DNA of 64,000 nt from positions 5,812,501 through 5,876,500 of the forward strand of contig NZ_CP012184.1 in assembly GCF_001420995.1 (NCBI RefSeq), written 5' to 3'. Below the pieces are notes generated by a model that saw only the letters and a program-made list of their open reading frames with translations, was not told where the DNA came from and ran no database searches. Position 1 is the stretch's first letter. Every line of letters begins with the position of its first letter. A program made the translations under genes and the position numbers. Source of the stretch: Pseudonocardia sp. EC080619-01. Lineage in GTDB: Bacteria > Actinomycetota > Actinomycetes > Mycobacteriales > Pseudonocardiaceae. Positions 1 through 64,000 of the stretch are shown here, piece after piece.

Positions 1-208
1 GTCCGCCCGTGTGTTCAAGGGCGAGATGAAGGGCCTGAAGGACGACGACGCCACGTCGAAGGCCGCGCAGGGCGACAAGGCCGCGCCGCAGGAGAAGGCC
101 GCTCCGCAGGAGCTGCCCGCCACGCCGCAGGCCACGACCGAGCCCGCTCCGCAGGCGCAGCAGGGTCAGCAGGCCCCGTCGCCGCAGGACCGCGGCACCG
201 CGGGCTGA
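1..208 (+). CDS. tatA: TatA, Sec-independent translocase subunit (C-terminal part)
   Basis: This is the 3' end of a gene that begins before the window; the frame is open from base 2. The visible 68 residues start in the end of an amphipathic helix ([12 protein letters not shown], a typical TatA segment) and continue into a Gln/Pro/Ala-rich hydrophilic tail. The N-terminal membrane helix is outside the window. TatA multimers form the pore that exports folded twin-arginine proteins. tatC follows after 13 nt, which supports the identification and an operon. The tail alone would not identify the gene. Confidence 0.85.
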
Positions 209-221
209 GGTCGCCGGCACC

Positions 222-1340
222 GTGAAGTCCCCGTTCCGTCGGAAGCGCAGGCTCAACCCCGACGGGACCATGACCCTCGTCGAGCATCTCTACGAGCTGC
301 GCAACCGGCTCGGCATCTCGCTCGCCGCGATCGCGGTGACGACGGTGTTCGGCTACATCTGGTTCGAGGTCTCGTTCTTCGGCTGGCCCAGCCTCGGCGA
401 GCTGCTCAAGGACCCGTACTGCTCGTTGCCCGCGTCGTCGCGTGCCTCGTTCAACGCCGACCCGAACTCGTGCACTCTCCTCGGCACGACGCCGTTCGAC
501 CAGTTCATGCTGCGGCTGAAGGTGGGTGCGACCGCCGGGGTGATCCTGGCCTGCCCCATCTGGCTGTACCAGTTCTGGGGCTTCATCACGCCGGGTCTGG
601 TGAAGAAGGAGCGGCGCTACGCGCTGAGCTTCGTCTCGGTCGCCGCGATCCTGTTCGTCGCGGGCGCGGTGCTCGCCTACCTGATCATCCCGCAGGCCCT
701 CGGTTTCCTGCTGACGATCGGTAGCGAGATCCAGACGACCGCGCTGACCGGCGCGTCGTACTTCTCGCTCGTCGTCAACCTGATCGTGATCTTCGGGGTC
801 AGCTTCCTGATCCCGCTGCTGGTGGTGGCCCTCAACGGGGCCGGGATCGTCAGCTACCAGATGCTGAAGAAGTCGCGGCGCGGCCTGATCTTCGGGCTGT
901 TCGTCTTCGCGGCGATCGCGACGCCCGGCCAGGACCCGATCTCCATGATCGCGCTGGCCATGGCGCTGACCCTGCTGTTCGAGGGTGCGATCCAGGTCTG
1001 CCGGATCTCCGACCGGCGACGGGAGCGGCGCCGCGCGGCCGAGGGCTGGGAGTCCTGGGACCCGGACAGCCCGTCGCCGCTCGACACCGCGCCGTCCCGG
1101 ATCGACGGGCCCTCCGACCTCGGCGGGCCGTCGCGGATCGAGGAGCCCGCAGCGGTCGGGGAGCCGGCCGGGGCCGGCGCCGGTCCGGCTGCGCCCGCGG
1201 TGATCGGCCGGGCGACCGCGCGTCCCACGTCGGCGGGGCCGCCCGCGTCGCCGCCGCCGGCACCGTCCGCACCGCCGCCGCCGGCGCCGTCCACACCGCC
1301 GGAGCGCCCCGCGGGCGACTCCTTCGACGACATCACCTGA
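222..1340 (+). CDS. tatC: TatC, Sec-independent translocase receptor
   Basis: TatC recognises twin-arginine signal peptides and builds the translocon with TatA in the cytoplasmic membrane. The 372-aa product starts at a GTG 13 nt after tatA. Near the N-terminus it has the family motif [14 protein letters not shown], which contains the conserved cytoplasmic Glu, and about six hydrophobic segments follow up to residue about 255. The last 100 residues are a low-complexity Pro/Ala/Gly tail not needed for the fold, which makes the protein longer than a typical 250-300 aa TatC. A strong hairpin follows the stop codon. Confidence 0.95.
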
Positions 1341-1348
1341 CCGGCGTG

Positions 1349-1376
1349 CCGGCCGGCGCCGAGCGGCGCCGGCCGG
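1349..1376 (+). terminator. Hairpin after tatC
   Basis: Perfect 12-bp inverted repeat CCGGCCGGCGCC / GGCGCCGGCCGG with a 4-nt GAGC loop, 8 nt after the tatC stop codon. No T tract follows, as is common for actinobacterial intrinsic terminators. It probably ends the tatAC transcript before the kinase gene. Confidence 0.7.
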
Positions 1377-1475
1377 TCCCGGGAGACCCTGTCCCCCCAC
1401 GGCGCCGGGTGCGGCCGTACGCTCTCTCCCCGGGTCCGGAACGGGCAGTACAGGCGAGGAGTTGGGTCGGGGCGC

Positions 1476-2216
1476 ATGAAGTACAACCGGGTGGTCATCA
1501 AGCTCAGCGGCCAGGCGATGGCCGGTGACGACGGCTTCGGGTTCGACGCGAAGGCCCTCGCCCACCTGGCCGCGCAGATCCGTCAGGTGCGTGAGCTCGG
1601 GGTGCAGATCGCCGTCGTGGTCGGGGGCGGGAACGTCTTCCGCGGGAACCGCTCCGACTCGTGGGGCATCGACCGGGTCGAGGCCGACAACATCGGCATG
1701 CTCGGCACGGTGATCAACAGCCTGCTGCTGCGCGGCAAGCTCTCCGCGAGCGGCGAGGACAACGTCCGGGTGATGACCGCGATCCCGATCAACGCGGTCG
1801 CCGAGCCGTTCCTGCGGCTGCGCGCGAAGCGCCACCTCGACAAGGACGCCATCCTGATCTTCTCCGGTGGCAACGGCCAACCGTTCATCACCACCGACTA
1901 CCCGAGCGTCCAGCGGGCGCTGGAGATCGGCGCCGACGCGCTGCTCGTCGCCAAGCACGGCGTCGACGGCGTCTACGACACCGATCCCCGCAAGAACCCC
2001 GACGCGCACCGCTACGAGCGGCTGCCCTACGACGAGGTGCTGTCCCGGCGGCTCGCGGTGATGGACCAGACGGCCTTCATCCTGGCCCGCGACCACGGCC
2101 TGCCGCTGCACGTGTTCGACATCGAGCGGGACGGCCTGATGGCCGCGATCTGCCGTGGTGAGCACCACGGCACGGAGATCAACGCCGACATCGTCGAGGC
2201 CGAGTTCGCCCGCTGA
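1476..2216 (+). CDS. UMP kinase-like amino acid kinase family protein
   Basis: The 246-aa product has the amino-acid-kinase fold of bacterial UMP kinase (PyrH): KLSG near residue 9, a VVVGGGNVFRG glycine loop, and a late YDTDPRKNPDA nucleotide-binding segment followed by YDEVL and MDQTAF. PyrH phosphorylates UMP to UDP. It differs from canonical PyrH at signature positions, for example KLSGQAM instead of KLSGEAL and a GTEI ending instead of GTLV. It also lies beside the tat genes and not between tsf and frr, where actinobacterial pyrH normally sits. It is therefore probably a diverged paralogue, and catalytic specificity for UMP is not certain. Confidence 0.75.
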   Translation: MKYNRVVIKLSGQAMAGDDGFGFDAKALAHLAAQIRQVRELGVQIAVVVGGGNVFRGNRSDSWGIDRVEADNIGMLGTVINSLLLRGKLSASGEDNVRVMTAIPINAVAEPFLRLRAKRHLDKDAILIFSGGNGQPFITTDYPSVQRALEIGADALLVAKHGVDGVYDTDPRKNPDAHRYERLPYDEVLSRRLAVMDQTAFILARDHGLPLHVFDIERDGLMAAICRGEHHGTEINADIVEAEFAR

Positions 2217-2246
2217 GCCGGGTACCGGCCCCGCGGGCCGGGCTCA
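2214..2246. terminator. Bidirectional hairpin between convergent genes
   Basis: An imperfect stem (TGAGCC at the left and GGCTCA at the right, with inner GGCCC/GGGCC) spans the 27 bp between the kinase stop codon and the stop codon of the convergent siderophore-interacting gene. It includes both stop codons. It could terminate both transcripts. Confidence 0.5.
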
Positions 2247-3080
2247 CAGGAGCCCGACCCGCGCGAGCCGCTCCTCGAACAGGTCGCGGATCTCCTCCTC
2301 GTCGGAGCCGAGGCGCTGCGCCTCCGCGTAGAGCTGGGCGGTGTCCACACCGGAGTCGGCCTCACGCCGCCGCCACGTGTCGGCGTCGACCCGCCAGTAC
2401 CCGATGACGCCGTAGCCGGTGGCCGGCATCCCGAGCTCGTGGCGCAGGTACTTGCGGACCCCGCGGGTCGCGGCGACCTCGCCGGCGACGTAGACGTAGC
2501 CGGGCCCCTCCGGGAAGGAGAGGGCGGTCACGACCTCGTGCAGCACGCTCCCGGCACCGGCCAGCGCGGGATTGTCGATCCAGCGCGTCTCGACGCCCAG
2601 GTCCCGCCGGTCCGCGGGGTCGGGGATCTCGACGATCGCCGTCGTCGTGACCCGGTCCGGCGACTCGGCCGCGATCCGGGTGATCGCCGGCAGCGCGGTG
2701 ACGTCGCCGACCAGCAGCTGCCAGGCCGCGTCCTCCGGGCGCCGGAACCAGCTGTTGTGGTGGGTGATCCGCAGGCGGTCACCGACCCGCGCGCCGGCCG
2801 CCCACTCGCCGCCGACGCCACCGGCGTGCAGGACGATCTCGACGTCCATCTCCCGGGCCGCCGCGTCGAAGCGGCGCACGGTGTACCAGCGTCCGACGTC
2901 CGCGACGGGGTCCCCGCCGGTGCCGGGGACCGGGAAGTTGAACACACACCCCTCGTCGGGGACGCCGAGCGGCTCGAAGCCGTCGAGGCCCGGCCCGCCC
3001 ACCGTCACGCGGACGAGGCTGGGGGACAGGCGGTCGACGGCGTGCACGTCGACGATCCGGTGGGCGATCTCCTTGGACAT
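2244..3080 (-). CDS. Siderophore-interacting FAD/NAD(P)H reductase
   Basis: Ferric-siderophore reductase of the SIP/ViuB family, which releases iron from imported siderophores by reducing Fe(III). The 278-aa protein has an N-terminal FAD-binding barrel with the RWYTVRRFD flavin motif (about residue 80) and a C-terminal SIP domain with an NAD(P)-binding fold ending in tryptophan-rich YWR. ATG at 3080 is chosen (MSKEIAHRI) because homologues start near it; an in-frame extension to 3263 is possible but looks non-coding. I see no clear iron-regulator (IdeR/DtxR) box in the 228 bp upstream. No siderophore synthesis genes lie nearby. Confidence 0.88.
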   Translation of the reverse strand: MSKEIAHRIVDVHAVDRLSPSLVRVTVGGPGLDGFEPLGVPDEGCVFNFPVPGTGGDPVADVGRWYTVRRFDAAAREMDVEIVLHAGGVGGEWAAGARVGDRLRITHHNSWFRRPEDAAWQLLVGDVTALPAITRIAAESPDRVTTTAIVEIPDPADRRDLGVETRWIDNPALAGAGSVLHEVVTALSFPEGPGYVYVAGEVAATRGVRKYLRHELGMPATGYGVIGYWRVDADTWRRREADSGVDTAQLYAEAQRLGSDEEEIRDLFEERLARVGLL

Positions 3081-3308
3081 GTGCGGACCTTCTGCTCGCG
3101 CGGAGTGGACATGCGATCCGTGGTGGGAGACGCGTGGTCGGACGTTCGGACGTCGTCGATCAGTCTGTCCCGCCGACGCCCCGGCCGTCGAGGCGACTCC
3201 GCAGCCGACGGGGTGTGACCTGGCCCGTACCGCGGCGGGACGTGCCGGGAGGAGACGCGTCACACGTCTGCGAGGCGGGTCACGGCGGGTGTGTGACAGC
3301 CTGGGGCG

Positions 3309-6245
3309 GTGAGTACCCGGTCAGGCGTGAGCGATCAGGCTCCCGATCCGGCCGCCGCCTACGCGGCGGCCAAGGCCCGCTCCGCACACCCCCGGCTGGC
3401 CGAGTTCACCGGCCTGCTGCCGTTCGACCTCGACGGCTTCCAGCGGGAGTCGTGCGAGGCGCTGGAGGAGGGCCACGGCGTCCTGCTGTGCGCCCCCACC
3501 GGCGCGGGCAAGACGGTCGCCGGCGAGTTCGCGGTGCACCTCGCGCTGTCCGAGGGCCGCAAGTGCTTCTACACGACGCCGATCAAGGCGCTCTCCAACC
3601 AGAAGCACGCCGACCTCGTCGACCGCTACGGCCCGGACGCCGTCGGCCTGCTCACCGGGGACACCGCCGTGAACGGTGATGCCCAGGTGGTCGTGATGAC
3701 CACCGAGGTCCTCCGCAACATGATCTACGCCGACAGCGACAAGGCGGCGAACCGGCGGCTCGACCACCTCGGGTACGTCGTGATGGACGAGGTGCACTAC
3801 CTCGCCGACCGGTTCCGCGGCGCGGTGTGGGAGGAGGTCATCCTCCAGCTGCCCGAGCACGTCGCCCTCGTCGGGCTGTCGGCGACGGTCAGCAATGCCG
3901 AGGAGTTCGGCGACTGGCTGATCGAGGTCCGCGGGGACACCCGGGGCGTCGTCGACGAGCACCGCCCGGTGCCGCTGTGGCAGCACATGATGGTCGGCAA
4001 CCGGCTGTTCGACCTGTTCGGCGAGATCCGCCCGGAGGACCGGGACGCGCCGTCGCAGCTCGTCGTCGATCCCGACCTGGTGCGGCACACCCGGGAGATG
4101 CAGCGCCGGGACTCCGCCGGCTCCCGGGCCGCCGACCGGGCGGGCGACCGGGGCCCGCGCGGCCGCGGGCGTGGCGGGCCGCGGGACCGCGGCCGGACGC
4201 GCGGCGGGAAGCAGGACGCCACGGCCGTCGTCGGGCGGGGGCCACGCCCCGGCGGGCCGTCCCGCGGCGGGTTCCGACCGCCGTCGCGGGTGCAGGTCAT
4301 CGACCGGCTGGACCGCGAGGGCCTGCTGCCGGCGATCACCTTCGTGTTCTCCCGCGCCGGGTGCGACGCCGCCGTCGGCCAGTGCGTGCGGGCCGGCGTC
4401 CGGCTCACCGACCCGGACGACGTCGAGGAGATCCGCCGGATCGTCGAGAAGCACACCGGCGACCTGCCGCAGGCCGACCTCGGGGTGCTCGGCTACTGGG
4501 AGTGGCGCGAGGCCCTCGAACGCGGTGTCGCGGCGCACCACGCCGGCATGCTGCCCGCCTTCAAGGAGACCGTCGAGGAGCTGTTCGTCGCCGGGCTCGT
4601 CCGATGCGTGTTCGCCACCGAGACCCTGGCACTGGGCATCAACATGCCGGCTCGCACCGTCGTGCTGGAGCGGCTGGTCAAGTACAACGGCGAGGCGCAC
4701 GTCGACCTGACCCCGGGGGAGTACACCCAGCTCACCGGCCGCGCCGGGCGGCGCGGGATCGACGTGGAGGGGCACGCCGTCGTCCTCTGGACGCCCGGCA
4801 TGGACCCGGAGCAGGTCGCCGGGCTCGCCTCCACCCGCACTTACCCGCTGCGCAGCTCGTTCCGGCCGGTCTACAACATGTCGGTCAACCTGGTCGGCCG
4901 GCTCGGCACCGACGCCGCCCGCGAACTCCTGGAACGCTCGTTCGGGCAGTTCCAGGCCGACCGCTCGGTCGTCGGGCTCGCCCGGCGCATCGACCGCAAC
5001 GCCGAGGCGCTGGCGGGCTACCGCGAGTCGATGACCTGCCACCTCGGCGACTTCGCCGAGTACGCGGACCTGCGCCGGCGGATCACCGAACGCGAGAAGT
5101 CGCTGCGCAGGCAGAACACCTCCGCCGCCCGCGACGAGACCACCGAGTCGCTGCGCGAGCTGCGCCCCGGTGACGTCATCGGCATCCCGGCGGGCAAGCG
5201 GGCCGGGATCGCCGTGGTGCTCGACGCGGGCGTGGGGGCGTACTCGGCGAACGGCCGGGACCCCGAGCCGCGCCCGCTCGTCTGCACCGAGGACCGGTGG
5301 GCCGGGCGGTTGTCCGCGGCGGACTTCCCGGCGGCCGTCGAGGTACTGGGGCGGATCAGGATCCCGAAGCGGGTGGACCACCGGTCGCCGCAGGTCCGCC
5401 GGGACCTGGCGTCGTCGCTGCGCAACTCCCGGATCGTCCCACCGGACCCCGGCCGCCGCCGCAGGCACGGCGTGCAGGACGACCCGGAGCTCGTGACCCT
5501 GCGCCGGGCACTGCGCGCGCACCCCTGCCACGGTTGCGACGACCGTGAGGCGCACGCCCGCTGGGGCGAGCGTCACGCCCGCCTCGAACGCGAGACGGAG
5601 ACGCTGCGGCAGAAGGTCCGCGCCACGACCCACTCGCTGGCGCGGTCGTTCGACCGGATCCGGGCGTTGCTCACCGAGCGCGGCTACCTCATGCCGGTCG
5701 CCGAGGTCGGCCCCGGTGACGACGAGGTCACCGACCACGGCCGCGTCCTCGCCCGGCTGTGGGGGGAGTCGGACCTGCTCGCCGCCGAGTGCCTGCGCCA
5801 CGGCGCCTGGGAGGGGCTGGAGCCCGACGAGCTCGCCGCGGTGGCGTCCGCGCTGGTCTACGAGTCGCGCCGGGACGACGCCCCGATGCCGCGACTGCCG
5901 CAGGGCCCGGTCTCCGACGCCTGCGAGCGGACGGTGCGGATCTGGGAGGAGCTCGAGGCCGACCAGCGGCGGCACAAGGCCGAACGCACCCGCGCACCCG
6001 ACCTGGCCTTCGCCTGGCCGATGCACCGCTGGGCGCGCGGGGAGTCCCTCGCACAGGTTCTGGAGGCCGCCGAGCGCAACGGGCACGAGCTGTCCGCCGG
6101 CGACTTCGTACGCTGGGCCCGGCAGGTCCTCGACCTGCTCGACCAGGTGGCCGGTGTCGCCGGCCGGTCGAGCGCGGTGGGGAAGGCCGCGCACCGGGCC
6201 TCCGGTGCGGTCCGGCGCGGCGTGGTCGCGGCCGGGATGGAATGA
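3309..6245 (+). CDS. helY: HelY-type DEAD/DEAH box RNA helicase
   Basis: Ski2/Mtr4-like superfamily 2 helicase of 978 aa, starting at GTG 3309. Walker A APTGAGKT lies at about residue 62 and the DEVH box at 160-163. Motif III-like SATVSN, a C-terminal RecA lobe ending TGRAGRRGID, and a helical C-terminal region with a CHGC pair follow. Mycobacterial HelY also lies beside tatC. An Arg/Gly-rich basic insert (about residues 267-322) separates the lobes and largely explains why the protein is longer than HelY of M. tuberculosis. Expected to unwind structured RNA in the cytoplasm. The next gene follows after 37 bp. Confidence 0.9.
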   Translation: MSTRSGVSDQAPDPAAAYAAAKARSAHPRLAEFTGLLPFDLDGFQRESCEALEEGHGVLLCAPTGAGKTVAGEFAVHLALSEGRKCFYTTPIKALSNQKHADLVDRYGPDAVGLLTGDTAVNGDAQVVVMTTEVLRNMIYADSDKAANRRLDHLGYVVMDEVHYLADRFRGAVWEEVILQLPEHVALVGLSATVSNAEEFGDWLIEVRGDTRGVVDEHRPVPLWQHMMVGNRLFDLFGEIRPEDRDAPSQLVVDPDLVRHTREMQRRDSAGSRAADRAGDRGPRGRGRGGPRDRGRTRGGKQDATAVVGRGPRPGGPSRGGFRPPSRVQVIDRLDREGLLPAITFVFSRAGCDAAVGQCVRAGVRLTDPDDVEEIRRIVEKHTGDLPQADLGVLGYWEWREALERGVAAHHAGMLPAFKETVEELFVAGLVRCVFATETLALGINMPARTVVLERLVKYNGEAHVDLTPGEYTQLTGRAGRRGIDVEGHAVVLWTPGMDPEQVAGLASTRTYPLRSSFRPVYNMSVNLVGRLGTDAARELLERSFGQFQADRSVVGLARRIDRNAEALAGYRESMTCHLGDFAEYADLRRRITEREKSLRRQNTSAARDETTESLRELRPGDVIGIPAGKRAGIAVVLDAGVGAYSANGRDPEPRPLVCTEDRWAGRLSAADFPAAVEVLGRIRIPKRVDHRSPQVRRDLASSLRNSRIVPPDPGRRRRHGVQDDPELVTLRRALRAHPCHGCDDREAHARWGERHARLERETETLRQKVRATTHSLARSFDRIRALLTERGYLMPVAEVGPGDDEVTDHGRVLARLWGESDLLAAECLRHGAWEGLEPDELAAVASALVYESRRDDAPMPRLPQGPVSDACERTVRIWEELEADQRRHKAERTRAPDLAFAWPMHRWARGESLAQVLEAAERNGHELSAGDFVRWARQVLDLLDQVAGVAGRSSAVGKAAHRASGAVRRGVVAAGME

Positions 6246-6282
6246 CGTGCGAGACGACAAGCAGGACGGCGAGAGGTCGGCG

Positions 6283-7224
6283 ATGAGCAACCCGCAGGGT
6301 CCGGACAGGCATCCCGAGGATGCCTCCGAGCGGACGGGGGAGCTGCCCGTGTGGGGCGGCCCTCCGCCGGGCGGGTGGGGCGCCGATCCGGAGTCGACGG
6401 GGGCCTGGTCCCCGGAGCAGGACGGGCGCGACGGCTGGGGCGGCGCGGGCGGTGCGCCCGGCTGGGCCGACCGCGGCGCGGGCGACGCGGGCTGGGACCC
6501 GCGCACCGCGCGGCACGACGCGTCCCGTGACGCCGGACCCGGCGCCGACCCCGCCGCGACGGGGGCCTGGTCGCCGCAGGACACCGGGAGCTGGGACACC
6601 GGGGGCTGGGACACCGGCGGCCGGGACGACCGGGGCGCCGGGCAGGACACCCGCGGCGGTGCACACTCCGCGCCGCTGTGGGGCGACGAGGCCTCACCGG
6701 ACCAGGGCGACACCTGGGCGGTGCCCACCGGCCGGCGCGGCGGCCGTCGTCGTGCACCGGAGGGACCGACCGACGCCGTGCCCGCGGGCGCACCCCCGGC
6801 CGGGTACACCGAGGAGCCGACCGTCGCGCAGCAGCCCGGCGACGGCGGTGGCTGGTCCGGCGCCGGGCCGGGTGCGGAGCCGTGGGCCCCGAGCGAGGCC
6901 GTGCGTGCGCCGGCCGGCAACGGGAAGAAGTGGGCCCTGGCCGGCGCCGGCGTGCTGCTGGTCGCGGTCCTGGCCGTCTCGGCGCTGGTGTGGCCGGCGT
7001 GGCTCCTGACGAGCCACCTCGACCAGACCGCGCTGCAGACCGGGGTCAACCAGGTCCTGACCGAGGACTACGGCCTCCAGGTCGGTGCCGTGCAGTGCCC
7101 CGACGACGTCGAGGTCTCGGCCGGCACGCAGTTCGCCTGTCAGGCCGTGGTCGACGGCGAGCAGGTCGAGGTGGCCGGCATCGTGACCTCCGACGAGGGC
7201 GACTACCAGGTGAACCGGGTCTGA
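6283..7224 (+). CDS. DUF4333 membrane-anchored protein
   Basis: The 313-aa protein starts at ATG 6283 after a GAGAGG-type ribosome site. Residues 1-220 are a Gly/Asp/Trp-rich disordered cytoplasmic region with repeats of GAWSP and GxWDTGG. One transmembrane helix follows (about 223-247, WALAGAGVLLVAVLAVSALVW), then a C-terminal DUF4333 domain outside the membrane with the paired cysteines CPDDVEV...FACQA. The position after helY matches the Rv2091c-type membrane protein of mycobacteria. Function is unknown; the two cysteines probably form a disulfide. Confidence 0.8.
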   Translation: MSNPQGPDRHPEDASERTGELPVWGGPPPGGWGADPESTGAWSPEQDGRDGWGGAGGAPGWADRGAGDAGWDPRTARHDASRDAGPGADPAATGAWSPQDTGSWDTGGWDTGGRDDRGAGQDTRGGAHSAPLWGDEASPDQGDTWAVPTGRRGGRRRAPEGPTDAVPAGAPPAGYTEEPTVAQQPGDGGGWSGAGPGAEPWAPSEAVRAPAGNGKKWALAGAGVLLVAVLAVSALVWPAWLLTSHLDQTALQTGVNQVLTEDYGLQVGAVQCPDDVEVSAGTQFACQAVVDGEQVEVAGIVTSDEGDYQVNRV

Positions 7225-7273
7225 CCCGGAAAGCGATGGCGGCGCCGCCGCCGCGCGGGCAGGCTCGGCGGAC

Positions 7274-8488
7274 GTGAGCGCAGAGCACTACGTCCGCACC
7301 CTGACCGATCCGGCGCAGCGGCGCGCCGCCTACGACCAGTTCCTGTCGACGCTGCACCGCGGCCCGGCCGGTGACGAGGCGTGGGAGGCGCACGGGCACG
7401 CCGGCGACGAGCACTGGCTGGGTGTCGTCGACACCGACGGCGAGATCGTCGGCAGCGCCAACTCGTTCCCGTCCCGCCTGACCCTCCCGGGCGGTGCCCG
7501 GGTCCCGGCCGCGGCGGTGAGCGGCGTCGGTGTCCGCGCCGACCGCACCCGTGCCGGCCGGCTGACGGCGCTGATGCGGGCCCAGCTGACCGCGGCCCGG
7601 GAGCGCGGCGACACCGTGACGGTCCTGCGCGCCAGCGAGGCGGCGATCTACGGCCGCTACGGCTACGGCGTCGCCTCCCGCGGTCAGCACGTGCGGGTCA
7701 CCGCCCGCCCGGCCTGGCGCGCCGACGCCCCGGCCGGCGGCCGGGTCCGGCTCCTCGGCACCGCCGAGGCCGCCAAGATCCTGCCGGACCTGCAGGAACG
7801 CCTCGCCGCGGACCGGCCCGGCGGGATGACCCGCAACCCGCGCTGGTGGCGGCGCGCGATCGACCCGGGCGGCCCGTCCGCCGGGGAGTACAAGCAGATC
7901 GGGGTGCACACCGGCCCGGACGGTGACGACGGGTTCGCGATCTGGGGGATCTCCGAGGGCGAGCCCGGCGGGAACGACACGATCTCCGTCCAGCAGATGT
8001 GGGCCGGGTCGCCCGCGGCGACCGCCGGGCTGTGGCGGTTCCTCACCGGCGCCGACCTCAGCGACGCCGTGACCGCCTGGGCCCGCCCGCTGGACGAGGA
8101 CCTCGACCTGCTCCTGACCGACGGCCGCGCGCACCGGGTCACCGGCCGGTCCGACGACCTGTGGCTGCGGATCGTCGACGTCGGCGCGGCGCTGGCGGCG
8201 CGGGCCTGGGGATCCGGCGACCCGGTCGTCCTCCGGCTGCACGACCCCGTCCTCGACGACGCCGGCACCTGGCGGATCGGCCCCGGCGGTGTCCGCCCGG
8301 CCGGGGACGCGCTACCGGAGCTGGAGTGCGGCCTGGAGTCGCTCGCCCCCGCGTTCCTGGGGGACCGGACGCCGTCGGCGCTGGCCGCCGCCGGGCGCTG
8401 GACCGAGCACGTACCGGGTGCCGCGGTCCGGGCGGACGCGCTGTTCGCGGTGCCCGGGCCCGCACCGTGGAGCGGCACCTTCTTCTGA
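7274..8488 (+). CDS. Eis-like GNAT N-acetyltransferase
   Basis: The 404-aa protein matches the Eis family (N-terminal GNAT lobe, second GNAT-like lobe, SCP2-like C-terminal domain). Visible features are the acetyl-CoA loop region SGVGVRADRTRAGRLTALM (about residues 80-98), the IYGRYGYG segment that carries the family's catalytic tyrosine, and a C-terminal Phe whose carboxylate acts as base in Eis. Eis enzymes acetylate several amines of aminoglycosides and protein lysines; the substrate here is unknown. Starts at GTG 7274, 49 nt after the DUF4333 gene, so co-transcription is possible. Confidence 0.85.
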   Translation: MSAEHYVRTLTDPAQRRAAYDQFLSTLHRGPAGDEAWEAHGHAGDEHWLGVVDTDGEIVGSANSFPSRLTLPGGARVPAAAVSGVGVRADRTRAGRLTALMRAQLTAARERGDTVTVLRASEAAIYGRYGYGVASRGQHVRVTARPAWRADAPAGGRVRLLGTAEAAKILPDLQERLAADRPGGMTRNPRWWRRAIDPGGPSAGEYKQIGVHTGPDGDDGFAIWGISEGEPGGNDTISVQQMWAGSPAATAGLWRFLTGADLSDAVTAWARPLDEDLDLLLTDGRAHRVTGRSDDLWLRIVDVGAALAARAWGSGDPVVLRLHDPVLDDAGTWRIGPGGVRPAGDALPELECGLESLAPAFLGDRTPSALAAAGRWTEHVPGAAVRADALFAVPGPAPWSGTFF

Positions 8489-8620
8489 CCGGTCCCCGGG
8501 ACCCTCGGCACGTGTGCGGCGGGCGGGACGCGCGTACTCTCGCCCGCCCACCAGGGCGGATGCACGACGCGGCTGCCGGTCCCGTCGTCCGCGCCCCGCA
8601 GGATCGCCGGGAGGTCCGCG

Positions 8621-10348
<1,728 letters not shown>

Positions 10349-10351
10349 GCG

Positions 10352-11368
10352 TCAGGGCGCGAGACCGTGCACCCGGTCACCGGCCACCCGGCCGGCGCAC
10401 TCCCGCTCGGCCCTCGCGGAGAACGCGGGCTCCCGGGCCGCCTCCACCGCCGTGGCGATGTCGGCGGTCAGCAGGTCCCGGGTGATCCCCGCGGCCGCGG
10501 CGGCCCCGGCGGCGACCGCCGCGGGGACGGTCGCCATCGGGTCGGTGACGTTGCCCGCCGCGAAGACCCCGGGGACCGCGGTGGCGCCCATCGGGTCCGC
10601 GGGCAGGTGGTCGCCCAGCCCGGACGGGTGCTCGGTCACGGTCAGGCCGAGCCCGTCGAGGAACCCGGCCCGGGCCCGCGCCCTCGGCGAGACGGCCAGC
10701 GCGTCGACCGGCACGACGACGCCCGAGGTCAGCCGCAGCCCGGCGAGCCGGCCGTCCGGGGCCTCGACGGCCGTCACCTCCCCGTCGACGACGGAGATCC
10801 CGCAGGCGGCGAACGCCTCCCACTGGTCGTCGCCGGGTTCGGGGCCGGTGTGCAGGAACAGTGTCACGTCGCTGCTCCAGCGGGTCGCGATGTGCGCCTT
10901 CATCAGGTCGTGCGGCCCGGTGGACAGCACGCCGATCCGGGTGTCGCGGTGCTCCCAGGCGTGGCAGAAGGGGCAGGCGAACACCGGGCCGCCCCAGTGG
11001 CCGGCCAGGCCGTCGACAGCCGGGAGCTCGTCGGCGAGGCCGGTCGTGACGAGCAGCCGGCGGCCGGTGACCTCGCGTCCGTCCGCGGTGCCGACGGCGA
11101 ACCCGCCATCGGGCACGGCCCGCGCGGAGACGGCGCGGGCGTCGCGCACCTCCCCGCCGTAGCCGGTGACCTCGGCGCGCCCGATGCGGGCGATCTCCGC
11201 GGGCGGCAGGCCGTCGCGGGTGAGCCAGTTGTGCACCCCCTCGGCCGGGGCGTTGCGCGGGGTCCCGTCGTCGAGGACGAGGGTCCGCCAGCGGGACCGG
11301 GACAGCATCAGCGCGGCGGACAGGCCGGCGGCACCGCCGCCGATGACGATCACGTCGTAGTCGCTCAT
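10352..11368 (-). CDS. Thioredoxin reductase-like NAD(P)/FAD oxidoreductase
   Basis: The 338-aa flavoprotein has an N-terminal FAD dinucleotide motif VIGGGAAGLSAAL (residues 8-20), a CPFC dithiol centre at about residue 128 and a C-terminal GVFAAGNVTDP FAD motif. This pattern fits thioredoxin-reductase-like enzymes that pass electrons from NAD(P)H to a disulfide partner; the partner is unknown and no thioredoxin gene is adjacent. ATG 11368 is preferred because the sequence upstream is not protein-like. It is divergently transcribed from an XRE-cupin regulator over a 67-bp region that contains a palindrome, so it is the likely target of that regulator. Confidence 0.85.
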   Translation of the reverse strand: MSDYDVIVIGGGAAGLSAALMLSRSRWRTLVLDDGTPRNAPAEGVHNWLTRDGLPPAEIARIGRAEVTGYGGEVRDARAVSARAVPDGGFAVGTADGREVTGRRLLVTTGLADELPAVDGLAGHWGGPVFACPFCHAWEHRDTRIGVLSTGPHDLMKAHIATRWSSDVTLFLHTGPEPGDDQWEAFAACGISVVDGEVTAVEAPDGRLAGLRLTSGVVVPVDALAVSPRARARAGFLDGLGLTVTEHPSGLGDHLPADPMGATAVPGVFAAGNVTDPMATVPAAVAAGAAAAAGITRDLLTADIATAVEAAREPAFSARAERECAGRVAGDRVHGLAP

Positions 11369-11400
11369 GTCGTCGAGCGTGCGCGCCCGCGGCGAAAACT

Positions 11401-11416
11401 GGCAACTATCGTTGCC
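11401..11416. promoter_or_regulatory. Candidate operator for the XRE-cupin regulator
   Basis: Perfect inverted repeat GGCAAC-TATC-GTTGCC in the 67-bp region between the divergent reductase and regulator genes, with a third half-site TGGCAAAC at 11421-11428. Position and symmetry suggest that the dimeric XRE regulator binds here and controls both genes. Confidence 0.55.
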
Positions 11417-11435
11417 GGAGTGGCAAACTGACCGC

Positions 11436-12026
11436 ATGGACGAGGCGATCGCGGACACCCTGGCCGGTGTGGGCCCCCGGCTGGCGGGCCTGCGCAGCGA
11501 GCGCGGCATGACACTGGCCGACCTGTCGGAGGCCACCGGCATCTCGGTGAGCACGCTGTCGAGGCTGGAGTCCGGTGGCCGCCGCCCGACCCTGGAGCTC
11601 CTGTTGCCGCTGGCCACCGCCCACCAGGTCCCGCTCGACGAGCTGGTCGCCGCACCGCCCGTCGGGGACCCTCGGGTGCGGCTGCGGCCCCGCCGGGTGC
11701 ACGGCAGCACCGTCGTCCCGCTCACCGAGCGGCCGGGCGGGCTGCAGGCGTTCAAGATGATCGTGCCGTGGCGGGGCGACGAGCCGGCACCGCAGGTGCA
11801 CGAGGGCTACGAGTGGCTCTACGTGCTCGACGGCCGGCTGCGGCTGGTCCTCGGCGGGCACGACGTCGTCCTGGGGCCCGGGGAGGCCGCCGAGTTCGAC
11901 ACCCACGTCCCGCACTGGTTCGGCTCCGCCGAGCGCGACCACCCGGTGGAGCTGCTGAGCCTGTTCGGCCCGCAGGGGGAGAAGATCCACACCCGGGCAG
12001 CGCCACGGAACCGCCGCCCGGACTGA
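11436..12026 (+). CDS. XRE-family regulator with C-terminal cupin domain
   Basis: The 196-aa protein has a helix-turn-helix (about residues 12-68; TLADLSEATGISVSTLSRLESGGRRPTL in parts) followed by a cupin_2 barrel (about 110-180) with histidines at HEGYEWLYVLDG and FDTHVPHWF. Such HTH-cupin proteins sense a small ligand and repress or activate neighbouring genes. It is divergent from the thioredoxin reductase-like gene and probably autoregulated through the GGCAAC/GTTGCC palindrome. The ligand cannot be inferred from sequence. Confidence 0.88.
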   Translation: MDEAIADTLAGVGPRLAGLRSERGMTLADLSEATGISVSTLSRLESGGRRPTLELLLPLATAHQVPLDELVAAPPVGDPRVRLRPRRVHGSTVVPLTERPGGLQAFKMIVPWRGDEPAPQVHEGYEWLYVLDGRLRLVLGGHDVVLGPGEAAEFDTHVPHWFGSAERDHPVELLSLFGPQGEKIHTRAAPRNRRPD

Positions 12027-12044
12027 GCCGCGAGGCCCCGGGGC

Positions 12045-13391
12045 TCAGGGGCCGTCGAAGTACGACCGCACGTCGACCGGGCCGCCCGCCTCGGCGAACT
12101 CGGCGGCGACGGCGGCGCGCAACCCGTCGTCGTGGAGCAGGTCGGCGACGACGAGCGCCAGCCCGGCCGCGCCGTCGAGCACGGCCCGGTCCCCGGCGGG
12201 CCCGCCCGCGGCCTCGGCGAACCCGGTGGTGTGCAGTGCCGTCCCCGGCTCCGCGATCCCGATCATCGGATGGATCGACGGCACCCGCAGCGACACGTTC
12301 CCGAGGTCGGTCGAGCCGGTCTCGGTCTCCGGGACGACCCCGCGGGGGAGCACCCGCCGTCCCCGCCCCTCCTGGTGCACCGCCCAGCGCGCGGCCAGCG
12401 TCCGGTTGTGCCGGATCGGCAGGTAGGCGGCCTTCGGGTCCCACTGGAGCGTGTAGCCGCAGCCGGTCATCGCGGCCGCGGCGACCGCGATCGCCTGTAC
12501 CCGGTCGGTCAGGTCCCGCAGCGTCTCCGGGTCGGGGGAGCGCAGGTAGTAGCGCGCCGCCGCCCGCTCCGGGACGACGTTCGGCGCCTGCCCGCCGTCG
12601 ACGACGATCCCGTGCACCCGGTCGGTGCCGGGGAGGTGCTGGCGCAGCATCGCGACGCCCTGGTAGCCCATGACGACGGCGTCGAGCGCGTTGCGCCCCA
12701 TGTGGGGCTGGGCGGCGGCGTGCGCGGCGACACCGTGGTAGGTCACCTCGAGCTGGCGGCGGCCGAGGAACGGGGGGTCGGCGATGTCGTGGGCGAACGG
12801 GTGCAGCATGACCGCCGCGTCGACGCCGTCGAACGCGCCGTCGCGGGCCATCGTCTCCTTGCCGCCGCCACCCTCCTCGGCGGGTGTCCCGAGCAGCAGC
12901 ACCGTGCCGTCCGGGGCGTCCGGGCCCGCGAGCAGCCGGGCCAGTGCGAGGAACGCGCCGGTCGCGGCCGTGCCGATCACGTTGTGCCCGCAGGCGTGCC
13001 CGATGCCGGGCAGGGCGTCGTACTCGGCGAGGACGGCGACGGTCGGGCCGCGGCCGTTCCCGGCGCGGGCGCGGAGCGCGGTCTCCAGCCCGTGCACGCC
13101 GACCTCGGCGGTGATCCCGTGCCGCGCGAGCAGGCCGGCGAGCGCGGCCGCCGAGCGGTGCTCGGCGAACGCGGTCTCCGGGTGCGCGTGCAGGTCGTGC
13201 GAGAGGTCCCGCAGGTCCCCGGCGAGCTCGTCGACCGCCGCCGTGACCCGGGCGCGGGCCGGGGCGGGCGCCCCGTCGTGCGGGGAGGTGATCGGCTCGG
13301 CGGCCGCGGCCCGCCGCGCGGTCTCGCGGGCCACGGCGTCGTCGTGGGCCCGGCTCGGCTGCTGTGGTGGCTGGTGGTCGGGGCACGTCAC
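12045..13391 (-). CDS. M20-family amidohydrolase/peptidase
   Basis: The 448-aa zinc hydrolase resembles N-acyl-amino-acid amidohydrolases (M20 family, aminoacylase/AbgB-like). Metal-binding features are YDALPGIGHACGHN (about residues 118-131) and PAEEGGGGK with the catalytic Glu pair (about 165-173); a dimerisation lid domain occupies the middle (GVAAHAAAQPHMGRNALDA). No signal peptide is seen, so it is cytoplasmic. GTG 13391 is used; a far longer frame upstream overlaps real genes on the other strand and is spurious. The neighbour 20 bp upstream on the same strand is an exonuclease, with no functional link evident. Confidence 0.85.
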   Translation of the reverse strand: MTCPDHQPPQQPSRAHDDAVARETARRAAAAEPITSPHDGAPAPARARVTAAVDELAGDLRDLSHDLHAHPETAFAEHRSAAALAGLLARHGITAEVGVHGLETALRARAGNGRGPTVAVLAEYDALPGIGHACGHNVIGTAATGAFLALARLLAGPDAPDGTVLLLGTPAEEGGGGKETMARDGAFDGVDAAVMLHPFAHDIADPPFLGRRQLEVTYHGVAAHAAAQPHMGRNALDAVVMGYQGVAMLRQHLPGTDRVHGIVVDGGQAPNVVPERAAARYYLRSPDPETLRDLTDRVQAIAVAAAAMTGCGYTLQWDPKAAYLPIRHNRTLAARWAVHQEGRGRRVLPRGVVPETETGSTDLGNVSLRVPSIHPMIGIAEPGTALHTTGFAEAAGGPAGDRAVLDGAAGLALVVADLLHDDGLRAAVAAEFAEAGGPVDVRSYFDGP

Positions 13392-13411
13392 GGCCCCGAT
13401 CCTCGCACCGG

Positions 13412-14389
13412 TCAGGACGCGGCGGCCGCCAGCGCCTTCCGCAGGCGCGCCACCGACGACTCGAGCCCCCACCGCTCCGCGAGCTCGTCGAGCCGCGCCG
13501 GGTCCACCGGCTCGGCAGGCAGCGCGGTGTCGTCGATGCTCATCCGCACCGGGGCGTCGGTGACCACCCGCACCACCGGTTCGACGACGTCGAGGTAGTC
13601 CCGCGCCGCCGTCATCTTCGCCCGGGGCCCGGCCGCGAGCCGGGGGTCGCCGTCGGTGACGGCCGCCAGCAGCTCCGCCCACGACCCGAACCGCCCGACC
13701 AGGGTCGCCGCCGTCTTCGCGCCGACACCGGGGACACCGGGTAGCCCGTCGGAGGGGTCGCCGCGCAGCATCGCCATCTCGGCGTACGCGGCGCCGGCCC
13801 GGTTCCGGGGCAGGTCGTACTTGGCGGCGACCTCGTCCGGCCCCAGGTCCTCGGCCTTGTTCAGGCCCCGGCCGATGTAGAGCAGCCGGACCCGCGGGCG
13901 GCCGTCGCCCGGGTCGCGGACGATCTGCATGAGGTCCCGGTCCCCGGACACGGCCAGCACCGGGTCGGCGGTCTCCCGGTCGGCGAGGGTGCCGATGACG
14001 TCGTCGGCCTCGTGCCCGTCGGCGCCGGCGGTGCAGATCCCCGCCGCCGCCAGCACCTCCATGATCACCGGCACCTGGGGGCCGAGGGTGTCGGGAACCT
14101 CCTCCGGGACGCCGGCCGGGACCTCGTCGGCCGCCCGCGCCGCCACCACCCGGTGCGCCTTGTACGAGGGCAGTGCCGCGACCCGGAACGCCGGCCGCCA
14201 GTCCAGGTCCAGGCACGCCACCAGCCGGGACGGCCGCTGCTCCGTGACCAGGCGCGAGATCATGTCGGTGAACCCGCGGACCGCGTTGACCGGCGTCCCG
14301 TCCGGGGCGGTGATGCTCTCCGGGACCCCGAAGTACGCGCGGAAGTACATGCTCGCGGAGTCCAGCAACAACAGCGGGCGGTCGCTCAT
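13412..14389 (-). CDS. 5'-3' exonuclease (FEN/PolA N-domain type)
   Basis: The 325-aa stand-alone exonuclease corresponds to the 5' nuclease domain of DNA polymerase I without a polymerase domain. Acidic metal-binding residues lie in [13 protein letters not shown] (residues 5-17), GHEADDVIG and [11 protein letters not shown] helix-hairpin-helix segment, [18 protein letters not shown], binds DNA. It would remove flaps or RNA primers. ATG 14389 is preferred; a GTG six codons upstream (14407) is also open. The same gene lies near helY in mycobacteria (Rv2090), supporting conserved synteny. Confidence 0.88.
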
Positions 14390-14450
14390 GGGCGTCGAGT
14401 CTGTCACTCACGGCCGGTGCCGCGACGCGACACCGCCCGACCGGTGCATC

Positions 14451-15296
14451 ATGGTGCCGGTGGAGCACACGCACGGGGTCCCGGTCGGCGAGGGCGAGCA
14501 GGAGTGGACGGAGGACCGCGCCCGGTTCGTCGTCGCCCAGGGCCGCGACGGGCACGCGGAGGACGGCCTCGCCGCGACCGGCCCGCTGGCCCGCGAGTTC
14601 GCCGAGCTGACCCGCGCACTGCTCGTGTCCGGCACCGTCGGCGACGTGCTCGCCCGGGTCGTCGAGTCGGTCCACCGGGTGGTCCCGGGCGCCGACCTCG
14701 TGAGCGTCACGCTCCGCGAGGACGACGGTCACTTCCACACCCCGGTCGAGACCGGCCCGGCCGCGTCCGCGATCGACCAGGCCCAGTACCGCAGCGGCCG
14801 CGGCCCCTGCGTGGAGTCCGCCCGCGCCGAGGGCCCGGCGCTCGCCGTCGCCGCGGACCTGCGCACCGACGACCGCTGGCCCGAGTTCTCCGCGGCCGCG
14901 GTCGAGCACGGCTACCTCTCGGTCCTGGCGACCTCGCTGATCCCGGACATCGCCCCGCCCCGGCTGCCCGGCGCCCTCAACGTCTACGCCGCCCTCCCCG
15001 GCGCCTTCACCCCCGCCGACCAGGACCGGATGCTGCTGCTGTCCACGCACGCGTCCCTGGCGCTCGCCACCTGCGCGGCGGTCTCCGCCGCAGGCCTGCA
15101 GGAGGCCCAGATGCGGCGTGCGATCGAGTCGCGGGACCTCATCGGGCAGGCCAAGGGCATCCTCATGGCCCGCCGCGGTCTGACCGCCGACGAGGCCTTC
15201 GACGTGCTCCGCCGCACCTCCCAGGACCTGAACGTGAAGCTCGTCGAGCTGGCGGGGACCGTGACCGCCCACCCGGACGCGCTCGACGCGGAGTGA
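14451..15296 (+). CDS. GAF and ANTAR domain regulator
   Basis: The 281-aa protein has a GAF domain (about residues 55-190; the conserved GRGPCVESAR segment) followed by an ANTAR RNA-binding domain (about 210-265; RDLIGQAKGILMARRGLTADEAF). ANTAR proteins bind two-hairpin RNA targets and act as antiterminators; actinobacteria often fuse them to GAF sensors. No ANTAR target RNA was recognised near the gene, so its regulon is unknown. ATG 14451 follows the divergent exonuclease; GTG 14454 is an alternative. Confidence 0.88.
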   Translation: MVPVEHTHGVPVGEGEQEWTEDRARFVVAQGRDGHAEDGLAATGPLAREFAELTRALLVSGTVGDVLARVVESVHRVVPGADLVSVTLREDDGHFHTPVETGPAASAIDQAQYRSGRGPCVESARAEGPALAVAADLRTDDRWPEFSAAAVEHGYLSVLATSLIPDIAPPRLPGALNVYAALPGAFTPADQDRMLLLSTHASLALATCAAVSAAGLQEAQMRRAIESRDLIGQAKGILMARRGLTADEAFDVLRRTSQDLNVKLVELAGTVTAHPDALDAE

Positions 15297-15401
15297 CCGC
15301 GGGACCGCCCGCGAACAGCCGTCGGCGCTGGTCCGGCCGGGGGACGCGCGCTGAGCCGGGCGGCGGTCGCACACCCCGCGTACCCGCATACGCTCACGCC
15401 C

Positions 15402-16535
15402 ATGACCGACGCCGTCCCCACCGAGCTGCTCGCCGACCGGCTGCGCCGGGCGGGTGAGCACGCCGCCGACCAGGGCACCGACGTGCTCTTCCTGACCCCC
15501 GGCACCGACCTGCGGTACCTGACCGGGTTCGACGGGTCCTCGCACGAGCGACTGACCTGCCTCGTCGTCCCGGCCGCCGGGCACCGTGCGCCGCCCGCGC
15601 TCGTCGTCCCCGCGCTGGAGGCGCCCGGCTTCGCCGGTGTGCCGCTCGAGGCGCTGGGCATCGACCTCGTCACCTGGACCGACGGCGAGGACCCCTACCT
15701 GCTGGTCAGCGACCTCGCCGGGGGCCCGACCCGGATGTCGGTCGACGACGACATGGCCGCCCGCCACGTCCTCGGCCTGCGCAACGCCTTCCCCGACGTC
15801 CCCCAGGTGCTCGCCGGCTCGGTGCTGCGCGAGCTCCGGATGTGCAAGGACACCGGGGAGATCGCGCGGCTGCGCGACGCCGGCGCCGCGATCGACCGGG
15901 TGCACGCCCGGATGGGCGAGTGGCTGCGTCCCGGCCGCACCGAGGCCGAGGTGGGCGCCGACGTCACCGCGGCGATCCTCGCCGAGGGACACACCGAGGC
16001 CGCGTTCGTCATCGTCGGGTCCGGTCCCAACGGCGCCAGCCCGCACCACGACGTCTCGGACCGGGTGATCGAGCCGGGCGACGTCGTCGTCATCGACATC
16101 GGCGGCCCGCTGCCCGGTGGCTACAACTCCGACTGCACCCGCACCTACGCGGTGGGCGGCGAGCCCGCCCCGGAGGTCGCGAGGACCTACGCGGTGCTGC
16201 AGGAGGCGCAGGAGCGCGCCGTTGCCGCGGTGAAGCCGGGCGCGACCGCCGCCGACATCGACCGGGCCGCGCGCGAGCACATCGCCGCCGCCGGCCACGG
16301 TGAGCACTTCATCCACCGCACCGGGCACGGGATCGGGCTCGACGTGCACGAGGAGCCCTACATCGTCGACGGGAACGACCTGGTCCTGCAGGAGGGCATG
16401 GCGTTCTCGATCGAGCCCGGCATCTACCAGGCCGGGCAGTGGGGTGCGCGGATCGAGGACATCGTCGTCGTCACCGCGGGCGGCGCGGAGCGGCTCAACA
16501 ACAACCCGCGCGACCTCGTCGTCCTCCGGGGGTGA
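15402..16535 (+). CDS. pepE: M24-family Xaa-Pro aminopeptidase/dipeptidase PepE
   Basis: The 377-aa creatinase-fold metallopeptidase cleaves dipeptides or N-terminal residues before proline. The N-terminal creatinase domain spans residues 1-140. The catalytic pita-bread domain holds the metal ligands in DIGGPLPGGYNSDCTRT (two Asp), HRTGHGIGLDVHEEP (His and the nearby His) and the final two Glu in SIEPGIY and ARIEDIV. It corresponds to mycobacterial pepE (Rv2089c), which also lies in the tat-helY neighbourhood. No signal peptide; cytoplasmic. Confidence 0.92.
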   Translation: MTDAVPTELLADRLRRAGEHAADQGTDVLFLTPGTDLRYLTGFDGSSHERLTCLVVPAAGHRAPPALVVPALEAPGFAGVPLEALGIDLVTWTDGEDPYLLVSDLAGGPTRMSVDDDMAARHVLGLRNAFPDVPQVLAGSVLRELRMCKDTGEIARLRDAGAAIDRVHARMGEWLRPGRTEAEVGADVTAAILAEGHTEAAFVIVGSGPNGASPHHDVSDRVIEPGDVVVIDIGGPLPGGYNSDCTRTYAVGGEPAPEVARTYAVLQEAQERAVAAVKPGATAADIDRAAREHIAAAGHGEHFIHRTGHGIGLDVHEEPYIVDGNDLVLQEGMAFSIEPGIYQAGQWGARIEDIVVVTAGGAERLNNNPRDLVVLRG

Positions 16536-16578
16536 TCCCCGGGGTAGTCCCCGGGGTGGTCCCCGGGTGATCCCCGAG
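16531..16578. repeat. Tandem 12-bp repeat after pepE
   Basis: Four consecutive 12-bp units of the form GGTNNTCCCCGG (the last is degenerate) run directly over and after the pepE stop codon: GGTGATCCCCGG, GGTAGTCCCCGG, GGTGGTCCCCGG, then GTGATCCCCGAG. Each unit can pair CCCC with GGGG, so the array may act as a terminator-like structure or be a variable-number repeat. Confidence 0.75.
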
Positions 16579-16643
16579 CGCGGCCGGCCCCGGAACTGCC
16601 ACCCTGTGAGGGGTACACGCACCCACATCCGAAGGAGCGTCCG

Positions 16644-16844
16644 TTGAACATGCCGCAGTCCCGCAGTCTCGTCCGGCCGCGCAACGGCACGGTGATCGCC
16701 GGGGTCTGCGCGGGCCTCGCCGACCGGTTCGGCCTGGGCCGCGGCACGGTCCGGCTGCTGTTCGTCCTGTCCTGCCTGCTGCCCGGCCCGCAGTTCGTGA
16801 TCTACATCATCCTGTGGATCATCATGCCGAAGGCGCAGTACTGA
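16644..16844 (+). CDS. Small PspC-domain membrane protein
   Basis: The 66-aa protein is essentially one PspC domain: RPRNGTVIAGVCAGLADRFGL followed by one long hydrophobic segment (LLFVLSCLLPGPQFVIYIILWIIMP). PspC proteins belong to phage-shock/membrane-stress systems; no other psp gene is near. TTG 16644 lies 6 nt after GAAGGAG (16631-16637) and is the better start by ribosome-site spacing; ATG 16650, two codons later, is the alternative. Confidence 0.85.
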   Translation: MNMPQSRSLVRPRNGTVIAGVCAGLADRFGLGRGTVRLLFVLSCLLPGPQFVIYIILWIIMPKAQY

Positions 16845-16964
16845 CCGACCGGTCCGCCCCCGGCGGTGGACGGGCGTGTGCCGCCCGTCGCCGCCGGGGT
16901 GCCTGTGGGCGCTCTCGCACGCCCCGCCGTCGCCTCCGCGGCACCGTGCTGCCATGATGGCCGC

Positions 16965-17051
16965 GTGATCGACCCGACGACCGCCGCCGCGCGCACCTCC
17001 GTGCGCGTCGTCGCGTGCTGCTGTCGTCCGGGTCCGTGCCCGCGACGCTGA
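16965..17051 (+). CDS. Putative cysteine-rich leader peptide
   Basis: A 28-codon ORF from GTG 16965 with the sequence core TSVRVVACCCRPGPCPRR: three consecutive Cys codons plus a fourth. Short actinobacterial leader peptides with an arginine-valine stretch and a cysteine run are known upstream of sulfur and cysteine-related genes, where translation speed reports cysteine supply. It ends 88 nt before a PIG-L deacetylase of the mycothiol family, a cysteine-containing thiol. A small hairpin GTCCGG-CA-CCGGAC follows at 17068-17081. No strong ribosome site is visible; translation is inferred. Confidence 0.45.
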   Translation: MIDPTTAAARTSVRVVACCCRPGPCPRR

Positions 17052-17139
17052 CGCCCCCCGCCTCCGCGTCCGGCACCGGACCCGTCCCGGTCCCGTCCCG
17101 CCCGGCCGTCACCGGCCCCGCACGCGAAGCGATCACACC

Positions 17140-17985
17140 GTGCCCCTGCACCACCCCGCACCCCTGAACGGTGCGCACACCCCCGACCTCTCCGGCGAGA
17201 CCGTCGTGGCGCTGCACGCCCACCCCGACGACGAGTCGATCTTCACCGGGCTCACCCTGCGCCGCCTCGCCGACGCCGGCGCCCGGATCGTGCTGGTCAT
17301 GGCGACCGGCGGCGACCTGGGCGGCTCCCGGCTGCCGCTGGCCGACGGGGAGACCGTCACCGCGCGGCGCCGCCGCGAGCTGGAGGACGCCGCCGCGCTG
17401 CTGGGCGTGTCCCGGCTCGTCCTGCTCGGGCACCGCGACTCGGGCCTGCCCGGCGGGCCCGGCACCGCGCACCCGCACGCCCTCGCCGGCGCCGACCCGG
17501 TCGTCCTCGGACGCACCGTGGCCGAGCTCGTCGACGCCGAGGGCGCCGGCACCGTCGTGCACGACGACGACGCCGGCATCTACGGCCACCCCGACCACCG
17601 CGCCGCGCACGCCGCCGGCGCCGTGGCCGTCGCGCTCACCGGCGCGACCGGCTACCGGATGACCGTGGACCGGGAGCACCTCGCCGTCTCGGCCCGCGAC
17701 GGGCACCTCGTCCACGGCGCCGCCCGGGCCGCGGGCGTGCCGTTCGGCCGGGTCACCGCCGAGATCGCGGTCGCGGTCGCCGGGACCGCCGCCGAGCTCG
17801 CCGTCAAGCGGGACGCGATGCTGGCGCACGCCAGCCAGATCGACCCGGCCGGTGTCCCGGGGGACGGCTTCGCCGCCGCCTACGGCTACGAGTGGTTCCT
17901 GCGCGGGGAACGCGACGGTGCCCCCGCCGCACCGGGCGTCCTCGACGCCCTCGGCAACGCCCACCTGCTCGCCGGCGCCCGCTGA
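17140..17985 (+). CDS. PIG-L family zinc deacetylase (MshB/Mca-like)
   Basis: The 281-aa protein has the PIG-L/LmbE signature AHPDDE (residues 27-32) and the third zinc-ligand motif HPDHR (about 149-153). In actinobacteria this family includes MshB (GlcNAc-inositol deacetylase of mycothiol synthesis) and Mca (mycothiol S-conjugate amidase), and also unrelated antibiotic-pathway members. The sequence does not discriminate between them, and no mycothiol ligase or glycosyltransferase gene is adjacent. The cysteine-rich ORF just upstream hints at thiol-linked regulation. Start GTG 17140 has only a weak ribosome site. Confidence 0.8.
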   Translation: MPLHHPAPLNGAHTPDLSGETVVALHAHPDDESIFTGLTLRRLADAGARIVLVMATGGDLGGSRLPLADGETVTARRRRELEDAAALLGVSRLVLLGHRDSGLPGGPGTAHPHALAGADPVVLGRTVAELVDAEGAGTVVHDDDAGIYGHPDHRAAHAAGAVAVALTGATGYRMTVDREHLAVSARDGHLVHGAARAAGVPFGRVTAEIAVAVAGTAAELAVKRDAMLAHASQIDPAGVPGDGFAAAYGYEWFLRGERDGAPAAPGVLDALGNAHLLAGAR

Positions 17986-17990
17986 GCGGA

Positions 17991-18017
17991 CCCCGGTGAT
18001 CGATCCGGTCACCGGGG
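17991..18017 (+). terminator. Hairpin after the PIG-L gene
   Basis: Perfect 9-bp stem CCCCGGTGA / TCACCGGGG with a 9-nt loop, 6 nt after the deacetylase stop codon and 30 bp before lnt. It probably separates the two transcripts. Confidence 0.6.
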
Positions 18018-18047
18018 GCTCACGGTCGCGGTCGTACCCTCCTCGGT

Positions 18048-19757
18048 GTGGCGTCCGTGCGCGTGCCCCCAGCTCCCGGCCCGGTGGCCGGTGACCCCGC
18101 AGTGAGCCGCCGCCGGCGGTGGCTCGCCTCCGGTGCCGTCGCCGCCGTCGCGGCCGCCGCCGGGGTGCTGCTCTACCTGTCCTTCCCCCCGCGCGACGGC
18201 CTGTGGTGGCTGGCGGTGCCGGCGTTCGCCGTGCTCGGCCTGCTGCTGCGGGACGCCCGCCCCGGCCGCGGGTTCCTGGCCGGGTTCGCGTTCGGGCTCG
18301 GGTTCCTGGTCCCGCTGCTCGTCTGGGTCGGCGCCCTGGTGCAGACCCCACCGTGGCTGGCGCTGTCGGCGTTCGAGTCGCTGTTCCTCGGCCTGACCGG
18401 CGCGGTGATGGCGCTGGTGTCGCGGGTACCCGGGCGGCTCGGCGTGCTGTGGCCGGTGTGGGCCGCGGCCGTGTGGGTCGGGGGCGAGCTGCTGCGCGGC
18501 AGCGTGCCGTTCGGCGGGTTCCCGTGGGGCCGGGTCGGGTTCTCCCAGCCGGAGTCCCCGCTGCTCCCGGTGGCCGCGATCGGCGGTGTGCCGCTGCTGT
18601 CGTTCGCCACCGTGCTCGCCGGGCTCGCGCTCACCGAGCTGCTCCGGCGCGCGGTCGCGGGCCGGGTCGCCGGCCTGCCGGCACCCCGTCCCGCCGGTGA
18701 CGGCCGCGCGGGCGCGCTGCGGGCGGTCGCCGTGCCGGTCGTCCTGCTGCTGCTCGTCGGGGTGGCCGGACCGCTCGCGGCGCTGGTGCCGCCCTCGCCG
18801 GGGCCCCCCGCCCGCACCGTCACCGTCGCCGCGATCCAGGGGAACGTCCCCCGGCTCGGCCTGGACTTCAACGCCCAGCGCCGGGCCGTGCTCGACAACC
18901 ATGCACGCGAGACCGAGAACCTCGCCGCCGAGATCGCCGCCGGCCGGCAGCCGCAGCCGGACCTGGTGATCTGGCCGGAGAACTCCTCCGACATCGACCC
19001 GCTGCGCAACCCGGACGCCGCCGCCCGGATCGACGCGGCCGCCCGCGCGGTCCGGGCCCCGATCATGGTCGGGGCCGTGCTGGTCAACCCGGGCCGGACC
19101 ACGAGCAACGCCGCGCTCGTGTGGGAGGCGGGCACCGGCGTCGTCGACCGGCAGGACAAGCGGCGCATCCAGCCGTTCGGCGAGTACATGCCGTGGCGGT
19201 CCTTCTTCCGCCTCTTCTCGTCCTACGTGGACCGGGCGGGCTACTTCGTCCCGGGCGGCGGCGACGGCCTGGTGGACCTGGCCGGGGTCCCCACCGCGGT
19301 CGCGATCTGCTGGGAGATCGCCTTCGACGACGCGTTCGGCGACGCCGTCGACGCCGGCGCGCAGCTGCTCGCCGTCCCCAGCAACAACGCGACCTTCGGC
19401 TTCTCCGAGATGACCTACCAGCAGATGGCGATGTCCCGGGTCCGCGCCGTGGAGTTCGACCGGCCGGTCGTCGTGGCGACCACCAGCGGGGTGTCCGGGA
19501 TGATCACACCGCAGGGTGCCGTCACGGCCCGGACGGGCCAGTTCGTCCCCGGAGTCCTGGTCGATCGCATCGAGCTGCGCACGACGACTACGCTGTCCGC
19601 ACGGCTGCGCTCCGGACCGGAGTGGACGCTGACCGTGATCGGCCTCCTCGCCGCCGGTGCCGCATGCGTGGCGGTGCGGCGGGAACGGGGCGAGGCAGTA
19701 GGGTCGGCGGAGCCGTCGGATCGGCGCGCGCGGGCGGGGAAGGACGAGGATGGCTGA
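18048..19757 (+). CDS. lnt: Apolipoprotein N-acyltransferase
   Basis: Lnt adds the third acyl chain to the N-terminal cysteine of lipoproteins. The 569-aa protein has about six N-terminal membrane segments and a C-terminal extracytoplasmic nitrilase domain. The Glu-Lys-Cys triad is visible as IWPENSSD, RQDKRRIQPFGEYMPW and AICWEIAFDD, and a final membrane helix lies near residue 535. In M. tuberculosis an Lnt domain is fused to the polyprenol-phosphate-mannose synthase in one protein; here the two are separate genes that overlap by 8 bp. GTG 18048 is the first start in frame after the upstream hairpin. Confidence 0.92.
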   Translation: MASVRVPPAPGPVAGDPAVSRRRRWLASGAVAAVAAAAGVLLYLSFPPRDGLWWLAVPAFAVLGLLLRDARPGRGFLAGFAFGLGFLVPLLVWVGALVQTPPWLALSAFESLFLGLTGAVMALVSRVPGRLGVLWPVWAAAVWVGGELLRGSVPFGGFPWGRVGFSQPESPLLPVAAIGGVPLLSFATVLAGLALTELLRRAVAGRVAGLPAPRPAGDGRAGALRAVAVPVVLLLLVGVAGPLAALVPPSPGPPARTVTVAAIQGNVPRLGLDFNAQRRAVLDNHARETENLAAEIAAGRQPQPDLVIWPENSSDIDPLRNPDAAARIDAAARAVRAPIMVGAVLVNPGRTTSNAALVWEAGTGVVDRQDKRRIQPFGEYMPWRSFFRLFSSYVDRAGYFVPGGGDGLVDLAGVPTAVAICWEIAFDDAFGDAVDAGAQLLAVPSNNATFGFSEMTYQQMAMSRVRAVEFDRPVVVATTSGVSGMITPQGAVTARTGQFVPGVLVDRIELRTTTTLSARLRSGPEWTLTVIGLLAAGAACVAVRRERGEAVGSAEPSDRRARAGKDEDG

Positions 19758-20523
19758 ACCACCGGGCCCGGTGCTGGTCGTCGTGCCGACCTACGAGGAG
19801 CGGGAGAACCTCGGTCCCGCGGTCGCGCGGCTGCACGCGGCGGTCCCGGCGGCCGACGTCCTCGTCGTCGACGACGCCAGCCCGGACGGCACCGGTGAGC
19901 TGGCCGACGAGCTCGCCTCGGCCGACGAGCGGGTGCGTGTCCTGCACCGGGCCGGCAAGGACGGCCTCGGTGCCGCCTACCTCGACGGGTTCCGGCACGC
20001 CCTGACCGGCGAGCACCAGGTCGTCGTGGAGATGGACGCCGACGGCTCGCACGCCCCCGAGGACCTGCCCGCCCTGCTGGCCGCGCTGGGCGACGCCGAC
20101 GTCGTCCTCGGCTCCCGGTACGTGACCGGTGGCCGCGTCGTGAACTGGCCGTGGCACCGCGCGGCGCTGTCCCGCGGCGGTAACCTCTACTCGCGGCTCG
20201 CCCTCGGCGTCCCGATCCGCGACATCACCGGCGGCTACCGCGTCTACCGGCGCTCCGTTCTGGAGCAGCTGCACCTCGACTCGGTGGCGTCCCAGGGCTA
20301 CTGCTTCCAGGTCGACATGGCCTGGCGCGCCGTCCGGGCCGGCTTCCGCGTCCAGGAGGTGCCGATCACGTTCACCGAGCGGCAGCGCGGCGCGTCGAAG
20401 ATGAACGGCGCGATCGTCGCCGAGGCGCTCTGGCGGGTGACCTGCTGGGGTCTGTCGCACCGCCTGGGCCGCGACCTCCCGCAGGAACCGGCCGGCCCGG
20501 TCGCCGAGGGCGCCCGCTCCTGA
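19750..20523 (+). CDS. ppm1: Polyprenol monophosphomannose synthase
   Basis: GT2 glycosyltransferase of 257 aa that transfers mannose from GDP-mannose to polyprenol phosphate, giving the donor for lipomannan and protein mannosylation. Nucleotide-sugar motifs are VVPTYEERENL (residues 10-20), VVDDASPDGT (about 39-48) and EMDADGSHAPEDLP (about 94-107). No membrane helix is visible, so it probably works with the membrane protein Lnt, as reported for mycobacterial Ppm1/Ppm2 domains. The ATG lies inside the end of lnt, which implies translational coupling. Confidence 0.92.
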   Translation: MAEPPGPVLVVVPTYEERENLGPAVARLHAAVPAADVLVVDDASPDGTGELADELASADERVRVLHRAGKDGLGAAYLDGFRHALTGEHQVVVEMDADGSHAPEDLPALLAALGDADVVLGSRYVTGGRVVNWPWHRAALSRGGNLYSRLALGVPIRDITGGYRVYRRSVLEQLHLDSVASQGYCFQVDMAWRAVRAGFRVQEVPITFTERQRGASKMNGAIVAEALWRVTCWGLSHRLGRDLPQEPAGPVAEGARS

Positions 20524-20548
20524 GCGGACGCCCCCGGGGCACCGGGGC

Positions 20549-22291
20549 TCACGACCGCGCGGGGAGCTCCGCCAGCTCGGGGACCAGGTCGTCGAGGCCG
20601 AGGGTGCCCTGCGCCAGCGCGGCGGCGTGCCAGGCGGCCAGGTCGAAGGTCTCGCCACGGGCCCGGTGCGCCTCGCGGGCACGCTCGCGGCCGGTCAGCC
20701 AGGCACGCTCGCCCAGCTTGTAGCCGATCGCCTGGCCCGGCCCGCCCAGGTAGCGCAGCAGCTCAGAGTCGGCCAGCGCGTCGCCGCCGCCGACGTGCAT
20801 CCCGAAGAACTCCCGTCCCAGCTCCGGGGTCCAGGTCAGGCCCGCGCCGACCGGGGAGTCGTCCGGGACCGGCAGCGACAGGTGCATCCCGAGGTCGATC
20901 ACCACGCGGACCGCGCGCAGCATCTGGCCGTTGAGGTAGCCGAGCCGTGAGCCCGGGTCGGTGTGGTGGCCCAGCTCGTCCATCAGCAGCTCGGCGTAGA
21001 GCGCCCACCCCTCGACGTCCGCGCTGACCGCGCCCACCAGCGACGTCTGGAACGTCGACAGCTCGGAGGACCGCAGCGCCCAGGACGCCAGCTGGAGGTG
21101 GTGCCCCGGGACGCCCTCGTGGTACCAGGTGCTGATCAGGTCCCACATCGGGTAGCGGTCGTCGGGCGTGGCGGGGAGCCAGGTCCGGCCCGGCCGGGAG
21201 AAGTCCAGCGACGGCGGCGTGTAGTACGGCGCCGCGGCGCTGCCCGCCGGTGCGAGGCGGGACTCGACGTCGCGGATCCGGCCCGACAGGTCGAAGTGCG
21301 TGCCGTCGAGCTCCGCGATCGTGTCGTCCATGATCTTCTGCAGGTGTGCCCGGGCGGCCTCGCCACCCTCGACGACGCCGCTGGCGCCGCCGTCGGAGTC
21401 GAGGAAGGCCATCGCCTCGCGGGTGGTGCCGCCCGGGACGATCCGGTCCGCCTCGGCGGCCATCTCGTCGCGCAGCCTGCGGAACTCCGACCAGCCCCAG
21501 GCGTACACCTCGCCGGGGTCGATGTCGGCGCCGTTCCAGAAGCGGGACGCGATCCGGTACCGGTCGGCGCCGACGCCGTCCGGGGTGCCCTCCGCCGCGG
21601 GCAGGTACTCCTCCCGCAGCCAGTCCCGCAGGCCGGCGAGCGCCTCCGACGCCTGCGCCGCGCCCCGGTCCAGGTCGGCGCGCACCCCCGGGCCGACCTC
21701 GGCCTGCCCGGCGAACCCCGCGAACCAGCCCCGCCCGCCGGCGTCGGCGTTCCAGGACTCGATCTGCTCCGCGACCCGGGCGACCTGCCGGGGCGCCGCC
21801 AGCAGTCCCTGACGGCGGCCCTCGGCCAGCGAGGCCCGGTACTGCTCCATCGCGGCGGGCACCGCCGCCATGCGGGCGGCGACGGTGGCCCAGCCGGCCT
21901 CGTCGTCGACGGGCATGAGCGTGAAGGCGGTCCGGATCGTGGCGAGCGGCCCGAACAGCTCCTGGACCGCGCGCAGCGGCTCGCCGGACGCGGCGTGGTC
22001 GATCTGGGCGCCGAGCCGCTCGGTCAGCAGCCGGGCGCAGCGCCGCTCGTCGGGATCGGCCGGGTCGGGGAGCGCGGCGAGCCGGTCCAGGGTGTCCCGG
22101 CAGGCGGCGACGACGGCGGCGGTCCCGTCGGGGGAGAGGTCGGGCAGCTCGTCCTGCCGCTCGGTGTACCCCAGGTCCCCGGCGAGGATCGGGTCGAGGC
22201 GGGCGAGGCGGCGGACGTGGTCGTCGGCCAGGTCCCGGACGGCCCGGTCGGCTCCGCCGGGGCGGGAGGCGCTGCTGCTGTGATCGCTCAT
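20549..22291 (-). CDS. DUF885 family putative metallopeptidase
   Basis: The 580-aa DUF885 protein has the family's zinc-site-like motif YHEGVPGHHLQL (about residue 395) followed by GWALYAELLMDELG with a conserved Glu. This architecture resembles the M3/M32-type helical metallopeptidases, and DUF885 proteins are usually annotated as carboxypeptidase-like. Substrate is unknown. ATG 22291 (MSDHSS) is used; two more ATG codons lie at 22300 and 22303. No signal peptide; cytoplasmic. The convergent neighbour ppm1 ends 25 bp away in a GC-rich dyad. Confidence 0.8.
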   Translation of the reverse strand: MSDHSSSASRPGGADRAVRDLADDHVRRLARLDPILAGDLGYTERQDELPDLSPDGTAAVVAACRDTLDRLAALPDPADPDERRCARLLTERLGAQIDHAASGEPLRAVQELFGPLATIRTAFTLMPVDDEAGWATVAARMAAVPAAMEQYRASLAEGRRQGLLAAPRQVARVAEQIESWNADAGGRGWFAGFAGQAEVGPGVRADLDRGAAQASEALAGLRDWLREEYLPAAEGTPDGVGADRYRIASRFWNGADIDPGEVYAWGWSEFRRLRDEMAAEADRIVPGGTTREAMAFLDSDGGASGVVEGGEAARAHLQKIMDDTIAELDGTHFDLSGRIRDVESRLAPAGSAAAPYYTPPSLDFSRPGRTWLPATPDDRYPMWDLISTWYHEGVPGHHLQLASWALRSSELSTFQTSLVGAVSADVEGWALYAELLMDELGHHTDPGSRLGYLNGQMLRAVRVVIDLGMHLSLPVPDDSPVGAGLTWTPELGREFFGMHVGGGDALADSELLRYLGGPGQAIGYKLGERAWLTGRERAREAHRARGETFDLAAWHAAALAQGTLGLDDLVPELAELPARS

Positions 22292-22316
22292 CGCCGCCAT
22301 CATGCCCCGGACACGA

Positions 22317-22350
22317 CGGAGCCCGGACCCGCGCGGGGGTCCGGGCTCCG
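22317..22350 (-). terminator. rbpA terminator
   Basis: Perfect 14-bp stem CGGAGCCCGGACCC / GGGTCCGGGCTCCG with a 6-nt loop, placed 18 bp downstream of the rbpA stop codon on the minus strand. One of the strongest intrinsic terminator structures in the window. Confidence 0.8.
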
Positions 22351-22368
22351 TACGACTGTGCTCCGAGC

Positions 22369-22710
22369 TCAGGCGATCTCGGCGCGCCGCTCGTGCAGAA
22401 GCTCCAGCCGCTCGTTGAGCAGCTCCTCCAGCTCGGCGATGGAACGCCGCTCGAGAAGCATGTCCCAGTGGGTACGCGGGGGCTTCTGCTTCTTCTGCTC
22501 GGGCTCGACACCGTCGACCCGGCGCCCGACGCCGCCCTGGGGCGACTCCCAGGTCGCCGGAGCCTCGGCGTCGTTCGCGAACGGCACCTCGAACTCGTGA
22601 CCGGACTCGGACACATACCGGACCATCTGCCGCGGCGCCAGGTCGTGGTTGCGGTCGGTCTCGTAGCTGACAGCCCCGAGCCGGCTGCCACGCAGAACGC
22701 GGTCGGCCAT
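22369..22710 (-). CDS. rbpA: RNA polymerase-binding protein RbpA
   Basis: RbpA binds the sigma-A/sigma-B region 2 and promoter DNA and stabilises the open complex in actinobacteria. The 113-aa product matches over its full length: an N-terminal tail, the core barrel (YETDRNHDLAPRQMVRYVSESGHEFEVPF), a basic linker (QKKQKPPRTHWDMLLERRS) and the sigma-interacting helices (ELEELLNERLELLHERR). The core-domain zinc cysteines found in some relatives are absent. In mycobacteria rbpA also lies beside ppm1. A GGAGGG ribosome site precedes the ATG. A SigR/SigH-type promoter is seen about 70 bp upstream. Confidence 0.97.
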   Translation of the reverse strand: MADRVLRGSRLGAVSYETDRNHDLAPRQMVRYVSESGHEFEVPFANDAEAPATWESPQGGVGRRVDGVEPEQKKQKPPRTHWDMLLERRSIAELEELLNERLELLHERRAEIA

Positions 22711-22780
22711 GCGTCGTCACCCTCCTTGCGATCTGTCGAGGCGGCGGCACCTCGACGGTTACGTCGCCGCCACCGGGTGT

Positions 22781-22805
22781 AACGTTCGTGGCGCTACGCT
22801 ATTCC
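22781..22805 (-). promoter_or_regulatory. SigR/SigH-type promoter of rbpA
   Basis: Reading the minus strand, GGAAT (22805-22801) and GTT (22783-22781) are separated by 17 nt, that is GGAA-N18-GTT. This is the consensus of the thiol-oxidative-stress ECF sigma factors SigR (Streptomyces) and SigH (mycobacteria). rbpA is an established SigR target in Streptomyces. The 5'UTR would be roughly 60-65 nt. A second dyad, TTACCC-GG-GGGTAA, lies just upstream at 22836-22849. Confidence 0.7.
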
Positions 22806-22956
22806 GGCGGCGGGGCAGGCGGATCACCCCGGTTCTTACCCGGGGGTAACCCTCTCTGCGCCCGATGGGCCAGTGTTCCCTACCGGAGCCCGTTACACAC
22901 GCTGATGTGACGTGTCAGCCATGTGTGATGGCACTCACACCAGGGTCGACGAGTGT

Positions 22957-24273
22957 TCACGTGCCCGATCGTGCCTGTGCACGGGCCGGGGAGCGGACCG
23001 GCAGCAGCGCGAGGAACCCGGCCAGGAGCACGACGACGATGCCGATCGTGCCGGCCCGGTCGGAGCCGAACAGGTAGGTGAACAGACCGATCAGCGCCGG
23101 GGCGAGGAACGAGACGGCCCGCCCGGTGGTCGCGTAGAGCCCGAACAGCTGCCCCTCCCGGCCCTCCGGGCACATCCGCAGCAGGTACGACCGGGACGAC
23201 GCCTGGGCCGGTCCGACGAACACCCCCAGCACCAGCCCGAAGATCCAGAACATGGTCGGGCCGGACACGAACAGCAGCACGACGCCGACCACGGTGAGAC
23301 CCGCGAGCGAGCCCGCGACGACCGCCTTCGGACCGAACCGGTCGTCGAGCCGGCCACCGGCGAGCGCGCCGAGCGCGGCCACCACGTTGATCGCGACACC
23401 GAAGATCAGCACCTGGCCCGGGTCGAGCCCGTACACGGTCACGGCGAGCACCCCGCCGAAGGCGAAGATCGCGTTGAGCCCGTCGCGGTAGAGCGCGCTG
23501 GCGCCCAGGAAGTACACGGTGTGCGGGCTCGACCGGTAGAGGGCGACCAGGTCGGTGACGAGCCGGCGGTAGGAGCCCACCACGCCCAGCCGTGGTGACC
23601 CGGGCGACGCGGGCCGCGTCTCGGGGAGCAGCAGGAACATCGGGACCGCGAAGACCGCGAACCAGACCGCGGCGACCACTACCGAGATCCGGACGTCGAA
23701 CCCGCCGTCGGTGGGCACGCCGAGCAGGCCGCCGTCGCCGGACAGGAAGCACACGTAGACCAGGAGCAGCAGGACGATCCCGCCGACGTAGCCGAGCGCC
23801 CAGCCGAACCCCGACACCCGCCCGACCGTCGCCGGGGTCGAGACCTGGGCCATCAGCGCGTAGTACGAGACGTACGCCAGCTCCGCGAAGATCGACGCCA
23901 GGCCGAGCAGCAGCAGGCCCAGCCACAGGTACGACCAGTCGTCGCGGACGGCGAACATCGCGGCCATCGACAGCACGACGAGCGCCGTCCAGATCCCGGT
24001 GGACCGCAGCCGGTGCCCGGCGCGGTCGGCGCTCTGCCCGATCACCGGCGCCATCAGCGCGATGAGGACGCCGGCTGCGGCGGTGGACCAGGCGAGCCAG
24101 CTGTTCGCGGAGACCGGGCCCGGCAGGCCGGCACCGACGGCGTCGGTCAGGTAGACCGAGAACACGAAGGTCAGGGCGATGTGCTGGAAGCCCGACGAGC
24201 CCCAGTCCCAGAGCCCCCAGGCCCACACGCGGGATCGGCGGGGCCCGGTCTCGGGCAGTACTGCTGCGGTCAC
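22957..24273 (-). CDS. MFS transporter, UMF1/Atg22-like
   Basis: The 438-aa integral membrane protein has about 12 hydrophobic segments in two halves. It opens with WAWGLWDWGSSGFQHIALTFVFSVY, close to the UMF1 family signature (WxxYDwGnSaf...v.tfvf..Y), and has GRVSGFGWALGYVGG in helix 4-5. UMF1 proteins are major-facilitator superfamily members of mostly unknown substrate; the yeast member Atg22 is an amino acid effluxer. Start GTG 24273 is chosen because homologues begin shortly before the first helix. It is downstream of, and collinear with, the phosphodiesterase gene. Confidence 0.85.
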   Translation of the reverse strand: MTAAVLPETGPRRSRVWAWGLWDWGSSGFQHIALTFVFSVYLTDAVGAGLPGPVSANSWLAWSTAAAGVLIALMAPVIGQSADRAGHRLRSTGIWTALVVLSMAAMFAVRDDWSYLWLGLLLLGLASIFAELAYVSYYALMAQVSTPATVGRVSGFGWALGYVGGIVLLLLVYVCFLSGDGGLLGVPTDGGFDVRISVVVAAVWFAVFAVPMFLLLPETRPASPGSPRLGVVGSYRRLVTDLVALYRSSPHTVYFLGASALYRDGLNAIFAFGGVLAVTVYGLDPGQVLIFGVAINVVAALGALAGGRLDDRFGPKAVVAGSLAGLTVVGVVLLFVSGPTMFWIFGLVLGVFVGPAQASSRSYLLRMCPEGREGQLFGLYATTGRAVSFLAPALIGLFTYLFGSDRAGTIGIVVVLLAGFLALLPVRSPARAQARSGT

Positions 24274-24316
24274 CGGGCGAGGGTATCGGCGGACACCGGG
24301 GCCGGCCTCCGTGCGA

Positions 24317-25090
24317 TCACGCAGACCCGGCGCGCTCGCCGAGCACCTGCAGCAGCAGGTCCGGGCGGTCGGACAGCAGCCCGTCGACACCGAGGTCGAG
24401 CAGCCGGTGCATCTCCGCCGGCTCGTCGACCGTCCACACGTGCACCTCGTGGCCGCTGCGGTGGGCCGCCGCGACGAACCGGCGGTCGGACGCGACCGGG
24501 ATCGGCCCGAAGTGGGTCGGCACCTGCGCGAACTCTCCGCCGATCCCCGGGAGCAGCAGGCCCGGGACACCCCAGGCGCGGGCGCGCAGCCCGGTCACCG
24601 CCCGCTGCCCCATCGAGGTGCAGAGCCTCGGGCCGGCCTGCGACCGGGCGCGTGCGAGGCGGCGGTCGTCGAACGAGCCGAGGCAGACCCGGTCCCAGGC
24701 GTCCGCCGCGTCGAGCACCGCCAGCGCGGGGCCGACGACGTGGTCGGACTTCAGCTCGATCGTGATCCGCACGCCGGGCAGCGCGGCGAGGACGTCGGCG
24801 AGCCGCGGGAGCGGCTCCCGGTCCCGCACCCGGACCGTGTCCAGCTCCGCGGCGGGCAGTGCGTCGATCCGCCCGGTCGTGCCGGTGGTGCGGTCCAGGG
24901 TCGGGTCGTGGTGCACGAACGGCACGCCGTCGGCGCTGGCGTGGACGTCCATCTCGACGTAGCGCAGTCCGTGGTCGGCGGCCGCGACGAACGCGGCGAC
25001 CGTGTTCTCGCAGCCGTCGAGCTCGCCGAGGTGCCAGCCCCGGTGGGCGTAGGCGCGCGGGTACGGACCGTCCAGGTACGGGTGCGGCAC
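24317..25090 (-). CDS. Glycerophosphodiester phosphodiesterase
   Basis: The 257-aa GDPD TIM barrel hydrolyses glycerophosphodiesters to glycerol-3-phosphate and an alcohol. Catalytic and metal residues are visible: AHRGW (His-Arg, residue about 15), ENTVAAF, then EMDVHASADGVPFVHHD with Glu, Asp and the second His, and a late ELKSD. There is no signal peptide, so a cytoplasmic enzyme is expected. It overlaps no neighbour but sits 5 bp after the LigD-like gene on the same strand and could be co-transcribed with it. Confidence 0.92.
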   Translation of the reverse strand: MPHPYLDGPYPRAYAHRGWHLGELDGCENTVAAFVAAADHGLRYVEMDVHASADGVPFVHHDPTLDRTTGTTGRIDALPAAELDTVRVRDREPLPRLADVLAALPGVRITIELKSDHVVGPALAVLDAADAWDRVCLGSFDDRRLARARSQAGPRLCTSMGQRAVTGLRARAWGVPGLLLPGIGGEFAQVPTHFGPIPVASDRRFVAAAHRSGHEVHVWTVDEPAEMHRLLDLGVDGLLSDRPDLLLQVLGERAGSA

Positions 25091-25095
25091 GGCGG

Positions 25096-27060
25096 TCAGC
25101 CTGGCACCTCGAAGATCGCCCCACCACGGGGGAGCCGGAAACCCTCGGTGTCCAGCAGGGGACGCATCAGGTCACCGTGGGTGTCCAGCCGGCCGGGCAG
25201 GTCGTCGCAGGTGAACACCAGGTCCCCGGCCTCGCGGCAGGCGTCCACCTCGTCCCAGGTGACGGGGGTGGCCACGGTCGGCCGCTCGCGCCCGCGCAGC
25301 GAGTACGAGGCGATCGTCGTCTTGGCCGTGTTGTTCTGGCTCCAGTCGACGAACACCTTTCCCCGGCGACGGGCGCGGGTCATCACCGCGATCGTCTCCC
25401 GCGGGTGCTCGGCGGCGAGCCGCTCGGCGACCTCCCGGGCGAACTCGGAGGTGCGCTCGGGCTCTGTGACCCGCACCGGCAGGTAGAGCTGCATGCCCTT
25501 GCCGCCGGACGTCGACGGGTACACCGGCAGCCCGTGCTCGTCGAGCAGCGCGCGCAGCCGCAGTGCGATCCGGCAGCAGTCGACGACGGTCGTCCCCTCA
25601 CCGGGATCGAGGTCGAACACGACACGGTCCGGTGGGTGCCTGCCGTCGCGCGGGCCGAGCCGCCACTGCGGGACGTGCAGCTCCAGCGCCGCGAGGTTCG
25701 CCGCCCAGGCCAGCCCCTCGGCGTCGGTGATCACCGCGAAGTCGGCCGACTCGGACCGGCCGCCGGGCGTGCCGACCCGTGCCGTGCGCAGCCACGACGG
25801 CGCGTGCCGGGACACGTTCTTCTCGAAGAACGACGACGACTCCACCCCGTCCGGCCAGCGCTTCAGCGTGGCGGGGCGGCTCTCCAGGTGCGGCAGCATC
25901 GCCTCGGCGACGGCGAGGTAGTGCCCGAGGACCTCGGCCTTCGTCGTGCCGGTGGCCGGGTACAGCACCTTGTCCGGGTTGGTCAGCGACGCGCGGCCGT
26001 AGCCGTCGCGGTGCGCCGCCCCGCTGCTCCTGCGCGTGGTGTCCCGTCTCCCGGTCACCGGCACCTCCCGCCAGTCGTCGCTCGGCCCCTCGGGGTAGGG
26101 CGACCCCTCCCGGACGGCGACGACGCCCGGCAGGCCCTGCTGCCGGACGGCGTCGAGCAGCCGCGCGCCCGCGTTCGGGTACAGCGGGACGGGCCTGCGG
26201 TGCGGCCCGTCGAGGGGGAGCGCCTCCAGCAGCGCCCGGCGCTCGTCGAGGGGCAGCGCACGGACGTCGCGGCCGCCGGTGTGCAGGACGTCGGCGATCC
26301 ACAGCTCGCCGCGGCCGGTCAGCTCGGCGTCGAGCAGGTGCCCGCCCGCGCCGAGCTCCGGGCCGAGGTCCCGGAGCGCCGCGGGTGTGTCGACCGGGTC
26401 GCCGGGGGAGCCGTCGTCGCCGATCGGGCGCAGGGTGAGCCGGCCGCCGTCGCTGCGGACCAGCATCCGGCGGCCGCCGAAGACGGGGCGGACGCGCCAG
26501 CCGTCCCCGGCAGGCAGCCGGCGGGCCGCCGTCGGGACCGCGGCGACGGGGTCGTGGGGGAGCGGCGCCCCGGAAGGCGCGGAACCGGCGGGCTGGTCGC
26601 GGGTGCGGCGCAGGAGCCACCGGTCCGCCCGGCCGGCCCCCTGCCCGCCGTCCCGGTGCAGCAGGACGAACCGGCCGCGGGCGCGTTCGCCGTGCAGCAC
26701 GACGGCGACCTCGTTGTCGTTCCACTTCTCGGTGTCGTAACGCCCGGAGTCCCAGACCGTCATGTGCCCGCCGCCGTACTCGCCGCGCGGGATGTCCCCG
26801 TGGAAGTCGAGGTACTCCAGCGGGTGGTCCTCGGTGCGCACGGCCATCCGGACGGTCTCGCTGTCCTCGGGCAGGCCCTTCGGCACCGCCCAGGACGCGA
26901 GCACCCCGCCGCGCTCCAGCCGGAGGTCCCAGTGCAGCGCGGTGGCGTGGTGCTCCTGGATGACGAACCGGTCGTCGCCACCGGACTCCGGGTCGCCGTC
27001 GGGCACCGGCTCCGGGGTGCGCCGCGGGTCGCGCCTGCGGCGGTACTCGTCGAGCGGCAC
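25096..27060 (-). CDS. LigD-like PE-LIG-POL protein with degenerate ligase domain
   Basis: The 654-aa protein has three LigD-type regions in the order PE-LIG-POL. Residues about 30-150 are a 3'-phosphoesterase domain (EHHATALHWDLRLE, DFHGDIPRGEYGGG). Residues about 180-320 resemble an ATP ligase, and residues about 345-654 are a primase-polymerase domain (LTNPDKVLYP, FDLDPGEGTTV with the two catalytic Asp, STSGGKGMQLYLP). In the ligase region the nucleotidyl-lysine motif KxDGxR reads VFGGRR and motif IV EGVVxK reads PGVVAV. Motif III LDAEL persists. It should therefore prime or resect ends in non-homologous end joining but not ligate. No Ku gene or separate ligase is in the window. Confidence 0.85.
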   Translation of the reverse strand: MPLDEYRRRRDPRRTPEPVPDGDPESGGDDRFVIQEHHATALHWDLRLERGGVLASWAVPKGLPEDSETVRMAVRTEDHPLEYLDFHGDIPRGEYGGGHMTVWDSGRYDTEKWNDNEVAVVLHGERARGRFVLLHRDGGQGAGRADRWLLRRTRDQPAGSAPSGAPLPHDPVAAVPTAARRLPAGDGWRVRPVFGGRRMLVRSDGGRLTLRPIGDDGSPGDPVDTPAALRDLGPELGAGGHLLDAELTGRGELWIADVLHTGGRDVRALPLDERRALLEALPLDGPHRRPVPLYPNAGARLLDAVRQQGLPGVVAVREGSPYPEGPSDDWREVPVTGRRDTTRRSSGAAHRDGYGRASLTNPDKVLYPATGTTKAEVLGHYLAVAEAMLPHLESRPATLKRWPDGVESSSFFEKNVSRHAPSWLRTARVGTPGGRSESADFAVITDAEGLAWAANLAALELHVPQWRLGPRDGRHPPDRVVFDLDPGEGTTVVDCCRIALRLRALLDEHGLPVYPSTSGGKGMQLYLPVRVTEPERTSEFAREVAERLAAEHPRETIAVMTRARRRGKVFVDWSQNNTAKTTIASYSLRGRERPTVATPVTWDEVDACREAGDLVFTCDDLPGRLDTHGDLMRPLLDTEGFRLPRGGAIFEVPG

Positions 27061-27169
27061 ACGGGGAGCCTAGCGATCGCGGGGCCCACGGACCTGCCGT
27101 GCGACGCGATGACGGTGCCGGCGGGTGTCCACCGCGCGGGGAGCGCGCATCGAAGATACGTTCGATCCC

Positions 27170-27394
27170 ATGACGAACGACCACACGACCGACGACACCG
27201 AACCGGGCACCGCCGAGAAGGACCCGGGCGACTGGACGACCGGCGACGAGCCGATGACGGGGCCGCAGCGCTCGTACCTGGAGACGCTGCTGCAGGAGGC
27301 CGGCCACGGGACCGCCGAGCTCGACGGGCTCAGCAAGGCCGCGGCGTCCCGCCGGATCGACGAGCTGCAGGAGGCCACCGGCCGCGGGCAGTGA
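27170..27394 (+). CDS. DUF3072 small protein
   Basis: The 74-aa acidic protein matches DUF3072: a disordered Asp/Thr-rich start, then the conserved PMTGPQRSYLETLLQEAG and a second helix LSKAAASRRIDELQ. The pattern resembles a small SAP-like or helical DNA-associated module, but no function is established. It is divergent from the LigD-like gene. ATG 27170 is chosen; the sequence upstream is not protein-like. Confidence 0.8.
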   Translation: MTNDHTTDDTEPGTAEKDPGDWTTGDEPMTGPQRSYLETLLQEAGHGTAELDGLSKAAASRRIDELQEATGRGQ

Positions 27395-27403
27395 GGGGCC
27401 GCG

Positions 27404-27835
27404 CTACTCGTCCCAGACGATGCCGACCGAGTCCAGGCGGGGCCGGTCGAACCCCCAGAGGAACTCCAGCGTCCCGCCGGTGTCGTTGTGGATGCCGTGC
27501 GGGGCGTGGGCGGGGATCCAGAGGGCCGAGCCGGGCTCGCCCCGGACGGTCTCGTCGCCGACGGTGAACCGCGCGGCCCCCGCGATGACGTAGTACCACT
27601 CGTCGGCGTGCGGGTGGTGGTGGAGCAGGTGCCGCTCACCGGGGCCGAGCCAGGCCAGGCCGACCATCAGCCGTTCGGAACCGACCAGCTGTTCGGACAC
27701 CAGCTCGACGAGCCTGCCCCGGTCGCGCGGGTCACCGCCGGCGGCGACCCAGGTGCTGTCGGAGGGGTCGCCCTGGTCGACGACCGGCTCCTCGGCGGCC
27801 CGGACGTGGAACCGGCTCCGGTGGTGGGTGGTCAC
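27404..27835 (-). CDS. Cupin-domain protein, last gene of catabolic operon
   Basis: The 143-aa single-domain cupin has a metal-binding pattern HHHPHADEWYYVIAG (about residues 76-90) and PAHAPHGIHN (about 110-119), with His/Glu ligands in the usual places. It could be a small dioxygenase, isomerase or binding protein. Its GTG start overlaps the stop codon of the upstream reductase by 4 bp (GTGA), so it is translated in the same operon as the Rieske oxygenase. Function is unknown. Confidence 0.8.
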   Translation of the reverse strand: MTTHHRSRFHVRAAEEPVVDQGDPSDSTWVAAGGDPRDRGRLVELVSEQLVGSERLMVGLAWLGPGERHLLHHHPHADEWYYVIAGAARFTVGDETVRGEPGSALWIPAHAPHGIHNDTGGTLEFLWGFDRPRLDSVGIVWDE

Positions 27836-28770
27836 AGGTCGATCCGCAACGCCGGGCAGCCCTGTTCGGCGCGCGAGACGCAGATCATCATGCAGTCCTG
27901 GGCGGCGCGTTCGTCGTCGTCGAGCACGGAGTCCCGGTGCTCGGCGCGGCCGCCGAGCAGCCCGGCCTCGCACGTTCCGCAGGTCCCCTCCCGGCAGGAC
28001 CAGTCGGCACGGATCCCGGCCTCCTCCGCGACGTCGAGGACGCTGCGGTCCGGCCCCACGACGGCGGTGACCCCGCTGGCGACGAACTCGACCTCGAAGG
28101 TCCCGTCCCGGCCGGCGGGTGTGGACGTCCTCGGGGCGAAGCGTTCGACGTGCAGGCTCCCGGCCGGCCACGCCGCCGTCCGTGCGGCGACGGCGTCGAG
28201 CAGTGCCTCCGGGCCGCAGGCGTAGACGAGGGTGCCGTGCGGGGCGCCGTCGAGCGGGGTCGCGAGGTCGGGCAGGCCGACCTCGTCCTGCGGGGCGATC
28301 ACGACCCGGTCGCCGTAGCGGGCCAGCTCGTCGGCGAAGGCCATCGAGGACCGGCTGCGCCCGCCGTAGAGCAGCGACCACCCGGCTCCGGCCCGCTGGG
28401 CCCGGTCGATCATCGGCAGCAGCGGGGTGATCCCGATGCCCCCGGCGACGAAGACGTAGTGCGCCGCCGCCACCAGCTCGAAGTGGTTGCGGGGGTCCCC
28501 GACGTCGACGATGTCGCCGCCGTGGAGCTTGTCGAACACGTGCCGGGACCCACCGCGGCCGTCGGGCTCGCGCCGTACCCCGATGCGCCAGCGGGTCCGG
28601 TCGGCGGGATCGGAGCACAGTGAGTACTGGCGCACGAGCCCGTCGGCGAGGCGGAGGTCGACGTGCGCACCCGGTGTCCAGGGCGGGAGCTCACCGCCTC
28701 GGGCGCGGACCAGCGTCAGGGACACGACGCCGTCGGCCTCGTCCCGGCGGTCCTCCACCATCAGGTCCAT
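27832..28770 (-). CDS. Ferredoxin-NAD(P)H oxidoreductase, phthalate dioxygenase reductase type
   Basis: The 312-aa electron-transfer protein is built as flavin-binding barrel (RQYSLCSDP flavin motif, about residue 53), NAD-binding domain (GGIGITPLLPM, about 111) and C-terminal plant-type [2Fe-2S] ferredoxin (CREGTCGTCEAGLLGG, then a final CMMICVSRA Cys). This arrangement fits the reductase of two-component Rieske oxygenases such as VanB or CntB. It would supply NAD(P)H electrons to the oxygenase encoded two genes upstream. It overlaps the cupin gene by 4 bp. Confidence 0.9.
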   Translation of the reverse strand: MDLMVEDRRDEADGVVSLTLVRARGGELPPWTPGAHVDLRLADGLVRQYSLCSDPADRTRWRIGVRREPDGRGGSRHVFDKLHGGDIVDVGDPRNHFELVAAAHYVFVAGGIGITPLLPMIDRAQRAGAGWSLLYGGRSRSSMAFADELARYGDRVVIAPQDEVGLPDLATPLDGAPHGTLVYACGPEALLDAVAARTAAWPAGSLHVERFAPRTSTPAGRDGTFEVEFVASGVTAVVGPDRSVLDVAEEAGIRADWSCREGTCGTCEAGLLGGRAEHRDSVLDDDERAAQDCMMICVSRAEQGCPALRIDL

Positions 28771-28780
28771 CGTGGCCTCC

Positions 28781-30220
28781 TCATCCGCTCGTGCGGGCGA
28801 CGACGGTCTTGGTGCTCAGGTAGCTCTCCAGCGCGACCAGCCCGCGTTCGCGGCCGGTGCCGCTGAGCTTGGTGCCGCCGAAGGGGACGGCGGTGCCGCC
28901 CCCGAAGTACTCGTTGATCATCACGTAACCGGCGTCGACGCGGCCGGCCACGCGCAGTGCCCGGTCGATGTCACGGGTGTGGATGCCCACGCCCAGGCCG
29001 TAGTCGGTGCCGTCGGCGAGGCGCACCGCGTGGTCCTCGTCGTCGAAGGCCAGGACGGCCAGTACGGGCCCGAAGATCTCCTCCTGCACGATCCGGGCGT
29101 CCGGTGCGAGGCCGGTGAACACGGCGGGGGCGAGGTAGTGGCCGTCCGGCGGGACCGGTCGTGGCCGGCCGACGAGGCGTCCCTCGGCGTGCCCGAGCGC
29201 GACGTAGCCGGCCACGCGACGGTGGTGCCGGGCCGAGACCAGCGGCCCGAGGTCGGGGTCGTCGGCCCCCGGTCCGATGGTGAGCGCCGCGGCACGGGCG
29301 GCGACCCGTTCGACGAGGTCGTCGTGCACGGAGCGTTCGACCAGCAGCCGGGACCCGGCGTCGCAGTACTGGCCGCTGTTGGCGGTGAAACCGGCGACGA
29401 CCTGGTCGGCCACGTCGTCGAGGTCGGTGTCGGCGAACACGATCTGTGGCGACTTCCCGCCCAGCTCCGTCACCACCGGGGTGATGTGCTCGGCCGCGGC
29501 CCGCAGCACCGCCCGGCCGGTGGCGACCGACCCGGTGAAGGTGAGCGACCCGATCCCCGGGTGGCCGGCCAGAGCCCGCCCGGCCTCGGTGCCCAGGCCG
29601 GTGACGACGTTGCAGGTCCCGGGCGGGTAGCCGGCGGCGGTGACGAGCTCGGCGAGGCGCAACGCGGTCAGCGGGGTCTGCTCGGCGGGTTTGACGACAG
29701 CGGTGTTGCCGGCCGCGAGGGCCGGGGCGAGGCTGCGGCACAGCATCGACAGCGGGGCGTTCCACGGGACGACGTGGGCGCTCACCCCGACCGGCTCGCG
29801 GACGGTGAAGGCCAGCGACCCGGGCCCGAGCGGGATGGTCTCGCCGTGGAGCTTGTCCGCGGCGCCGGCGTAGTAGTGCAGGTAGTCGACGCAGCCCGCG
29901 ACCTCGGAGCGCGACAGCGAGATCGGCTTGCCGGTGTCGAGGGTCTCGAGGCGCGCGAACTCCTCGCGGCGGTCCCCGAGTGCCGTGGCGAGCGCCCGCA
30001 GGGCCCGGCCGCGGTCGGCCGGGGTGGTCCCGCGGATCGTGCGCGCGCAGGCCCGGGCGGCACGGACGGCGTCGTCGACGTCGGCGGCACCGCCACGCGC
30101 GACGTGCGCGACGGTCGCGCCGGTCGAGGGGTCCTCCACGGCGAGCGTGCGCCCGTCGCGGGCCGCGACCCAGGCACCGTCGACGTGGTGGGCGGGGTGG
30201 ACGTCGAGCGCGGCGGTCAT
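28781..30220 (-). CDS. Aldehyde dehydrogenase
   Basis: The 479-aa NAD(P)-dependent aldehyde dehydrogenase has the cofactor loop FTGSVATG, the catalytic base Glu in VTELGGKSP (about residue 252) and the nucleophile Cys in NSGQYCDAGSR (about 286). It resembles the broad betaine-aldehyde/semialdehyde dehydrogenase group, so an amine-derived aldehyde is a plausible substrate, though not proven. Its ATG overlaps the stop codon of the Rieske gene by 4 bp (ATGA). Confidence 0.92.
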   Translation of the reverse strand: MTAALDVHPAHHVDGAWVAARDGRTLAVEDPSTGATVAHVARGGAADVDDAVRAARACARTIRGTTPADRGRALRALATALGDRREEFARLETLDTGKPISLSRSEVAGCVDYLHYYAGAADKLHGETIPLGPGSLAFTVREPVGVSAHVVPWNAPLSMLCRSLAPALAAGNTAVVKPAEQTPLTALRLAELVTAAGYPPGTCNVVTGLGTEAGRALAGHPGIGSLTFTGSVATGRAVLRAAAEHITPVVTELGGKSPQIVFADTDLDDVADQVVAGFTANSGQYCDAGSRLLVERSVHDDLVERVAARAAALTIGPGADDPDLGPLVSARHHRRVAGYVALGHAEGRLVGRPRPVPPDGHYLAPAVFTGLAPDARIVQEEIFGPVLAVLAFDDEDHAVRLADGTDYGLGVGIHTRDIDRALRVAGRVDAGYVMINEYFGGGTAVPFGGTKLSGTGRERGLVALESYLSTKTVVARTSG

Positions 30221-31539
30221 GCCGGGTCCCCGAACATGGGCGTCATGACCTCGTCGTCGCCGCCGGGGACCCGGTCGATGCCGACCATCCTGTCGACGAC
30301 CATGTTCTGGAAGCGGTGCAGCGGCTCCTCGAAGCGGAAGCACATCCGCCCGCCGCGGTAGGCGGGGTCCGCCATACCCTCCTGGACCCGTTCGACGATC
30401 TCGACGTCCTGGCGGTTCACCAGGTCCCAGAACTTCTCGAGCTGGTCGAGGCCCTCCTGCAGGCCGGGGGAGCCGGTCGACTCGGGGTGGGTGAGCAGGA
30501 CCGCGGTCTCGATCGTGCGGTCGGCGGCGACGGGCCGGTTGAGCAGCACGAACGCGTGGTTCGGCAGCACGACCAGCGCGCAGCTGGGGAACAGCCAGAC
30601 GAACCGGCCGGCCTCGCGGTCCTGGGGGCCGAGCGTGCTCAGCGGGGCCGGCCCGTCCCAGCCGCCGGCCTCGGTGTTGCGCGACACCGGCGTGGTGCAC
30701 ATCCCGGTGTAGCGGCCGGGCCCCTGCCAGCGGTAGTGGTCGGAGACCTGCGAGACCTGGTTGAGCTCCGGGTGCACCCAGGGCAGGTGGTAGTACTCCA
30801 TGAAGTTCTCCCCGACGAGCTTGTAGTTCGCGGCGACGTCGTAGGAGGACCGGCGCTGCGGCGTCCAGTCCTGCAGCCGGTGGTCGGCGAATCGCCGGGG
30901 GAGGTCTCCGAGGTGGTCGCGCAGCGGTGCGGGGTCGGGGGCGAGGTTGACGAACAGGAGGAAGCCCCAGGCCTCGACCGCGACGGGGAGCAGGCCGTAG
31001 TCGGCGCGGTCGAATCCCTTCGCGCCCGAGGTGTCGAAGACGGCCTCCTGGCCCGGGGGCACGTCGGAGCCCTCGAACAGCGGCGTGCCCAGGCACGTGC
31101 CGTCGGTGTCGTAGGTCCAGTTGTGGTACGGGCACCGGATCCGGCCGCGCCTGCCGACCTCGCGGGCACCGGCGTCGAGCAGCTTCGTGGCCCGGTGTCG
31201 GCACACGTTGTGGAAGCCGCGCAGCTCGCCGTGCCGGTTGCGCGTGACGACGACCGAGCGTCCCGCCACGTCGACGACGACGCAGGCGCCCGCCGTCTCC
31301 ACGTCGGCGACGAAGCCGACGGCGACCCAGCCGGAGGCGAACACCTTCTCCTGCTCGAGCGCGAAGAACGCCGGCGAGGTGTAGGCGTCGGGCAGCAGGG
31401 TCGAGGCCAGCTCCACCGGGAGGCGCGTGTGGCGGTAGGTGGACTCCTCGGTGAACAGCGCGGGATCGACGGGCCGGGCCGGCAGCGCGTCGCCCGGGGC
31501 GGTGGCCGGGGCCGTCGTCGCCGTGACGTCGAGTGTCAT
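30217..31539 (-). CDS. Rieske non-haem iron oxygenase, large subunit
   Basis: The 440-aa oxygenase has a Rieske [2Fe-2S] centre (CRHRATKLL near residue 113 and CPYHNWTYD near 135, i.e. CxH...CxxH) and a mononuclear iron site in NFMEYYHLPWVHPEL with the two His ligands. The residue three before the first His, which bridges the two metal centres, is Glu and not the usual Asp; this is known from quaternary-amine enzymes such as carnitine oxygenase CntA. With the amine oxidase and aldehyde dehydrogenase around it, N-dealkylation of a quaternary amine is a reasonable guess. Confidence 0.9.
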   Translation of the reverse strand: MTLDVTATTAPATAPGDALPARPVDPALFTEESTYRHTRLPVELASTLLPDAYTSPAFFALEQEKVFASGWVAVGFVADVETAGACVVVDVAGRSVVVTRNRHGELRGFHNVCRHRATKLLDAGAREVGRRGRIRCPYHNWTYDTDGTCLGTPLFEGSDVPPGQEAVFDTSGAKGFDRADYGLLPVAVEAWGFLLFVNLAPDPAPLRDHLGDLPRRFADHRLQDWTPQRRSSYDVAANYKLVGENFMEYYHLPWVHPELNQVSQVSDHYRWQGPGRYTGMCTTPVSRNTEAGGWDGPAPLSTLGPQDREAGRFVWLFPSCALVVLPNHAFVLLNRPVAADRTIETAVLLTHPESTGSPGLQEGLDQLEKFWDLVNRQDVEIVERVQEGMADPAYRGGRMCFRFEEPLHRFQNMVVDRMVGIDRVPGGDDEVMTPMFGDPA

Positions 31540-31568
31540 CGTGTGTCTCCCTTCGGGTGGGGGCGGGC

Positions 31569-32753
31569 TCAGACGTGGAAGCTGCGGGGGAACGCCGGGT
31601 CGGTGAGCGCGGGGCGGCCGGCGGAGAACGCGTCGACGGCGTGGGCGGGCTCGCGGTCCAGGGCGAGGTCGGCGAGCAGCCCGCCGATCAGTGCGGCGAA
31701 CTTGTAGGCGTGGCCGGCGCCGTTGGCGACGACGATCTGCGGGGATCCGGGCAGCCTGTCCAGGATGAAGTTCTGGTCCGGCGGCACGGTGTAGAGGCAG
31801 GTCCGGGAGTACAGCTCCGGCCCGCGGAAGCGCGGGAGGTGCCGGACGAGGAAGTCGTCGTAGCGGTCACGGCGGACCGGGTCCGGCTCGAAGGAGCGGT
31901 CCTCGGCGGTGGTCTCCTCGCCGCCCATGTGCTGGCCGAGTTTCGTGGCGACCTCGCCGTAGACGGGGAACCCGTAGAAGTTGTGCCGTCCGTGCCACAT
32001 GAACACCGGGAACCGGGAGGTCGAGAACTCGGCGAGGTGCGGGGTGGAGTAGTAGGTGATCTGCTCGCGCAGGACGGTCAGCGGGAGCTGCACACCGGTC
32101 CCGGCGAGCACCTGGTTGGTCCAGGCGTCGGCGGCCACCACGACACGGTCGGCGCGCAGGGTCTCCCCGTCGGTGACGACGGTGACGCCGTCACCGTCGG
32201 CGCGGATCGCCCGGACCGGGGTGTGCGGGCGGACCTCGGCACCGTGTGCCCTGGCGAGCGCGATGTGCACCGCGTTGGCCCGTGCGGCGTCGACGATGCC
32301 CGAGTCCGCCTGGTAGAGGGCCTGCTCGCCACCCTCGACGCGGAACTGCGGCCAGCGGGCGGTGAGCTCGTCGGCGTCGAGCAGCTCGTACCCGACGCCG
32401 AAACGGTCGAACATCGCGGTGTAGCCCTCGATGTTGCGGGTGCCGGTCGCCGCGCCCCGGCGGGCGATCCGGTCCTCGATCACCAGCCCGCCGGTGCGGG
32501 TGAGGATCTGCTGCCCGGACTCGGCCTCGACCTCGGCCCACGCCTTGTAGGCCGGAGCGGCGAGTGCGGCGTAGTGCTCCTGGTGCTGGGCGAGCCGGAT
32601 GATGCGGGAGTGGTCCTGCGAGGCCCCCCGGTGGTGCCCGAGCTCGAACTGCTCGAGGCCCAGCACACCCGGCCCCAGCTCGGCGGACAGGCGGTGCAGT
32701 GCCGCCGAGCCCAGTCCGCCGAGGCCGACGACGATCGCGCGGTAGGTCGTCAT
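31569..32753 (-). CDS. Monomeric sarcosine oxidase-like FAD amine oxidase
   Basis: The 394-aa DAO-fold flavoenzyme of the sarcosine/N-methyltryptophan oxidase family has an FAD motif at its N-terminus (VVGLGGLGSAAL, residues 8-19), DHSRIIRLAQ in the family's HGxxRxxR position, and TCLYTVPPDQNFILD. In monomeric sarcosine oxidase the Cys of that last segment carries covalently bound FAD. It would oxidise a secondary or tertiary N-methylamine, releasing formaldehyde and H2O2. First gene of the five-gene operon; the promoter faces the divergent LysR gene. Confidence 0.9.
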   Translation of the reverse strand: MTTYRAIVVGLGGLGSAALHRLSAELGPGVLGLEQFELGHHRGASQDHSRIIRLAQHQEHYAALAAPAYKAWAEVEAESGQQILTRTGGLVIEDRIARRGAATGTRNIEGYTAMFDRFGVGYELLDADELTARWPQFRVEGGEQALYQADSGIVDAARANAVHIALARAHGAEVRPHTPVRAIRADGDGVTVVTDGETLRADRVVVAADAWTNQVLAGTGVQLPLTVLREQITYYSTPHLAEFSTSRFPVFMWHGRHNFYGFPVYGEVATKLGQHMGGEETTAEDRSFEPDPVRRDRYDDFLVRHLPRFRGPELYSRTCLYTVPPDQNFILDRLPGSPQIVVANGAGHAYKFAALIGGLLADLALDREPAHAVDAFSAGRPALTDPAFPRSFHV

Positions 32754-32838
32754 GTCGCTACTACTCCTGCCGTGCCGAGGACACCCTCGGATCGCTGGTG
32801 AGGGGGTGTGCATGTGGTGCCGGCCACAGGATGCGTGC

Positions 32839-32856
32839 GGACGTCGTTACACGTCC
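32839..32856. promoter_or_regulatory. Candidate LysR operator
   Basis: Perfect inverted repeat GGACGT-N6-ACGTCC in the divergent promoter region between the amine-oxidase operon and the LysR gene, 39 bp before the LysR start. The 6+6+6 geometry fits a LysR recognition half-site pair. No other strong dyad is seen in this region. Confidence 0.45.
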
Positions 32857-32894
32857 ATCGAAGATTTGAACTCGCGATCATGTACGTTTTTCGA

Positions 32895-33821
32895 ATGATC
32901 GATCGGAGGCTCCGGGTGCTCGCGGCGATCGCGCGGCACGGGACCGTCACCGCCGCGGCCGAGATCTGCCGGATGACCCCGTCCTCGGCGTCGCACCAGA
33001 TGCAGGGCCTGGCGCGGGAGCTGGGGGTCACGCTGCTCGAGCCCGACGGGCGGGGCGTGCGGCTCACCGCGGCCGCCCGGACCCTCCTGGCGCACGGCGA
33101 GACGCTGGCCGCGCAGTGGGAGCGGGCCCGCGCCGAGCTGGCGGCGCACCGCGACGGGGACGTCGGAGGCGTCGTCCGGTTCTGCGGGTTCTCCACCGCG
33201 GCGGCGGCCGTCGTGCCCGAGGTCATGGGGCGGCTGCGTGAGAGCCACCCGGCCCTGCAGGTCGCGCTCCGCGAGTGCGAGCCGGCCCGGGCGTTCGACC
33301 TGCTCGCCGCGGGCGAGGCCGACATCGTCGTGGTCGTCGCGACGTCGGCCATCCCCCCGGCGTCGGACCCGTCGTTCGACCAGCGTGCGCTGTTCGACGA
33401 GCCCCTGGACCTGCTCGTGGGCCCCGACCACCCGTTGGTCGAGCGGCCGGACGTGGCGCTGCACGACCTGGCCGGTGACCGGTGGATCTGCAGCAGCCCC
33501 GGGCGCGCCTACCACCAGCTCGTGACGATGGCGTGCTCCAGCGCGGGCTTCGCCCCGGACATCGCCCACTACGCCGACGAGTGGGACACCGGTGCCGCCC
33601 TGGTCGCCCGCGGCTTCGGGGTGGCGCTCGTACCCCGGCTGGCCGACCTGCCGGCCCGGCACGACACGCGCCGGCTGCGCATCGGCACGCCACCGGTGCC
33701 GATCCGCCGGGTGATCGCCGCGGTCCGCGCGGGCGCGCAGGACCAGCCCGCCGTCGCCGCCGGTCTCGACAGCCTGCGTGCGGTGTGCCGGTCGCTGGCG
33801 GACCGGCTCGCCGCGGCATGA
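32895..33821 (+). CDS. LysR-family regulator of the amine-oxidase operon
   Basis: The 308-aa LysR protein has an N-terminal winged helix-turn-helix (LRVLAAIARHGTVTAAAEICRMTPSSASHQMQ region, residues 5-36) and a periplasmic-binding-like effector domain (about 92-300). It is divergent from the five-gene catabolic operon and should activate it when the substrate or an intermediate is bound. ATG 32895 (MIDRRL) is chosen by comparison with the usual LysR N-terminus; ATG 32880 is an alternative. The immediate upstream DNA is AT-richer than its surroundings, as expected for a promoter. Confidence 0.9.
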   Translation: MIDRRLRVLAAIARHGTVTAAAEICRMTPSSASHQMQGLARELGVTLLEPDGRGVRLTAAARTLLAHGETLAAQWERARAELAAHRDGDVGGVVRFCGFSTAAAAVVPEVMGRLRESHPALQVALRECEPARAFDLLAAGEADIVVVVATSAIPPASDPSFDQRALFDEPLDLLVGPDHPLVERPDVALHDLAGDRWICSSPGRAYHQLVTMACSSAGFAPDIAHYADEWDTGAALVARGFGVALVPRLADLPARHDTRRLRIGTPPVPIRRVIAAVRAGAQDQPAVAAGLDSLRAVCRSLADRLAAA

Positions 33822-33846
33822 CGGCCCGGGTCGCCCGGGGGAGACG

Positions 33847-34272
33847 TCAGAGTGGGACGTGCACGTCGAACGCCGTCGTCACCAGCTGGTCACCGACCTT
33901 GCGGAGGATCCGTGGCCGGGCCGTCTCCACCGTCGCGCAGCCGGCGAGAGCCGAGTTCCGGTCGAGCAGCACCTCGCCGGCGCGCCGCAGCACGTCGCCC
34001 GGAGCCCGGTGCGCGTGCTGCCCGTCAGGTCCTGTCACGTGCAGCCAAAGCCGTTGCCGCACGGTCCCCCGCGGGGTCGGTTCCGGTGCGGACCAGGACA
34101 GCAGCAGGGTGTCGGTGGTGTACCGGGGCTCGGCCGGTTCGTCCGGGACGAGCACCCGGACGGTGCCGTAGTGGTATCCGTGCCCGGCGAGCCCGTCGTC
34201 ACCGGCCAGGGCGAGGAAGGCACGGTCGCGTGCCAGCTCGGCACGGTGCCGGTTCGGTACGACAGAACGCAT
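33847..34272 (-). CDS. Hypothetical protein
   Basis: The 141-aa protein starts at ATG 34272 with a clear GGGAGC ribosome site. It is not recognised. It is soluble, basic at the N-terminus, beta-rich in appearance, with alternating patterns such as TVRVLVPD, TLLLSWSAP and RLWLHVTGPDG, and has one Cys. Codon use is like that of its neighbours, so it is probably a real gene. It lies downstream of the LysR gene on the opposite strand and 102 bp from the histidine kinase stop codon. Confidence 0.6.
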   Translation of the reverse strand: MRSVVPNRHRAELARDRAFLALAGDDGLAGHGYHYGTVRVLVPDEPAEPRYTTDTLLLSWSAPEPTPRGTVRQRLWLHVTGPDGQHAHRAPGDVLRRAGEVLLDRNSALAGCATVETARPRILRKVGDQLVTTAFDVHVPL

Positions 34273-34374
34273 CGGGCTGCTCCCTCGTCGCCGTGGTCTC
34301 ACCGGCAACGGTAGGACGACGGGCACCAGCGCCGGCCCAGCGGCGGGTAAGCGGACGGTAAGAAGCGCTCTCCG

Positions 34375-35649
34375 TCAGTGGCCGTCGGTCGCCTGCTCGG
34401 CGACGGGGAGCAACAGCGTCACCACCGACGGTGACCGCCGGATCGTCAGGCGGCCGCCCTCGGACTCGGCGAGGCGACGGGCGAGTGCGACACCCATGCC
34501 GGACCCGTTGCCGGCGAGCGCGGACTCCGGGACACCACCGCCCTCGTCGGTGACGTCGAGCGCCACCGCGCTCGGCCCGGCCTCACGGGCGACGAGGGAG
34601 ACGGCACCGGCGCCGTGCTGGGCGGCGTTGTCGAGCAGGACGCCGACGATCTGGCGGACGGCCGCCGCCCCCGCGGCCGGGTCGGGGAGGTCGTCGGGCC
34701 GGCGAGTCGTGAAGACGCGCCCCGCACGGGCGAGGCGGTCGCGCCACTCGGCCTCGGCCTCGGCCAGCAACCGCACCAGGTCGACCGGGGCGGACCGTCC
34801 CCGTCGCTCGCGGGCCAGCGTGAGCAGCTCGTCGATGGTGCGCTCCAACCGGTCGATGGACGCGAGGCCGTCCTCGACGGTCGCGCGGGTCAGCCGGTCC
34901 GGACGGTCGAGCGTCGACTCCAGCCGCAGCCGGAGACCCGCCAGCGGTGTCCGTAGCTGGTGCGAGGCCTCGGCCGAGAACGCGCGCTCACGGGCCAGCA
35001 GCTCGTCGAGACGGCGCCCGGTCCCCGCGAGGGCGGTGCCCACGAGATCGACCTCGGGGATGCCGGTGGGTTCGGGCCGCACCGCGAAGTCGCCGTCACC
35101 GAGCCGGGTCGCCTCGGCGGCGAGCGTCTCCATCGGACGGGAGAGCCGCCGGGCGAGACCGCGCGCGAACAGCCAGACCGCGGCGAGGATCAGCGCGGCC
35201 AGGCCGAGCATGCCGGACCAGATCGGGAGGAGCATGGCGGTGACGGTCCCGGCCGGGCTCGCGACGCGGACCACACCGACGACGTCGTGGGTGTCGGACA
35301 CCGGTGCTGCCACCACGAGCTGGTCCGGGGGACCGGAGACCAGACCGCCACGCAGGACGCGGTCGACCGGTCCGTCCCCGACCGGCGGGCCCGCGCCGAG
35401 GACGAGGTCGCCGTCCTCGTCGTAGAGCGCGACCGAGGTGTCGTCGGGCCCGGCCGGCAGCTCCGTGGGATCGAGGTCGTGGCTCATGTCCTCCTGCACC
35501 GACAGGGCGCCGAACTCGGCGAGTCGCTGGAGCGAGGACCGTTCGTCCGCCGTGGCGTACTGCTGCAGGCCCAGGGCGAGCGGCACCCCGAACAGGACGA
35601 GTGCCGCCGCGGCGGCGGTGACGGCGAGCCGCACGATCCGGGAGCGCAT
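34375..35649 (-). CDS. Sensor histidine kinase
   Basis: The 424-aa membrane kinase has TM1 at about residues 8-28, an extracellular sensor loop of about 110 residues, TM2 at about 143-167 and a HAMP linker. The phosphoacceptor His is in SAEASHQLRTPLAG, and a HATPase domain follows with N-box LLDNAAQHG, G1 DEGGGVP and G2 GNGSGMGVALARRL. The extracellular loop is short and acidic with no recognised domain, so the signal is unknown. Its ATG overlaps the stop codon of the response regulator by one base, so the two are translated together. Confidence 0.92.
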   Translation of the reverse strand: MRSRIVRLAVTAAAAALVLFGVPLALGLQQYATADERSSLQRLAEFGALSVQEDMSHDLDPTELPAGPDDTSVALYDEDGDLVLGAGPPVGDGPVDRVLRGGLVSGPPDQLVVAAPVSDTHDVVGVVRVASPAGTVTAMLLPIWSGMLGLAALILAAVWLFARGLARRLSRPMETLAAEATRLGDGDFAVRPEPTGIPEVDLVGTALAGTGRRLDELLARERAFSAEASHQLRTPLAGLRLRLESTLDRPDRLTRATVEDGLASIDRLERTIDELLTLARERRGRSAPVDLVRLLAEAEAEWRDRLARAGRVFTTRRPDDLPDPAAGAAAVRQIVGVLLDNAAQHGAGAVSLVAREAGPSAVALDVTDEGGGVPESALAGNGSGMGVALARRLAESEGGRLTIRRSPSVVTLLLPVAEQATDGH

Positions 35650-36362
35650 CAGCCGTGGTCACCGGCGGGACCCGGTGGGTCGAGGCGGTAGCCGTGCCCG
35701 CGCAACGTCGTGATGGTCGGGACCTGCGCGCCCGGACGGCCTGCCAGCCGTCGCCGCACGGCGGCGACGTGGACGTCCAGCGTCTTCGTCGATCCGAACC
35801 AGTGCTCGTCCCACACGTCGGCCATGAGCCGGTCGCGGCTCACCGCGACGCCCGGCTCGCGGGCGAGCCGTTCGAGCAGGTCGAACTCGCGGGCGCGGAG
35901 GTCGATCTCGTGCCCCGCCACGCGGACGCGGCGGCTCCCGGTGTCGATGCGGAGGTCACCGATCTCGATCCGGCGGGTGACGCCGACGATGCCGCCGCGC
36001 CGCAGGTGGGCACGCACACGGGCCAGCAGCTCGGCCAGCCGTACCGGCTTGGTCAGGTAGTCGTCGGCCCCGGCCTCCAGACCGACGACGACGTCCATCT
36101 CCTCGGCCCGCGCGGTCAGGATGATCACGATCGCCTCCGGGCACCGGTCCCGCAGCCGTCGGCAGACCTCGTTGCCGTCGAGATCCGGCAGGCCCAGGTC
36201 GAGCAGCGCCAGGTCGACCGGCTGCCGGTCGGCGGCGGCCAGTGCCGTACCGCCGTCGGGGGCGGAGACCACGTCGTAACCCTGCTCGCTCAGGGCACCG
36301 ACGAGGACGTCACCGATCGTGGGGTCGTCCTCGACCACGAGGACCCGCGGCTCGGACGTCAT
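35649..36362 (-). CDS. OmpR/PhoB-family response regulator
   Basis: The 237-aa regulator has a receiver domain (acidic pocket VVEDD, phospho-Asp in LALLDLGLPD at about residue 54, Lys in YLTKP at about 104) and a C-terminal winged helix (about 130-228; RAREFDLLERLAREPG and TLRGHGYRLD). It is the first gene of a two-gene operon with the kinase. Two GTCAA-containing sites lie about 105-140 bp upstream and could be its own binding sites. Confidence 0.94.
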   Translation of the reverse strand: MTSEPRVLVVEDDPTIGDVLVGALSEQGYDVVSAPDGGTALAAADRQPVDLALLDLGLPDLDGNEVCRRLRDRCPEAIVIILTARAEEMDVVVGLEAGADDYLTKPVRLAELLARVRAHLRRGGIVGVTRRIEIGDLRIDTGSRRVRVAGHEIDLRAREFDLLERLAREPGVAVSRDRLMADVWDEHWFGSTKTLDVHVAAVRRRLAGRPGAQVPTITTLRGHGYRLDPPGPAGDHG

Positions 36363-36465
36363 CGGCTGCTCGCACTCCTCCCGTGATCTGCCCTGTGTCG
36401 GCGGTCACCAGAGTTCCAGGCCGGGACGCTACCGGAGCGGAGGACGTCCGGCGCCCTCCTCAGAT

Positions 36466-36482
36466 GTCAATGTTTCATTGAC
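36466..36482. promoter_or_regulatory. Palindrome upstream of the two-component operon
   Basis: Perfect inverted repeat GTCAATG-TTT-CATTGAC about 104 bp before the response regulator start. A related sequence GTCAACGAAAC lies 28 bp away at 36494-36504, matching GTCAATGTTTC in its outer bases. This fits a regulator binding as repeated units. Confidence 0.5.
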
Positions 36483-36723
36483 GCCAGCAGATCGTCAACG
36501 AAACGACGACCGACGACCCCGTCACGACGGCGGCAGCCGGAGCCGGGCCACGGTCCGCGACACGGCAGGAACGGCCCGGACGACGTCGATCCGGCAGGAG
36601 ATCCGGGCGACGCGTACGGGTACCACGCACGGAGGCCGCCGCCCGCCGGCACATCGTCCTGTCTCGCCGGCTCTGTCGATCCTGGCGGTTCGCGGCGGAG
36701 GTGATGACCACGAGACGGCGGTG

Positions 36724-36741
36724 GTCGCACCGGGGTGCGAC
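36724..36741. promoter_or_regulatory. Palindrome upstream of the metallo-hydrolase
   Basis: Perfect inverted repeat GTCGCACC-GG-GGTGCGAC, 8+2+8 bp, about 130 bp before the metallo-hydrolase start. It is either an operator or an RNA hairpin in the 5' region. Confidence 0.4.
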
Positions 36742-36873
36742 TCCATGATCGCTCGTCGTTCCTACCAGCCCCGATGCACGGATCCGGTGCGGCGATTGAT
36801 CCGCATGATCGCGCACGTCGGATTCGCGAACGGAGGTGGCCTGCGCCGTGGGCGGCATCAGGATCGAGTCGTG

Positions 36874-37695
36874 ATGCTCACTGTGCTCGGATGCCGTGCG
36901 GCGATGCCCGCCGACGGACAGGCCAGTTCGGCCTACCTCGTGTCCACCGACTCGACCCGTGTCCTGCTCGACTGCGGACCAGGGGCGGTGACCGCGCTCG
37001 GCGCGGTCTCCACGCCCGCAGCGCTCGACGGGATCGTCATCAGCCACCTGCACACCGACCACTGCTACGACGTGTTGCCGCTGGGCAAGGCGTTGCTGAC
37101 GTCCCGGATGCTCGGGAACGACCGTTTCCCGACCCTGCCGACGGCCGGGCCAGCGCCCGGTGACCGTCCGATCCCGCTCCATGTCCCGAAGGGCGGCCGG
37201 GCGGCGCTGGAGCGCCTCGCCGCGGTGTTCCGGATCCCCAGCCGGCCCGAGCTCGACCGTGCGTTCGGGGCGGCGTTGGAGATCCGGGAGTACGAGCCGG
37301 GAGAGGAGCTGACCATCGGCGACTGCCGCGTCGTGCTGCGGCCGCTGCACCACACGATGTCCAACTGCGGTGTCCGCGTGACCGATCCCGCGGGGTCGAG
37401 CCTGGTCTACAGCGGCGACACCTCGGACGTCGCCGGGCTGAGCGAGCTCGCCCGCGGAGCGGACCTGCTGCTGTGCGAGTCCACCCTCGAGTTGCCCGAC
37501 GACACCTCCGACGGGCACATGAGTGCGGCTCGTGCGGGGCGGGTGGCCGCCGCGGCCGAGGTGGGCCAGTTGGTGCTGACCCACTTCGTCACCGCGGATC
37601 CCACCTGGCTCGATGCGCGCCGTGCCGAGGCGTGCGAGTCGTTCGCCGGCCCGGTGCATCTCGCCGCGCCGGAGCGTGTGTTCCCGGTCTGCTGA
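36874..37695 (+). CDS. Metallo-beta-lactamase-fold hydrolase
   Basis: The 273-aa enzyme has the binuclear zinc signature SHLHTDHCYD (HxHxDH, about residues 59-68), a later HHT, YSGDTSD (metal Asp) and a final LTHF. The overall pattern, with LDCGPGAVTAL after the first strand and the long YSGDT segment, resembles the RNase Z/ElaC and phosphodiesterase-like branch rather than a lactamase. The substrate is unknown. ATG 36874 is preferred; GTG 36871 is directly in front of it. The gene faces the Ugp-like importer across a shared terminator. Confidence 0.85.
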   Translation: MLTVLGCRAAMPADGQASSAYLVSTDSTRVLLDCGPGAVTALGAVSTPAALDGIVISHLHTDHCYDVLPLGKALLTSRMLGNDRFPTLPTAGPAPGDRPIPLHVPKGGRAALERLAAVFRIPSRPELDRAFGAALEIREYEPGEELTIGDCRVVLRPLHHTMSNCGVRVTDPAGSSLVYSGDTSDVAGLSELARGADLLLCESTLELPDDTSDGHMSAARAGRVAAAAEVGQLVLTHFVTADPTWLDARRAEACESFAGPVHLAAPERVFPVC

Positions 37696-37711
37696 GCACG
37701 CACTCCCGGAA

Positions 37712-37762
37712 CCTGTGGGTGGGCCGGGGCGGGGCGAGTGATCGTCCCGGCCCACCCACAGG
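37712..37762. terminator. Strong bidirectional terminator
   Basis: Perfect 17-bp inverted repeat, CCTGTGGGTGGGCCGGG at 37712-37728 and its complement at 37746-37762, with a 17-nt loop. It exactly fills the gap between the convergent metallo-hydrolase and ABC ATPase genes, so it can end both transcripts. Confidence 0.85.
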
Positions 37763-38857
37763 TCAGGCGCGGGACCCGATGCGCCGCCCGGTCCCGGGAT
37801 CGAAGCGGTGCAGGTCGCGCGCTGCGATCGAGACCCGCACGTGGTCACCGACCGCGCGCCCGCTCGCGATCGGCTCGGTGAACGACCACCGGCCTTCGCG
37901 GCTGCGGCAGTGCACGAGCCTGTCGTGGCCGGCGAACTCGACGACGTCGACGGTGCCGTCGAGCACCATCGCGTCGACCTCGGGCGTGTCGCCGTCACCG
38001 AGGACGACTCCGTCCGCCGGGCGCCACCCCCACCGGGCGCGGTCGTGATCGAGCACGTTCATCGGCGGGCTGCCGACGAAGGTCGCGACGAACTCGTCGT
38101 GTGGGCGTCGGTAGACCTCGTCCGGTGCGGCGGCCTGCACGACTCGCCCGGCCCGCATGACGATCAGGTGCGTGGCGATCGACAGTGCCTCGGACTGGTC
38201 GTGGGTGACCATGACCAGGGTCGCGCCGAGCTCGCGGTGCAGCCGTGCCAGCTCGGTCCGGGCCTGGGCGCGGAGCTGGGCGTCGAGGCTCGACAGCGGT
38301 TCGTCGAGCAGCAGCACCGGGCGGCGGCGCACGATCGCTCTGGCGAGTGCGACCCGCTGCCGCTGGCCACCCGACAGCTGCGCCGGGCGCCGTTCGAGCA
38401 GACCTGCCAGACCGAGCTGGGCACTCACCTCGTCGACCCGCCGGTCGATCTCGGCGCGCCCGGGGCCCGCACCGCGCGAGTGGCGGGCTTCGAGCCGCAT
38501 GCCGAACCCGATGTTCGCCGCGACCGACAGGTGCGGGTAGAGCGCGTAGTCCTGGAAGACCATCGCGAGTCCACGTCCACCGGGAGCGGTGTCGGTGACG
38601 TCGGTCCCGCCGATGCGCACGCGGCCCTCGCCGGGGGAGAGCAGTCCTGCGACGACCGAGAGCAGTGTCGACTTCCCGCAGCCCGAGGGGCCCACGATCA
38701 CGGTCAGGGAACCGTGCGGGACAGCGAGGTCGTCGACGTCGAGGGCGAGTGTGGGGCCGTAGCGGTGGCGTACCCCGAGCAGCTCGATGCCCGCTGCGGT
38801 CGTGACGGCGGGCACGGTGGGCTGCCCCGGGTCCGCGGTCTCCTTCTGCAGGGTCAC
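37763..38857 (-). CDS. ABC importer ATPase, MalK/UgpC type
   Basis: The 364-aa CUT1-family ATPase has Walker A GPSGCGKST (about residues 56-64), Q-loop FQDYALYPH, signature LSGGQRQRVALARA (about 164), Walker B VLLLDEPLSSLD and an H-loop THD, then a C-terminal TOBE regulatory domain (about 250-355). MalK-like ATPases often serve several sugar importers, but here the gene is the last of a complete importer operon. GTG 38857 is one base short of the permease stop codon. Confidence 0.92.
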   Translation of the reverse strand: MTLQKETADPGQPTVPAVTTAAGIELLGVRHRYGPTLALDVDDLAVPHGSLTVIVGPSGCGKSTLLSVVAGLLSPGEGRVRIGGTDVTDTAPGGRGLAMVFQDYALYPHLSVAANIGFGMRLEARHSRGAGPGRAEIDRRVDEVSAQLGLAGLLERRPAQLSGGQRQRVALARAIVRRRPVLLLDEPLSSLDAQLRAQARTELARLHRELGATLVMVTHDQSEALSIATHLIVMRAGRVVQAAAPDEVYRRPHDEFVATFVGSPPMNVLDHDRARWGWRPADGVVLGDGDTPEVDAMVLDGTVDVVEFAGHDRLVHCRSREGRWSFTEPIASGRAVGDHVRVSIAARDLHRFDPGTGRRIGSRA

Positions 38858-38858
38858 G

Positions 38859-39659
38859 TCAGCGCCTTCCGGCTCGGAGGAACGCGGCGGTGATCCGTCG
38901 CGAGAACACGGCGTAGACCGCGATGACGGGCGCGCACGCCAGCACCGAGGCCGCGAGCAGCGGGCCGGGGTTGCCGCCCTCCTGGTTGTCGAACAGGGCC
39001 AGGCCCTGCTGGATCGTGGTGTTCTCCGGGCTGGGGGCGACCAGAGCGGGCCACAGGTACTCGTTCCAGGTCGTGATGAACACGAGGATCCCGACCGCGC
39101 CGAGCGCGGGACGGAGCTGGGGGAGCACGACGTACCAGAGCGTCTCCGCCGGCCGCGCCCCGTCGATCGCCGCGGCGCCGAGCAGGTCGGCGGGCAGGGA
39201 TCGCACGTGCTCCCACATCAGCAGCACGGCCAGACCGCAGGAGGCCAGCTGGGGCACGATCAGGCCCGGGTAGGTGTCGCGCCACCCCAGGCCCGTCGCG
39301 ATCAGGAACTGGGGGATCACCATCGCCTGGAGCGGCACGATCAGCGACACGGTGACCGCGCCGAGGACCAGGCGCCGGCTGCGCACACCCAGGCTCAGCA
39401 TGGCGTAGGCGGCGAGGACGGCGACCAGCAGCTGGGCCGCGGTCACCCCGAGTGCGGTCACCAGGGAGTTCAGCAGCAGCCGACCGATCGGGAACAGGGT
39501 GAGGGCGTCGAGGTAGTTGGCGGCCGACACCGGTGACGGGCCGATCTCGAAGATCGCGTTCGGTGCGCGGAAGGAGGTCAGCAGGGTCCAGATCAGGGGG
39601 AACGACACACCCAGCCCGGTGATCGCGAGCGGTGCGTGCCAGCGCAGCTCAGCGCGCAT
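38859..39659 (-). CDS. ABC importer permease, UgpE/MalG type
   Basis: The 266-aa inner-membrane permease has six hydrophobic segments and the EAA-like coupling loop AAAIDGARPAETLWYVVLPQLRPAL (about residues 165-190), which contacts the ATPase. The segment FITTWNEYLWPALV is typical for MalG/UgpE-type permeases. Its ATG overlaps the end of the other permease by 11 bp, so the two are translated together. Confidence 0.92.
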   Translation of the reverse strand: MRAELRWHAPLAITGLGVSFPLIWTLLTSFRAPNAIFEIGPSPVSAANYLDALTLFPIGRLLLNSLVTALGVTAAQLLVAVLAAYAMLSLGVRSRRLVLGAVTVSLIVPLQAMVIPQFLIATGLGWRDTYPGLIVPQLASCGLAVLLMWEHVRSLPADLLGAAAIDGARPAETLWYVVLPQLRPALGAVGILVFITTWNEYLWPALVAPSPENTTIQQGLALFDNQEGGNPGPLLAASVLACAPVIAVYAVFSRRITAAFLRAGRR

Positions 39660-40575
39660 CGTGGCTCCTTCTCCGTGCCGACGCGATCGCGCCGAACGCC
39701 ACGGCGAGGGTCGCCGTGATGGTGACCGCGAGTGCGGACGCGGCGCCGGCGTCGAAGAAGTCGAAGCCCTCGGCGTAGAGCCGGTAGTAGATGTTGTCCG
39801 TCGCCCCGTCGGGCCCGCCCCGGGTCAGGACGGCGACGTTGGTGAACACCCACTGCCCGGCCACGACCACGCACAGCGCGGTGAGCAGGACGACCGTGCG
39901 GGCGAGCTGGGGCAACACGACGTACCGCGTCGTCTCCCAGCCGGTGGCGCCGTCGATGCGGGCCGCCTCGATCGAGCGGCGGTCGATGCCGGCCAGTGCT
40001 GCCGAGAACAGCACCATGTTCAGTGCGACGATCTTGCCCGCGGTGATCACGACGATGACGGGTAGCGCCGTGCGCGGGTCACCCAGCCAGTTCGGGCTCG
40101 GCAGCCCCGACCCGGACAGCACGGTGTCGACCAGCCCCTGCTCCGGGCTCAGCAGGAACTTCCAGGAGATCGCGGTGGCCAGCGGAGCCAGCACCACCGG
40201 CGAGAACAGCAGGGCCCGGTAGGCCTCGGCCGCGCGTCCGGGGCGGCGCCACAGCATCAACGCCAAGGTCATCGGGAACACGGTGGCGAACGGCAGCATG
40301 CCCAGGACGTAGAACCCGGTGCGCACGATCGCGTTCGTGGTCTCCGGCCGGCCGAACAGCTCGACGTAGTTCTCCACGCCGACGAACTCGGGGTCCGGTG
40401 AGATCAGGTTCCAGTCCAGTACCGACAGCACGCCGGTCCACAGCAACGGGCCGTAGACCCAGATCACCAGGGCTGCGATCAGCGGTCCGAGGTAGAGCCA
40501 GGGGCGGGCCCGCCGGCCCGCACGCGGGGCAGGGGGCGGCGCCGCCGTGGCCTCCGCGTCGACTGTCGCGTTCAC
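39649..40575 (-). CDS. ABC importer permease, UgpA/MalF type
   Basis: The 308-aa permease has a cytoplasmic N-terminal tail rich in Pro/Arg, six hydrophobic segments and the coupling loop EAARIDGATGWETTRYVVLPQL (about residues 205-226). The wording of helix 1 and the following FVGVENYVELFG segment are as in UgpA-type proteins. GTG 40575 overlaps the stop codon of the substrate-binding protein gene by 4 bp (GTGA). Confidence 0.92.
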   Translation of the reverse strand: MNATVDAEATAAPPPAPRAGRRARPWLYLGPLIAALVIWVYGPLLWTGVLSVLDWNLISPDPEFVGVENYVELFGRPETTNAIVRTGFYVLGMLPFATVFPMTLALMLWRRPGRAAEAYRALLFSPVVLAPLATAISWKFLLSPEQGLVDTVLSGSGLPSPNWLGDPRTALPVIVVITAGKIVALNMVLFSAALAGIDRRSIEAARIDGATGWETTRYVVLPQLARTVVLLTALCVVVAGQWVFTNVAVLTRGGPDGATDNIYYRLYAEGFDFFDAGAASALAVTITATLAVAFGAIASARRRSHDAR

Positions 40576-41876
40576 CGCGTCGACAGCCCGCGGATCTTCT
40601 CGGCCGCGGCCCGCAGGGTCGTGGCCGGGTCCGCGCCGCGCAGGACGATGGGTTCCACCGCCTCGTCCTGCAGTGTCACGACCGCGCGGTTGGCCTGTCC
40701 GCCGGGGAAGACCTGGTAGGGCTCCACGGTGTCGAGCTGCTTCACCGCGGGCAGCAGCCGGGGGTTCCGGGCGAAGTGGTCCCCGAGGTAGGCGGGGTCC
40801 TCGGCCAGTGCCGGGCGCAGTGGCAGGTAGCCGATCTTCTCCGCGTACACGGTGTAGGCCTCGGCGCTGGACATGAACCGCACGAACTTCCACGCCGCCT
40901 GCCGGCGGTCCTCGTCGTCGGTGAGCACGGCCAGACCGGCGCCGGAGTAGGTGGGCTTCGGCGCGCCCCGGCCGAACGTGGGGAATCCCGCGGTGCGGAG
41001 ATCGAACGTGCCGGTCGAGGCCGTCTCCAGCGAGACGAGTGCGCCGGTGCTGGCCAGCAGCATCCCCAGCCGCCCGGAGCCGAACAGCGAGAGGGCGTCG
41101 GCGGTGGAGACGGCCGGCTGCGCTCCGGCGGTGGTGAGCTCCTGGACCTGGCTGAGCGCGTCGACGGCCCGCGGGCTGTCGACGGTGATCTCCCCACCGG
41201 GCCCGACCATCGATCCACCCGCGGTGTTGATGATCGACTGGGTCAGGTAGTCGGACTTGCCGACGTCGGCGACGGCGAGGTAGGCGCCCGCCCGACCGCT
41301 GCGGGCGATGGCCAGGGCGGCCTCGCGGACCTCGGCCATCGACGTCGGTGGGGTGTCGGGATCCAGGCCCGCGGCCCGGAACAGGTCGGCGTTGTAGTAG
41401 AGCGTGGGGATCGACATGGTGAACGGCATCGCCTTGACCACGCCGTCGTCGGCGACCGCTGCCATGAGGTTCGGTGCCATGCCCTCGGCGTGAGCGGCCC
41501 ACTGGTCCCCGGCGATCTCCTGGACGGGGGCGACGGGGAGATCGGCGTAGGCCTCGGCCATCTTGCTCCACCCGATCTGGGCGACATCGGGTGGACTGCC
41601 GGCCGCGGTGTCGGCCTTGAGCTTGGTGAGCACGTCGGCGACCGCGACCGGCTGGGTGCGCACGGTGATCCCGGGGTTCTGCTCCTGGAAGCGGTCGATC
41701 AACCCCTGCATGGCCTGGCCGCCGAGGTCGGGGGTCCCGATGCTGTAGCCGAGGAAGGTCAGCTCGATCGGCTCGGTGCCCTCCGGGGCCGTTCCGTTGC
41801 TCGCACCGCAGGCGGCGGTGGCTGCCAGTCCCACTGCGGCGAGCAGCGCTGCCGCGCTCCGCGCTATCCGGTTCAT
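40572..41876 (-). CDS. Extracellular solute-binding lipoprotein, UgpB type
   Basis: The 434-aa lipoprotein has a signal peptide with a hydrophobic stretch and lipobox LAATAAC (Cys about residue 23), then a family-1 solute-binding fold (ELTFLGYS at the start, PTLYYNADLFRAAGLDPD ligand loop). It resembles UgpB-like binding proteins, so sn-glycerol-3-phosphate, glycerophosphodiesters or an oligosaccharide are candidates, none proven. First gene of the importer operon; 264 bp separate it from the LysR regulator transcribed in the same direction upstream. Confidence 0.9.
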   Translation of the reverse strand: MNRIARSAAALLAAVGLAATAACGASNGTAPEGTEPIELTFLGYSIGTPDLGGQAMQGLIDRFQEQNPGITVRTQPVAVADVLTKLKADTAAGSPPDVAQIGWSKMAEAYADLPVAPVQEIAGDQWAAHAEGMAPNLMAAVADDGVVKAMPFTMSIPTLYYNADLFRAAGLDPDTPPTSMAEVREAALAIARSGRAGAYLAVADVGKSDYLTQSIINTAGGSMVGPGGEITVDSPRAVDALSQVQELTTAGAQPAVSTADALSLFGSGRLGMLLASTGALVSLETASTGTFDLRTAGFPTFGRGAPKPTYSGAGLAVLTDDEDRRQAAWKFVRFMSSAEAYTVYAEKIGYLPLRPALAEDPAYLGDHFARNPRLLPAVKQLDTVEPYQVFPGGQANRAVVTLQDEAVEPIVLRGADPATTLRAAAEKIRGLSTR

Positions 41877-42140
41877 CGTCCATCCTCTGTTCGGCTGCGG
41901 CGGGGCGCCCGCCCAGCGTGATCGTCGCGGTGCCGGGTGCGGCGGTCGGCCACGATCAGGACGTTCCGATCGGTCCATCGGTGGTGCCTCTCGACCGGGG
42001 CGGCGGTGCCTCCCGATGAGGTCCGATTGCCGGGCGCTGCCCGGCCGCCGGGACGACCGGCGCCGTCGAGGTCCGGGATGTGCGGGAGCGGGTCGGGCCC
42101 TGGCCCGGCCGTGCGGCGGGACGCGCCGAGGCCACCAGGG

Positions 42141-43103
42141 TCAGGCGCCGACCGCACTGCGCGCCGGAGCCGATCGGCGTGCCGCGCGTGTCGTGCGTGT
42201 CGGACCGGACGGAGCGTCGGCCCTGAGACACCGGACGAACTCCTCGACCAGCGGGTTGTCCACGTCGGATCGCCACACGGCGTACAGGTCGAGAGTGGGC
42301 ACCGGGTCGACCAGGGACACGGTGACCGGTCTGATGCCCACCGCGGAGGCGCAGACCGCGGCCGCCCGTGCCGCCGAGCAGAACCCGATCACGTTGCGGG
42401 CGGCGACGACGATGGAGGTGGCGACGGGATCCTCGACGTGGTCGACCACGTCGAGGGTGAATCCCGCGGCGCCGGCGGTGTGGGTGAGCACGTCGTACAT
42501 CGCGGGGCTCTGCTCACGGTGGAACAGCAGGCACGGCTGCCCCCGGAGATCGTTGAACGACACCTGCCGCAGCGTGGCCCACGGATGGCGATCCCCGACG
42601 AGTGCGACCAGCGGGACGCGCAACAACCGCTGGTGCCCGAGGCCGGCGTCGGCCGGCGGGCCGTAGATCATCGCGACGTCGAGGTCCCCGGAGTGCAGGG
42701 CCCGCAGCTGCAGCCCGGTCCACATCTCGCGCGGGGCGACCACGACGTCGGGGAGCTCGGCGCGCAACCTGGCGATCACGCGGGGGAGGACGCCCTGTGC
42801 CGCCGGGAGGTTGCAGCCGACCCGCACCGTCCCGGCCCGGCCCGCGGCGGCGTGGTGGGCGGCATCGCGCGCCCGCTCGACCCGGTCCAGTACCCCGCGG
42901 GCCTCGGTGACGAATGCCCGGCCCGCGGCGGTCAGGGCCACCTCGTGCGAGGAGCGGCTGACCAGCCGGGTGCCGACACTCTGTTCGAGACGCTGGATCT
43001 GCTGGCTCAGCGAGGGTTGGGCGAGATGCAGGCGTCGTGCTGCCCGGCCGAAGTGCAGTTCCTCGGACAACGTGAGGAAGGAGTGCAGATGCCGCAGTTC
43101 CAT
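42141..43103 (-). CDS. LysR-family regulator
   Basis: The 320-aa LysR protein has a canonical N-terminus (MELRHLHSFLTLSEELHFGRAA..LHLAQPSLSQQI) with winged helix-turn-helix (1-60) and an effector domain (about 90-295). The last 20 residues are basic and disordered. It is divergent from the S10 peptidase across a 166-bp region with a perfect palindrome, so the peptidase gene is its best candidate target; the importer operon follows downstream on the same strand. The effector is unknown. Confidence 0.92.
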   Translation of the reverse strand: MELRHLHSFLTLSEELHFGRAARRLHLAQPSLSQQIQRLEQSVGTRLVSRSSHEVALTAAGRAFVTEARGVLDRVERARDAAHHAAAGRAGTVRVGCNLPAAQGVLPRVIARLRAELPDVVVAPREMWTGLQLRALHSGDLDVAMIYGPPADAGLGHQRLLRVPLVALVGDRHPWATLRQVSFNDLRGQPCLLFHREQSPAMYDVLTHTAGAAGFTLDVVDHVEDPVATSIVVAARNVIGFCSAARAAAVCASAVGIRPVTVSLVDPVPTLDLYAVWRSDVDNPLVEEFVRCLRADAPSGPTRTTRAARRSAPARSAVGA

Positions 43104-43204
43104 GTGGTCTCCTCGGCCGTGGTCAGCCGACCGTAGGTGAGCCGGCGCAACGCGGCGTGAACGACGACCGAACACGGCCGGGGCAGGTCTGTGACGAGGC
43201 TTGA

Positions 43205-43223
43205 CCGTGCCGCGACGGCACGG
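43205..43223. promoter_or_regulatory. Palindrome between LysR and peptidase genes
   Basis: Perfect inverted repeat CCGTGCCG-CGA-CGGCACGG, 47 bp upstream of the peptidase ATG and 102 bp from the LysR start, flanked by CTGTGA on both sides. It could be the LysR operator or a hairpin in the 5' leader. Confidence 0.45.
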
Positions 43224-43269
43224 ACTGTGATGGTCGGGACGAACCACCCCACAGCTGGAGGAGCCCCGG

Positions 43270-44787
43270 ATGACCCGCGCCGACGTCGACCACGACACCC
43301 CCGCAGCAGCAACGACGACGGGGACGACGCACGAGCCGCCCGCGGGTGCGTCGAGCACCGGCACGTGGAACGGGATGGAGTACCGGGCGACGGCGCAGTG
43401 GCTGGTGCTGCGCAAGGACGACAAGCCCACCGCGGAGATGTTCTCCGTCGCCTACCTCGCCGGCTCCGGCGAGCCCCGGCCCGTCACCTTCGTCTTCAAC
43501 GGCGGCCCCGGTGCCTCGTCGGCATATCTGCACCTCGGCGCGGTCGGCCCGCGGCGGGTCGACTTCCCCGGTGACGGTTCGATGCCGCCCTCACCGCCGC
43601 GGCTGGTGGACAACGACGAGTCGTGGCTCGCGTTCACCGACCTGGTGTTCATCGACCCGGTCGGCACCGGGTTCAGCCGGATGATCGAGAAGAACGGTAC
43701 GGAGAAGCAGGAGCAGGACGCGGACGCCTACTTCGGCACCGAACGTGACCTGCAGTCGTTGTGCGAGTTCATCAGGCGCTGGCTCAGCGAGCACCGGCGA
43801 TGGAGCTCGCCGGTGTTCGTCGCGGGGGAGAGCTACGGCGGTTACCGCGCCGGGCGATTGACCCGCATGCTCGGCGAGAGCGCCGGGATCGGCCTCGCCG
43901 GCGCCGTGCTCATCTCCCCGGCGCTGGAGTTCGCGGGCATCGGCGCCGGGGTCTTCGGTGGCGACTACGAGGTGCTGCCGTGGGTGGACGTGCTGCCCAC
44001 CATGGCCCTGGCCGCCCACCACCACGGGCGCTCCCGGGCGTTCGGTCCCGATGTCTCGGTCGACGAGGTGCGTCGTGCGGCGGAGCAGTTCGCGACCGGC
44101 GACTACGCCGTGTTCCTCACCCGTGGTGCCTCCGGCGAGGCGGGGGAGCGCGAACGCGTCATCGGGCGCCTGGCGGACCTGCTCGGGCTGCCGCCGGAGT
44201 TCGTGGCCCGCGCGGAGGGCCGGGTCCGGGTGCACCAGTTCGCGCGCGAACTGCTGCGCGAGCAGGGACGTGTGGTGGGGCGGTTCGACGCGACCGTCAC
44301 CACGTCGGACCCGTTCCCGGACCGGGACGTGTTCACCGGCGGCGACCCCACCCTGACCGGGGCGGCACCGGTCTACACCACCGCGGTGAACCACCTGCTG
44401 CGCTCGGAGATCGGGTTGGCGACCGATCGTGAGTACCTGCTGCTCAACACCGACGTGGTGCAGAAGTGGAAGGACGACGGCGCGAGCCTGTACCTGCAGC
44501 CCCTGCAGGGCGCGACCGACGACTTCCGCTACGGGATGGCGTTGAACCCCCGGCTGCGTGCGTTCATCACGCACGGAGTCCACGACCTGCAGACGCCCTA
44601 CTACGCGGCCGACCGGCTGCACAACCTGATGCGCCTGGACCCGGCGACGGCCGAGCGTCTCACGGTGCGCCACTTCGACGGTGGCCACATGTTCTACGCC
44701 TGGACCCGCAGCCGGCAGGACTTCACCTCGGCGATCGCGGACTTCGTCGCGGAGTCGACGGCGTCGCACCGGCCCGCCGCGTCCTGA
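43270..44787 (+). CDS. Serine carboxypeptidase-like S10 peptidase
   Basis: The 505-aa alpha/beta-hydrolase has the S10 oxyanion-hole motif FNGGPGASS (about residues 77-85), nucleophile Ser in GESYGGYRAG (about 195), Asp in GVHDLQTPYYA and His in DGGHMFYAW. S10 enzymes remove C-terminal residues and are mostly eukaryotic and secreted; the bacterial members often lack a signal peptide, as here, so the location is probably cytoplasmic and the substrate unknown. A GGAGGAG ribosome site precedes ATG 43270. Confidence 0.9.
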   Translation: MTRADVDHDTPAAATTTGTTHEPPAGASSTGTWNGMEYRATAQWLVLRKDDKPTAEMFSVAYLAGSGEPRPVTFVFNGGPGASSAYLHLGAVGPRRVDFPGDGSMPPSPPRLVDNDESWLAFTDLVFIDPVGTGFSRMIEKNGTEKQEQDADAYFGTERDLQSLCEFIRRWLSEHRRWSSPVFVAGESYGGYRAGRLTRMLGESAGIGLAGAVLISPALEFAGIGAGVFGGDYEVLPWVDVLPTMALAAHHHGRSRAFGPDVSVDEVRRAAEQFATGDYAVFLTRGASGEAGERERVIGRLADLLGLPPEFVARAEGRVRVHQFARELLREQGRVVGRFDATVTTSDPFPDRDVFTGGDPTLTGAAPVYTTAVNHLLRSEIGLATDREYLLLNTDVVQKWKDDGASLYLQPLQGATDDFRYGMALNPRLRAFITHGVHDLQTPYYAADRLHNLMRLDPATAERLTVRHFDGGHMFYAWTRSRQDFTSAIADFVAESTASHRPAAS

Positions 44788-44850
44788 GGTCCGCCCTCGC
44801 CGGATCCGCTCGATGGGGGCCGGCGACGGCTCCCGGCAACATCATCTTAA

Positions 44851-44868
44851 TGTCGACATACGTTGACA
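44851..44868. promoter_or_regulatory. ArsR-regulon operator 1 (before the amidase and IS630)
   Basis: 18-bp dyad TGTCGACAT-ACGTTGACA, same spacing as the dyads at 47637 and 49511. It is 17 bp left of the IS630 TA target site. Before insertion it would have been about 53 bp from the amidase start. The half-site TGTCGAYA is shared by all three sites. Confidence 0.65.
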
Positions 44869-44887
44869 TGTTGTCGGAGCGTTCCTA

Positions 44888-46022
44888 GTGTCATGAGTCG
44901 CGAGTTCGCGACATATTTGTAAGGTGGTCTGGTGGCGCGGACCGGACGACCCAAGGCCGAGCTGATCCTGTCCGACGATGAGCGGTCAGCGTTGGAGGAA
45001 TGGATTCGCCGCGGGTCGACTCCGCAGGCGTGGGCGCTGCGGTGTGTCGGATCATCCTGGCGTGCGCTTCGGGCGCGACGAACAAGGAAGTCGCGGCGCA
45101 GACGGGGTCGGCTGCGCACACGGTGGGCCGGTGGCGTGCCCGGTTCGTTGCTCACCGGATCGCCGGGCTGGGGGACCTGCCCCGTCCGGGCGGTCCGCGC
45201 ACGGTCACCGACGCTCAGGTCGCCGAGGTGATCACCACGACGTTGGAGTCCAAACCGGCTGATGCGACGCACTGGTCGACCCGCGGGATGGCCGAGCATT
45301 CGGGGTTGTCCCAATCGACGATCTCGCGGATCTGGCGCACCTTCGGGTTGGCCCCGCACCGAGCCGAGACGTTCAAGCTGTCCACCGATCCGTACTTCAT
45401 CGAGAAACTCCACGACGTCGTCGGTCTCTACCTTGACCCGCCCGAGCGGGCGCTGGTGTTCTGCGTGGACGAGAAATCCCAGATCCAGGCCTTGAACCGG
45501 TCCCAACCAGTGCTGCCGATGATGCCCGGCATCCCGCAGCGACTGACCCACGACTACGTGCGGGCAGGAACCACGACGTTGTTCGCCGCGCTCGAGGTCA
45601 CGACCGGGAAGGTGATCGGGTCGCTGCATCGCCGCCATCGCGCGAGCGAGTTCCGCACGTTCTTGACCAGGCTCGACCGCGAGGTCCCCGCCGAGCTGGA
45701 CGTGCACCTGGTGCTGGACAACTACGCCACCCACAAGACCCCGGCTATCAAGACCTGGCTGGTGGCTCACCCGAGGTTCCACCTGCATTTCACCCCGACC
45801 GGATCGTCGTGGCTCAACCTGGTCGAGCGTTGGTTCGCCGAGCTGACCACCAAGAAGATCCGCCGCGGCGTGCACACCTCGGTCCCCGCCCTCGAAGCCG
45901 ACATCCGCGACTGGATCGCCGGCTGGAACAACAACCCCAAGCCCTTCGCGTGGACCAAGACCGCGGACGAGATTCTCGAACGACTCACCCGATATCTGAA
46001 GCGAATCCCTGACTCAGGACAC
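44888..46022 (+). mobile_element. IS630-family insertion sequence
   Basis: The 1135-bp element carries one transposase gene and is flanked by a duplicated TA (44886-44887 and 46023-46024), the hallmark of IS630/Tc1-mariner insertion. The terminal inverted repeats begin GTGTCATGAGTC at the left and GTGTCCTGAGTC (reverse complement) at the right, with 11 of the first 12 bases identical and patchy similarity further in. The empty site reconstructs to CCTAGG. It sits between operator 1 and the amidase gene and reads in the same direction as the amidase. Confidence 0.9.
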
Positions 46023-46025
46023 TAG
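44932..46025 (+). pseudogene. IS630 transposase, frameshifted
   Basis: The N-terminal part (GTG 44932, [17 protein letters not shown]...WALRC) and the rest ([19 protein letters not shown].. to 46025) are in different frames. The join lies in TGTGT at 45043-45047, where two extra bases relative to the expected RCRIIL codons shift the frame. Downstream the winged HTH and the DDE catalytic core are intact: [18 protein letters not shown] and LVERWFAEL give Asp, Asp and Glu. The stop codon TAG is made of the duplicated TA plus the flanking G. Without a frameshift event no complete transposase is made. Confidence 0.85.
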
Positions 46026-46058
46026 GTTCGTCGCACCAGCCGTCCCGGAGGAGTGCTC

Positions 46059-47597
46059 GTGACCATCCCCGTGCCTGATCATGCCCGCCTCGCCGCGTTG
46101 GCCGAGCACTTCCGGTTCGGCCTGGACGAGTCCGGGGTGGCCGAGTTCCATCCGGCGGTCGGCGCCACGCTGGCGGCGTCGGAGCGCGTGGAGGAGCTGT
46201 ATGCGCGCACCGCGCCGACGCCTCCGCAGCGTGAGACCTGGGCCCCGCCGGAGAACCCGCTCAACGCGTGGGCGGTACGTACGGCGATCACCGGGTCCGA
46301 GAGCGGACCGTTGGCCGGGCGCACGGTCGCGGTCAAGGACAACGTCGCGGTCGCGGGCGTGCCCATGCTCAACGGCTCCTCCTCGCTGGAGGGGTTCGTG
46401 CCGGCCCGCGATGCCACCGTCGTGACGCGGCTGCTCGACGCCGGAGCCACCGTGTCGGGCAAGTCGGTCTGCGAGAACCTCTGCTTCTCGGGTGGGAGCT
46501 TCACCTCGTGGCCCGAGCCGGTGCGCAACCCGTGGGATCCGGCGCGCAATGCCGGGGGGTCGTCGAGTGGCAGCGCGGCGCTGGTCGCGACGGGCGAGGT
46601 CGACCTCGCCGTCGGTGGGGACCAGGGCGGGTCGGTGCGGATCCCGGCGTCGTTCACGGGGATCGTCGGGCACAAACCGACCTTCGGGCTGGTGCCCTAC
46701 ACCGGCGCCTTCCCGATCGAGCAGACCATCGACCACCTCGGTCCGATGACCCGCACGGTGGCCGACGCGGCCCGCATGCTGGACGTCATGGCGGGCGTCG
46801 ACGGCTACGACTCGCGTCAGCCGACGGTTCTCGCCCCGGCCGGCCACCTCGCGGCGCTCGAGCAGGGTGGGGCGGGTCTGCGGATCGGAGTGGTGGCCGA
46901 GGGCTTCGGCACCCCGGTCTCGGTGCCCGGTGTCGATGGCGCCGTCCGCGCTGCGGTCGACGCCCTGTCCGCGGCCGGGCTGTCCGCCGAGGAGGTCTCG
47001 ATCCCGTGGCACCGCGACGCCATGGCGGTGTGGAACGTGATCGCCACCGAGGGTGCGGCCTATCAGATGATCGACGGCAACGGTTACGGGATGGGGGCCT
47101 TCGGCCTCTACGATCCCGAGCTGATCGCCCACTACGCACGCGGTCGCCTCGAGCGCGGTTCCGAGCTGTCGAAGACGGTCAAGCTGGTCGGGCTCTCGGG
47201 GCGCTACACCTACGAGCTCGGCGGCGGTCGCTACTACGCGATGGCCCGCAACCTGTCGTACGAGCTCCGGGCGGCCTACGACGACGCGCTGTCGACCTAC
47301 GACGTGCTCGTGATGCCGACCCTGCCGTACGTGGCGCGCGAGCTCCCGCCCTCCGACGTCCCGCTCGCGGGTTATCTCGACACCGCGTTGTCCATGATCG
47401 GCAACACCGCGCCCTTCGACGTGACCGGGCATCCGGCGTGCAGCGTGCCGGCGGGCCTGGTCGAGGGGCTGCCGGTCGGGATGATGGTGGTCGGCAAGCG
47501 GTTCGACGACGCGACCGTGCTGCGGGTGGCGAACGCCCACGAGCAGCTGGTCGGCGGGTTCCCGGCGCCGAGGAGCGAGGCCTCGGCGACCCGGTGA
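46059..47597 (+). CDS. Amidase of the amidase-signature family (aliphatic/aryl amides)
   Basis: The 512-aa enzyme of the Ser-cisSer-Lys type hydrolyses amides to carboxylic acids. The catalytic Lys is in AVKDN (residue 93), the cis-Ser in NAGGSSSGS (about 168) and the nucleophile in GGDQGGSVRIPAS (Ser 192), the positions being close to those of Rhodococcus amidases that accompany nitrile hydratase. The C-terminal part is of full length. GTG 46059 lies 5 nt after GGAGGAG and is the chosen start; GTG 46053 overlaps that site. The original promoter region has been split by the IS630 element. Confidence 0.92.
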   Translation: MTIPVPDHARLAALAEHFRFGLDESGVAEFHPAVGATLAASERVEELYARTAPTPPQRETWAPPENPLNAWAVRTAITGSESGPLAGRTVAVKDNVAVAGVPMLNGSSSLEGFVPARDATVVTRLLDAGATVSGKSVCENLCFSGGSFTSWPEPVRNPWDPARNAGGSSSGSAALVATGEVDLAVGGDQGGSVRIPASFTGIVGHKPTFGLVPYTGAFPIEQTIDHLGPMTRTVADAARMLDVMAGVDGYDSRQPTVLAPAGHLAALEQGGAGLRIGVVAEGFGTPVSVPGVDGAVRAAVDALSAAGLSAEEVSIPWHRDAMAVWNVIATEGAAYQMIDGNGYGMGAFGLYDPELIAHYARGRLERGSELSKTVKLVGLSGRYTYELGGGRYYAMARNLSYELRAAYDDALSTYDVLVMPTLPYVARELPPSDVPLAGYLDTALSMIGNTAPFDVTGHPACSVPAGLVEGLPVGMMVVGKRFDDATVLRVANAHEQLVGGFPAPRSEASATR

Positions 47598-47636
47598 CCC
47601 TCGGGAAGGGTGGACGCCCGGGTCGAAATCGGAACA

Positions 47637-47654
47637 TGTCGACAGCTGTCGACT
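47637..47654. promoter_or_regulatory. ArsR-regulon operator 2 (before arsR)
   Basis: 18-bp dyad TGTCGACAG-CTGTCGACT, containing the 16-bp perfect palindrome GTCGACAGCTGTCGAC. It ends 16 bp before the regulator's start codon, so binding there would block its own transcription. Confidence 0.75.
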
Positions 47655-47670
47655 GATGTAGGGTCTCCGC

Positions 47671-48030
47671 GTGAGCGCCAACGAGAATGTCGCCTTCGAC
47701 GCCCTCTCGGACCGGGTGCGCCGGCAGATCCTCTCGGTGCTCGGCGAGCGGGGTGAGCTCACGGTGTCCGACATCGCCGACGCCGTCGACGGCGTCGGGC
47801 GTACGACGGTGTCGAGCCACCTGCGGATCCTGCGTACCTCGGGGATCCTGTCCGAACGTCGCGACGGCCGGCGTCGCTACTACATGCTCAATCCCGACGG
47901 TGCGGTGCGTGACGCGTTCCTGTACCTGCAGTCGTTGATGCAGGCCGGGGTCGCACTCGACAAGGCGGACGAGCAGGTCGCAGACTTCGGGTCCCGTCCC
48001 GCGTCCGACGTTCGCCGCGACGTGTCCTAG
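47671..48030 (+). CDS. ArsR-family regulator of the nitrile island
   Basis: The 119-aa regulator has a winged helix-turn-helix of ArsR type (about residues 8-85; LSDRVRRQILSVL, ELTVSDIADAV, TTVSSHLRILRTSGILSERRDGRRRYYMLN). It lacks the ELCVCDL metal-binding cysteines, so it is not a metal sensor; binding of a co-inducer or a partner protein is more likely. It is followed after 16 bp by an SRPBCC-AmiC-like fusion gene. Palindromes before it, before the amidase and before nitrile hydratase suggest a three-promoter regulon. GTG 47671 is the start. Confidence 0.9.
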   Translation: MSANENVAFDALSDRVRRQILSVLGERGELTVSDIADAVDGVGRTTVSSHLRILRTSGILSERRDGRRRYYMLNPDGAVRDAFLYLQSLMQAGVALDKADEQVADFGSRPASDVRRDVS

Positions 48031-48046
48031 ATGGCAGGTGCCTCGT

Positions 48047-49519
48047 GTGAGTACTGCGACGCTCACCGCGGAGTCGGTCGTCGATCTGCCGCCACACGAG
48101 GCCTTCTCCCTGTTCGGTAGTGCCGAGGGCTCGAACTGGTTGTTCGACGCCCGTTGTGACTCGGTGGCCGTGGGTGCGCCGGTCCGGATGACCCTGCCGA
48201 TCGACGCCGACCCGGACCGGCGCCGGGTGGAGCTGCTGGGCACGATGTCCGCGGTGCGTCCCGGCCGGGCGATCGTGATCGACCACGTCCAGCCGTGGCC
48301 GGGACGGATCCGGCTGAGTTTCGTGCCGCAGGCGCCGGGCGTGACCAGGGTCCGGGTCCGGGCCGAGGTGTCCGAGTCCGGCGTGGGATGGCTGGTGCGG
48401 CACCGCGGGATCATCCTGCCCTTTCCCGATGCGGGCGAGCAGACGCTCCGGGTGGGTCTCGTCACGAGCAAGTCGGGGCCGGCGGCGGTCTACTCGATGG
48501 CGACCGAGTACCTGGCCCGGCTGGCGGTCGAGGAGGTCAACGAGGGCGGGGGAGTACGCGGGCGGATGCTCGATCTCGTCGTCGCCGACGACGAGACCGA
48601 CCCCGAGATCGCGGCGATCGAGGCGGGCAGGCTCCGCCGCGCGGGGTGTCATGCCGTCTTCGCGAGCACGACGAGCCAGAGTTTCGCGGCGATCGACGCC
48701 GCGGTCGGCCGCGACGTCCTGGTCGTCCACTCGGTCATGAACGAGCGGGGCAACAGCCGGCGCGGAGCGGCGGTGCAGCTGGGGGAGCGCCCTGACGCCC
48801 AGATCGCGGTGATCGCGGACCGGCTGATGACCACGACCGGGGCTCGCGACTGGTTTCTGGTCGGAGAGCGCTACAGCTGGTCCTACGGTGCGCACCGGGC
48901 GGCCCGCATCGCGGTGCCGCGGGTGAACGGCCGCCTCGTCGGCCAGTCCTACACCTCGGTGGGGACCACCGACTTCTCGCCGGTGATCGAGCAGATCCAG
49001 CGCTCGGGCGCCGACGTCGTGATGTCGTCACTGATCGGCGCCGACGAGGTCGAGTTCGAACGCCAGTGCGCCCGGGCGGGCCTGCGCGACACCACGCGCA
49101 CGCTGTCGCTGGTGATGGACGAGCCGACCCGTGAGCACATCGGCGCCTCGGCGGCCGAGGGCATCTGGACGGCGATGGCCTACTTCCAGGACGTCGCGGC
49201 CGAGGGCAACGACCGGCTCCTCGCGCGGTACCGGGAGCGGTTCGGGCAGTGGGCCCCGCCGGTCTCGACGATCTCGGAGACGGCCTACGAGGCGATCGTG
49301 CAGTACGCCGAGGCGGCCCGGCGCCGTGGGAACGACGGCGATCCGCTGTCCGCCCGGGCGCTGGTGGAACACCTCGAAGGCGTCGACGGCGGGGCGATCG
49401 GTACCCGCAACCTGCTCGCGCCCGCGCTCCATCTCGCGCGGGTCGGCGCGGACGGGGTGAGTGTCTTCGAGGAGGCCGGGTCGGGGACATCCACTCGTAA
49501 CACCTCTATGTGTCGATAG
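48047..49519 (+). CDS. SRPBCC-AmiC-like fusion, putative amide sensor
   Basis: The 490-aa protein is a single continuous frame with two domains. Residues 1-122 form an SRPBCC/AHSA1-like ligand pocket (start TAESVVDLPPHEAFSLFGSAEG; RIRLSFVPQAPGVTRVRVRAEV). Residues about 134-480 are a type-1 periplasmic-binding fold of the AmiC/urea-binding group (LRVGLVTSKSGPAAVYSMATEY at the start, TSTTSQSF-like ligand loop, ADVVMSSLIGADEVEF). No signal peptide or membrane helix is seen, so unlike transporter binding proteins it stays in the cytoplasm, like AmiC. It follows arsR in the same operon and probably senses amides or nitriles. GTG 48047 is used; GTG 48038 is possible. Confidence 0.85.
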   Translation: MSTATLTAESVVDLPPHEAFSLFGSAEGSNWLFDARCDSVAVGAPVRMTLPIDADPDRRRVELLGTMSAVRPGRAIVIDHVQPWPGRIRLSFVPQAPGVTRVRVRAEVSESGVGWLVRHRGIILPFPDAGEQTLRVGLVTSKSGPAAVYSMATEYLARLAVEEVNEGGGVRGRMLDLVVADDETDPEIAAIEAGRLRRAGCHAVFASTTSQSFAAIDAAVGRDVLVVHSVMNERGNSRRGAAVQLGERPDAQIAVIADRLMTTTGARDWFLVGERYSWSYGAHRAARIAVPRVNGRLVGQSYTSVGTTDFSPVIEQIQRSGADVVMSSLIGADEVEFERQCARAGLRDTTRTLSLVMDEPTREHIGASAAEGIWTAMAYFQDVAAEGNDRLLARYRERFGQWAPPVSTISETAYEAIVQYAEAARRRGNDGDPLSARALVEHLEGVDGGAIGTRNLLAPALHLARVGADGVSVFEEAGSGTSTRNTSMCR

Positions 49520-49528
49520 ATATCGACA
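49511..49528. promoter_or_regulatory. ArsR-regulon operator 3 (before nitrile hydratase)
   Basis: 18-bp dyad TGTCGATAG-ATATCGACA overlapping the last codons of the sensor gene, 59 bp before the nitrile hydratase beta start. Symmetry and spacing are the same as in operators 1 and 2. Confidence 0.7.
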
Positions 49529-49587
49529 TTATGTCTGCCCGTGGTTAGTGTCGGCGACCACACCGGGCGACGGAAGGTGCTTGCGAC

Positions 49588-50271
49588 ATGGACGGCGTGC
49601 ACGATCTGGGTGGCCGGCAGGGTTTCGGGCCGATCGATCCGGAGGCCGACGAGCCGGTGTTCCACTCCGACTGGGAGCGCCGGGTGCTGGTGATGTTCCC
49701 GGCGATGGCCGGAGCGGGCGCGTTCAATCTCGACCAGTTCCGGTACGGGATGGAGCAGATCCCGCCGGCGGAGTATCTCGCCTCGACCTACTACGAGCAC
49801 TGGATGCACTCGATGATCCACTGGGGCATCGAGGCGGGGATCTTCGATCCCGAGGATCTCGAACGTCGCACCCGCCACTACCTGGAACACCCCGAGGAGG
49901 CCGCGCCGAAGGCGGCGAAGGCCGACCTGACCGAGGCGCTGCGGCAGCTGATCCCCACCGGCGCCGACTACCGTCGCGAGACCGATTCCGGGCCCGCGTT
50001 CGGCGTGGGCGACCGGGTCCGCGTGCTGGACCACGTCTCGACCATGCACACCCGCCGTGCCGGCTACGTGCGTGGACGGACCGGAGAGATCGTCGCTACC
50101 CACGGCGCCTACGTCTATCCCGACAGCAACGCCGCGGGACTGGGCGAGGACCCCCACCACCTCTACACGGTGCGATTCCGCTCCGAGGAGCTGTGGGGCG
50201 CGGGCGAACCGGGCGCGGCGAACGCGGTCAACCACATCGATCTGTGGGAGCCCTACCTCACCGCGGTCTGA
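49588..50271 (+). CDS. Nitrile hydratase beta subunit
   Basis: The 227-aa beta subunit opens with the family signature MDGVHDLGGRQGFGP, followed by an HSDWERRVLVM segment, a helical centre (YYEHWMHSMIHWGIEAG) and a C-terminal SH3-like barrel starting at FGVGDRVRVLD. Together with alpha it makes the nitrile-to-amide hydratase active site. The gene order beta-alpha-activator is typical of cobalt enzymes of Pseudonocardia and of Rhodococcus high-molecular-mass enzymes. A GAAGG site precedes the ATG. Confidence 0.95.
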   Translation: MDGVHDLGGRQGFGPIDPEADEPVFHSDWERRVLVMFPAMAGAGAFNLDQFRYGMEQIPPAEYLASTYYEHWMHSMIHWGIEAGIFDPEDLERRTRHYLEHPEEAAPKAAKADLTEALRQLIPTGADYRRETDSGPAFGVGDRVRVLDHVSTMHTRRAGYVRGRTGEIVATHGAYVYPDSNAAGLGEDPHHLYTVRFRSEELWGAGEPGAANAVNHIDLWEPYLTAV

Positions 50272-50321
50272 ACCGCTCGCTCCCTTCCTCCCCCTGACAC
50301 CGAGCACATCAGAGGACGATC

Positions 50322-50939
50322 ATGTCACTGCACCACGACCACTCGACGATCACCGAGGACGACCGGATCGCCGCTCGCGTCAAGGCCATGGAGGCGATCC
50401 TGGTCGAGAAGGGAATCATCGGCTCGGACGCGATCGACTACATGTCCTCGGTCTACGAGAACGAGGTCGGCCCGCAGCTCGGGGCGAGGATCGTCGCGCG
50501 GGCGTGGGTCGACGCGGAGTTCAGGTCCCGCCTGCTCTCCGACGCCACCGAGGCGTGCAAGGAGTTGGGTGTCTCGGGCATGCAGGGCGAGGAGATGGTG
50601 GTCCTGGAGAACACGGGCACCGTCCACCACCTCGTGGTCTGCACGCTGTGTTCGTGCTACCCGTGGCCGGTGCTGGGACTCCCCCCGAACTGGTACAAGT
50701 ACCCGGCCTACCGGGCCCGAGCGGTCCGTGATCCGCGCGGCGTGATGGCCGAGTTCGGCCTGGACCTGTCCGAGAGCGTCGAGGTGCAGGTGTGGGACTC
50801 CAGCGCCGAGCTGCGCTACTGGGTGCTGCCCCGGCGCCCCGCCGGCACCGACGGGTGGTCCGAGGACCGGCTCGCCGAGCTGGTCACCCGCGACTCGTTG
50901 ATCGGGGTCGCGGACGTCACCGGCCCGGCCGCGGCGTGA
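50322..50939 (+). CDS. Cobalt-type nitrile hydratase alpha subunit
   Basis: The 205-aa alpha subunit holds the metal site C-T-L-C-S-C at residues 107-112 followed by YPWPVLGLPPNWYKYPAY. Thr in the second place is the cobalt-type signature (iron enzymes have Ser). The three Cys bind Co(III), and two are post-translationally oxidised to sulfinate and sulfenate. The enzyme hydrates nitriles to amides in the cytoplasm. An AGAGGA site lies before the ATG. The next gene overlaps its stop codon by 4 bp. Confidence 0.96.
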   Translation: MSLHHDHSTITEDDRIAARVKAMEAILVEKGIIGSDAIDYMSSVYENEVGPQLGARIVARAWVDAEFRSRLLSDATEACKELGVSGMQGEEMVVLENTGTVHHLVVCTLCSCYPWPVLGLPPNWYKYPAYRARAVRDPRGVMAEFGLDLSESVEVQVWDSSAELRYWVLPRRPAGTDGWSEDRLAELVTRDSLIGVADVTGPAAA

Positions 50940-51370
50940 TCGGGATGGAGCGACTGAACCGGACGCCGTCACCGGAGACCAAGCCGCGGGTCGACTCGCT
51001 GGTCGAGGCCCTGCCCTTCAACGAGGCGATCCCGCGCCGCTCGGGTGATGTCGCGTTCGACCACGCCTGGGAGATCCGGGCCTTCAGCATGACCGTGGCC
51101 CTGCACGAGGAGCTCGGCTTCCCGTGGGCGGAGTTCCAGGACAGGCTCGTCGCCGCCATCCAGGAGTTCGAGTCGGGGCGCCCCGACCTGGAGCACTGGA
51201 GCTACTACGAGCGGTGGATGGCCGCACTCGAGGTCCTCGCGCGCAGCAAGGGCTGGGTCTCGCAGACGGAGCTCGAGCAGCGGACCGAGGAGATCCTCGC
51301 GCTCCCGGCGAACTACATGCACCAGCATGCCGTCCGCGAACCGGTCGCCGTGATCACCGGGGCACGGTGA
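50936..51370 (+). CDS. Nitrile hydratase activator/accessory protein
   Basis: The 144-aa protein resembles the N-terminal half of the nitrile hydratase beta subunit (FDHAWEIRAFSMTVALHEELGFPWAEFQDRL; YYERWMAALEVLARSKGWV), as do the known activators (P14K, P16, NhlE). Such proteins carry the alpha subunit for cobalt loading and cysteine oxidation and then swap it onto beta. GTG 50936 overlaps the alpha stop codon (GTGA), implying coupling; ATG 50945 is the alternative. It is shorter than a beta subunit and has no SH3-like barrel. Confidence 0.88.
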   Translation: MIGMERLNRTPSPETKPRVDSLVEALPFNEAIPRRSGDVAFDHAWEIRAFSMTVALHEELGFPWAEFQDRLVAAIQEFESGRPDLEHWSYYERWMAALEVLARSKGWVSQTELEQRTEEILALPANYMHQHAVREPVAVITGAR

Positions 51371-51618
51371 TGGCCGACGACCTCTCCGAGGACATCGACG
51401 AGGGCGCCGTGAACGCTCATCACGTCGCCGCGATCGCAGCGCTGGCCGGGCTCCCGCTGGAGCCCTCCCGCCTCGCGCCGGTGGCCGCGCTGCTCTCGGC
51501 CTGGATCCCCGGTGCGAACGCGCTGAGTGCCCGGATGCAGTCCGCCGAACTCGACGGGCTGATGCCCGCCGTGGTGTTCACCCGTCCCGGGATCCACGAC
51601 GAGGAGGGCGGGCAGTGA
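51370..51618 (+). CDS. AtzG/GatC-like small partner of the second amidase
   Basis: The 82-aa protein is largely helical with HHVAAIAALAGLPLEPSRLAPVAALLSAW and a C-terminal PAVVFTRPG. This resembles AtzG-like (DUF4089) or GatC-type stabilising subunits of amidase-signature enzymes such as AtzE. It lies between the activator and an amidase gene, overlapping each by 1 and 4 bp, so it is made together with the amidase. The similarity is moderate; it could be another small helical partner. Confidence 0.65.
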   Translation: MADDLSEDIDEGAVNAHHVAAIAALAGLPLEPSRLAPVAALLSAWIPGANALSARMQSAELDGLMPAVVFTRPGIHDEEGGQ

Positions 51619-53072
51619 ACGACGGAGCGGCGGACGACCGGGCGCCGGGTGACGATCTCCTCGACCGCACGCTGACCGAGGTCGCCCACCTGGTCGCTGC
51701 CGGCGAGGTGTCCCCGGTCGAGCTCGTCGAGCGGTCGCTGCGGCGGATCGAGCAGATCGCCGGGACCAACGCGTTCATCTCCGTCGACTCCGACGACGCC
51801 CTGGCCGTGGCCCGGGCGAGCGAGACGATGATCTCCGCCGGTCACCGGATCGGACCGCTGCACGGCGTCCCGGTCGCGCTCAAGGACAACGTCTCCGTCC
51901 GCGACAAGCCCACGACCGCGGGCAGCGCCATCCTGGCCGACCACCGCCCGGCCGAGGACGCGACGGTCACCCGCCGACTGCGGTCGGCGGGAGCGATCAT
52001 CGTCGGCAAGACCAACATGCACGAGTTCGCGTGGGGCGGGACCTCGGCGAACCCGCACTACGGGTTCGTCACCAACCCGTGGGACACCGGCCGGATGCCG
52101 GGTGGATCCAGCGGCGGCTCCGGCGTCGCGGTCGCGACCCGAGCCTGCTTCGGTGCGCTCGGTACCGACACCGGCGGATCGATCCGGCTGCCCGCGGCGC
52201 TCAACGGCATCACCGGGCTGCGTCCGACGATCGGGCGGGTCAGCAACGCAGGCGTGATCCCACTGGCCTGGAGCATGGACACCGTCGGTCCGATGGCCCG
52301 CACCGCGGCGGACTGTGCGGTCATGTTCACCGCGCTGGCCGGTCACGACCCGGCCGATGCCGGTTCGGCCGACCGGGCGGGGGAGGACTACTCCCGCGAT
52401 CTCGGTGCCGGGCTCGACGGGCTCCGGGTCGGGATCATCGAGGGCTACTCCCTGCACCACGTCCAGCCCGCGGTCGACAAGGCGCTGCGCGCGGCACTGG
52501 ACGTCCTCGTCGCCGGCGGCGCCCGCACGAGCGAGGTCTCGATCGCCGACATCGAGGGCAACATCTCCGCCCAGCTCACCGTCGAGGCGTGCGAACCCAG
52601 CACCTACCACCAGCGCTGGTTGCGCGAGCGCCCCGACGACTACGGCGACGACGTCCGGCTCCTGCTCGAGGCGGGGGAGATGCTGCCGGCCACCCAGTAC
52701 CTGCAGGCCCAGCGCTACCGGACGCTGCTGCGCTCGCAGACCCTCGCCGCGCTGTCGCGGGTGGACCTGCTGGTGTGTCCGACCCTGCCCTTCACCGCGA
52801 CCCCGCTCGGGGAGGTGACCGTCGAGATCGATCCGGGACGACCGGAGGACATGCTCTCGGCGATCATGCAGTTCACCGGGTTGCCGTCGCTGACCGGTCT
52901 GCCGGCGATCAGCGTGCCCTGCGGCTTCGACGATGCGGGACTGCCCATCGGTATGCAGCTGATCGGCCGTCCGTTCGCGGAGTCGACACTGCTGCGGGCC
53001 GCGGCCGGGTTCCAGGCGGGCACCGGGTTCCACACTGCGGCCCCCCGGGTCGGGCGGGACCGAGCCCGGTAG
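51615..53072 (+). CDS. Second amidase, AtzE/GatA-like
   Basis: The 485-aa amidase-signature hydrolase has the catalytic Lys in VALKDN (residue 90), the cis-Ser in MPGGSSGGSG (about 166) and the nucleophile in GTDTGGSIRLPAA (Ser 189). It belongs to a different branch from the amidase at 46059, closer to GatA/AtzE proteins, which work with a small GatC/AtzG-like subunit; such a gene directly precedes it with a GTGA overlap. It should hydrolyse the amide made by nitrile hydratase or a more complex amide. Confidence 0.9.
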   Translation: MNDGAADDRAPGDDLLDRTLTEVAHLVAAGEVSPVELVERSLRRIEQIAGTNAFISVDSDDALAVARASETMISAGHRIGPLHGVPVALKDNVSVRDKPTTAGSAILADHRPAEDATVTRRLRSAGAIIVGKTNMHEFAWGGTSANPHYGFVTNPWDTGRMPGGSSGGSGVAVATRACFGALGTDTGGSIRLPAALNGITGLRPTIGRVSNAGVIPLAWSMDTVGPMARTAADCAVMFTALAGHDPADAGSADRAGEDYSRDLGAGLDGLRVGIIEGYSLHHVQPAVDKALRAALDVLVAGGARTSEVSIADIEGNISAQLTVEACEPSTYHQRWLRERPDDYGDDVRLLLEAGEMLPATQYLQAQRYRTLLRSQTLAALSRVDLLVCPTLPFTATPLGEVTVEIDPGRPEDMLSAIMQFTGLPSLTGLPAISVPCGFDDAGLPIGMQLIGRPFAESTLLRAAAGFQAGTGFHTAAPRVGRDRAR

Positions 53073-53212
53073 CTGCACTGCTCGGCGTCGAGGCGGCCGT
53101 AGACGGCGAGGCGGAATCCCAGGTGCGCCACTTCGAACTCCTGGCCGTTCTCGCGGGCCAGGTGCAGGCACTCGGTGGTCGCGGCGACGGTACGTGGAGC
53201 CGTTCGGTACAC
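53073..53212 (-). pseudogene. Possible gene remnant
   Basis: Minus-strand reading of the gap between the amidase and uxaC gives about 46 codons with good actinobacterial codon bias (high G+C third positions) and protein-like content, for example NGQEFEVAHLGFRLAVYGRLDAEQC. There is no stop codon at the end near 53073: the frame runs on into the amidase antisense. The family is not recognised. It may be the stub of a gene cut by rearrangement or chance coding-like DNA. Confidence 0.25.
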
Positions 53213-53235
53213 CCGGCTCGCCCCGCCGCGTCTGC

Positions 53236-54648
53236 TCACAGCTTGAACACGGCGCGCGGGTTGTCCTGCACCAGAGCCCGGATCGTGTCGCCCGCCTCGT
53301 CCTCGGCGAGGCGGTGCCGCACGACGAGGTCGGCGAGGTGGGCGGCGTCGAGGCGGCGGGACATGTCGTGGCGCGCCGGGATCGAGCAGAACGCGCGGGT
53401 GTCGTCGATGAAGCCCGAGGTCCGGCTGAAACCGGCCGTCTCGGTGACCGCGGAGCGCCAGCGTCCGATCGCGTCGGGGGCGTCGAGGAACCACCACGGC
53501 GCCCCGACGTAGACGGAGGGGTAGAACCCGGCCAGCGGCGCCAGCTGCCGGGAGAACACGGTCTCGTCGGTCGTGAAGACCACGAGGTGGAACCCGGAGC
53601 TCGTGCCGAACCGTTGCAGCAGCGGACGCAGCGCCTCGGTCAGCTCGATGCCGGTCGGGATGTCGTGCCCGCGGTCCGGGCCGAACCGCTCGTAGGTGGG
53701 CCGGTGGTGGTTCCGCAGGATGCCGGGGTGCAGGGTCATGACCAGCCCGTCCTCGGCGGACATGGCGGCCATCTCGAACAGCAGGTGCCGGCGCAGCGCC
53801 GTCGCCTCGTCGGTGGAGGCCTCGCGGCGCAGCGCCCGGGCGAAGATGTCCGCGGCGACGGTCTCGTCGAGCGGCTCGGTGCCCACGTCGGCGTGGCTGT
53901 GGTCGGCCGAGGTGGCGCCGTGGTCGACGAAGTACCGGCGTCGCCGCCGCAGCGCGGTGAGGAAACCGTCATAGTCGCCGGTGTCGGTGTCCGCGGCCAC
54001 CCCGAGGGACGCCACGGCCTCGGGCCACGCGTCGTCGCCGGCCTCGAGGTAGCGGTCGGGCCGGAACGTGGGGACCACCCGCCCGTCCCAGGACGGGTCG
54101 TCGCGGAGGACGCGGTGCCAGTGCAGGTCGTCGGCCGGGTCGTCGGTCGTGGCCAGCACCTCGATGCCGAACCGGCGGTACAACGCCCGCGGCCGGAACT
54201 CCGGGGTGCGCAGCGCGGCCGAGATCCGGTCGAAGAGGTCGTCGGCGTTCGCCTGGGCGGGCCGCTCCCGTACACCGAAGATGTCGTGGAGCTCGGACTC
54301 GAACCAGTACTGCACGGATGTGCCGCGGTAGACCGGCCACCGCTCGCAGAAGATCCGCCAGGCCTTGCGCGCGGTGCCCTCGTCGAGCGGGGAACCGGCG
54401 GCGACGCCGAGCTCGTCGAGCCCGACACCGGACGAGTGCAGCAGCCGCGTGACGTAGTGGTCCGGGCTGATCAACAACGACGTCGGGTCCGGGAACGGGG
54501 TGTCCTCGGCGAGGATCCGCGGGTCGACGTGCCCGTGCGGGGAGATGATCGGCAGGTCCCGGACGGACCGGTACAGCTCCCGCGCGACGTCTCGGGTGGC
54601 CGGGTCGGGCGGGAACAGGCGGTCCGGGTGCAGCTGCAGGGCTGGCAT
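53236..54648 (-). CDS. uxaC: Glucuronate (uronate) isomerase
   Basis: The 470-aa amidohydrolase-fold isomerase converts D-glucuronate to D-fructuronate (and D-galacturonate to D-tagaturonate), the first step of hexuronate use. Family features are the N-terminal metal motif ISPHGHVDPR (about residue 36), WPVYRGTSVQYWFE, a central TTDDPADDL, and the C-terminal GFIDDTRAFCSIPARHDMSRR. ATG 54648 is used. It is divergent from the LarA homologue, with a GGCAA/TTGCC dyad in between, so both are probably under the same LacI control. Confidence 0.93.
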   Translation of the reverse strand: MPALQLHPDRLFPPDPATRDVARELYRSVRDLPIISPHGHVDPRILAEDTPFPDPTSLLISPDHYVTRLLHSSGVGLDELGVAAGSPLDEGTARKAWRIFCERWPVYRGTSVQYWFESELHDIFGVRERPAQANADDLFDRISAALRTPEFRPRALYRRFGIEVLATTDDPADDLHWHRVLRDDPSWDGRVVPTFRPDRYLEAGDDAWPEAVASLGVAADTDTGDYDGFLTALRRRRRYFVDHGATSADHSHADVGTEPLDETVAADIFARALRREASTDEATALRRHLLFEMAAMSAEDGLVMTLHPGILRNHHRPTYERFGPDRGHDIPTGIELTEALRPLLQRFGTSSGFHLVVFTTDETVFSRQLAPLAGFYPSVYVGAPWWFLDAPDAIGRWRSAVTETAGFSRTSGFIDDTRAFCSIPARHDMSRRLDAAHLADLVVRHRLAEDEAGDTIRALVQDNPRAVFKL

Positions 54649-54680
54649 GGCCCACACCCTCCGAGCGGGCCGGCGCGGCG

Positions 54681-54694
54681 GGCAAGCTGTTGCC
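54681..54694. promoter_or_regulatory. LacI-type operator between uxaC and larA
   Basis: GGCAAGC-TGTTGCC, GGCAA/TTGCC symmetric over 5 of 7 positions per half, in the 99-bp divergent promoter region. A flanking GCTTGC (54698-54703) makes a second dyad with GCAAGC (54682-54687). It resembles the perfect palindrome GGCAACGCGTTGCC at 57049. Confidence 0.5.
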
Positions 54695-54747
54695 ATCGCT
54701 TGCGCCCGCCGTTGTGGGCCGGGCCGGGATCCGGCGACGGTGGCGCC

Positions 54748-56022
54748 ATGGTCAGCGTGAGCCCGGCGGTGCCGATGATCGGATCCGCGGACACCGTCCT
54801 CGCCCCCGAGGCGGTGAGCGCCTTCGTCGCCGAGCGGCTCGAACGGCTCCCTGTCGACGGCCGGTCGGTGTGCGTGATCGTCCCGGACGGGACGCGGAGC
54901 TGCCCGCTGCCGCTGCTGGTCGACCGCATCCACCGGTCGCTGGCCGGACGCGCCGAGCGGCTGGTCGTGCTGATCGCGCTCGGGACCCACCAGCCGATGA
55001 CGGACGACGGCCTCGCGTCCCACCTGGGCTGTGACGGCGACTCGCTCGCGCAGACCTATCCGGGCACGACGGTGCTCAACCACGAGTGGTGGGACCCCGG
55101 CACCCTGGTGTCGGTGGGTGTCGTCCCCGCCGAGCGCGTCCACGAGCTCTCCGAGGGCAGGCTGCACCAGGAGGTCGACGTCCGGATCAACCGGCACGTC
55201 GTCGAGGCCGACCTCGCGCTCGTCGTGGGGCCGGTGTTCCCGCACGAGGTCGTGGGCTTCTCCGGCGGCAACAAGTACTTCTTCCCCGGCGTCGCGGGCC
55301 CGGAGATCATCGACCTGTCGCACTGGCTCGGCGCGCTGATCTCCAGCTCGGAGATCATCGGCACCCTCGGGATCACCCCGGTCCGTGCCCTGATCGACGA
55401 GGCCGCCGCGATGATCCCGGTGGAGCGGCACGCGCTGTGCCTGGTGGTGCGGTCCGGCTCCGTCGACCTGCACGCGGTGGCGTCCGGCCCGCCGGAGCAG
55501 GCCTGGGCCGCGGCCGCCGCCGTCTCGGCCGGGACCCACGTGCAGTACCTGGACCGCCCGGTGCGCCGGGTCGTGTCGGTGATGCCGGAGAAGTACGACG
55601 ACATCTGGACCGCCGCGAAGGGCTTCTACAAGCTCGAACCGGTCGTGGCCGACGGCGGCGAGGTCGTGATCTACGCGCCGGGGATCACGACGGTGTCGGT
55701 GAGCCACCCGGAGATCGAGGAGATCGGCTACCACTGCCGGGACTACTTCACCGCCCAGTGGGAACGCTTCCGCCACGTCGGGTGGGGGGTGCTCGCCCAC
55801 TCGACGCACCTGCGCGGCGCGGGCACCTACGACCCGGTCGAGGGGGAGCGGCTGCGGGTCCGGGTCACGCTGGCGACCGGGATCCCGCGCGAGACGGTCG
55901 AGCGCGTGAACCTGCAGCACGCCGATCCCGCCGGCATCGACCTGGAGCGCGAGCGCCGCGATCCCGGCACGCTCGTCGTGGACCCGGCCGGTGAGGTGCT
56001 CTACCGCCTGCGCGAGCCGTGA
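54748..56022 (+). CDS. LarA-family nickel-pincer racemase/epimerase
   Basis: The 424-aa DUF2088 protein has all catalytic residues of lactate racemase LarA in the same spacing. VPDGTR is at 45-50, GTHQPMT at 79-85, NH at 111-112, PHEVVGFSGGNK gives His166 and Lys176 (the Lys that binds the nickel-pincer cofactor), and LSHW gives His192. In L. plantarum LarA the corresponding residues are H108, H174, K184 and H200. Neighbouring larE, larB and larC make the cofactor. The location next to uxaC and a mannitol-dehydrogenase family gene argues for a sugar-acid substrate rather than lactate. Confidence 0.88.
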   Translation: MVSVSPAVPMIGSADTVLAPEAVSAFVAERLERLPVDGRSVCVIVPDGTRSCPLPLLVDRIHRSLAGRAERLVVLIALGTHQPMTDDGLASHLGCDGDSLAQTYPGTTVLNHEWWDPGTLVSVGVVPAERVHELSEGRLHQEVDVRINRHVVEADLALVVGPVFPHEVVGFSGGNKYFFPGVAGPEIIDLSHWLGALISSSEIIGTLGITPVRALIDEAAAMIPVERHALCLVVRSGSVDLHAVASGPPEQAWAAAAAVSAGTHVQYLDRPVRRVVSVMPEKYDDIWTAAKGFYKLEPVVADGGEVVIYAPGITTVSVSHPEIEEIGYHCRDYFTAQWERFRHVGWGVLAHSTHLRGAGTYDPVEGERLRVRVTLATGIPRETVERVNLQHADPAGIDLERERRDPGTLVVDPAGEVLYRLREP

Positions 56023-57008
56023 GCGGGCGCGGGGCCGGTCGACTGGCGCACCACCAGCCGGACCGGTAGCCGGGCCGAGCGGACCGTCGCACGTCCGGTC
56101 GAGGCCAGCTGCTGGAGCAGGTTGCGCATCGCCGAGGCACCCATCGCCTGGAGCGGTGCGCCCACCGACGTCAGCTGCGGGCTGACCAGCCGACCGAGCG
56201 GGATGTTGTCGAACCCGACGACGCCGATGTCCTCGGGGACCCGGGTCCCGTTGCGGCGCAGCGCCTGCAGCAGGCCGATCGCGAGCAGGTCGTTGTAGGC
56301 CACGACGGCGCTGACCCCGGCACCCGCGACGTCGTCGGCGAGACCGGCGCCCGCCCGGAGCGTCGGGCCCGCCGCGGCGAGACCGACCAGGCCGACGCCC
56401 AGCGCGTCCGCCGCCTGCTCGACCCCGGCACGGCGCTCCGCCTCGACCGGGGAGTTCCGCGGGCCGCCGACGTAGGCGATCGTGCGGTGCCCCAGGCCGT
56501 GCAGGTGCTCGACCACCAGCAGCGCGGCCCGCGCGTCGTCGAGTGCGATGCTCGGCACCGACACCGCCGAGCGGTTCAGCACGACGGTCGGCCGGGTCGC
56601 GGCGACGGCGGCCACCTCGTCGTCGGTCAGGCGCGAGCTCGCCAGCACCACGCCGTCGACGACCGGAAGGACCCGGCGCAGCACGTCGGCCTCGCGGGTC
56701 ACCGACTCGCGGGTGTCACACAGCAGCATCGTGTATCCGCCCTCGGCGGCCTCCTGCTCCGCGCCGCGGACGATCTCGGCGCTGTGCGGGTTGGTGATGT
56801 CCGACATCACCAGCGCGACCACCATCGACGACCGGTCCGCCGACGCCGTCCGGGCCTGCCTGCTGTACCCGAGCTCCGTCGCGACCCGCCGGACGAGCTC
56901 GGCGGTGTGCGCGCTGACCCGCGCGGGACGGCCGAGCGCCCGGGACACCGTCGACGGCGCGACCCCCGCGGCGCGTGCGACGTCGTAGATGGTGGGCCGC
57001 GTGGTCAC
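56001..57008 (-). CDS. LacI-family regulator 1
   Basis: The 335-aa LacI/GalR regulator has an N-terminal HTH TIYDVARAAGVAPSTVSRALGRP and hinge, then a sugar-binding periplasmic-like domain (about residues 62-330). Its recognition helix APSTVSRAL is identical to that of the second LacI protein at 61373, so both may bind the same GGCAAC-type palindromes. It starts at GTG 57008, divergent from larE over 123 bp with a perfect palindrome, and overlaps the end of the LarA homologue by 22 bp. The inducer is probably a sugar acid. Confidence 0.93.
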   Translation of the reverse strand: MTTRPTIYDVARAAGVAPSTVSRALGRPARVSAHTAELVRRVATELGYSRQARTASADRSSMVVALVMSDITNPHSAEIVRGAEQEAAEGGYTMLLCDTRESVTREADVLRRVLPVVDGVVLASSRLTDDEVAAVAATRPTVVLNRSAVSVPSIALDDARAALLVVEHLHGLGHRTIAYVGGPRNSPVEAERRAGVEQAADALGVGLVGLAAAGPTLRAGAGLADDVAGAGVSAVVAYNDLLAIGLLQALRRNGTRVPEDIGVVGFDNIPLGRLVSPQLTSVGAPLQAMGASAMRNLLQQLASTGRATVRSARLPVRLVVRQSTGPAPAHGSRRR

Positions 57009-57048
57009 GGCGGGCGAGTCTAGCCCCGGGGCACCCGCGGCAACTGCT

Positions 57049-57062
57049 GGCAACGCGTTGCC
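57049..57062. promoter_or_regulatory. LacI operator between lacI-1 and larE
   Basis: Perfect 14-bp palindrome GGCAACG-CGTTGCC with a central CG, the form of many LacI/GalR operators. It lies 41 bp from the regulator start and 70 bp from larE. An extra half-site GGCAAC is at 57039-57044. Confidence 0.75.
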
Positions 57063-57131
57063 GCGGGCACCCGCGGGCTGCCTCAATGGACGGTGAGCCG
57101 TAGCCGCGGACGCCGGGCGAGGAGCAGGTGG

Positions 57132-57998
57132 ATGAGCCACGACAGGGTGACCGACGGGTGGCGCGACAGCCTCGGCGCCGCCGACCGGGCGGCGGCAGGC
57201 CGCGTGGGCGACGAGCTGCGCGGCGCCGGCCGCGTCGGGGTCGCACTCTCCGGCGGTGTCGACTCGTCCACGCTGCTCGCCCTCGCCGCCGACGCCCTCG
57301 GGCCGGAACGAGTCCGTGCACTCGTCGGGGTCTCGGCGAGCCTCGCCGCCGACGAACGGGCCACCGCCCACCGGGTCGCCGCGGCGACCGGCGTCGAGCT
57401 CGTCGAGGTCGCGACGGCCGAGCTCGACCGGCCCGACTACCGGGCGAACGGCCCGGACCGCTGCTACGCGTGCCGGGACACGTTGTTCACCACCATCGAC
57501 GAGACCGTCCTCGCCGAGCACGACCTCGACGTCGTCGCGTACGGGGAGAACCTCGACGACACTCGGCGTGCCGACCGGCCGGGTGCCCGCGCGGCGACCG
57601 AGCACGGCGTCCTGCGTCCACTGGCGTCCGCCGGGCTCGACAAGCCGGCGGTGCGCCGGATCGCACGGGCGATGGGCCTGCCGAACGCCGACAAGCCCGC
57701 CGCACCCTGCCTGGCGTCGCGCATCCCGCACTTCGAGCAGGTCACCGAGGACAAGATGGCGCAGATCGAGCGCGCCGAGCGGGCGGTGCGCGCGCTCGGG
57801 TTCGACGACGTGCGGGTGCGCCACCACGGCGAGGTGGCGCGGGTCGAGCTGTCCGAGGACCTGATCGCGGACGCGCTGGGGCCGCGTCGCACCGACGTGC
57901 TCGCCGCCGTGCGCGATGCCGGGTTCCGGTTCGTCACGGTCGACCTCGCCGGGCTGCAGTCCGGCGCCTTCACCCTTCCCCTGGTGTCCGCGCGGTGA
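57132..57998 (+). CDS. larE: LarE, sulfur insertase of nickel-pincer cofactor synthesis
   Basis: The 288-aa PP-loop ATPase has LSGGVDSST (residues 39-47) to activate the pyridinium dicarboxylate for sulfur insertion. It has C-x2-C at 111-114 (RCYAC) plus Cys193 in APCLASR. LarE with three such cysteines has been shown to hold a [4Fe-4S] cluster in Thermotoga maritima, whereas LarE of Lactiplantibacillus sacrifices a single cysteine sulfur. ATG 57132 follows GAGGAGC at suitable distance; a GTG 39 bp upstream (57093) is also in frame. The larB start overlaps the stop codon by 4 bp. Confidence 0.9.
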   Translation: MSHDRVTDGWRDSLGAADRAAAGRVGDELRGAGRVGVALSGGVDSSTLLALAADALGPERVRALVGVSASLAADERATAHRVAAATGVELVEVATAELDRPDYRANGPDRCYACRDTLFTTIDETVLAEHDLDVVAYGENLDDTRRADRPGARAATEHGVLRPLASAGLDKPAVRRIARAMGLPNADKPAAPCLASRIPHFEQVTEDKMAQIERAERAVRALGFDDVRVRHHGEVARVELSEDLIADALGPRRTDVLAAVRDAGFRFVTVDLAGLQSGAFTLPLVSAR

Positions 57999-58672
57999 CC
58001 GGGCCCGAGCACGTCGCACCGGTCGGCGACTTCGCCCGGCTCGACGTCGGCCGCGAGGCCCGCCGCGGCCACGGCGAGGCCGTGTTCTGCGAGGGCAAGA
58101 CCACCGACCAGGTCCGCGCGATCACCCGCGAGATCGTCGCCCGCGACATGCCGACGCTGTTCACCCGCGCCGGCGACGACCACGCCGCGGTGATCCTCGA
58201 CGTCGCGCCCGACGCCCGGCACGAGCCGGAAGCCCGGATGCTGGCCTGGCCGGCGGAGCCGCCGGAGCCCGCCGGCGGACGGGTGGTCGTCCTCTCCGCC
58301 GGCACCTCGGACCTGCCCGTGGCCCGCGAGGCGGTCGTCACCGCGACCCACCTGGGCCGTCGGGTGGAGCTCGTCGCCGACGTCGGCGTGGCCGGCCTGC
58401 ACCGGCTGCTCGCCCATCAGGACACCCTGCGCGGGGCCCGCGCGATCGTCGTGGCGGCCGGGATGGACGGTGCGCTGCCCACGGTCGTGGCCGGGCTGGT
58501 GTCGGCGCCGGTCGTGGCGGTCCCGACCTCGGTCGGGTACGGGGCGTCGTTCGGTGGGGTGGCGGCGCTGCTGACCATGCTCAACGCGTGCGCACCGGGT
58601 GTCGCGGTCGTCAACATCGACAACGGCTACGGCGCGGGCCACCTGGCCGCGCAGATCGCGGCCCCGCACTGA
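57995..58672 (+). CDS. larB: LarB, pyridinium biscarboxylate synthase
   Basis: The 225-aa protein carboxylates and hydrolyses nicotinic acid adenine dinucleotide to the pyridinium-3,5-biscarboxylate mononucleotide, the first step of nickel-pincer cofactor synthesis. The C-terminal two thirds have the PurE/AIR-carboxylase-like fold (VLSAGTSDLPVAREA, VVAAGMDGALPTVVAGL, AVPTSVGYG). It overlaps larE by 4 bp (GTGA), so the two are translationally coupled. Confidence 0.92.
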   Translation: MTGPEHVAPVGDFARLDVGREARRGHGEAVFCEGKTTDQVRAITREIVARDMPTLFTRAGDDHAAVILDVAPDARHEPEARMLAWPAEPPEPAGGRVVVLSAGTSDLPVAREAVVTATHLGRRVELVADVGVAGLHRLLAHQDTLRGARAIVVAAGMDGALPTVVAGLVSAPVVAVPTSVGYGASFGGVAALLTMLNACAPGVAVVNIDNGYGAGHLAAQIAAPH

Positions 58673-58679
58673 GGGCCGG

Positions 58680-59894
58680 TCAGCCGGCGGGTACGGGCCC
58701 GCCCGGCCGGAGCCCGCTCGCGTCGGCGGCGGCCACCGCGGCCTCGAGCACCTGACGCAGCGGCAGGTCACGTGCCGCGGCCAGGGCCGCCACGTCCTCG
58801 TACTCGGGTGCGGTGTGCACGATCCGGCCGTCCTCGACGCCCAGCTTGATGCGTACCGGGGCCGACTCGACGGTGACCGTCGCCCAGGTCCGGTCGAGCG
58901 CGTGCCGGGCCACGGGCCACTGGCGGACGCCCAGCGTCGAGGTGGCGCGCAGCACGAACGCCCGCAGCTCGTCGGCCCGCCCGGGGTCGGTGAGGACGTG
59001 CAGCGTGTGTGCCGGGCGGCCCTTCTTCATCAGCACGGGGGTGAGCCAGGCGTCCGCGGCACCGCGCTCGAGCAGCGACCGCAGCACCTCCGGCCAGACC
59101 CGGGGGTCCATGTCGTCGACGTTGGTCTCCAGCACGAGCAGGTCCTGCCCGCCCGGGCGCGTCGCCGGGCAGGGCTCGCCGAGGACGACGCGGACGACGT
59201 TCGGCCGACCGTCGGTGTCCCGCGCCCCCGCGCCGTACCCGGTGCGCCCGACGGTCATCCGCGGCATCGCGCCGCAGCCACCGGCGAGCCCGCGCAGCAG
59301 CGCCATCCCGGTCGGTGTGGCGAGCTCGCCGTCGCCGTCGCCGCCGACCTGCCAGCCGCGGCTCAGCTCGAGCACCGCGGGCACCGGTACCGGCAGCAGA
59401 CCGTGCGCGGTGCGTACCCGGCCCGAGCCCAGCGCGACCGGGCTCGCCGTCACCTCCGACACCGCCGACACCCCGAGGTCCGCCAGGGCGGCGCAGGTCC
59501 CGACGACGTCGGCGATCGAGTCCCAGGCCCCGACCTCGTGGAAGTGGACCTGCTCCACCGGGACCCCGTGGACCCGCGCCTCCGCCCGGGCCAGCACCGA
59601 GAACACCGACAGCGCCGGCTCCCGCACGTCCGGTGGGAGGTCGCTGCCGGTGAGCAGCTCGCGGATGCCGGCCCAGGACCGGTGCGGGTGGTCGTCGGCG
59701 GTGCTGCGCACCTCCACCCGGGTGGCCCGCAGCCCACCGCGCCGCACCTCGCCGACGTCGACGGTGACCTCGCCCGGGATCAGCGACCTGATCGGGCCGC
59801 GTACCCGCTCGAGGTCGGCGCCGGCGTCGAGCAGTGCGCCGAGCAGCATGTCCCCGGCGACGCCGGAGCTCGCGTCGATCCACGCGACGGGCAC
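58680..59894 (-). CDS. larC: LarC, nickel insertase of the pincer cofactor
   Basis: The 404-aa LarC (DUF111) inserts nickel into the pincer cofactor using CTP. The family start MPVAWIDASSGVAGDMLLGALLDAG is complete, and the metal-rich segment HFHEVGAWDSIADVVG, ETNVDDMDP and LMKKGRPAHTLHVL follow. The usual poly-His linker of other LarC proteins is short. It is convergent with larB (7 bp between stop codons) and is in one frame, not the two-frame LarC1/LarC2 organisation of lactobacilli. Upstream and collinear is the mannitol-dehydrogenase family gene (3 bp). Confidence 0.93.
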   Translation of the reverse strand: MPVAWIDASSGVAGDMLLGALLDAGADLERVRGPIRSLIPGEVTVDVGEVRRGGLRATRVEVRSTADDHPHRSWAGIRELLTGSDLPPDVREPALSVFSVLARAEARVHGVPVEQVHFHEVGAWDSIADVVGTCAALADLGVSAVSEVTASPVALGSGRVRTAHGLLPVPVPAVLELSRGWQVGGDGDGELATPTGMALLRGLAGGCGAMPRMTVGRTGYGAGARDTDGRPNVVRVVLGEPCPATRPGGQDLLVLETNVDDMDPRVWPEVLRSLLERGAADAWLTPVLMKKGRPAHTLHVLTDPGRADELRAFVLRATSTLGVRQWPVARHALDRTWATVTVESAPVRIKLGVEDGRIVHTAPEYEDVAALAAARDLPLRQVLEAAVAAADASGLRPGGPVPAG

Positions 59895-59897
59895 GAC

Positions 59898-61286
59898 TCA
59901 GCCTCCCGTCGATGCGGCGAGGTCGTCGACGTGGGCGACGACGGCCGCCACCAGGTCCTCGTCGCGGGCGAGGCCGGGGTCGAGGATCTCCAGCACCCGC
60001 GGTGCCGCCTCGTGGATCGGGCCCGCGGCGGCGGTGGTGAGCGTGCCGACGATCGGGTCGCCCGCGCCCGTGCCACGGCGCAGGGTCAGCAGCCAGGCCG
60101 CGAGGGGCCGCAGCACGGGCCCGGGGATCCGGCCGGCGGCGCGCTCGGCACGCAGGACCGGCAGCACCCGCACGGGCAGCTTCTGGGACCCGTCGGCGGC
60201 GATCTGGGACAGCCGGTGCCGGATGCCGATGTTGGCGAACCGGGTCACCAGGGCGTCCCGGTAGGAGGCGAGCTCGGCCCCGGGCAGCGGGACGTGCCGG
60301 CCGGCGACGTCCCACCAGGCCTCGACCCACCCCCGCACGACCGGGTCGGCGATCGCCTCGGCCACCGTCTCGTGACCGCGGGCCGGTGCGGCGTAGGCCA
60401 GCAGCGAGTGGGCGCCGTTGAGCATCAGGAGCTTGCGGCGTTCGTGGACGGTCACATCGGTCACGAAGACCGCGCCGGCGTCCTCCCAGCGTGGGCGGCC
60501 TCCGGGGAAGTCGTCGTGGAGGACCCACTCGCTGAAGGGCTCGGTGCTCACCGGCGCCCGGTCACGGACACCGGTGCCGCGGTGCACCTCGTCGAGGTCC
60601 CGTTCCTCGGAGCGTGGGGTGATCCGGTCGACCATGGCCGACGGGAACGCGACGGTGCCGGAGATCCAGTCGGCGAGCCCGGGGTCGACCGCGGCCGCGG
60701 CGTCGTGCACGACGCGGGCGACCATCTCCCCGTTGCCGTCGACGTTGTCGCAGGACAGCACGCTGCAGGGGCCGGCGCCGGCGTCGCGCCGGGCGGCGAG
60801 GCCCGCGACGAGCCGTGCGGGCACACTGCCCACCGGCGCGGTCCACGACCGGGCGAGCGCCGCCAGGTCGGCGGCCACCTGCGGGTCGGAGTGGTCGAGC
60901 CCCCCGCCGGGGCCGCGCCGGTAGCCGGCCTCGGTGACCGTCAGCGACAGCACCCGGGTCCGCGGGTCCGCGACCAGCCGGAGGAAACCGTCGTGCTCGG
61001 CGCCGGGCAGGCAGGCCGAGAGGCTGGAGACGGTCTCGAACGACGGACCGTCGGGGTGCCGGGTGAGCAGGGTGTACTGCCCGTCCTGGGCCTGCAGGGC
61101 CCGTGCGAGCTCCACGCTGCGCCCGCTGAAGGCCGCGATGCCCCACCGGTCCCGGTCGGGGGCGTGCTCGGTGTACCAGGCCAGGTGGGCCCGGAAGAAG
61201 TTCCCGAGTCCGACGTGGACGATCCCGATCGGTGCCGCGGCGCGGCTGCCGGGCCGTCCGCGGCCCGGCGTCTGAATGGTGGTCAC
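59898..61286 (-). CDS. Mannitol dehydrogenase/fructuronate reductase family protein
   Basis: The 462-aa long-chain polyol dehydrogenase has the N-terminal NAD motif VHVGLGNFFRAHLAWY (residues 23-38), SCDNVDGNG, FPSAMVDRITP and KLLMLNGAHSLLAY with the catalytic Lys-x4-Asn-x2-His. Family members are mannitol 2-dehydrogenase, fructuronate reductase (UxuB) and tagaturonate reductase. With UxaC beside it, fructuronate to D-mannonate is the best guess. GTG 61286 is used; a GGCAAC-type operator lies 51 bp upstream. larC follows after 3 bp. Confidence 0.88.
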   Translation of the reverse strand: MTTIQTPGRGRPGSRAAAPIGIVHVGLGNFFRAHLAWYTEHAPDRDRWGIAAFSGRSVELARALQAQDGQYTLLTRHPDGPSFETVSSLSACLPGAEHDGFLRLVADPRTRVLSLTVTEAGYRRGPGGGLDHSDPQVAADLAALARSWTAPVGSVPARLVAGLAARRDAGAGPCSVLSCDNVDGNGEMVARVVHDAAAAVDPGLADWISGTVAFPSAMVDRITPRSEERDLDEVHRGTGVRDRAPVSTEPFSEWVLHDDFPGGRPRWEDAGAVFVTDVTVHERRKLLMLNGAHSLLAYAAPARGHETVAEAIADPVVRGWVEAWWDVAGRHVPLPGAELASYRDALVTRFANIGIRHRLSQIAADGSQKLPVRVLPVLRAERAAGRIPGPVLRPLAAWLLTLRRGTGAGDPIVGTLTTAAAGPIHEAAPRVLEILDPGLARDEDLVAAVVAHVDDLAASTGG

Positions 61287-61336
61287 CTGTGCTCCCGTCC
61301 TCGCCGGGGCCACCGTCGCCCGCCCGGCGGCCCGTG

Positions 61337-61350
61337 GGCAACGGGTTGCC
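61337..61350. promoter_or_regulatory. LacI operator before the mannitol-dehydrogenase gene
   Basis: GGCAACG-GGTTGCC, identical to the perfect site at 57049 in 13 of 14 bases, 51 bp upstream of the dehydrogenase start. A further TTGCC half-site follows at 61356-61360. Confidence 0.65.
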
Positions 61351-61372
61351 ACCTCTTGCCGGGGCGTGCTGC

Positions 61373-62374
61373 TCACACCGCCATGCGGGCGCGACGCGGG
61401 CCCGTCGACTCCCGGACCACCAGCCGCGCGGGCATCTCGACCGACAGCGGCTCCGGGGCGGTGCCGTCGATCGACGACAGCGCGGTGGTGACCGCGGTCC
61501 GCCCGATCGTGCGCAGCGGGGTGGCGATGCTGGTGAGGTTCGGCAGGACCAGACCGGCCAGCACGGTGTCGTCGAAGCCGACCACGCTGACGTCGGCCGG
61601 CACCGACAGCGACGCCGCCGCCAGCCCGCGCCCGACGCCGACCGCCATCTGGTCGTTGAAGGTGATCACGGCCGTCGGCGGCCGGTCGGACAGGCCCTCG
61701 GCGAAACGGATGCCGCCCTCGACCGTCGGCGCCGCCGGCCCGCTGCGGTGCAGGGTCACCCCGGCCGCGCGGGACGCCTCCAGCAACGCCCGCCCCCGTG
61801 CGCCGTCGGCCCACGACGCGGCCGGGCCTCCCAGGTACTCGGCGGCGTCGTGGCCGAGCTCCCGCAGGTGGGTGATCGTCGCCCGCGCCGCGGGCCCGTA
61901 GTCCGTGGACACGCTCGCGACGTCGCGGACCGCACGGTTGAGGACGACCGTCGGCTTCTGCTTGGCCAGTACCCGGATCGCCGAGTCCGACAGCCGCGAG
62001 CTGGCGAGCACGACGGCGTCCACCCGGGGCAGTGCCCGCTCGACGAGCGCCCGTTCCTGCGGGCCCGACTCGTGGGAGTCGGCGACCGCGATGGCGAGTC
62101 CGGCATCGAATGCGGCGTCCTCGGCACCGTGCACGAGCTCGAACACGAACGGGTTGCTGATGTCGGAGGTGACCAGGAGCAACACACCGGTCGGCGCGGA
62201 GTCCATCGGGGCGTTGACGGCGAGGCGGCGATAGCCCAGTTCCTCGGCGGACCTGCGCACCTTCTCCGCGGTGCGGGTACTGACCTGGCCCGGCCGGGCG
62301 AGTGCCCGCGACACCGTCGAGGGCGCCACGCCCGCGGCGGCGGCGACGTCGTAGATCGTGGGCCGCGTCCCCAA
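61373..62374 (-). CDS. LacI-family regulator 2
   Basis: The 333-aa LacI/GalR protein has HTH TIYDVAAAAGVAPSTVSRALARP and a sugar-binding domain (about residues 60-325). HTH and overall sequence are close to the regulator at 56001 (for example DGVVLASSRL and DAVVLASSRL), which suggests a duplication with division of ligands. The start is a TTG at 62374, supported by the perfect ribosome site GGAGGAGA 5-6 nt before it. It is upstream of and collinear with the dehydrogenase. Confidence 0.92.
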   Translation of the reverse strand: MGTRPTIYDVAAAAGVAPSTVSRALARPGQVSTRTAEKVRRSAEELGYRRLAVNAPMDSAPTGVLLLVTSDISNPFVFELVHGAEDAAFDAGLAIAVADSHESGPQERALVERALPRVDAVVLASSRLSDSAIRVLAKQKPTVVLNRAVRDVASVSTDYGPAARATITHLRELGHDAAEYLGGPAASWADGARGRALLEASRAAGVTLHRSGPAAPTVEGGIRFAEGLSDRPPTAVITFNDQMAVGVGRGLAAASLSVPADVSVVGFDDTVLAGLVLPNLTSIATPLRTIGRTAVTTALSSIDGTAPEPLSVEMPARLVVRESTGPRRARMAV

Positions 62375-62490
62375 GCCTTCTCCTCCGGCTGGTCGGTGCG
62401 CTGGGGCCGGATCGCCGTCGCTGCGCGGAGCGGGTGGGTCGCCGGGAAGCTATCAGAGCCCGGGACCGCGCGACCCGGGCCGACCCGGGG

Positions 62491-63675
62491 TCACCGGGCG
62501 GGCTCGGCGCCTCCGGCGCGCTCGGGGAACGAGCCCTCGGCCGCGATCCGCTTGTTCAGCTCTGCGAGGTAGAGGTCCTCGTCGAAGTCGAGGGGGACCT
62601 CCCGGCCCAGCCAGCTCGACAGGTGGATCGCGTTGGCCAGCCGGACGCCGTCGATCCCGTCGCTGCCCGCCGCGAGCAGCGGTGTCCCGTCGAGGATGGT
62701 GGCGGCGAAGTTCGCGAGGACGCCGGTGTGCTGCGCACCCCAGACCGAATCGAACTCGAGGACCTCGCGCGAGTAGTACGTGCTGCGGTCCAGCTTGCCG
62801 GTGAAGAGCTTGCGGACGTCCTCGGCCGACATCGACTCCGACAGCTCGCGCTCGTCGGCGACCAGGCGCGTGACGGTCGCCGTCCTCGACCCGTCGACGA
62901 CGATGCGGCCCCGGTCGCCGAGGATCTCCAGCCGGTCGGTGCCCTCGATGTCGTGCACGGCGGTGACGAAGGTGCCGGTGACGCCGTCGCCGTAGTCGGC
63001 GACGGCGGTGACCTCGTCCTCGACGGCGATGTCGCGGCGGAAGCCGTAGGCGACCTTGGCGTAGACCGAGCGCGGGACCCCGCAGATCCACTGCCACAGG
63101 TCGAGCTGGTGGGGGGCCTGGTTGACCAGGACACCGCCGCCCTCGCCGCCCCAGGTGGCGCGCCATGCGGACTGGTCGTAGTAGCCCTGCGGGCGCCACC
63201 AGGTGGTGATCATCCAGTTCGTCCGGCGGATCGCGCCGATCTCGCCGGCGTCGACGATCTCCTTGATCCGCTGGTAGAGCGGGTTGTTGCGCTGGTTGAA
63301 CATGATCGCGAACGTCAGCTCGGGGTGCCGGGCGGCGCACGCGTTGAGCTCGGCGACCTGCCCGGTGTAGACACCGGCCGGCTTCTCCACCAGCACGTGC
63401 AGGCCCGCCTCGAGGGCCGCGATGCCGATCTCGGGGTGCAGGTAGTGCGGCACCGTGGTGACCACGGCGTCCACCTCACCGCCGGCGAGCAGCGCCCGGT
63501 AGTCCTCGTGGACCGGTACCCCGTACTCGCTGGAGGCCGTCGCGCGCCTGTCCGGGTCGGTGTCCGCGACCGCGCCGATCTCCATCCCGGGGACCCTGCC
63601 GTCCCGGATGAAGGAGGCGTACATCGATCCCTGCGCCCCGAATCCGATGATTCCGAGCCGGACCTCTCCGGACAT
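62491..63675 (-). CDS. Gfo/Idh/MocA-family oxidoreductase
   Basis: The 394-aa NAD(P)-dependent sugar or inositol dehydrogenase has the Rossmann motif GIIGFGAQGSMYAS (residues 8-21), VLVEKPAG (Lys-Pro, about residue 95) and the C-terminal substrate-side pattern GGEGGGVLVNQAPHQLDLWQW with the catalytic His. The specific substrate cannot be told from sequence; a sugar or sugar acid fits the neighbourhood. It is divergent from a sugar isomerase gene across 201 bp. ATG 63675 follows a GGGAGG site. Confidence 0.9.
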   Translation of the reverse strand: MSGEVRLGIIGFGAQGSMYASFIRDGRVPGMEIGAVADTDPDRRATASSEYGVPVHEDYRALLAGGEVDAVVTTVPHYLHPEIGIAALEAGLHVLVEKPAGVYTGQVAELNACAARHPELTFAIMFNQRNNPLYQRIKEIVDAGEIGAIRRTNWMITTWWRPQGYYDQSAWRATWGGEGGGVLVNQAPHQLDLWQWICGVPRSVYAKVAYGFRRDIAVEDEVTAVADYGDGVTGTFVTAVHDIEGTDRLEILGDRGRIVVDGSRTATVTRLVADERELSESMSAEDVRKLFTGKLDRSTYYSREVLEFDSVWGAQHTGVLANFAATILDGTPLLAAGSDGIDGVRLANAIHLSSWLGREVPLDFDEDLYLAELNKRIAAEGSFPERAGGAEPAR

Positions 63676-63787
63676 GCGTGGACCTCCCTCGTGCACGGCT
63701 TCGTGACGGCGACCACGGTGGGGGAGCGCGGGGTGGACGGCCACGGGTTGCCACATGTTCCGTCGCACCGTAGCCAGGCACCGATGC

Positions 63788-63807
63788 AACAAGTGGGAAC
63801 AAGTGGG
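63788..63807. repeat. Tandem decamer in the divergent promoter
   Basis: AACAAGTGGG occurs twice in direct tandem, enclosed by the inverted pair GGCACC (63777-63782) and GGTGCC (63809-63814). A related sequence on the opposite strand, GGAACATGTGG, lies at 63750-63760. These are candidate regulator half-sites for the divergent dehydrogenase and isomerase genes. Confidence 0.45.
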
Positions 63808-63876
63808 CGGTGCCACCGGGCAGCGGTCACGGTGATCGTGCGACCGAACAGCGCTCAGTGAGGAGCAACCGGAAAC

Positions 63877-64000
63877 ATGTGGACACTCTCGGGCTTCGCC
63901 GACGAGATCTCCTCCGACCTCGACGAACAGGTGGCGCTACTCGGCAAGCTCGGCATGTCCCACCTGGAGTTCCGCAGCGCTTGGGGTACGAACGTGCTCG
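63877..64000 (+). CDS. Sugar phosphate isomerase/epimerase family protein (N-terminal part)
   Basis: The first 41 residues of a TIM-barrel isomerase/epimerase run off the end of the window: MWTLSGFADEISSDLDEQ and GMSHLEFRSAWG match the strand-helix-strand start of the xylose-isomerase-like/IolE family (SGFaDEi..dl..Q...l..lG...iElR). Family members isomerise or epimerise sugars and inositol derivatives. It is divergent from the Gfo/Idh oxidoreductase, a common pairing in sugar and inositol catabolism. Confidence 0.85.
   Translation, partial: MWTLSGFADEISSDLDEQVALLGKLGMSHLEFRSAWGTNVL

Follow-up and report, generated by a model that had tools for sequence, protein, structure and literature searches.

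What could an AmiC-like protein joined to an SRPBCC (START-like) domain be doing directly behind an ArsR repressor gene and in front of nitrile hydratase genes? Nitrile hydratases (NHases) of this group serve as catalysts in industry, and we know of no worked-out mechanism for their amide induction by an ArsR/AmiC-like pair. The arrangement occurs in Pseudonocardia sp. EC080619-01, within a stretch of 64,000 nucleotides of contig NZ_CP012184.1 that was analysed as a whole and is called the window below. The best explanation of the whole, with a probability of roughly 0.62, is a cytoplasmic amide-responsive switch of the NhlD/NhlC kind, in which the fusion would be an anti-repressor. The + strand of the window carries the following, in this order.

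44884..46026, + strand: IS630-family element (transposase 45000-46025; NCBIfam transpos_IS630, 261.8 bits vs 100)
46053..47597, + strand: amidase, 514 aa (Pfam Amidase, E 3.1e-89; NCBIfam PRK07235, above cut-off)
47671..48030, + strand: ArsR-family repressor, 119 aa, Cys-free, probable NhlD counterpart (Pfam/NCBIfam ArsR-type winged helix)
48047..49519, + strand: SRPBCC-AmiC fusion, 490 aa, one open frame, probable NhlC counterpart
48047..48406, + strand: predicted SRPBCC (START-like) domain, residues 1-120 of the fusion (predicted model and fold search)
48443..49387, + strand: AmiC/UrtA-type binding domain (Peripla_BP_6), residues 133-447 of the fusion (Pfam E 1.4e-61)
49588..50271, + strand: NHase beta subunit (TIGR03888, 253 bits vs cut-off 152.2)
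50322..50939, + strand: NHase alpha subunit, contains CTLCSC (TIGR01323, 298 bits vs cut-off 249.85)
50939..51370, + strand: NHase accessory protein (TIGR03889, 66.1 bits vs cut-off 46)
51615..53072, + strand: second amidase, AtzE-like (Pfam Amidase, E 1.1e-120)

From its CTLCSC motif the alpha subunit is presumably of the Co type. The best NCBIfam match of the second amidase is the AtzE-family model PRK09201, under its cut-off. A small open frame at 51387-51617, lying after the NHase accessory gene and ahead of the AtzE-like amidase gene, is perhaps a GatC/AtzG-like small subunit; a Pfam scan of it gave no match.

The two-domain architecture had been proposed in a preliminary description of the locus, together with an ArsR gene directly before it, and both are borne out: the ArsR protein contains zero Cys, and its stop codon lies 16 bases from the start of the single open frame of the fusion. 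By sequence comparison, residues 133-447 have the type I periplasmic-binding fold of the AmiC/UrtA group. This half is related to AmiC (1pea, E 1.1e-11) and closer to urea-binding-type proteins; the UrtA model was matched by all 38 members of the fusion alignment, the window fusion scoring 123.6 bits, below the cut-off of 492.75. Residues 1-120 of the window protein gave no Pfam match, and their assignment is weak from sequence alone. An AlphaFold2 model of these residues (pLDDT 87.8) retrieved PR-10, Aha1, START and polyketide-cyclase structures among the informatively titled matches of a fold search, with the MSMEG_6760 structure (3uid) among the best, and on this model the N-terminal domain is a member of the SRPBCC superfamily with a helix-grip fold. 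In the full-length model (pLDDT 90.2, pTM 0.91) both domains are placed with high confidence.

The fusion was then followed through 97 loci, comprising 35 from family- and class-level genomes, 7 plasmid records and 55 of 77 loci from a genome scan; the other 22, which matched only from query residue 123 onward, were left out. It is intact in 92 of the 97, corresponding to 79 distinct proteins besides that of the window. An assembly error, which the preliminary description had kept in mind, and a chance junction are ruled out by these 79 further copies. The five broken loci comprise two frameshifted copies (L081, L082), one split copy (L112) and two without the AmiC part (L142, L145). In 78 of the 79 distinct intact fusions the gene immediately before, on the same strand, encodes ArsR, the exception (L101) having its ArsR gene elsewhere in the cluster, and the intervening gap is at most 50 bases in 80 of 91 cases, copies included. 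The nitrile and amide setting that had been expected of the pair was also recovered: NHase genes occur near 45 of the 79, amidase genes only near 31 and neither near 3, which makes 76 with one or the other. Two close relatives of the window fusion (L118, L121) showed no NHase or amidase match in the stretch examined. In Acidimicrobiia (L131-L138) a separate AmiC-like relative without SRPBCC domain comes after the ArsR-fusion pair and, further on, an AtzE-like amidase.

Since the genome scan by fusion alignment used two peptide patterns and kept the best 80 matches, the range that it gives is a lower bound. Its intact copies are all from Actinomycetota, including at least Pseudonocardia, Actinomycetospora, Amycolatopsis, Streptomyces, Nonomuraea, Nocardioides, Acidimicrobiia and others; a Williamsia record among them is flagged as contaminated. 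Plasmid copies were found in Rhodococcus and Paenarthrobacter. Only 2 of 394 genomes in a class-wide sample matched at E 1e-50, the host genome included; beyond its main groups the fusion is therefore rare. A profile of the N-terminal domain matched 35 of 200 family genomes, 34 of which are fusion carriers (two of them, G025 and G158, with broken copies). The remaining genome (G062) has one weak match only and one carrier (G034) an extra weak match, and no match to the window ArsR was found within the 7.5 kb around these two. Viral contigs hold two distant, unfused relatives. In a midpoint-rooted tree of the AmiC-like part, built from 34 fused and 16 hand-chosen unfused rows, the fused rows lie on one side of a branch with support 94/90, which is consistent with a single fusion event.

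Much about the pair may already be known under other names. In Rhodococcus rhodochrous J1, nhlD is said to encode an ArsR-like negative regulator and nhlC an AmiC-like positive one, as reportedly found by Komeda et al. in 1996. The window resembles the NhlD/NhlC cluster in its ArsR gene, AmiC-like gene, NHase beta, alpha and accessory genes and nearby amidase; unlike that cluster, it has no Ni/Co transporter gene immediately after its NHase genes, and it has an amidase before arsR as well as the IS630 insertion. A plasmid of R. rhodochrous ATCC BAA-870 carries ArsR, fusion, NHase beta, alpha, accessory, Ni/Co transporter and amidase genes in this order, which recurs in R. rhodochrous BX2 and R. 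pyridinivorans P23 and, interrupted by a transposase gene ahead of the amidase, in R. aetherivorans N1. With reference to Komeda 1996, the NHase of BAA-870 has been called identical to J1's low-molecular-mass enzyme (PMC6983157), and the beta-alpha spacer of BX2 is 63 bp, equal to the figure given for J1 (PMC5482477). Because the pair is present in BAA-870 beside an NHase reportedly identical to that of J1, the ArsR-fusion pair is probably NhlD/NhlC. The window fusion belongs to the same clade of fused proteins as the copy of BX2, a relative of BAA-870. If the link is right, genetic knowledge of the pair dates back to 1996; a review names R. rhodochrous J1 as the strain in which NHase induction by amide/urea was elucidated first (PMC11573777). 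The BAA-870 NHase is reported to be expressed constitutively (PMC6941271), though the ArsR-fusion pair is present. The earlier statement that no example had been described is thus probably wrong for the pair. As for the SRPBCC domain, a literature search that reached few subscription papers gave, among the matches listed, no description of this domain in the pair or of the fusion. An SRPBCC domain in a probably known but poorly understood switch apparently went unrecognised.

AmiC of the Pseudomonas aeruginosa amidase operon is a cytoplasmic amide-binding protein that controls a regulator, and the AmiC-like half of the fusion is its homologue. AmiC has no SRPBCC domain, however, and its partner AmiR is an ANTAR antiterminator, whereas the partner in the window is an ArsR protein; no ANTAR match was found in the nine neighbouring proteins scanned. 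On the Rhodococcus plasmid pN2 (L038) an AmiC-like gene likewise stands beside a DNA-binding regulator gene and NHase genes, but its product is unfused (361 aa), falls on the unfused side of the tree and has a MarR-family neighbour; an ArsR gene is present downstream of the NHase genes. The AmiC-like and MarR-family genes of pN2 are presumably nhhC and nhhD.

Three operator-like palindromes were newly found in the locus.

44851..44868, no strand: operator-like palindrome TGTCGACATACGTTGACA, matching TGTCRN8YGACW on both strands
47637..47654, no strand: candidate ArsR operator TGTCGACAGCTGTCGACT, beginning 34 bases before arsR
49511..49528, no strand: candidate ArsR operator TGTCGATAGATATCGACA, in front of the NHase genes, overlapping the end of the fusion gene

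A tighter pattern, derived from TGTCGACAGCTGTCGACT and TGTCGATAGATATCGACA after both sites had been seen, has no further exact match in the 7.2-Mb genome, and its reversed control has none; with one mismatch allowed it matches two further places (C1:78828 and C2:215028). The looser pattern TGTCRN8YGACW was prompted by the sites of relatives. It occurs five times in the window (8 strand hits vs 1.35 expected), namely at the three listed, 44896 inside the IS630 end, and 15736. This pattern or its mirror form is found 32 to 50 bases before the start of arsR in 10 of 78 relatives, as against a mean of 0.275 and a maximum of 3 in pieces drawn at random from these loci; the other 68 upstreams have no such site. 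Of two other palindrome scans, one was positive in 17 of 92 upstreams, a set that counts copies and the window (shuffled mean 0.525), and one in 14 of 79 arsR upstreams of the distinct set, window included. The plain identity of the two window promoters is unremarkable, at 14/18, which was equalled by 12 of 300 shuffles. In BAA-870 TGTCRN8YGACW sites lie at 8613-8630, before arsR, and at 3128-3145; the NHase upstream has no site of this pattern, showing a near miss by eye.

The third palindrome appears to have been severed from the amidase gene by the IS630 element, whose terminal inverted repeats are 33 nt long and 76% complementary. TGTCGACATACGTTGACA lies 15 bases to the left of the element and the amidase start 26 bases to its right, and the palindrome is probably a former amidase promoter site. 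On the simplest reading the amidase gene originally carried an operator like the other two and was later separated from it, and with IS630 standing between the two the amidase may have lost its original control.

These elements suggest a mechanism. ArsR would repress its own operon and the NHase operon from the 18-bp palindromes (TGTCR-N8-YGACW), and the first amidase gene was probably under ArsR too before IS630 came in. The AmiC/UrtA-like half would bind an amide made by the NHase, and the amide-loaded fusion would take ArsR off the DNA. The SRPBCC half may serve as the adaptor to ArsR, having come from an ordinary ArsR-SRPBCC gene pair. That an SRPBCC gene often comes after an ArsR gene had been pointed out beforehand and is seen in this genome, where 4 of 10 AHSA1 matches, compared by eye, lie within about 260 bases 3' of a same-strand HTH_20 match. 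The adaptor role is attractive because of these pairs and because MSMEG_6760, one of the best fold matches, is co-transcribed with the ArsR gene MSMEG_6762 in Mycobacterium smegmatis (PMC9416677). That pair, unlike the window's, has no AmiC domain, and the same source treats it as a predicted toxin-antitoxin pair. In favour of the switch were counted the constancy of the ArsR pairing and of the NHase/amidase context, the palindromes at the arsR and NHase promoters with their counterparts in ten relatives, the lack of CxC motifs in the ArsR partners, the AHSA1 genes following ArsR-type genes, the J1 induction review and the reported roles of nhlD and nhlC. Against it were counted the co-divergence result given below, the 68 relatives without a site, the two one-mismatch places, the unremarkable promoter identity and, for BAA-870, the NHase upstream without a TGTCRN8YGACW site and the constitutive NHase.

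The divergence of ArsR was compared with that of each fusion half by partial correlations, which were 0.41 for the AmiC-like half and 0.10 for the SRPBCC half (their difference ranged from -0.43 to -0.18 in the bootstrap), or 0.35 and 0.22 when the halves were matched in length. Co-divergence did not single out the SRPBCC half as the partner of ArsR; the AmiC-like half tracked it more closely, and this was counted against an SRPBCC-ArsR contact. ArsR might accordingly be touched by the AmiC-like half, with the SRPBCC domain as structural support or as a second ligand pocket, for instance for bulky or aromatic nitriles and amides. SRPBCC domains often bind hydrophobic ligands, and the confident placing of both domains in the full-length model would suit this arrangement; standalone ArsR-SRPBCC pairs speak for a relation of ArsR to the SRPBCC domain instead, and on pN2 the unfused AmiC-like gene adjoins a MarR-family gene, with an ArsR gene downstream of the NHase genes. 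This alternative to the adaptor is unlikely. The opposite sense of control is likewise improbable. Pseudomonas AmiC silences AmiR, and in the same sense a ligand-free fusion could hold ArsR on the DNA until amide breaks the complex; the parts list, the gene pairing and the homology to AmiC would be the same, but the J1 genetics reportedly give nhlC a positive role and ArsR proteins as a rule repress alone.

That ArsR answers to a metal such as cobalt, with the fusion as a separate amide input, is very improbable. The NHase of the window does look Co-type. CblA, a cobalt-sensing regulator that is of the ArsR family like the window protein, controls NHase in R. rhodochrous (PMC7689651), but it senses metal, and the passage on it mentions no fusion partner. 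The window ArsR is devoid of Cys, and of the 91 partners counted with duplicates, 51 contain no Cys, 36 a single one and 4 two, with no CxC motif in the 78 partners of distinct fusions (Cys being the only residue scored). That the fusion is an exported ABC-transporter binding protein unrelated to ArsR, as the current annotation of its copies as 'substrate-binding protein' and their UrtA matches would have it, is hardly credible, given a predicted folded SRPBCC domain in the N-terminal place of the would-be signal peptide, the near-constant position after ArsR, and the separate relative without SRPBCC just downstream in L131-L138.

Returning to the amide-responsive switch, its mechanism can be tested directly through the SRPBCC domain, the strict pairing with ArsR and the candidate operators, and an amide-controlled ArsR switch, if real, would be a useful biosensor part. 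The SRPBCC finding could also explain why SRPBCC genes so often follow ArsR genes. A broader and doubtful, though possible, proposal is that SRPBCC domains generally antagonise the ArsR repressor encoded next to them, of which the fusion would be a natural demonstration. If so, an amide-controlled switch arose when an amide-binding AmiC domain was grafted onto an ArsR-SRPBCC pair, and orphan ArsR-SRPBCC pairs, at least one of which has been treated as toxin-antitoxin, would consist of a repressor and its ligand-controlled anti-repressor. In Streptomyces sp. STR69 (L142, 7998-8510) and Pseudonocardia kunmingensis (L145, 7923-8297) the ArsR gene and the SRPBCC part are kept and the AmiC part is gone, and these two loci are useful natural tests of the SRPBCC part acting alone.
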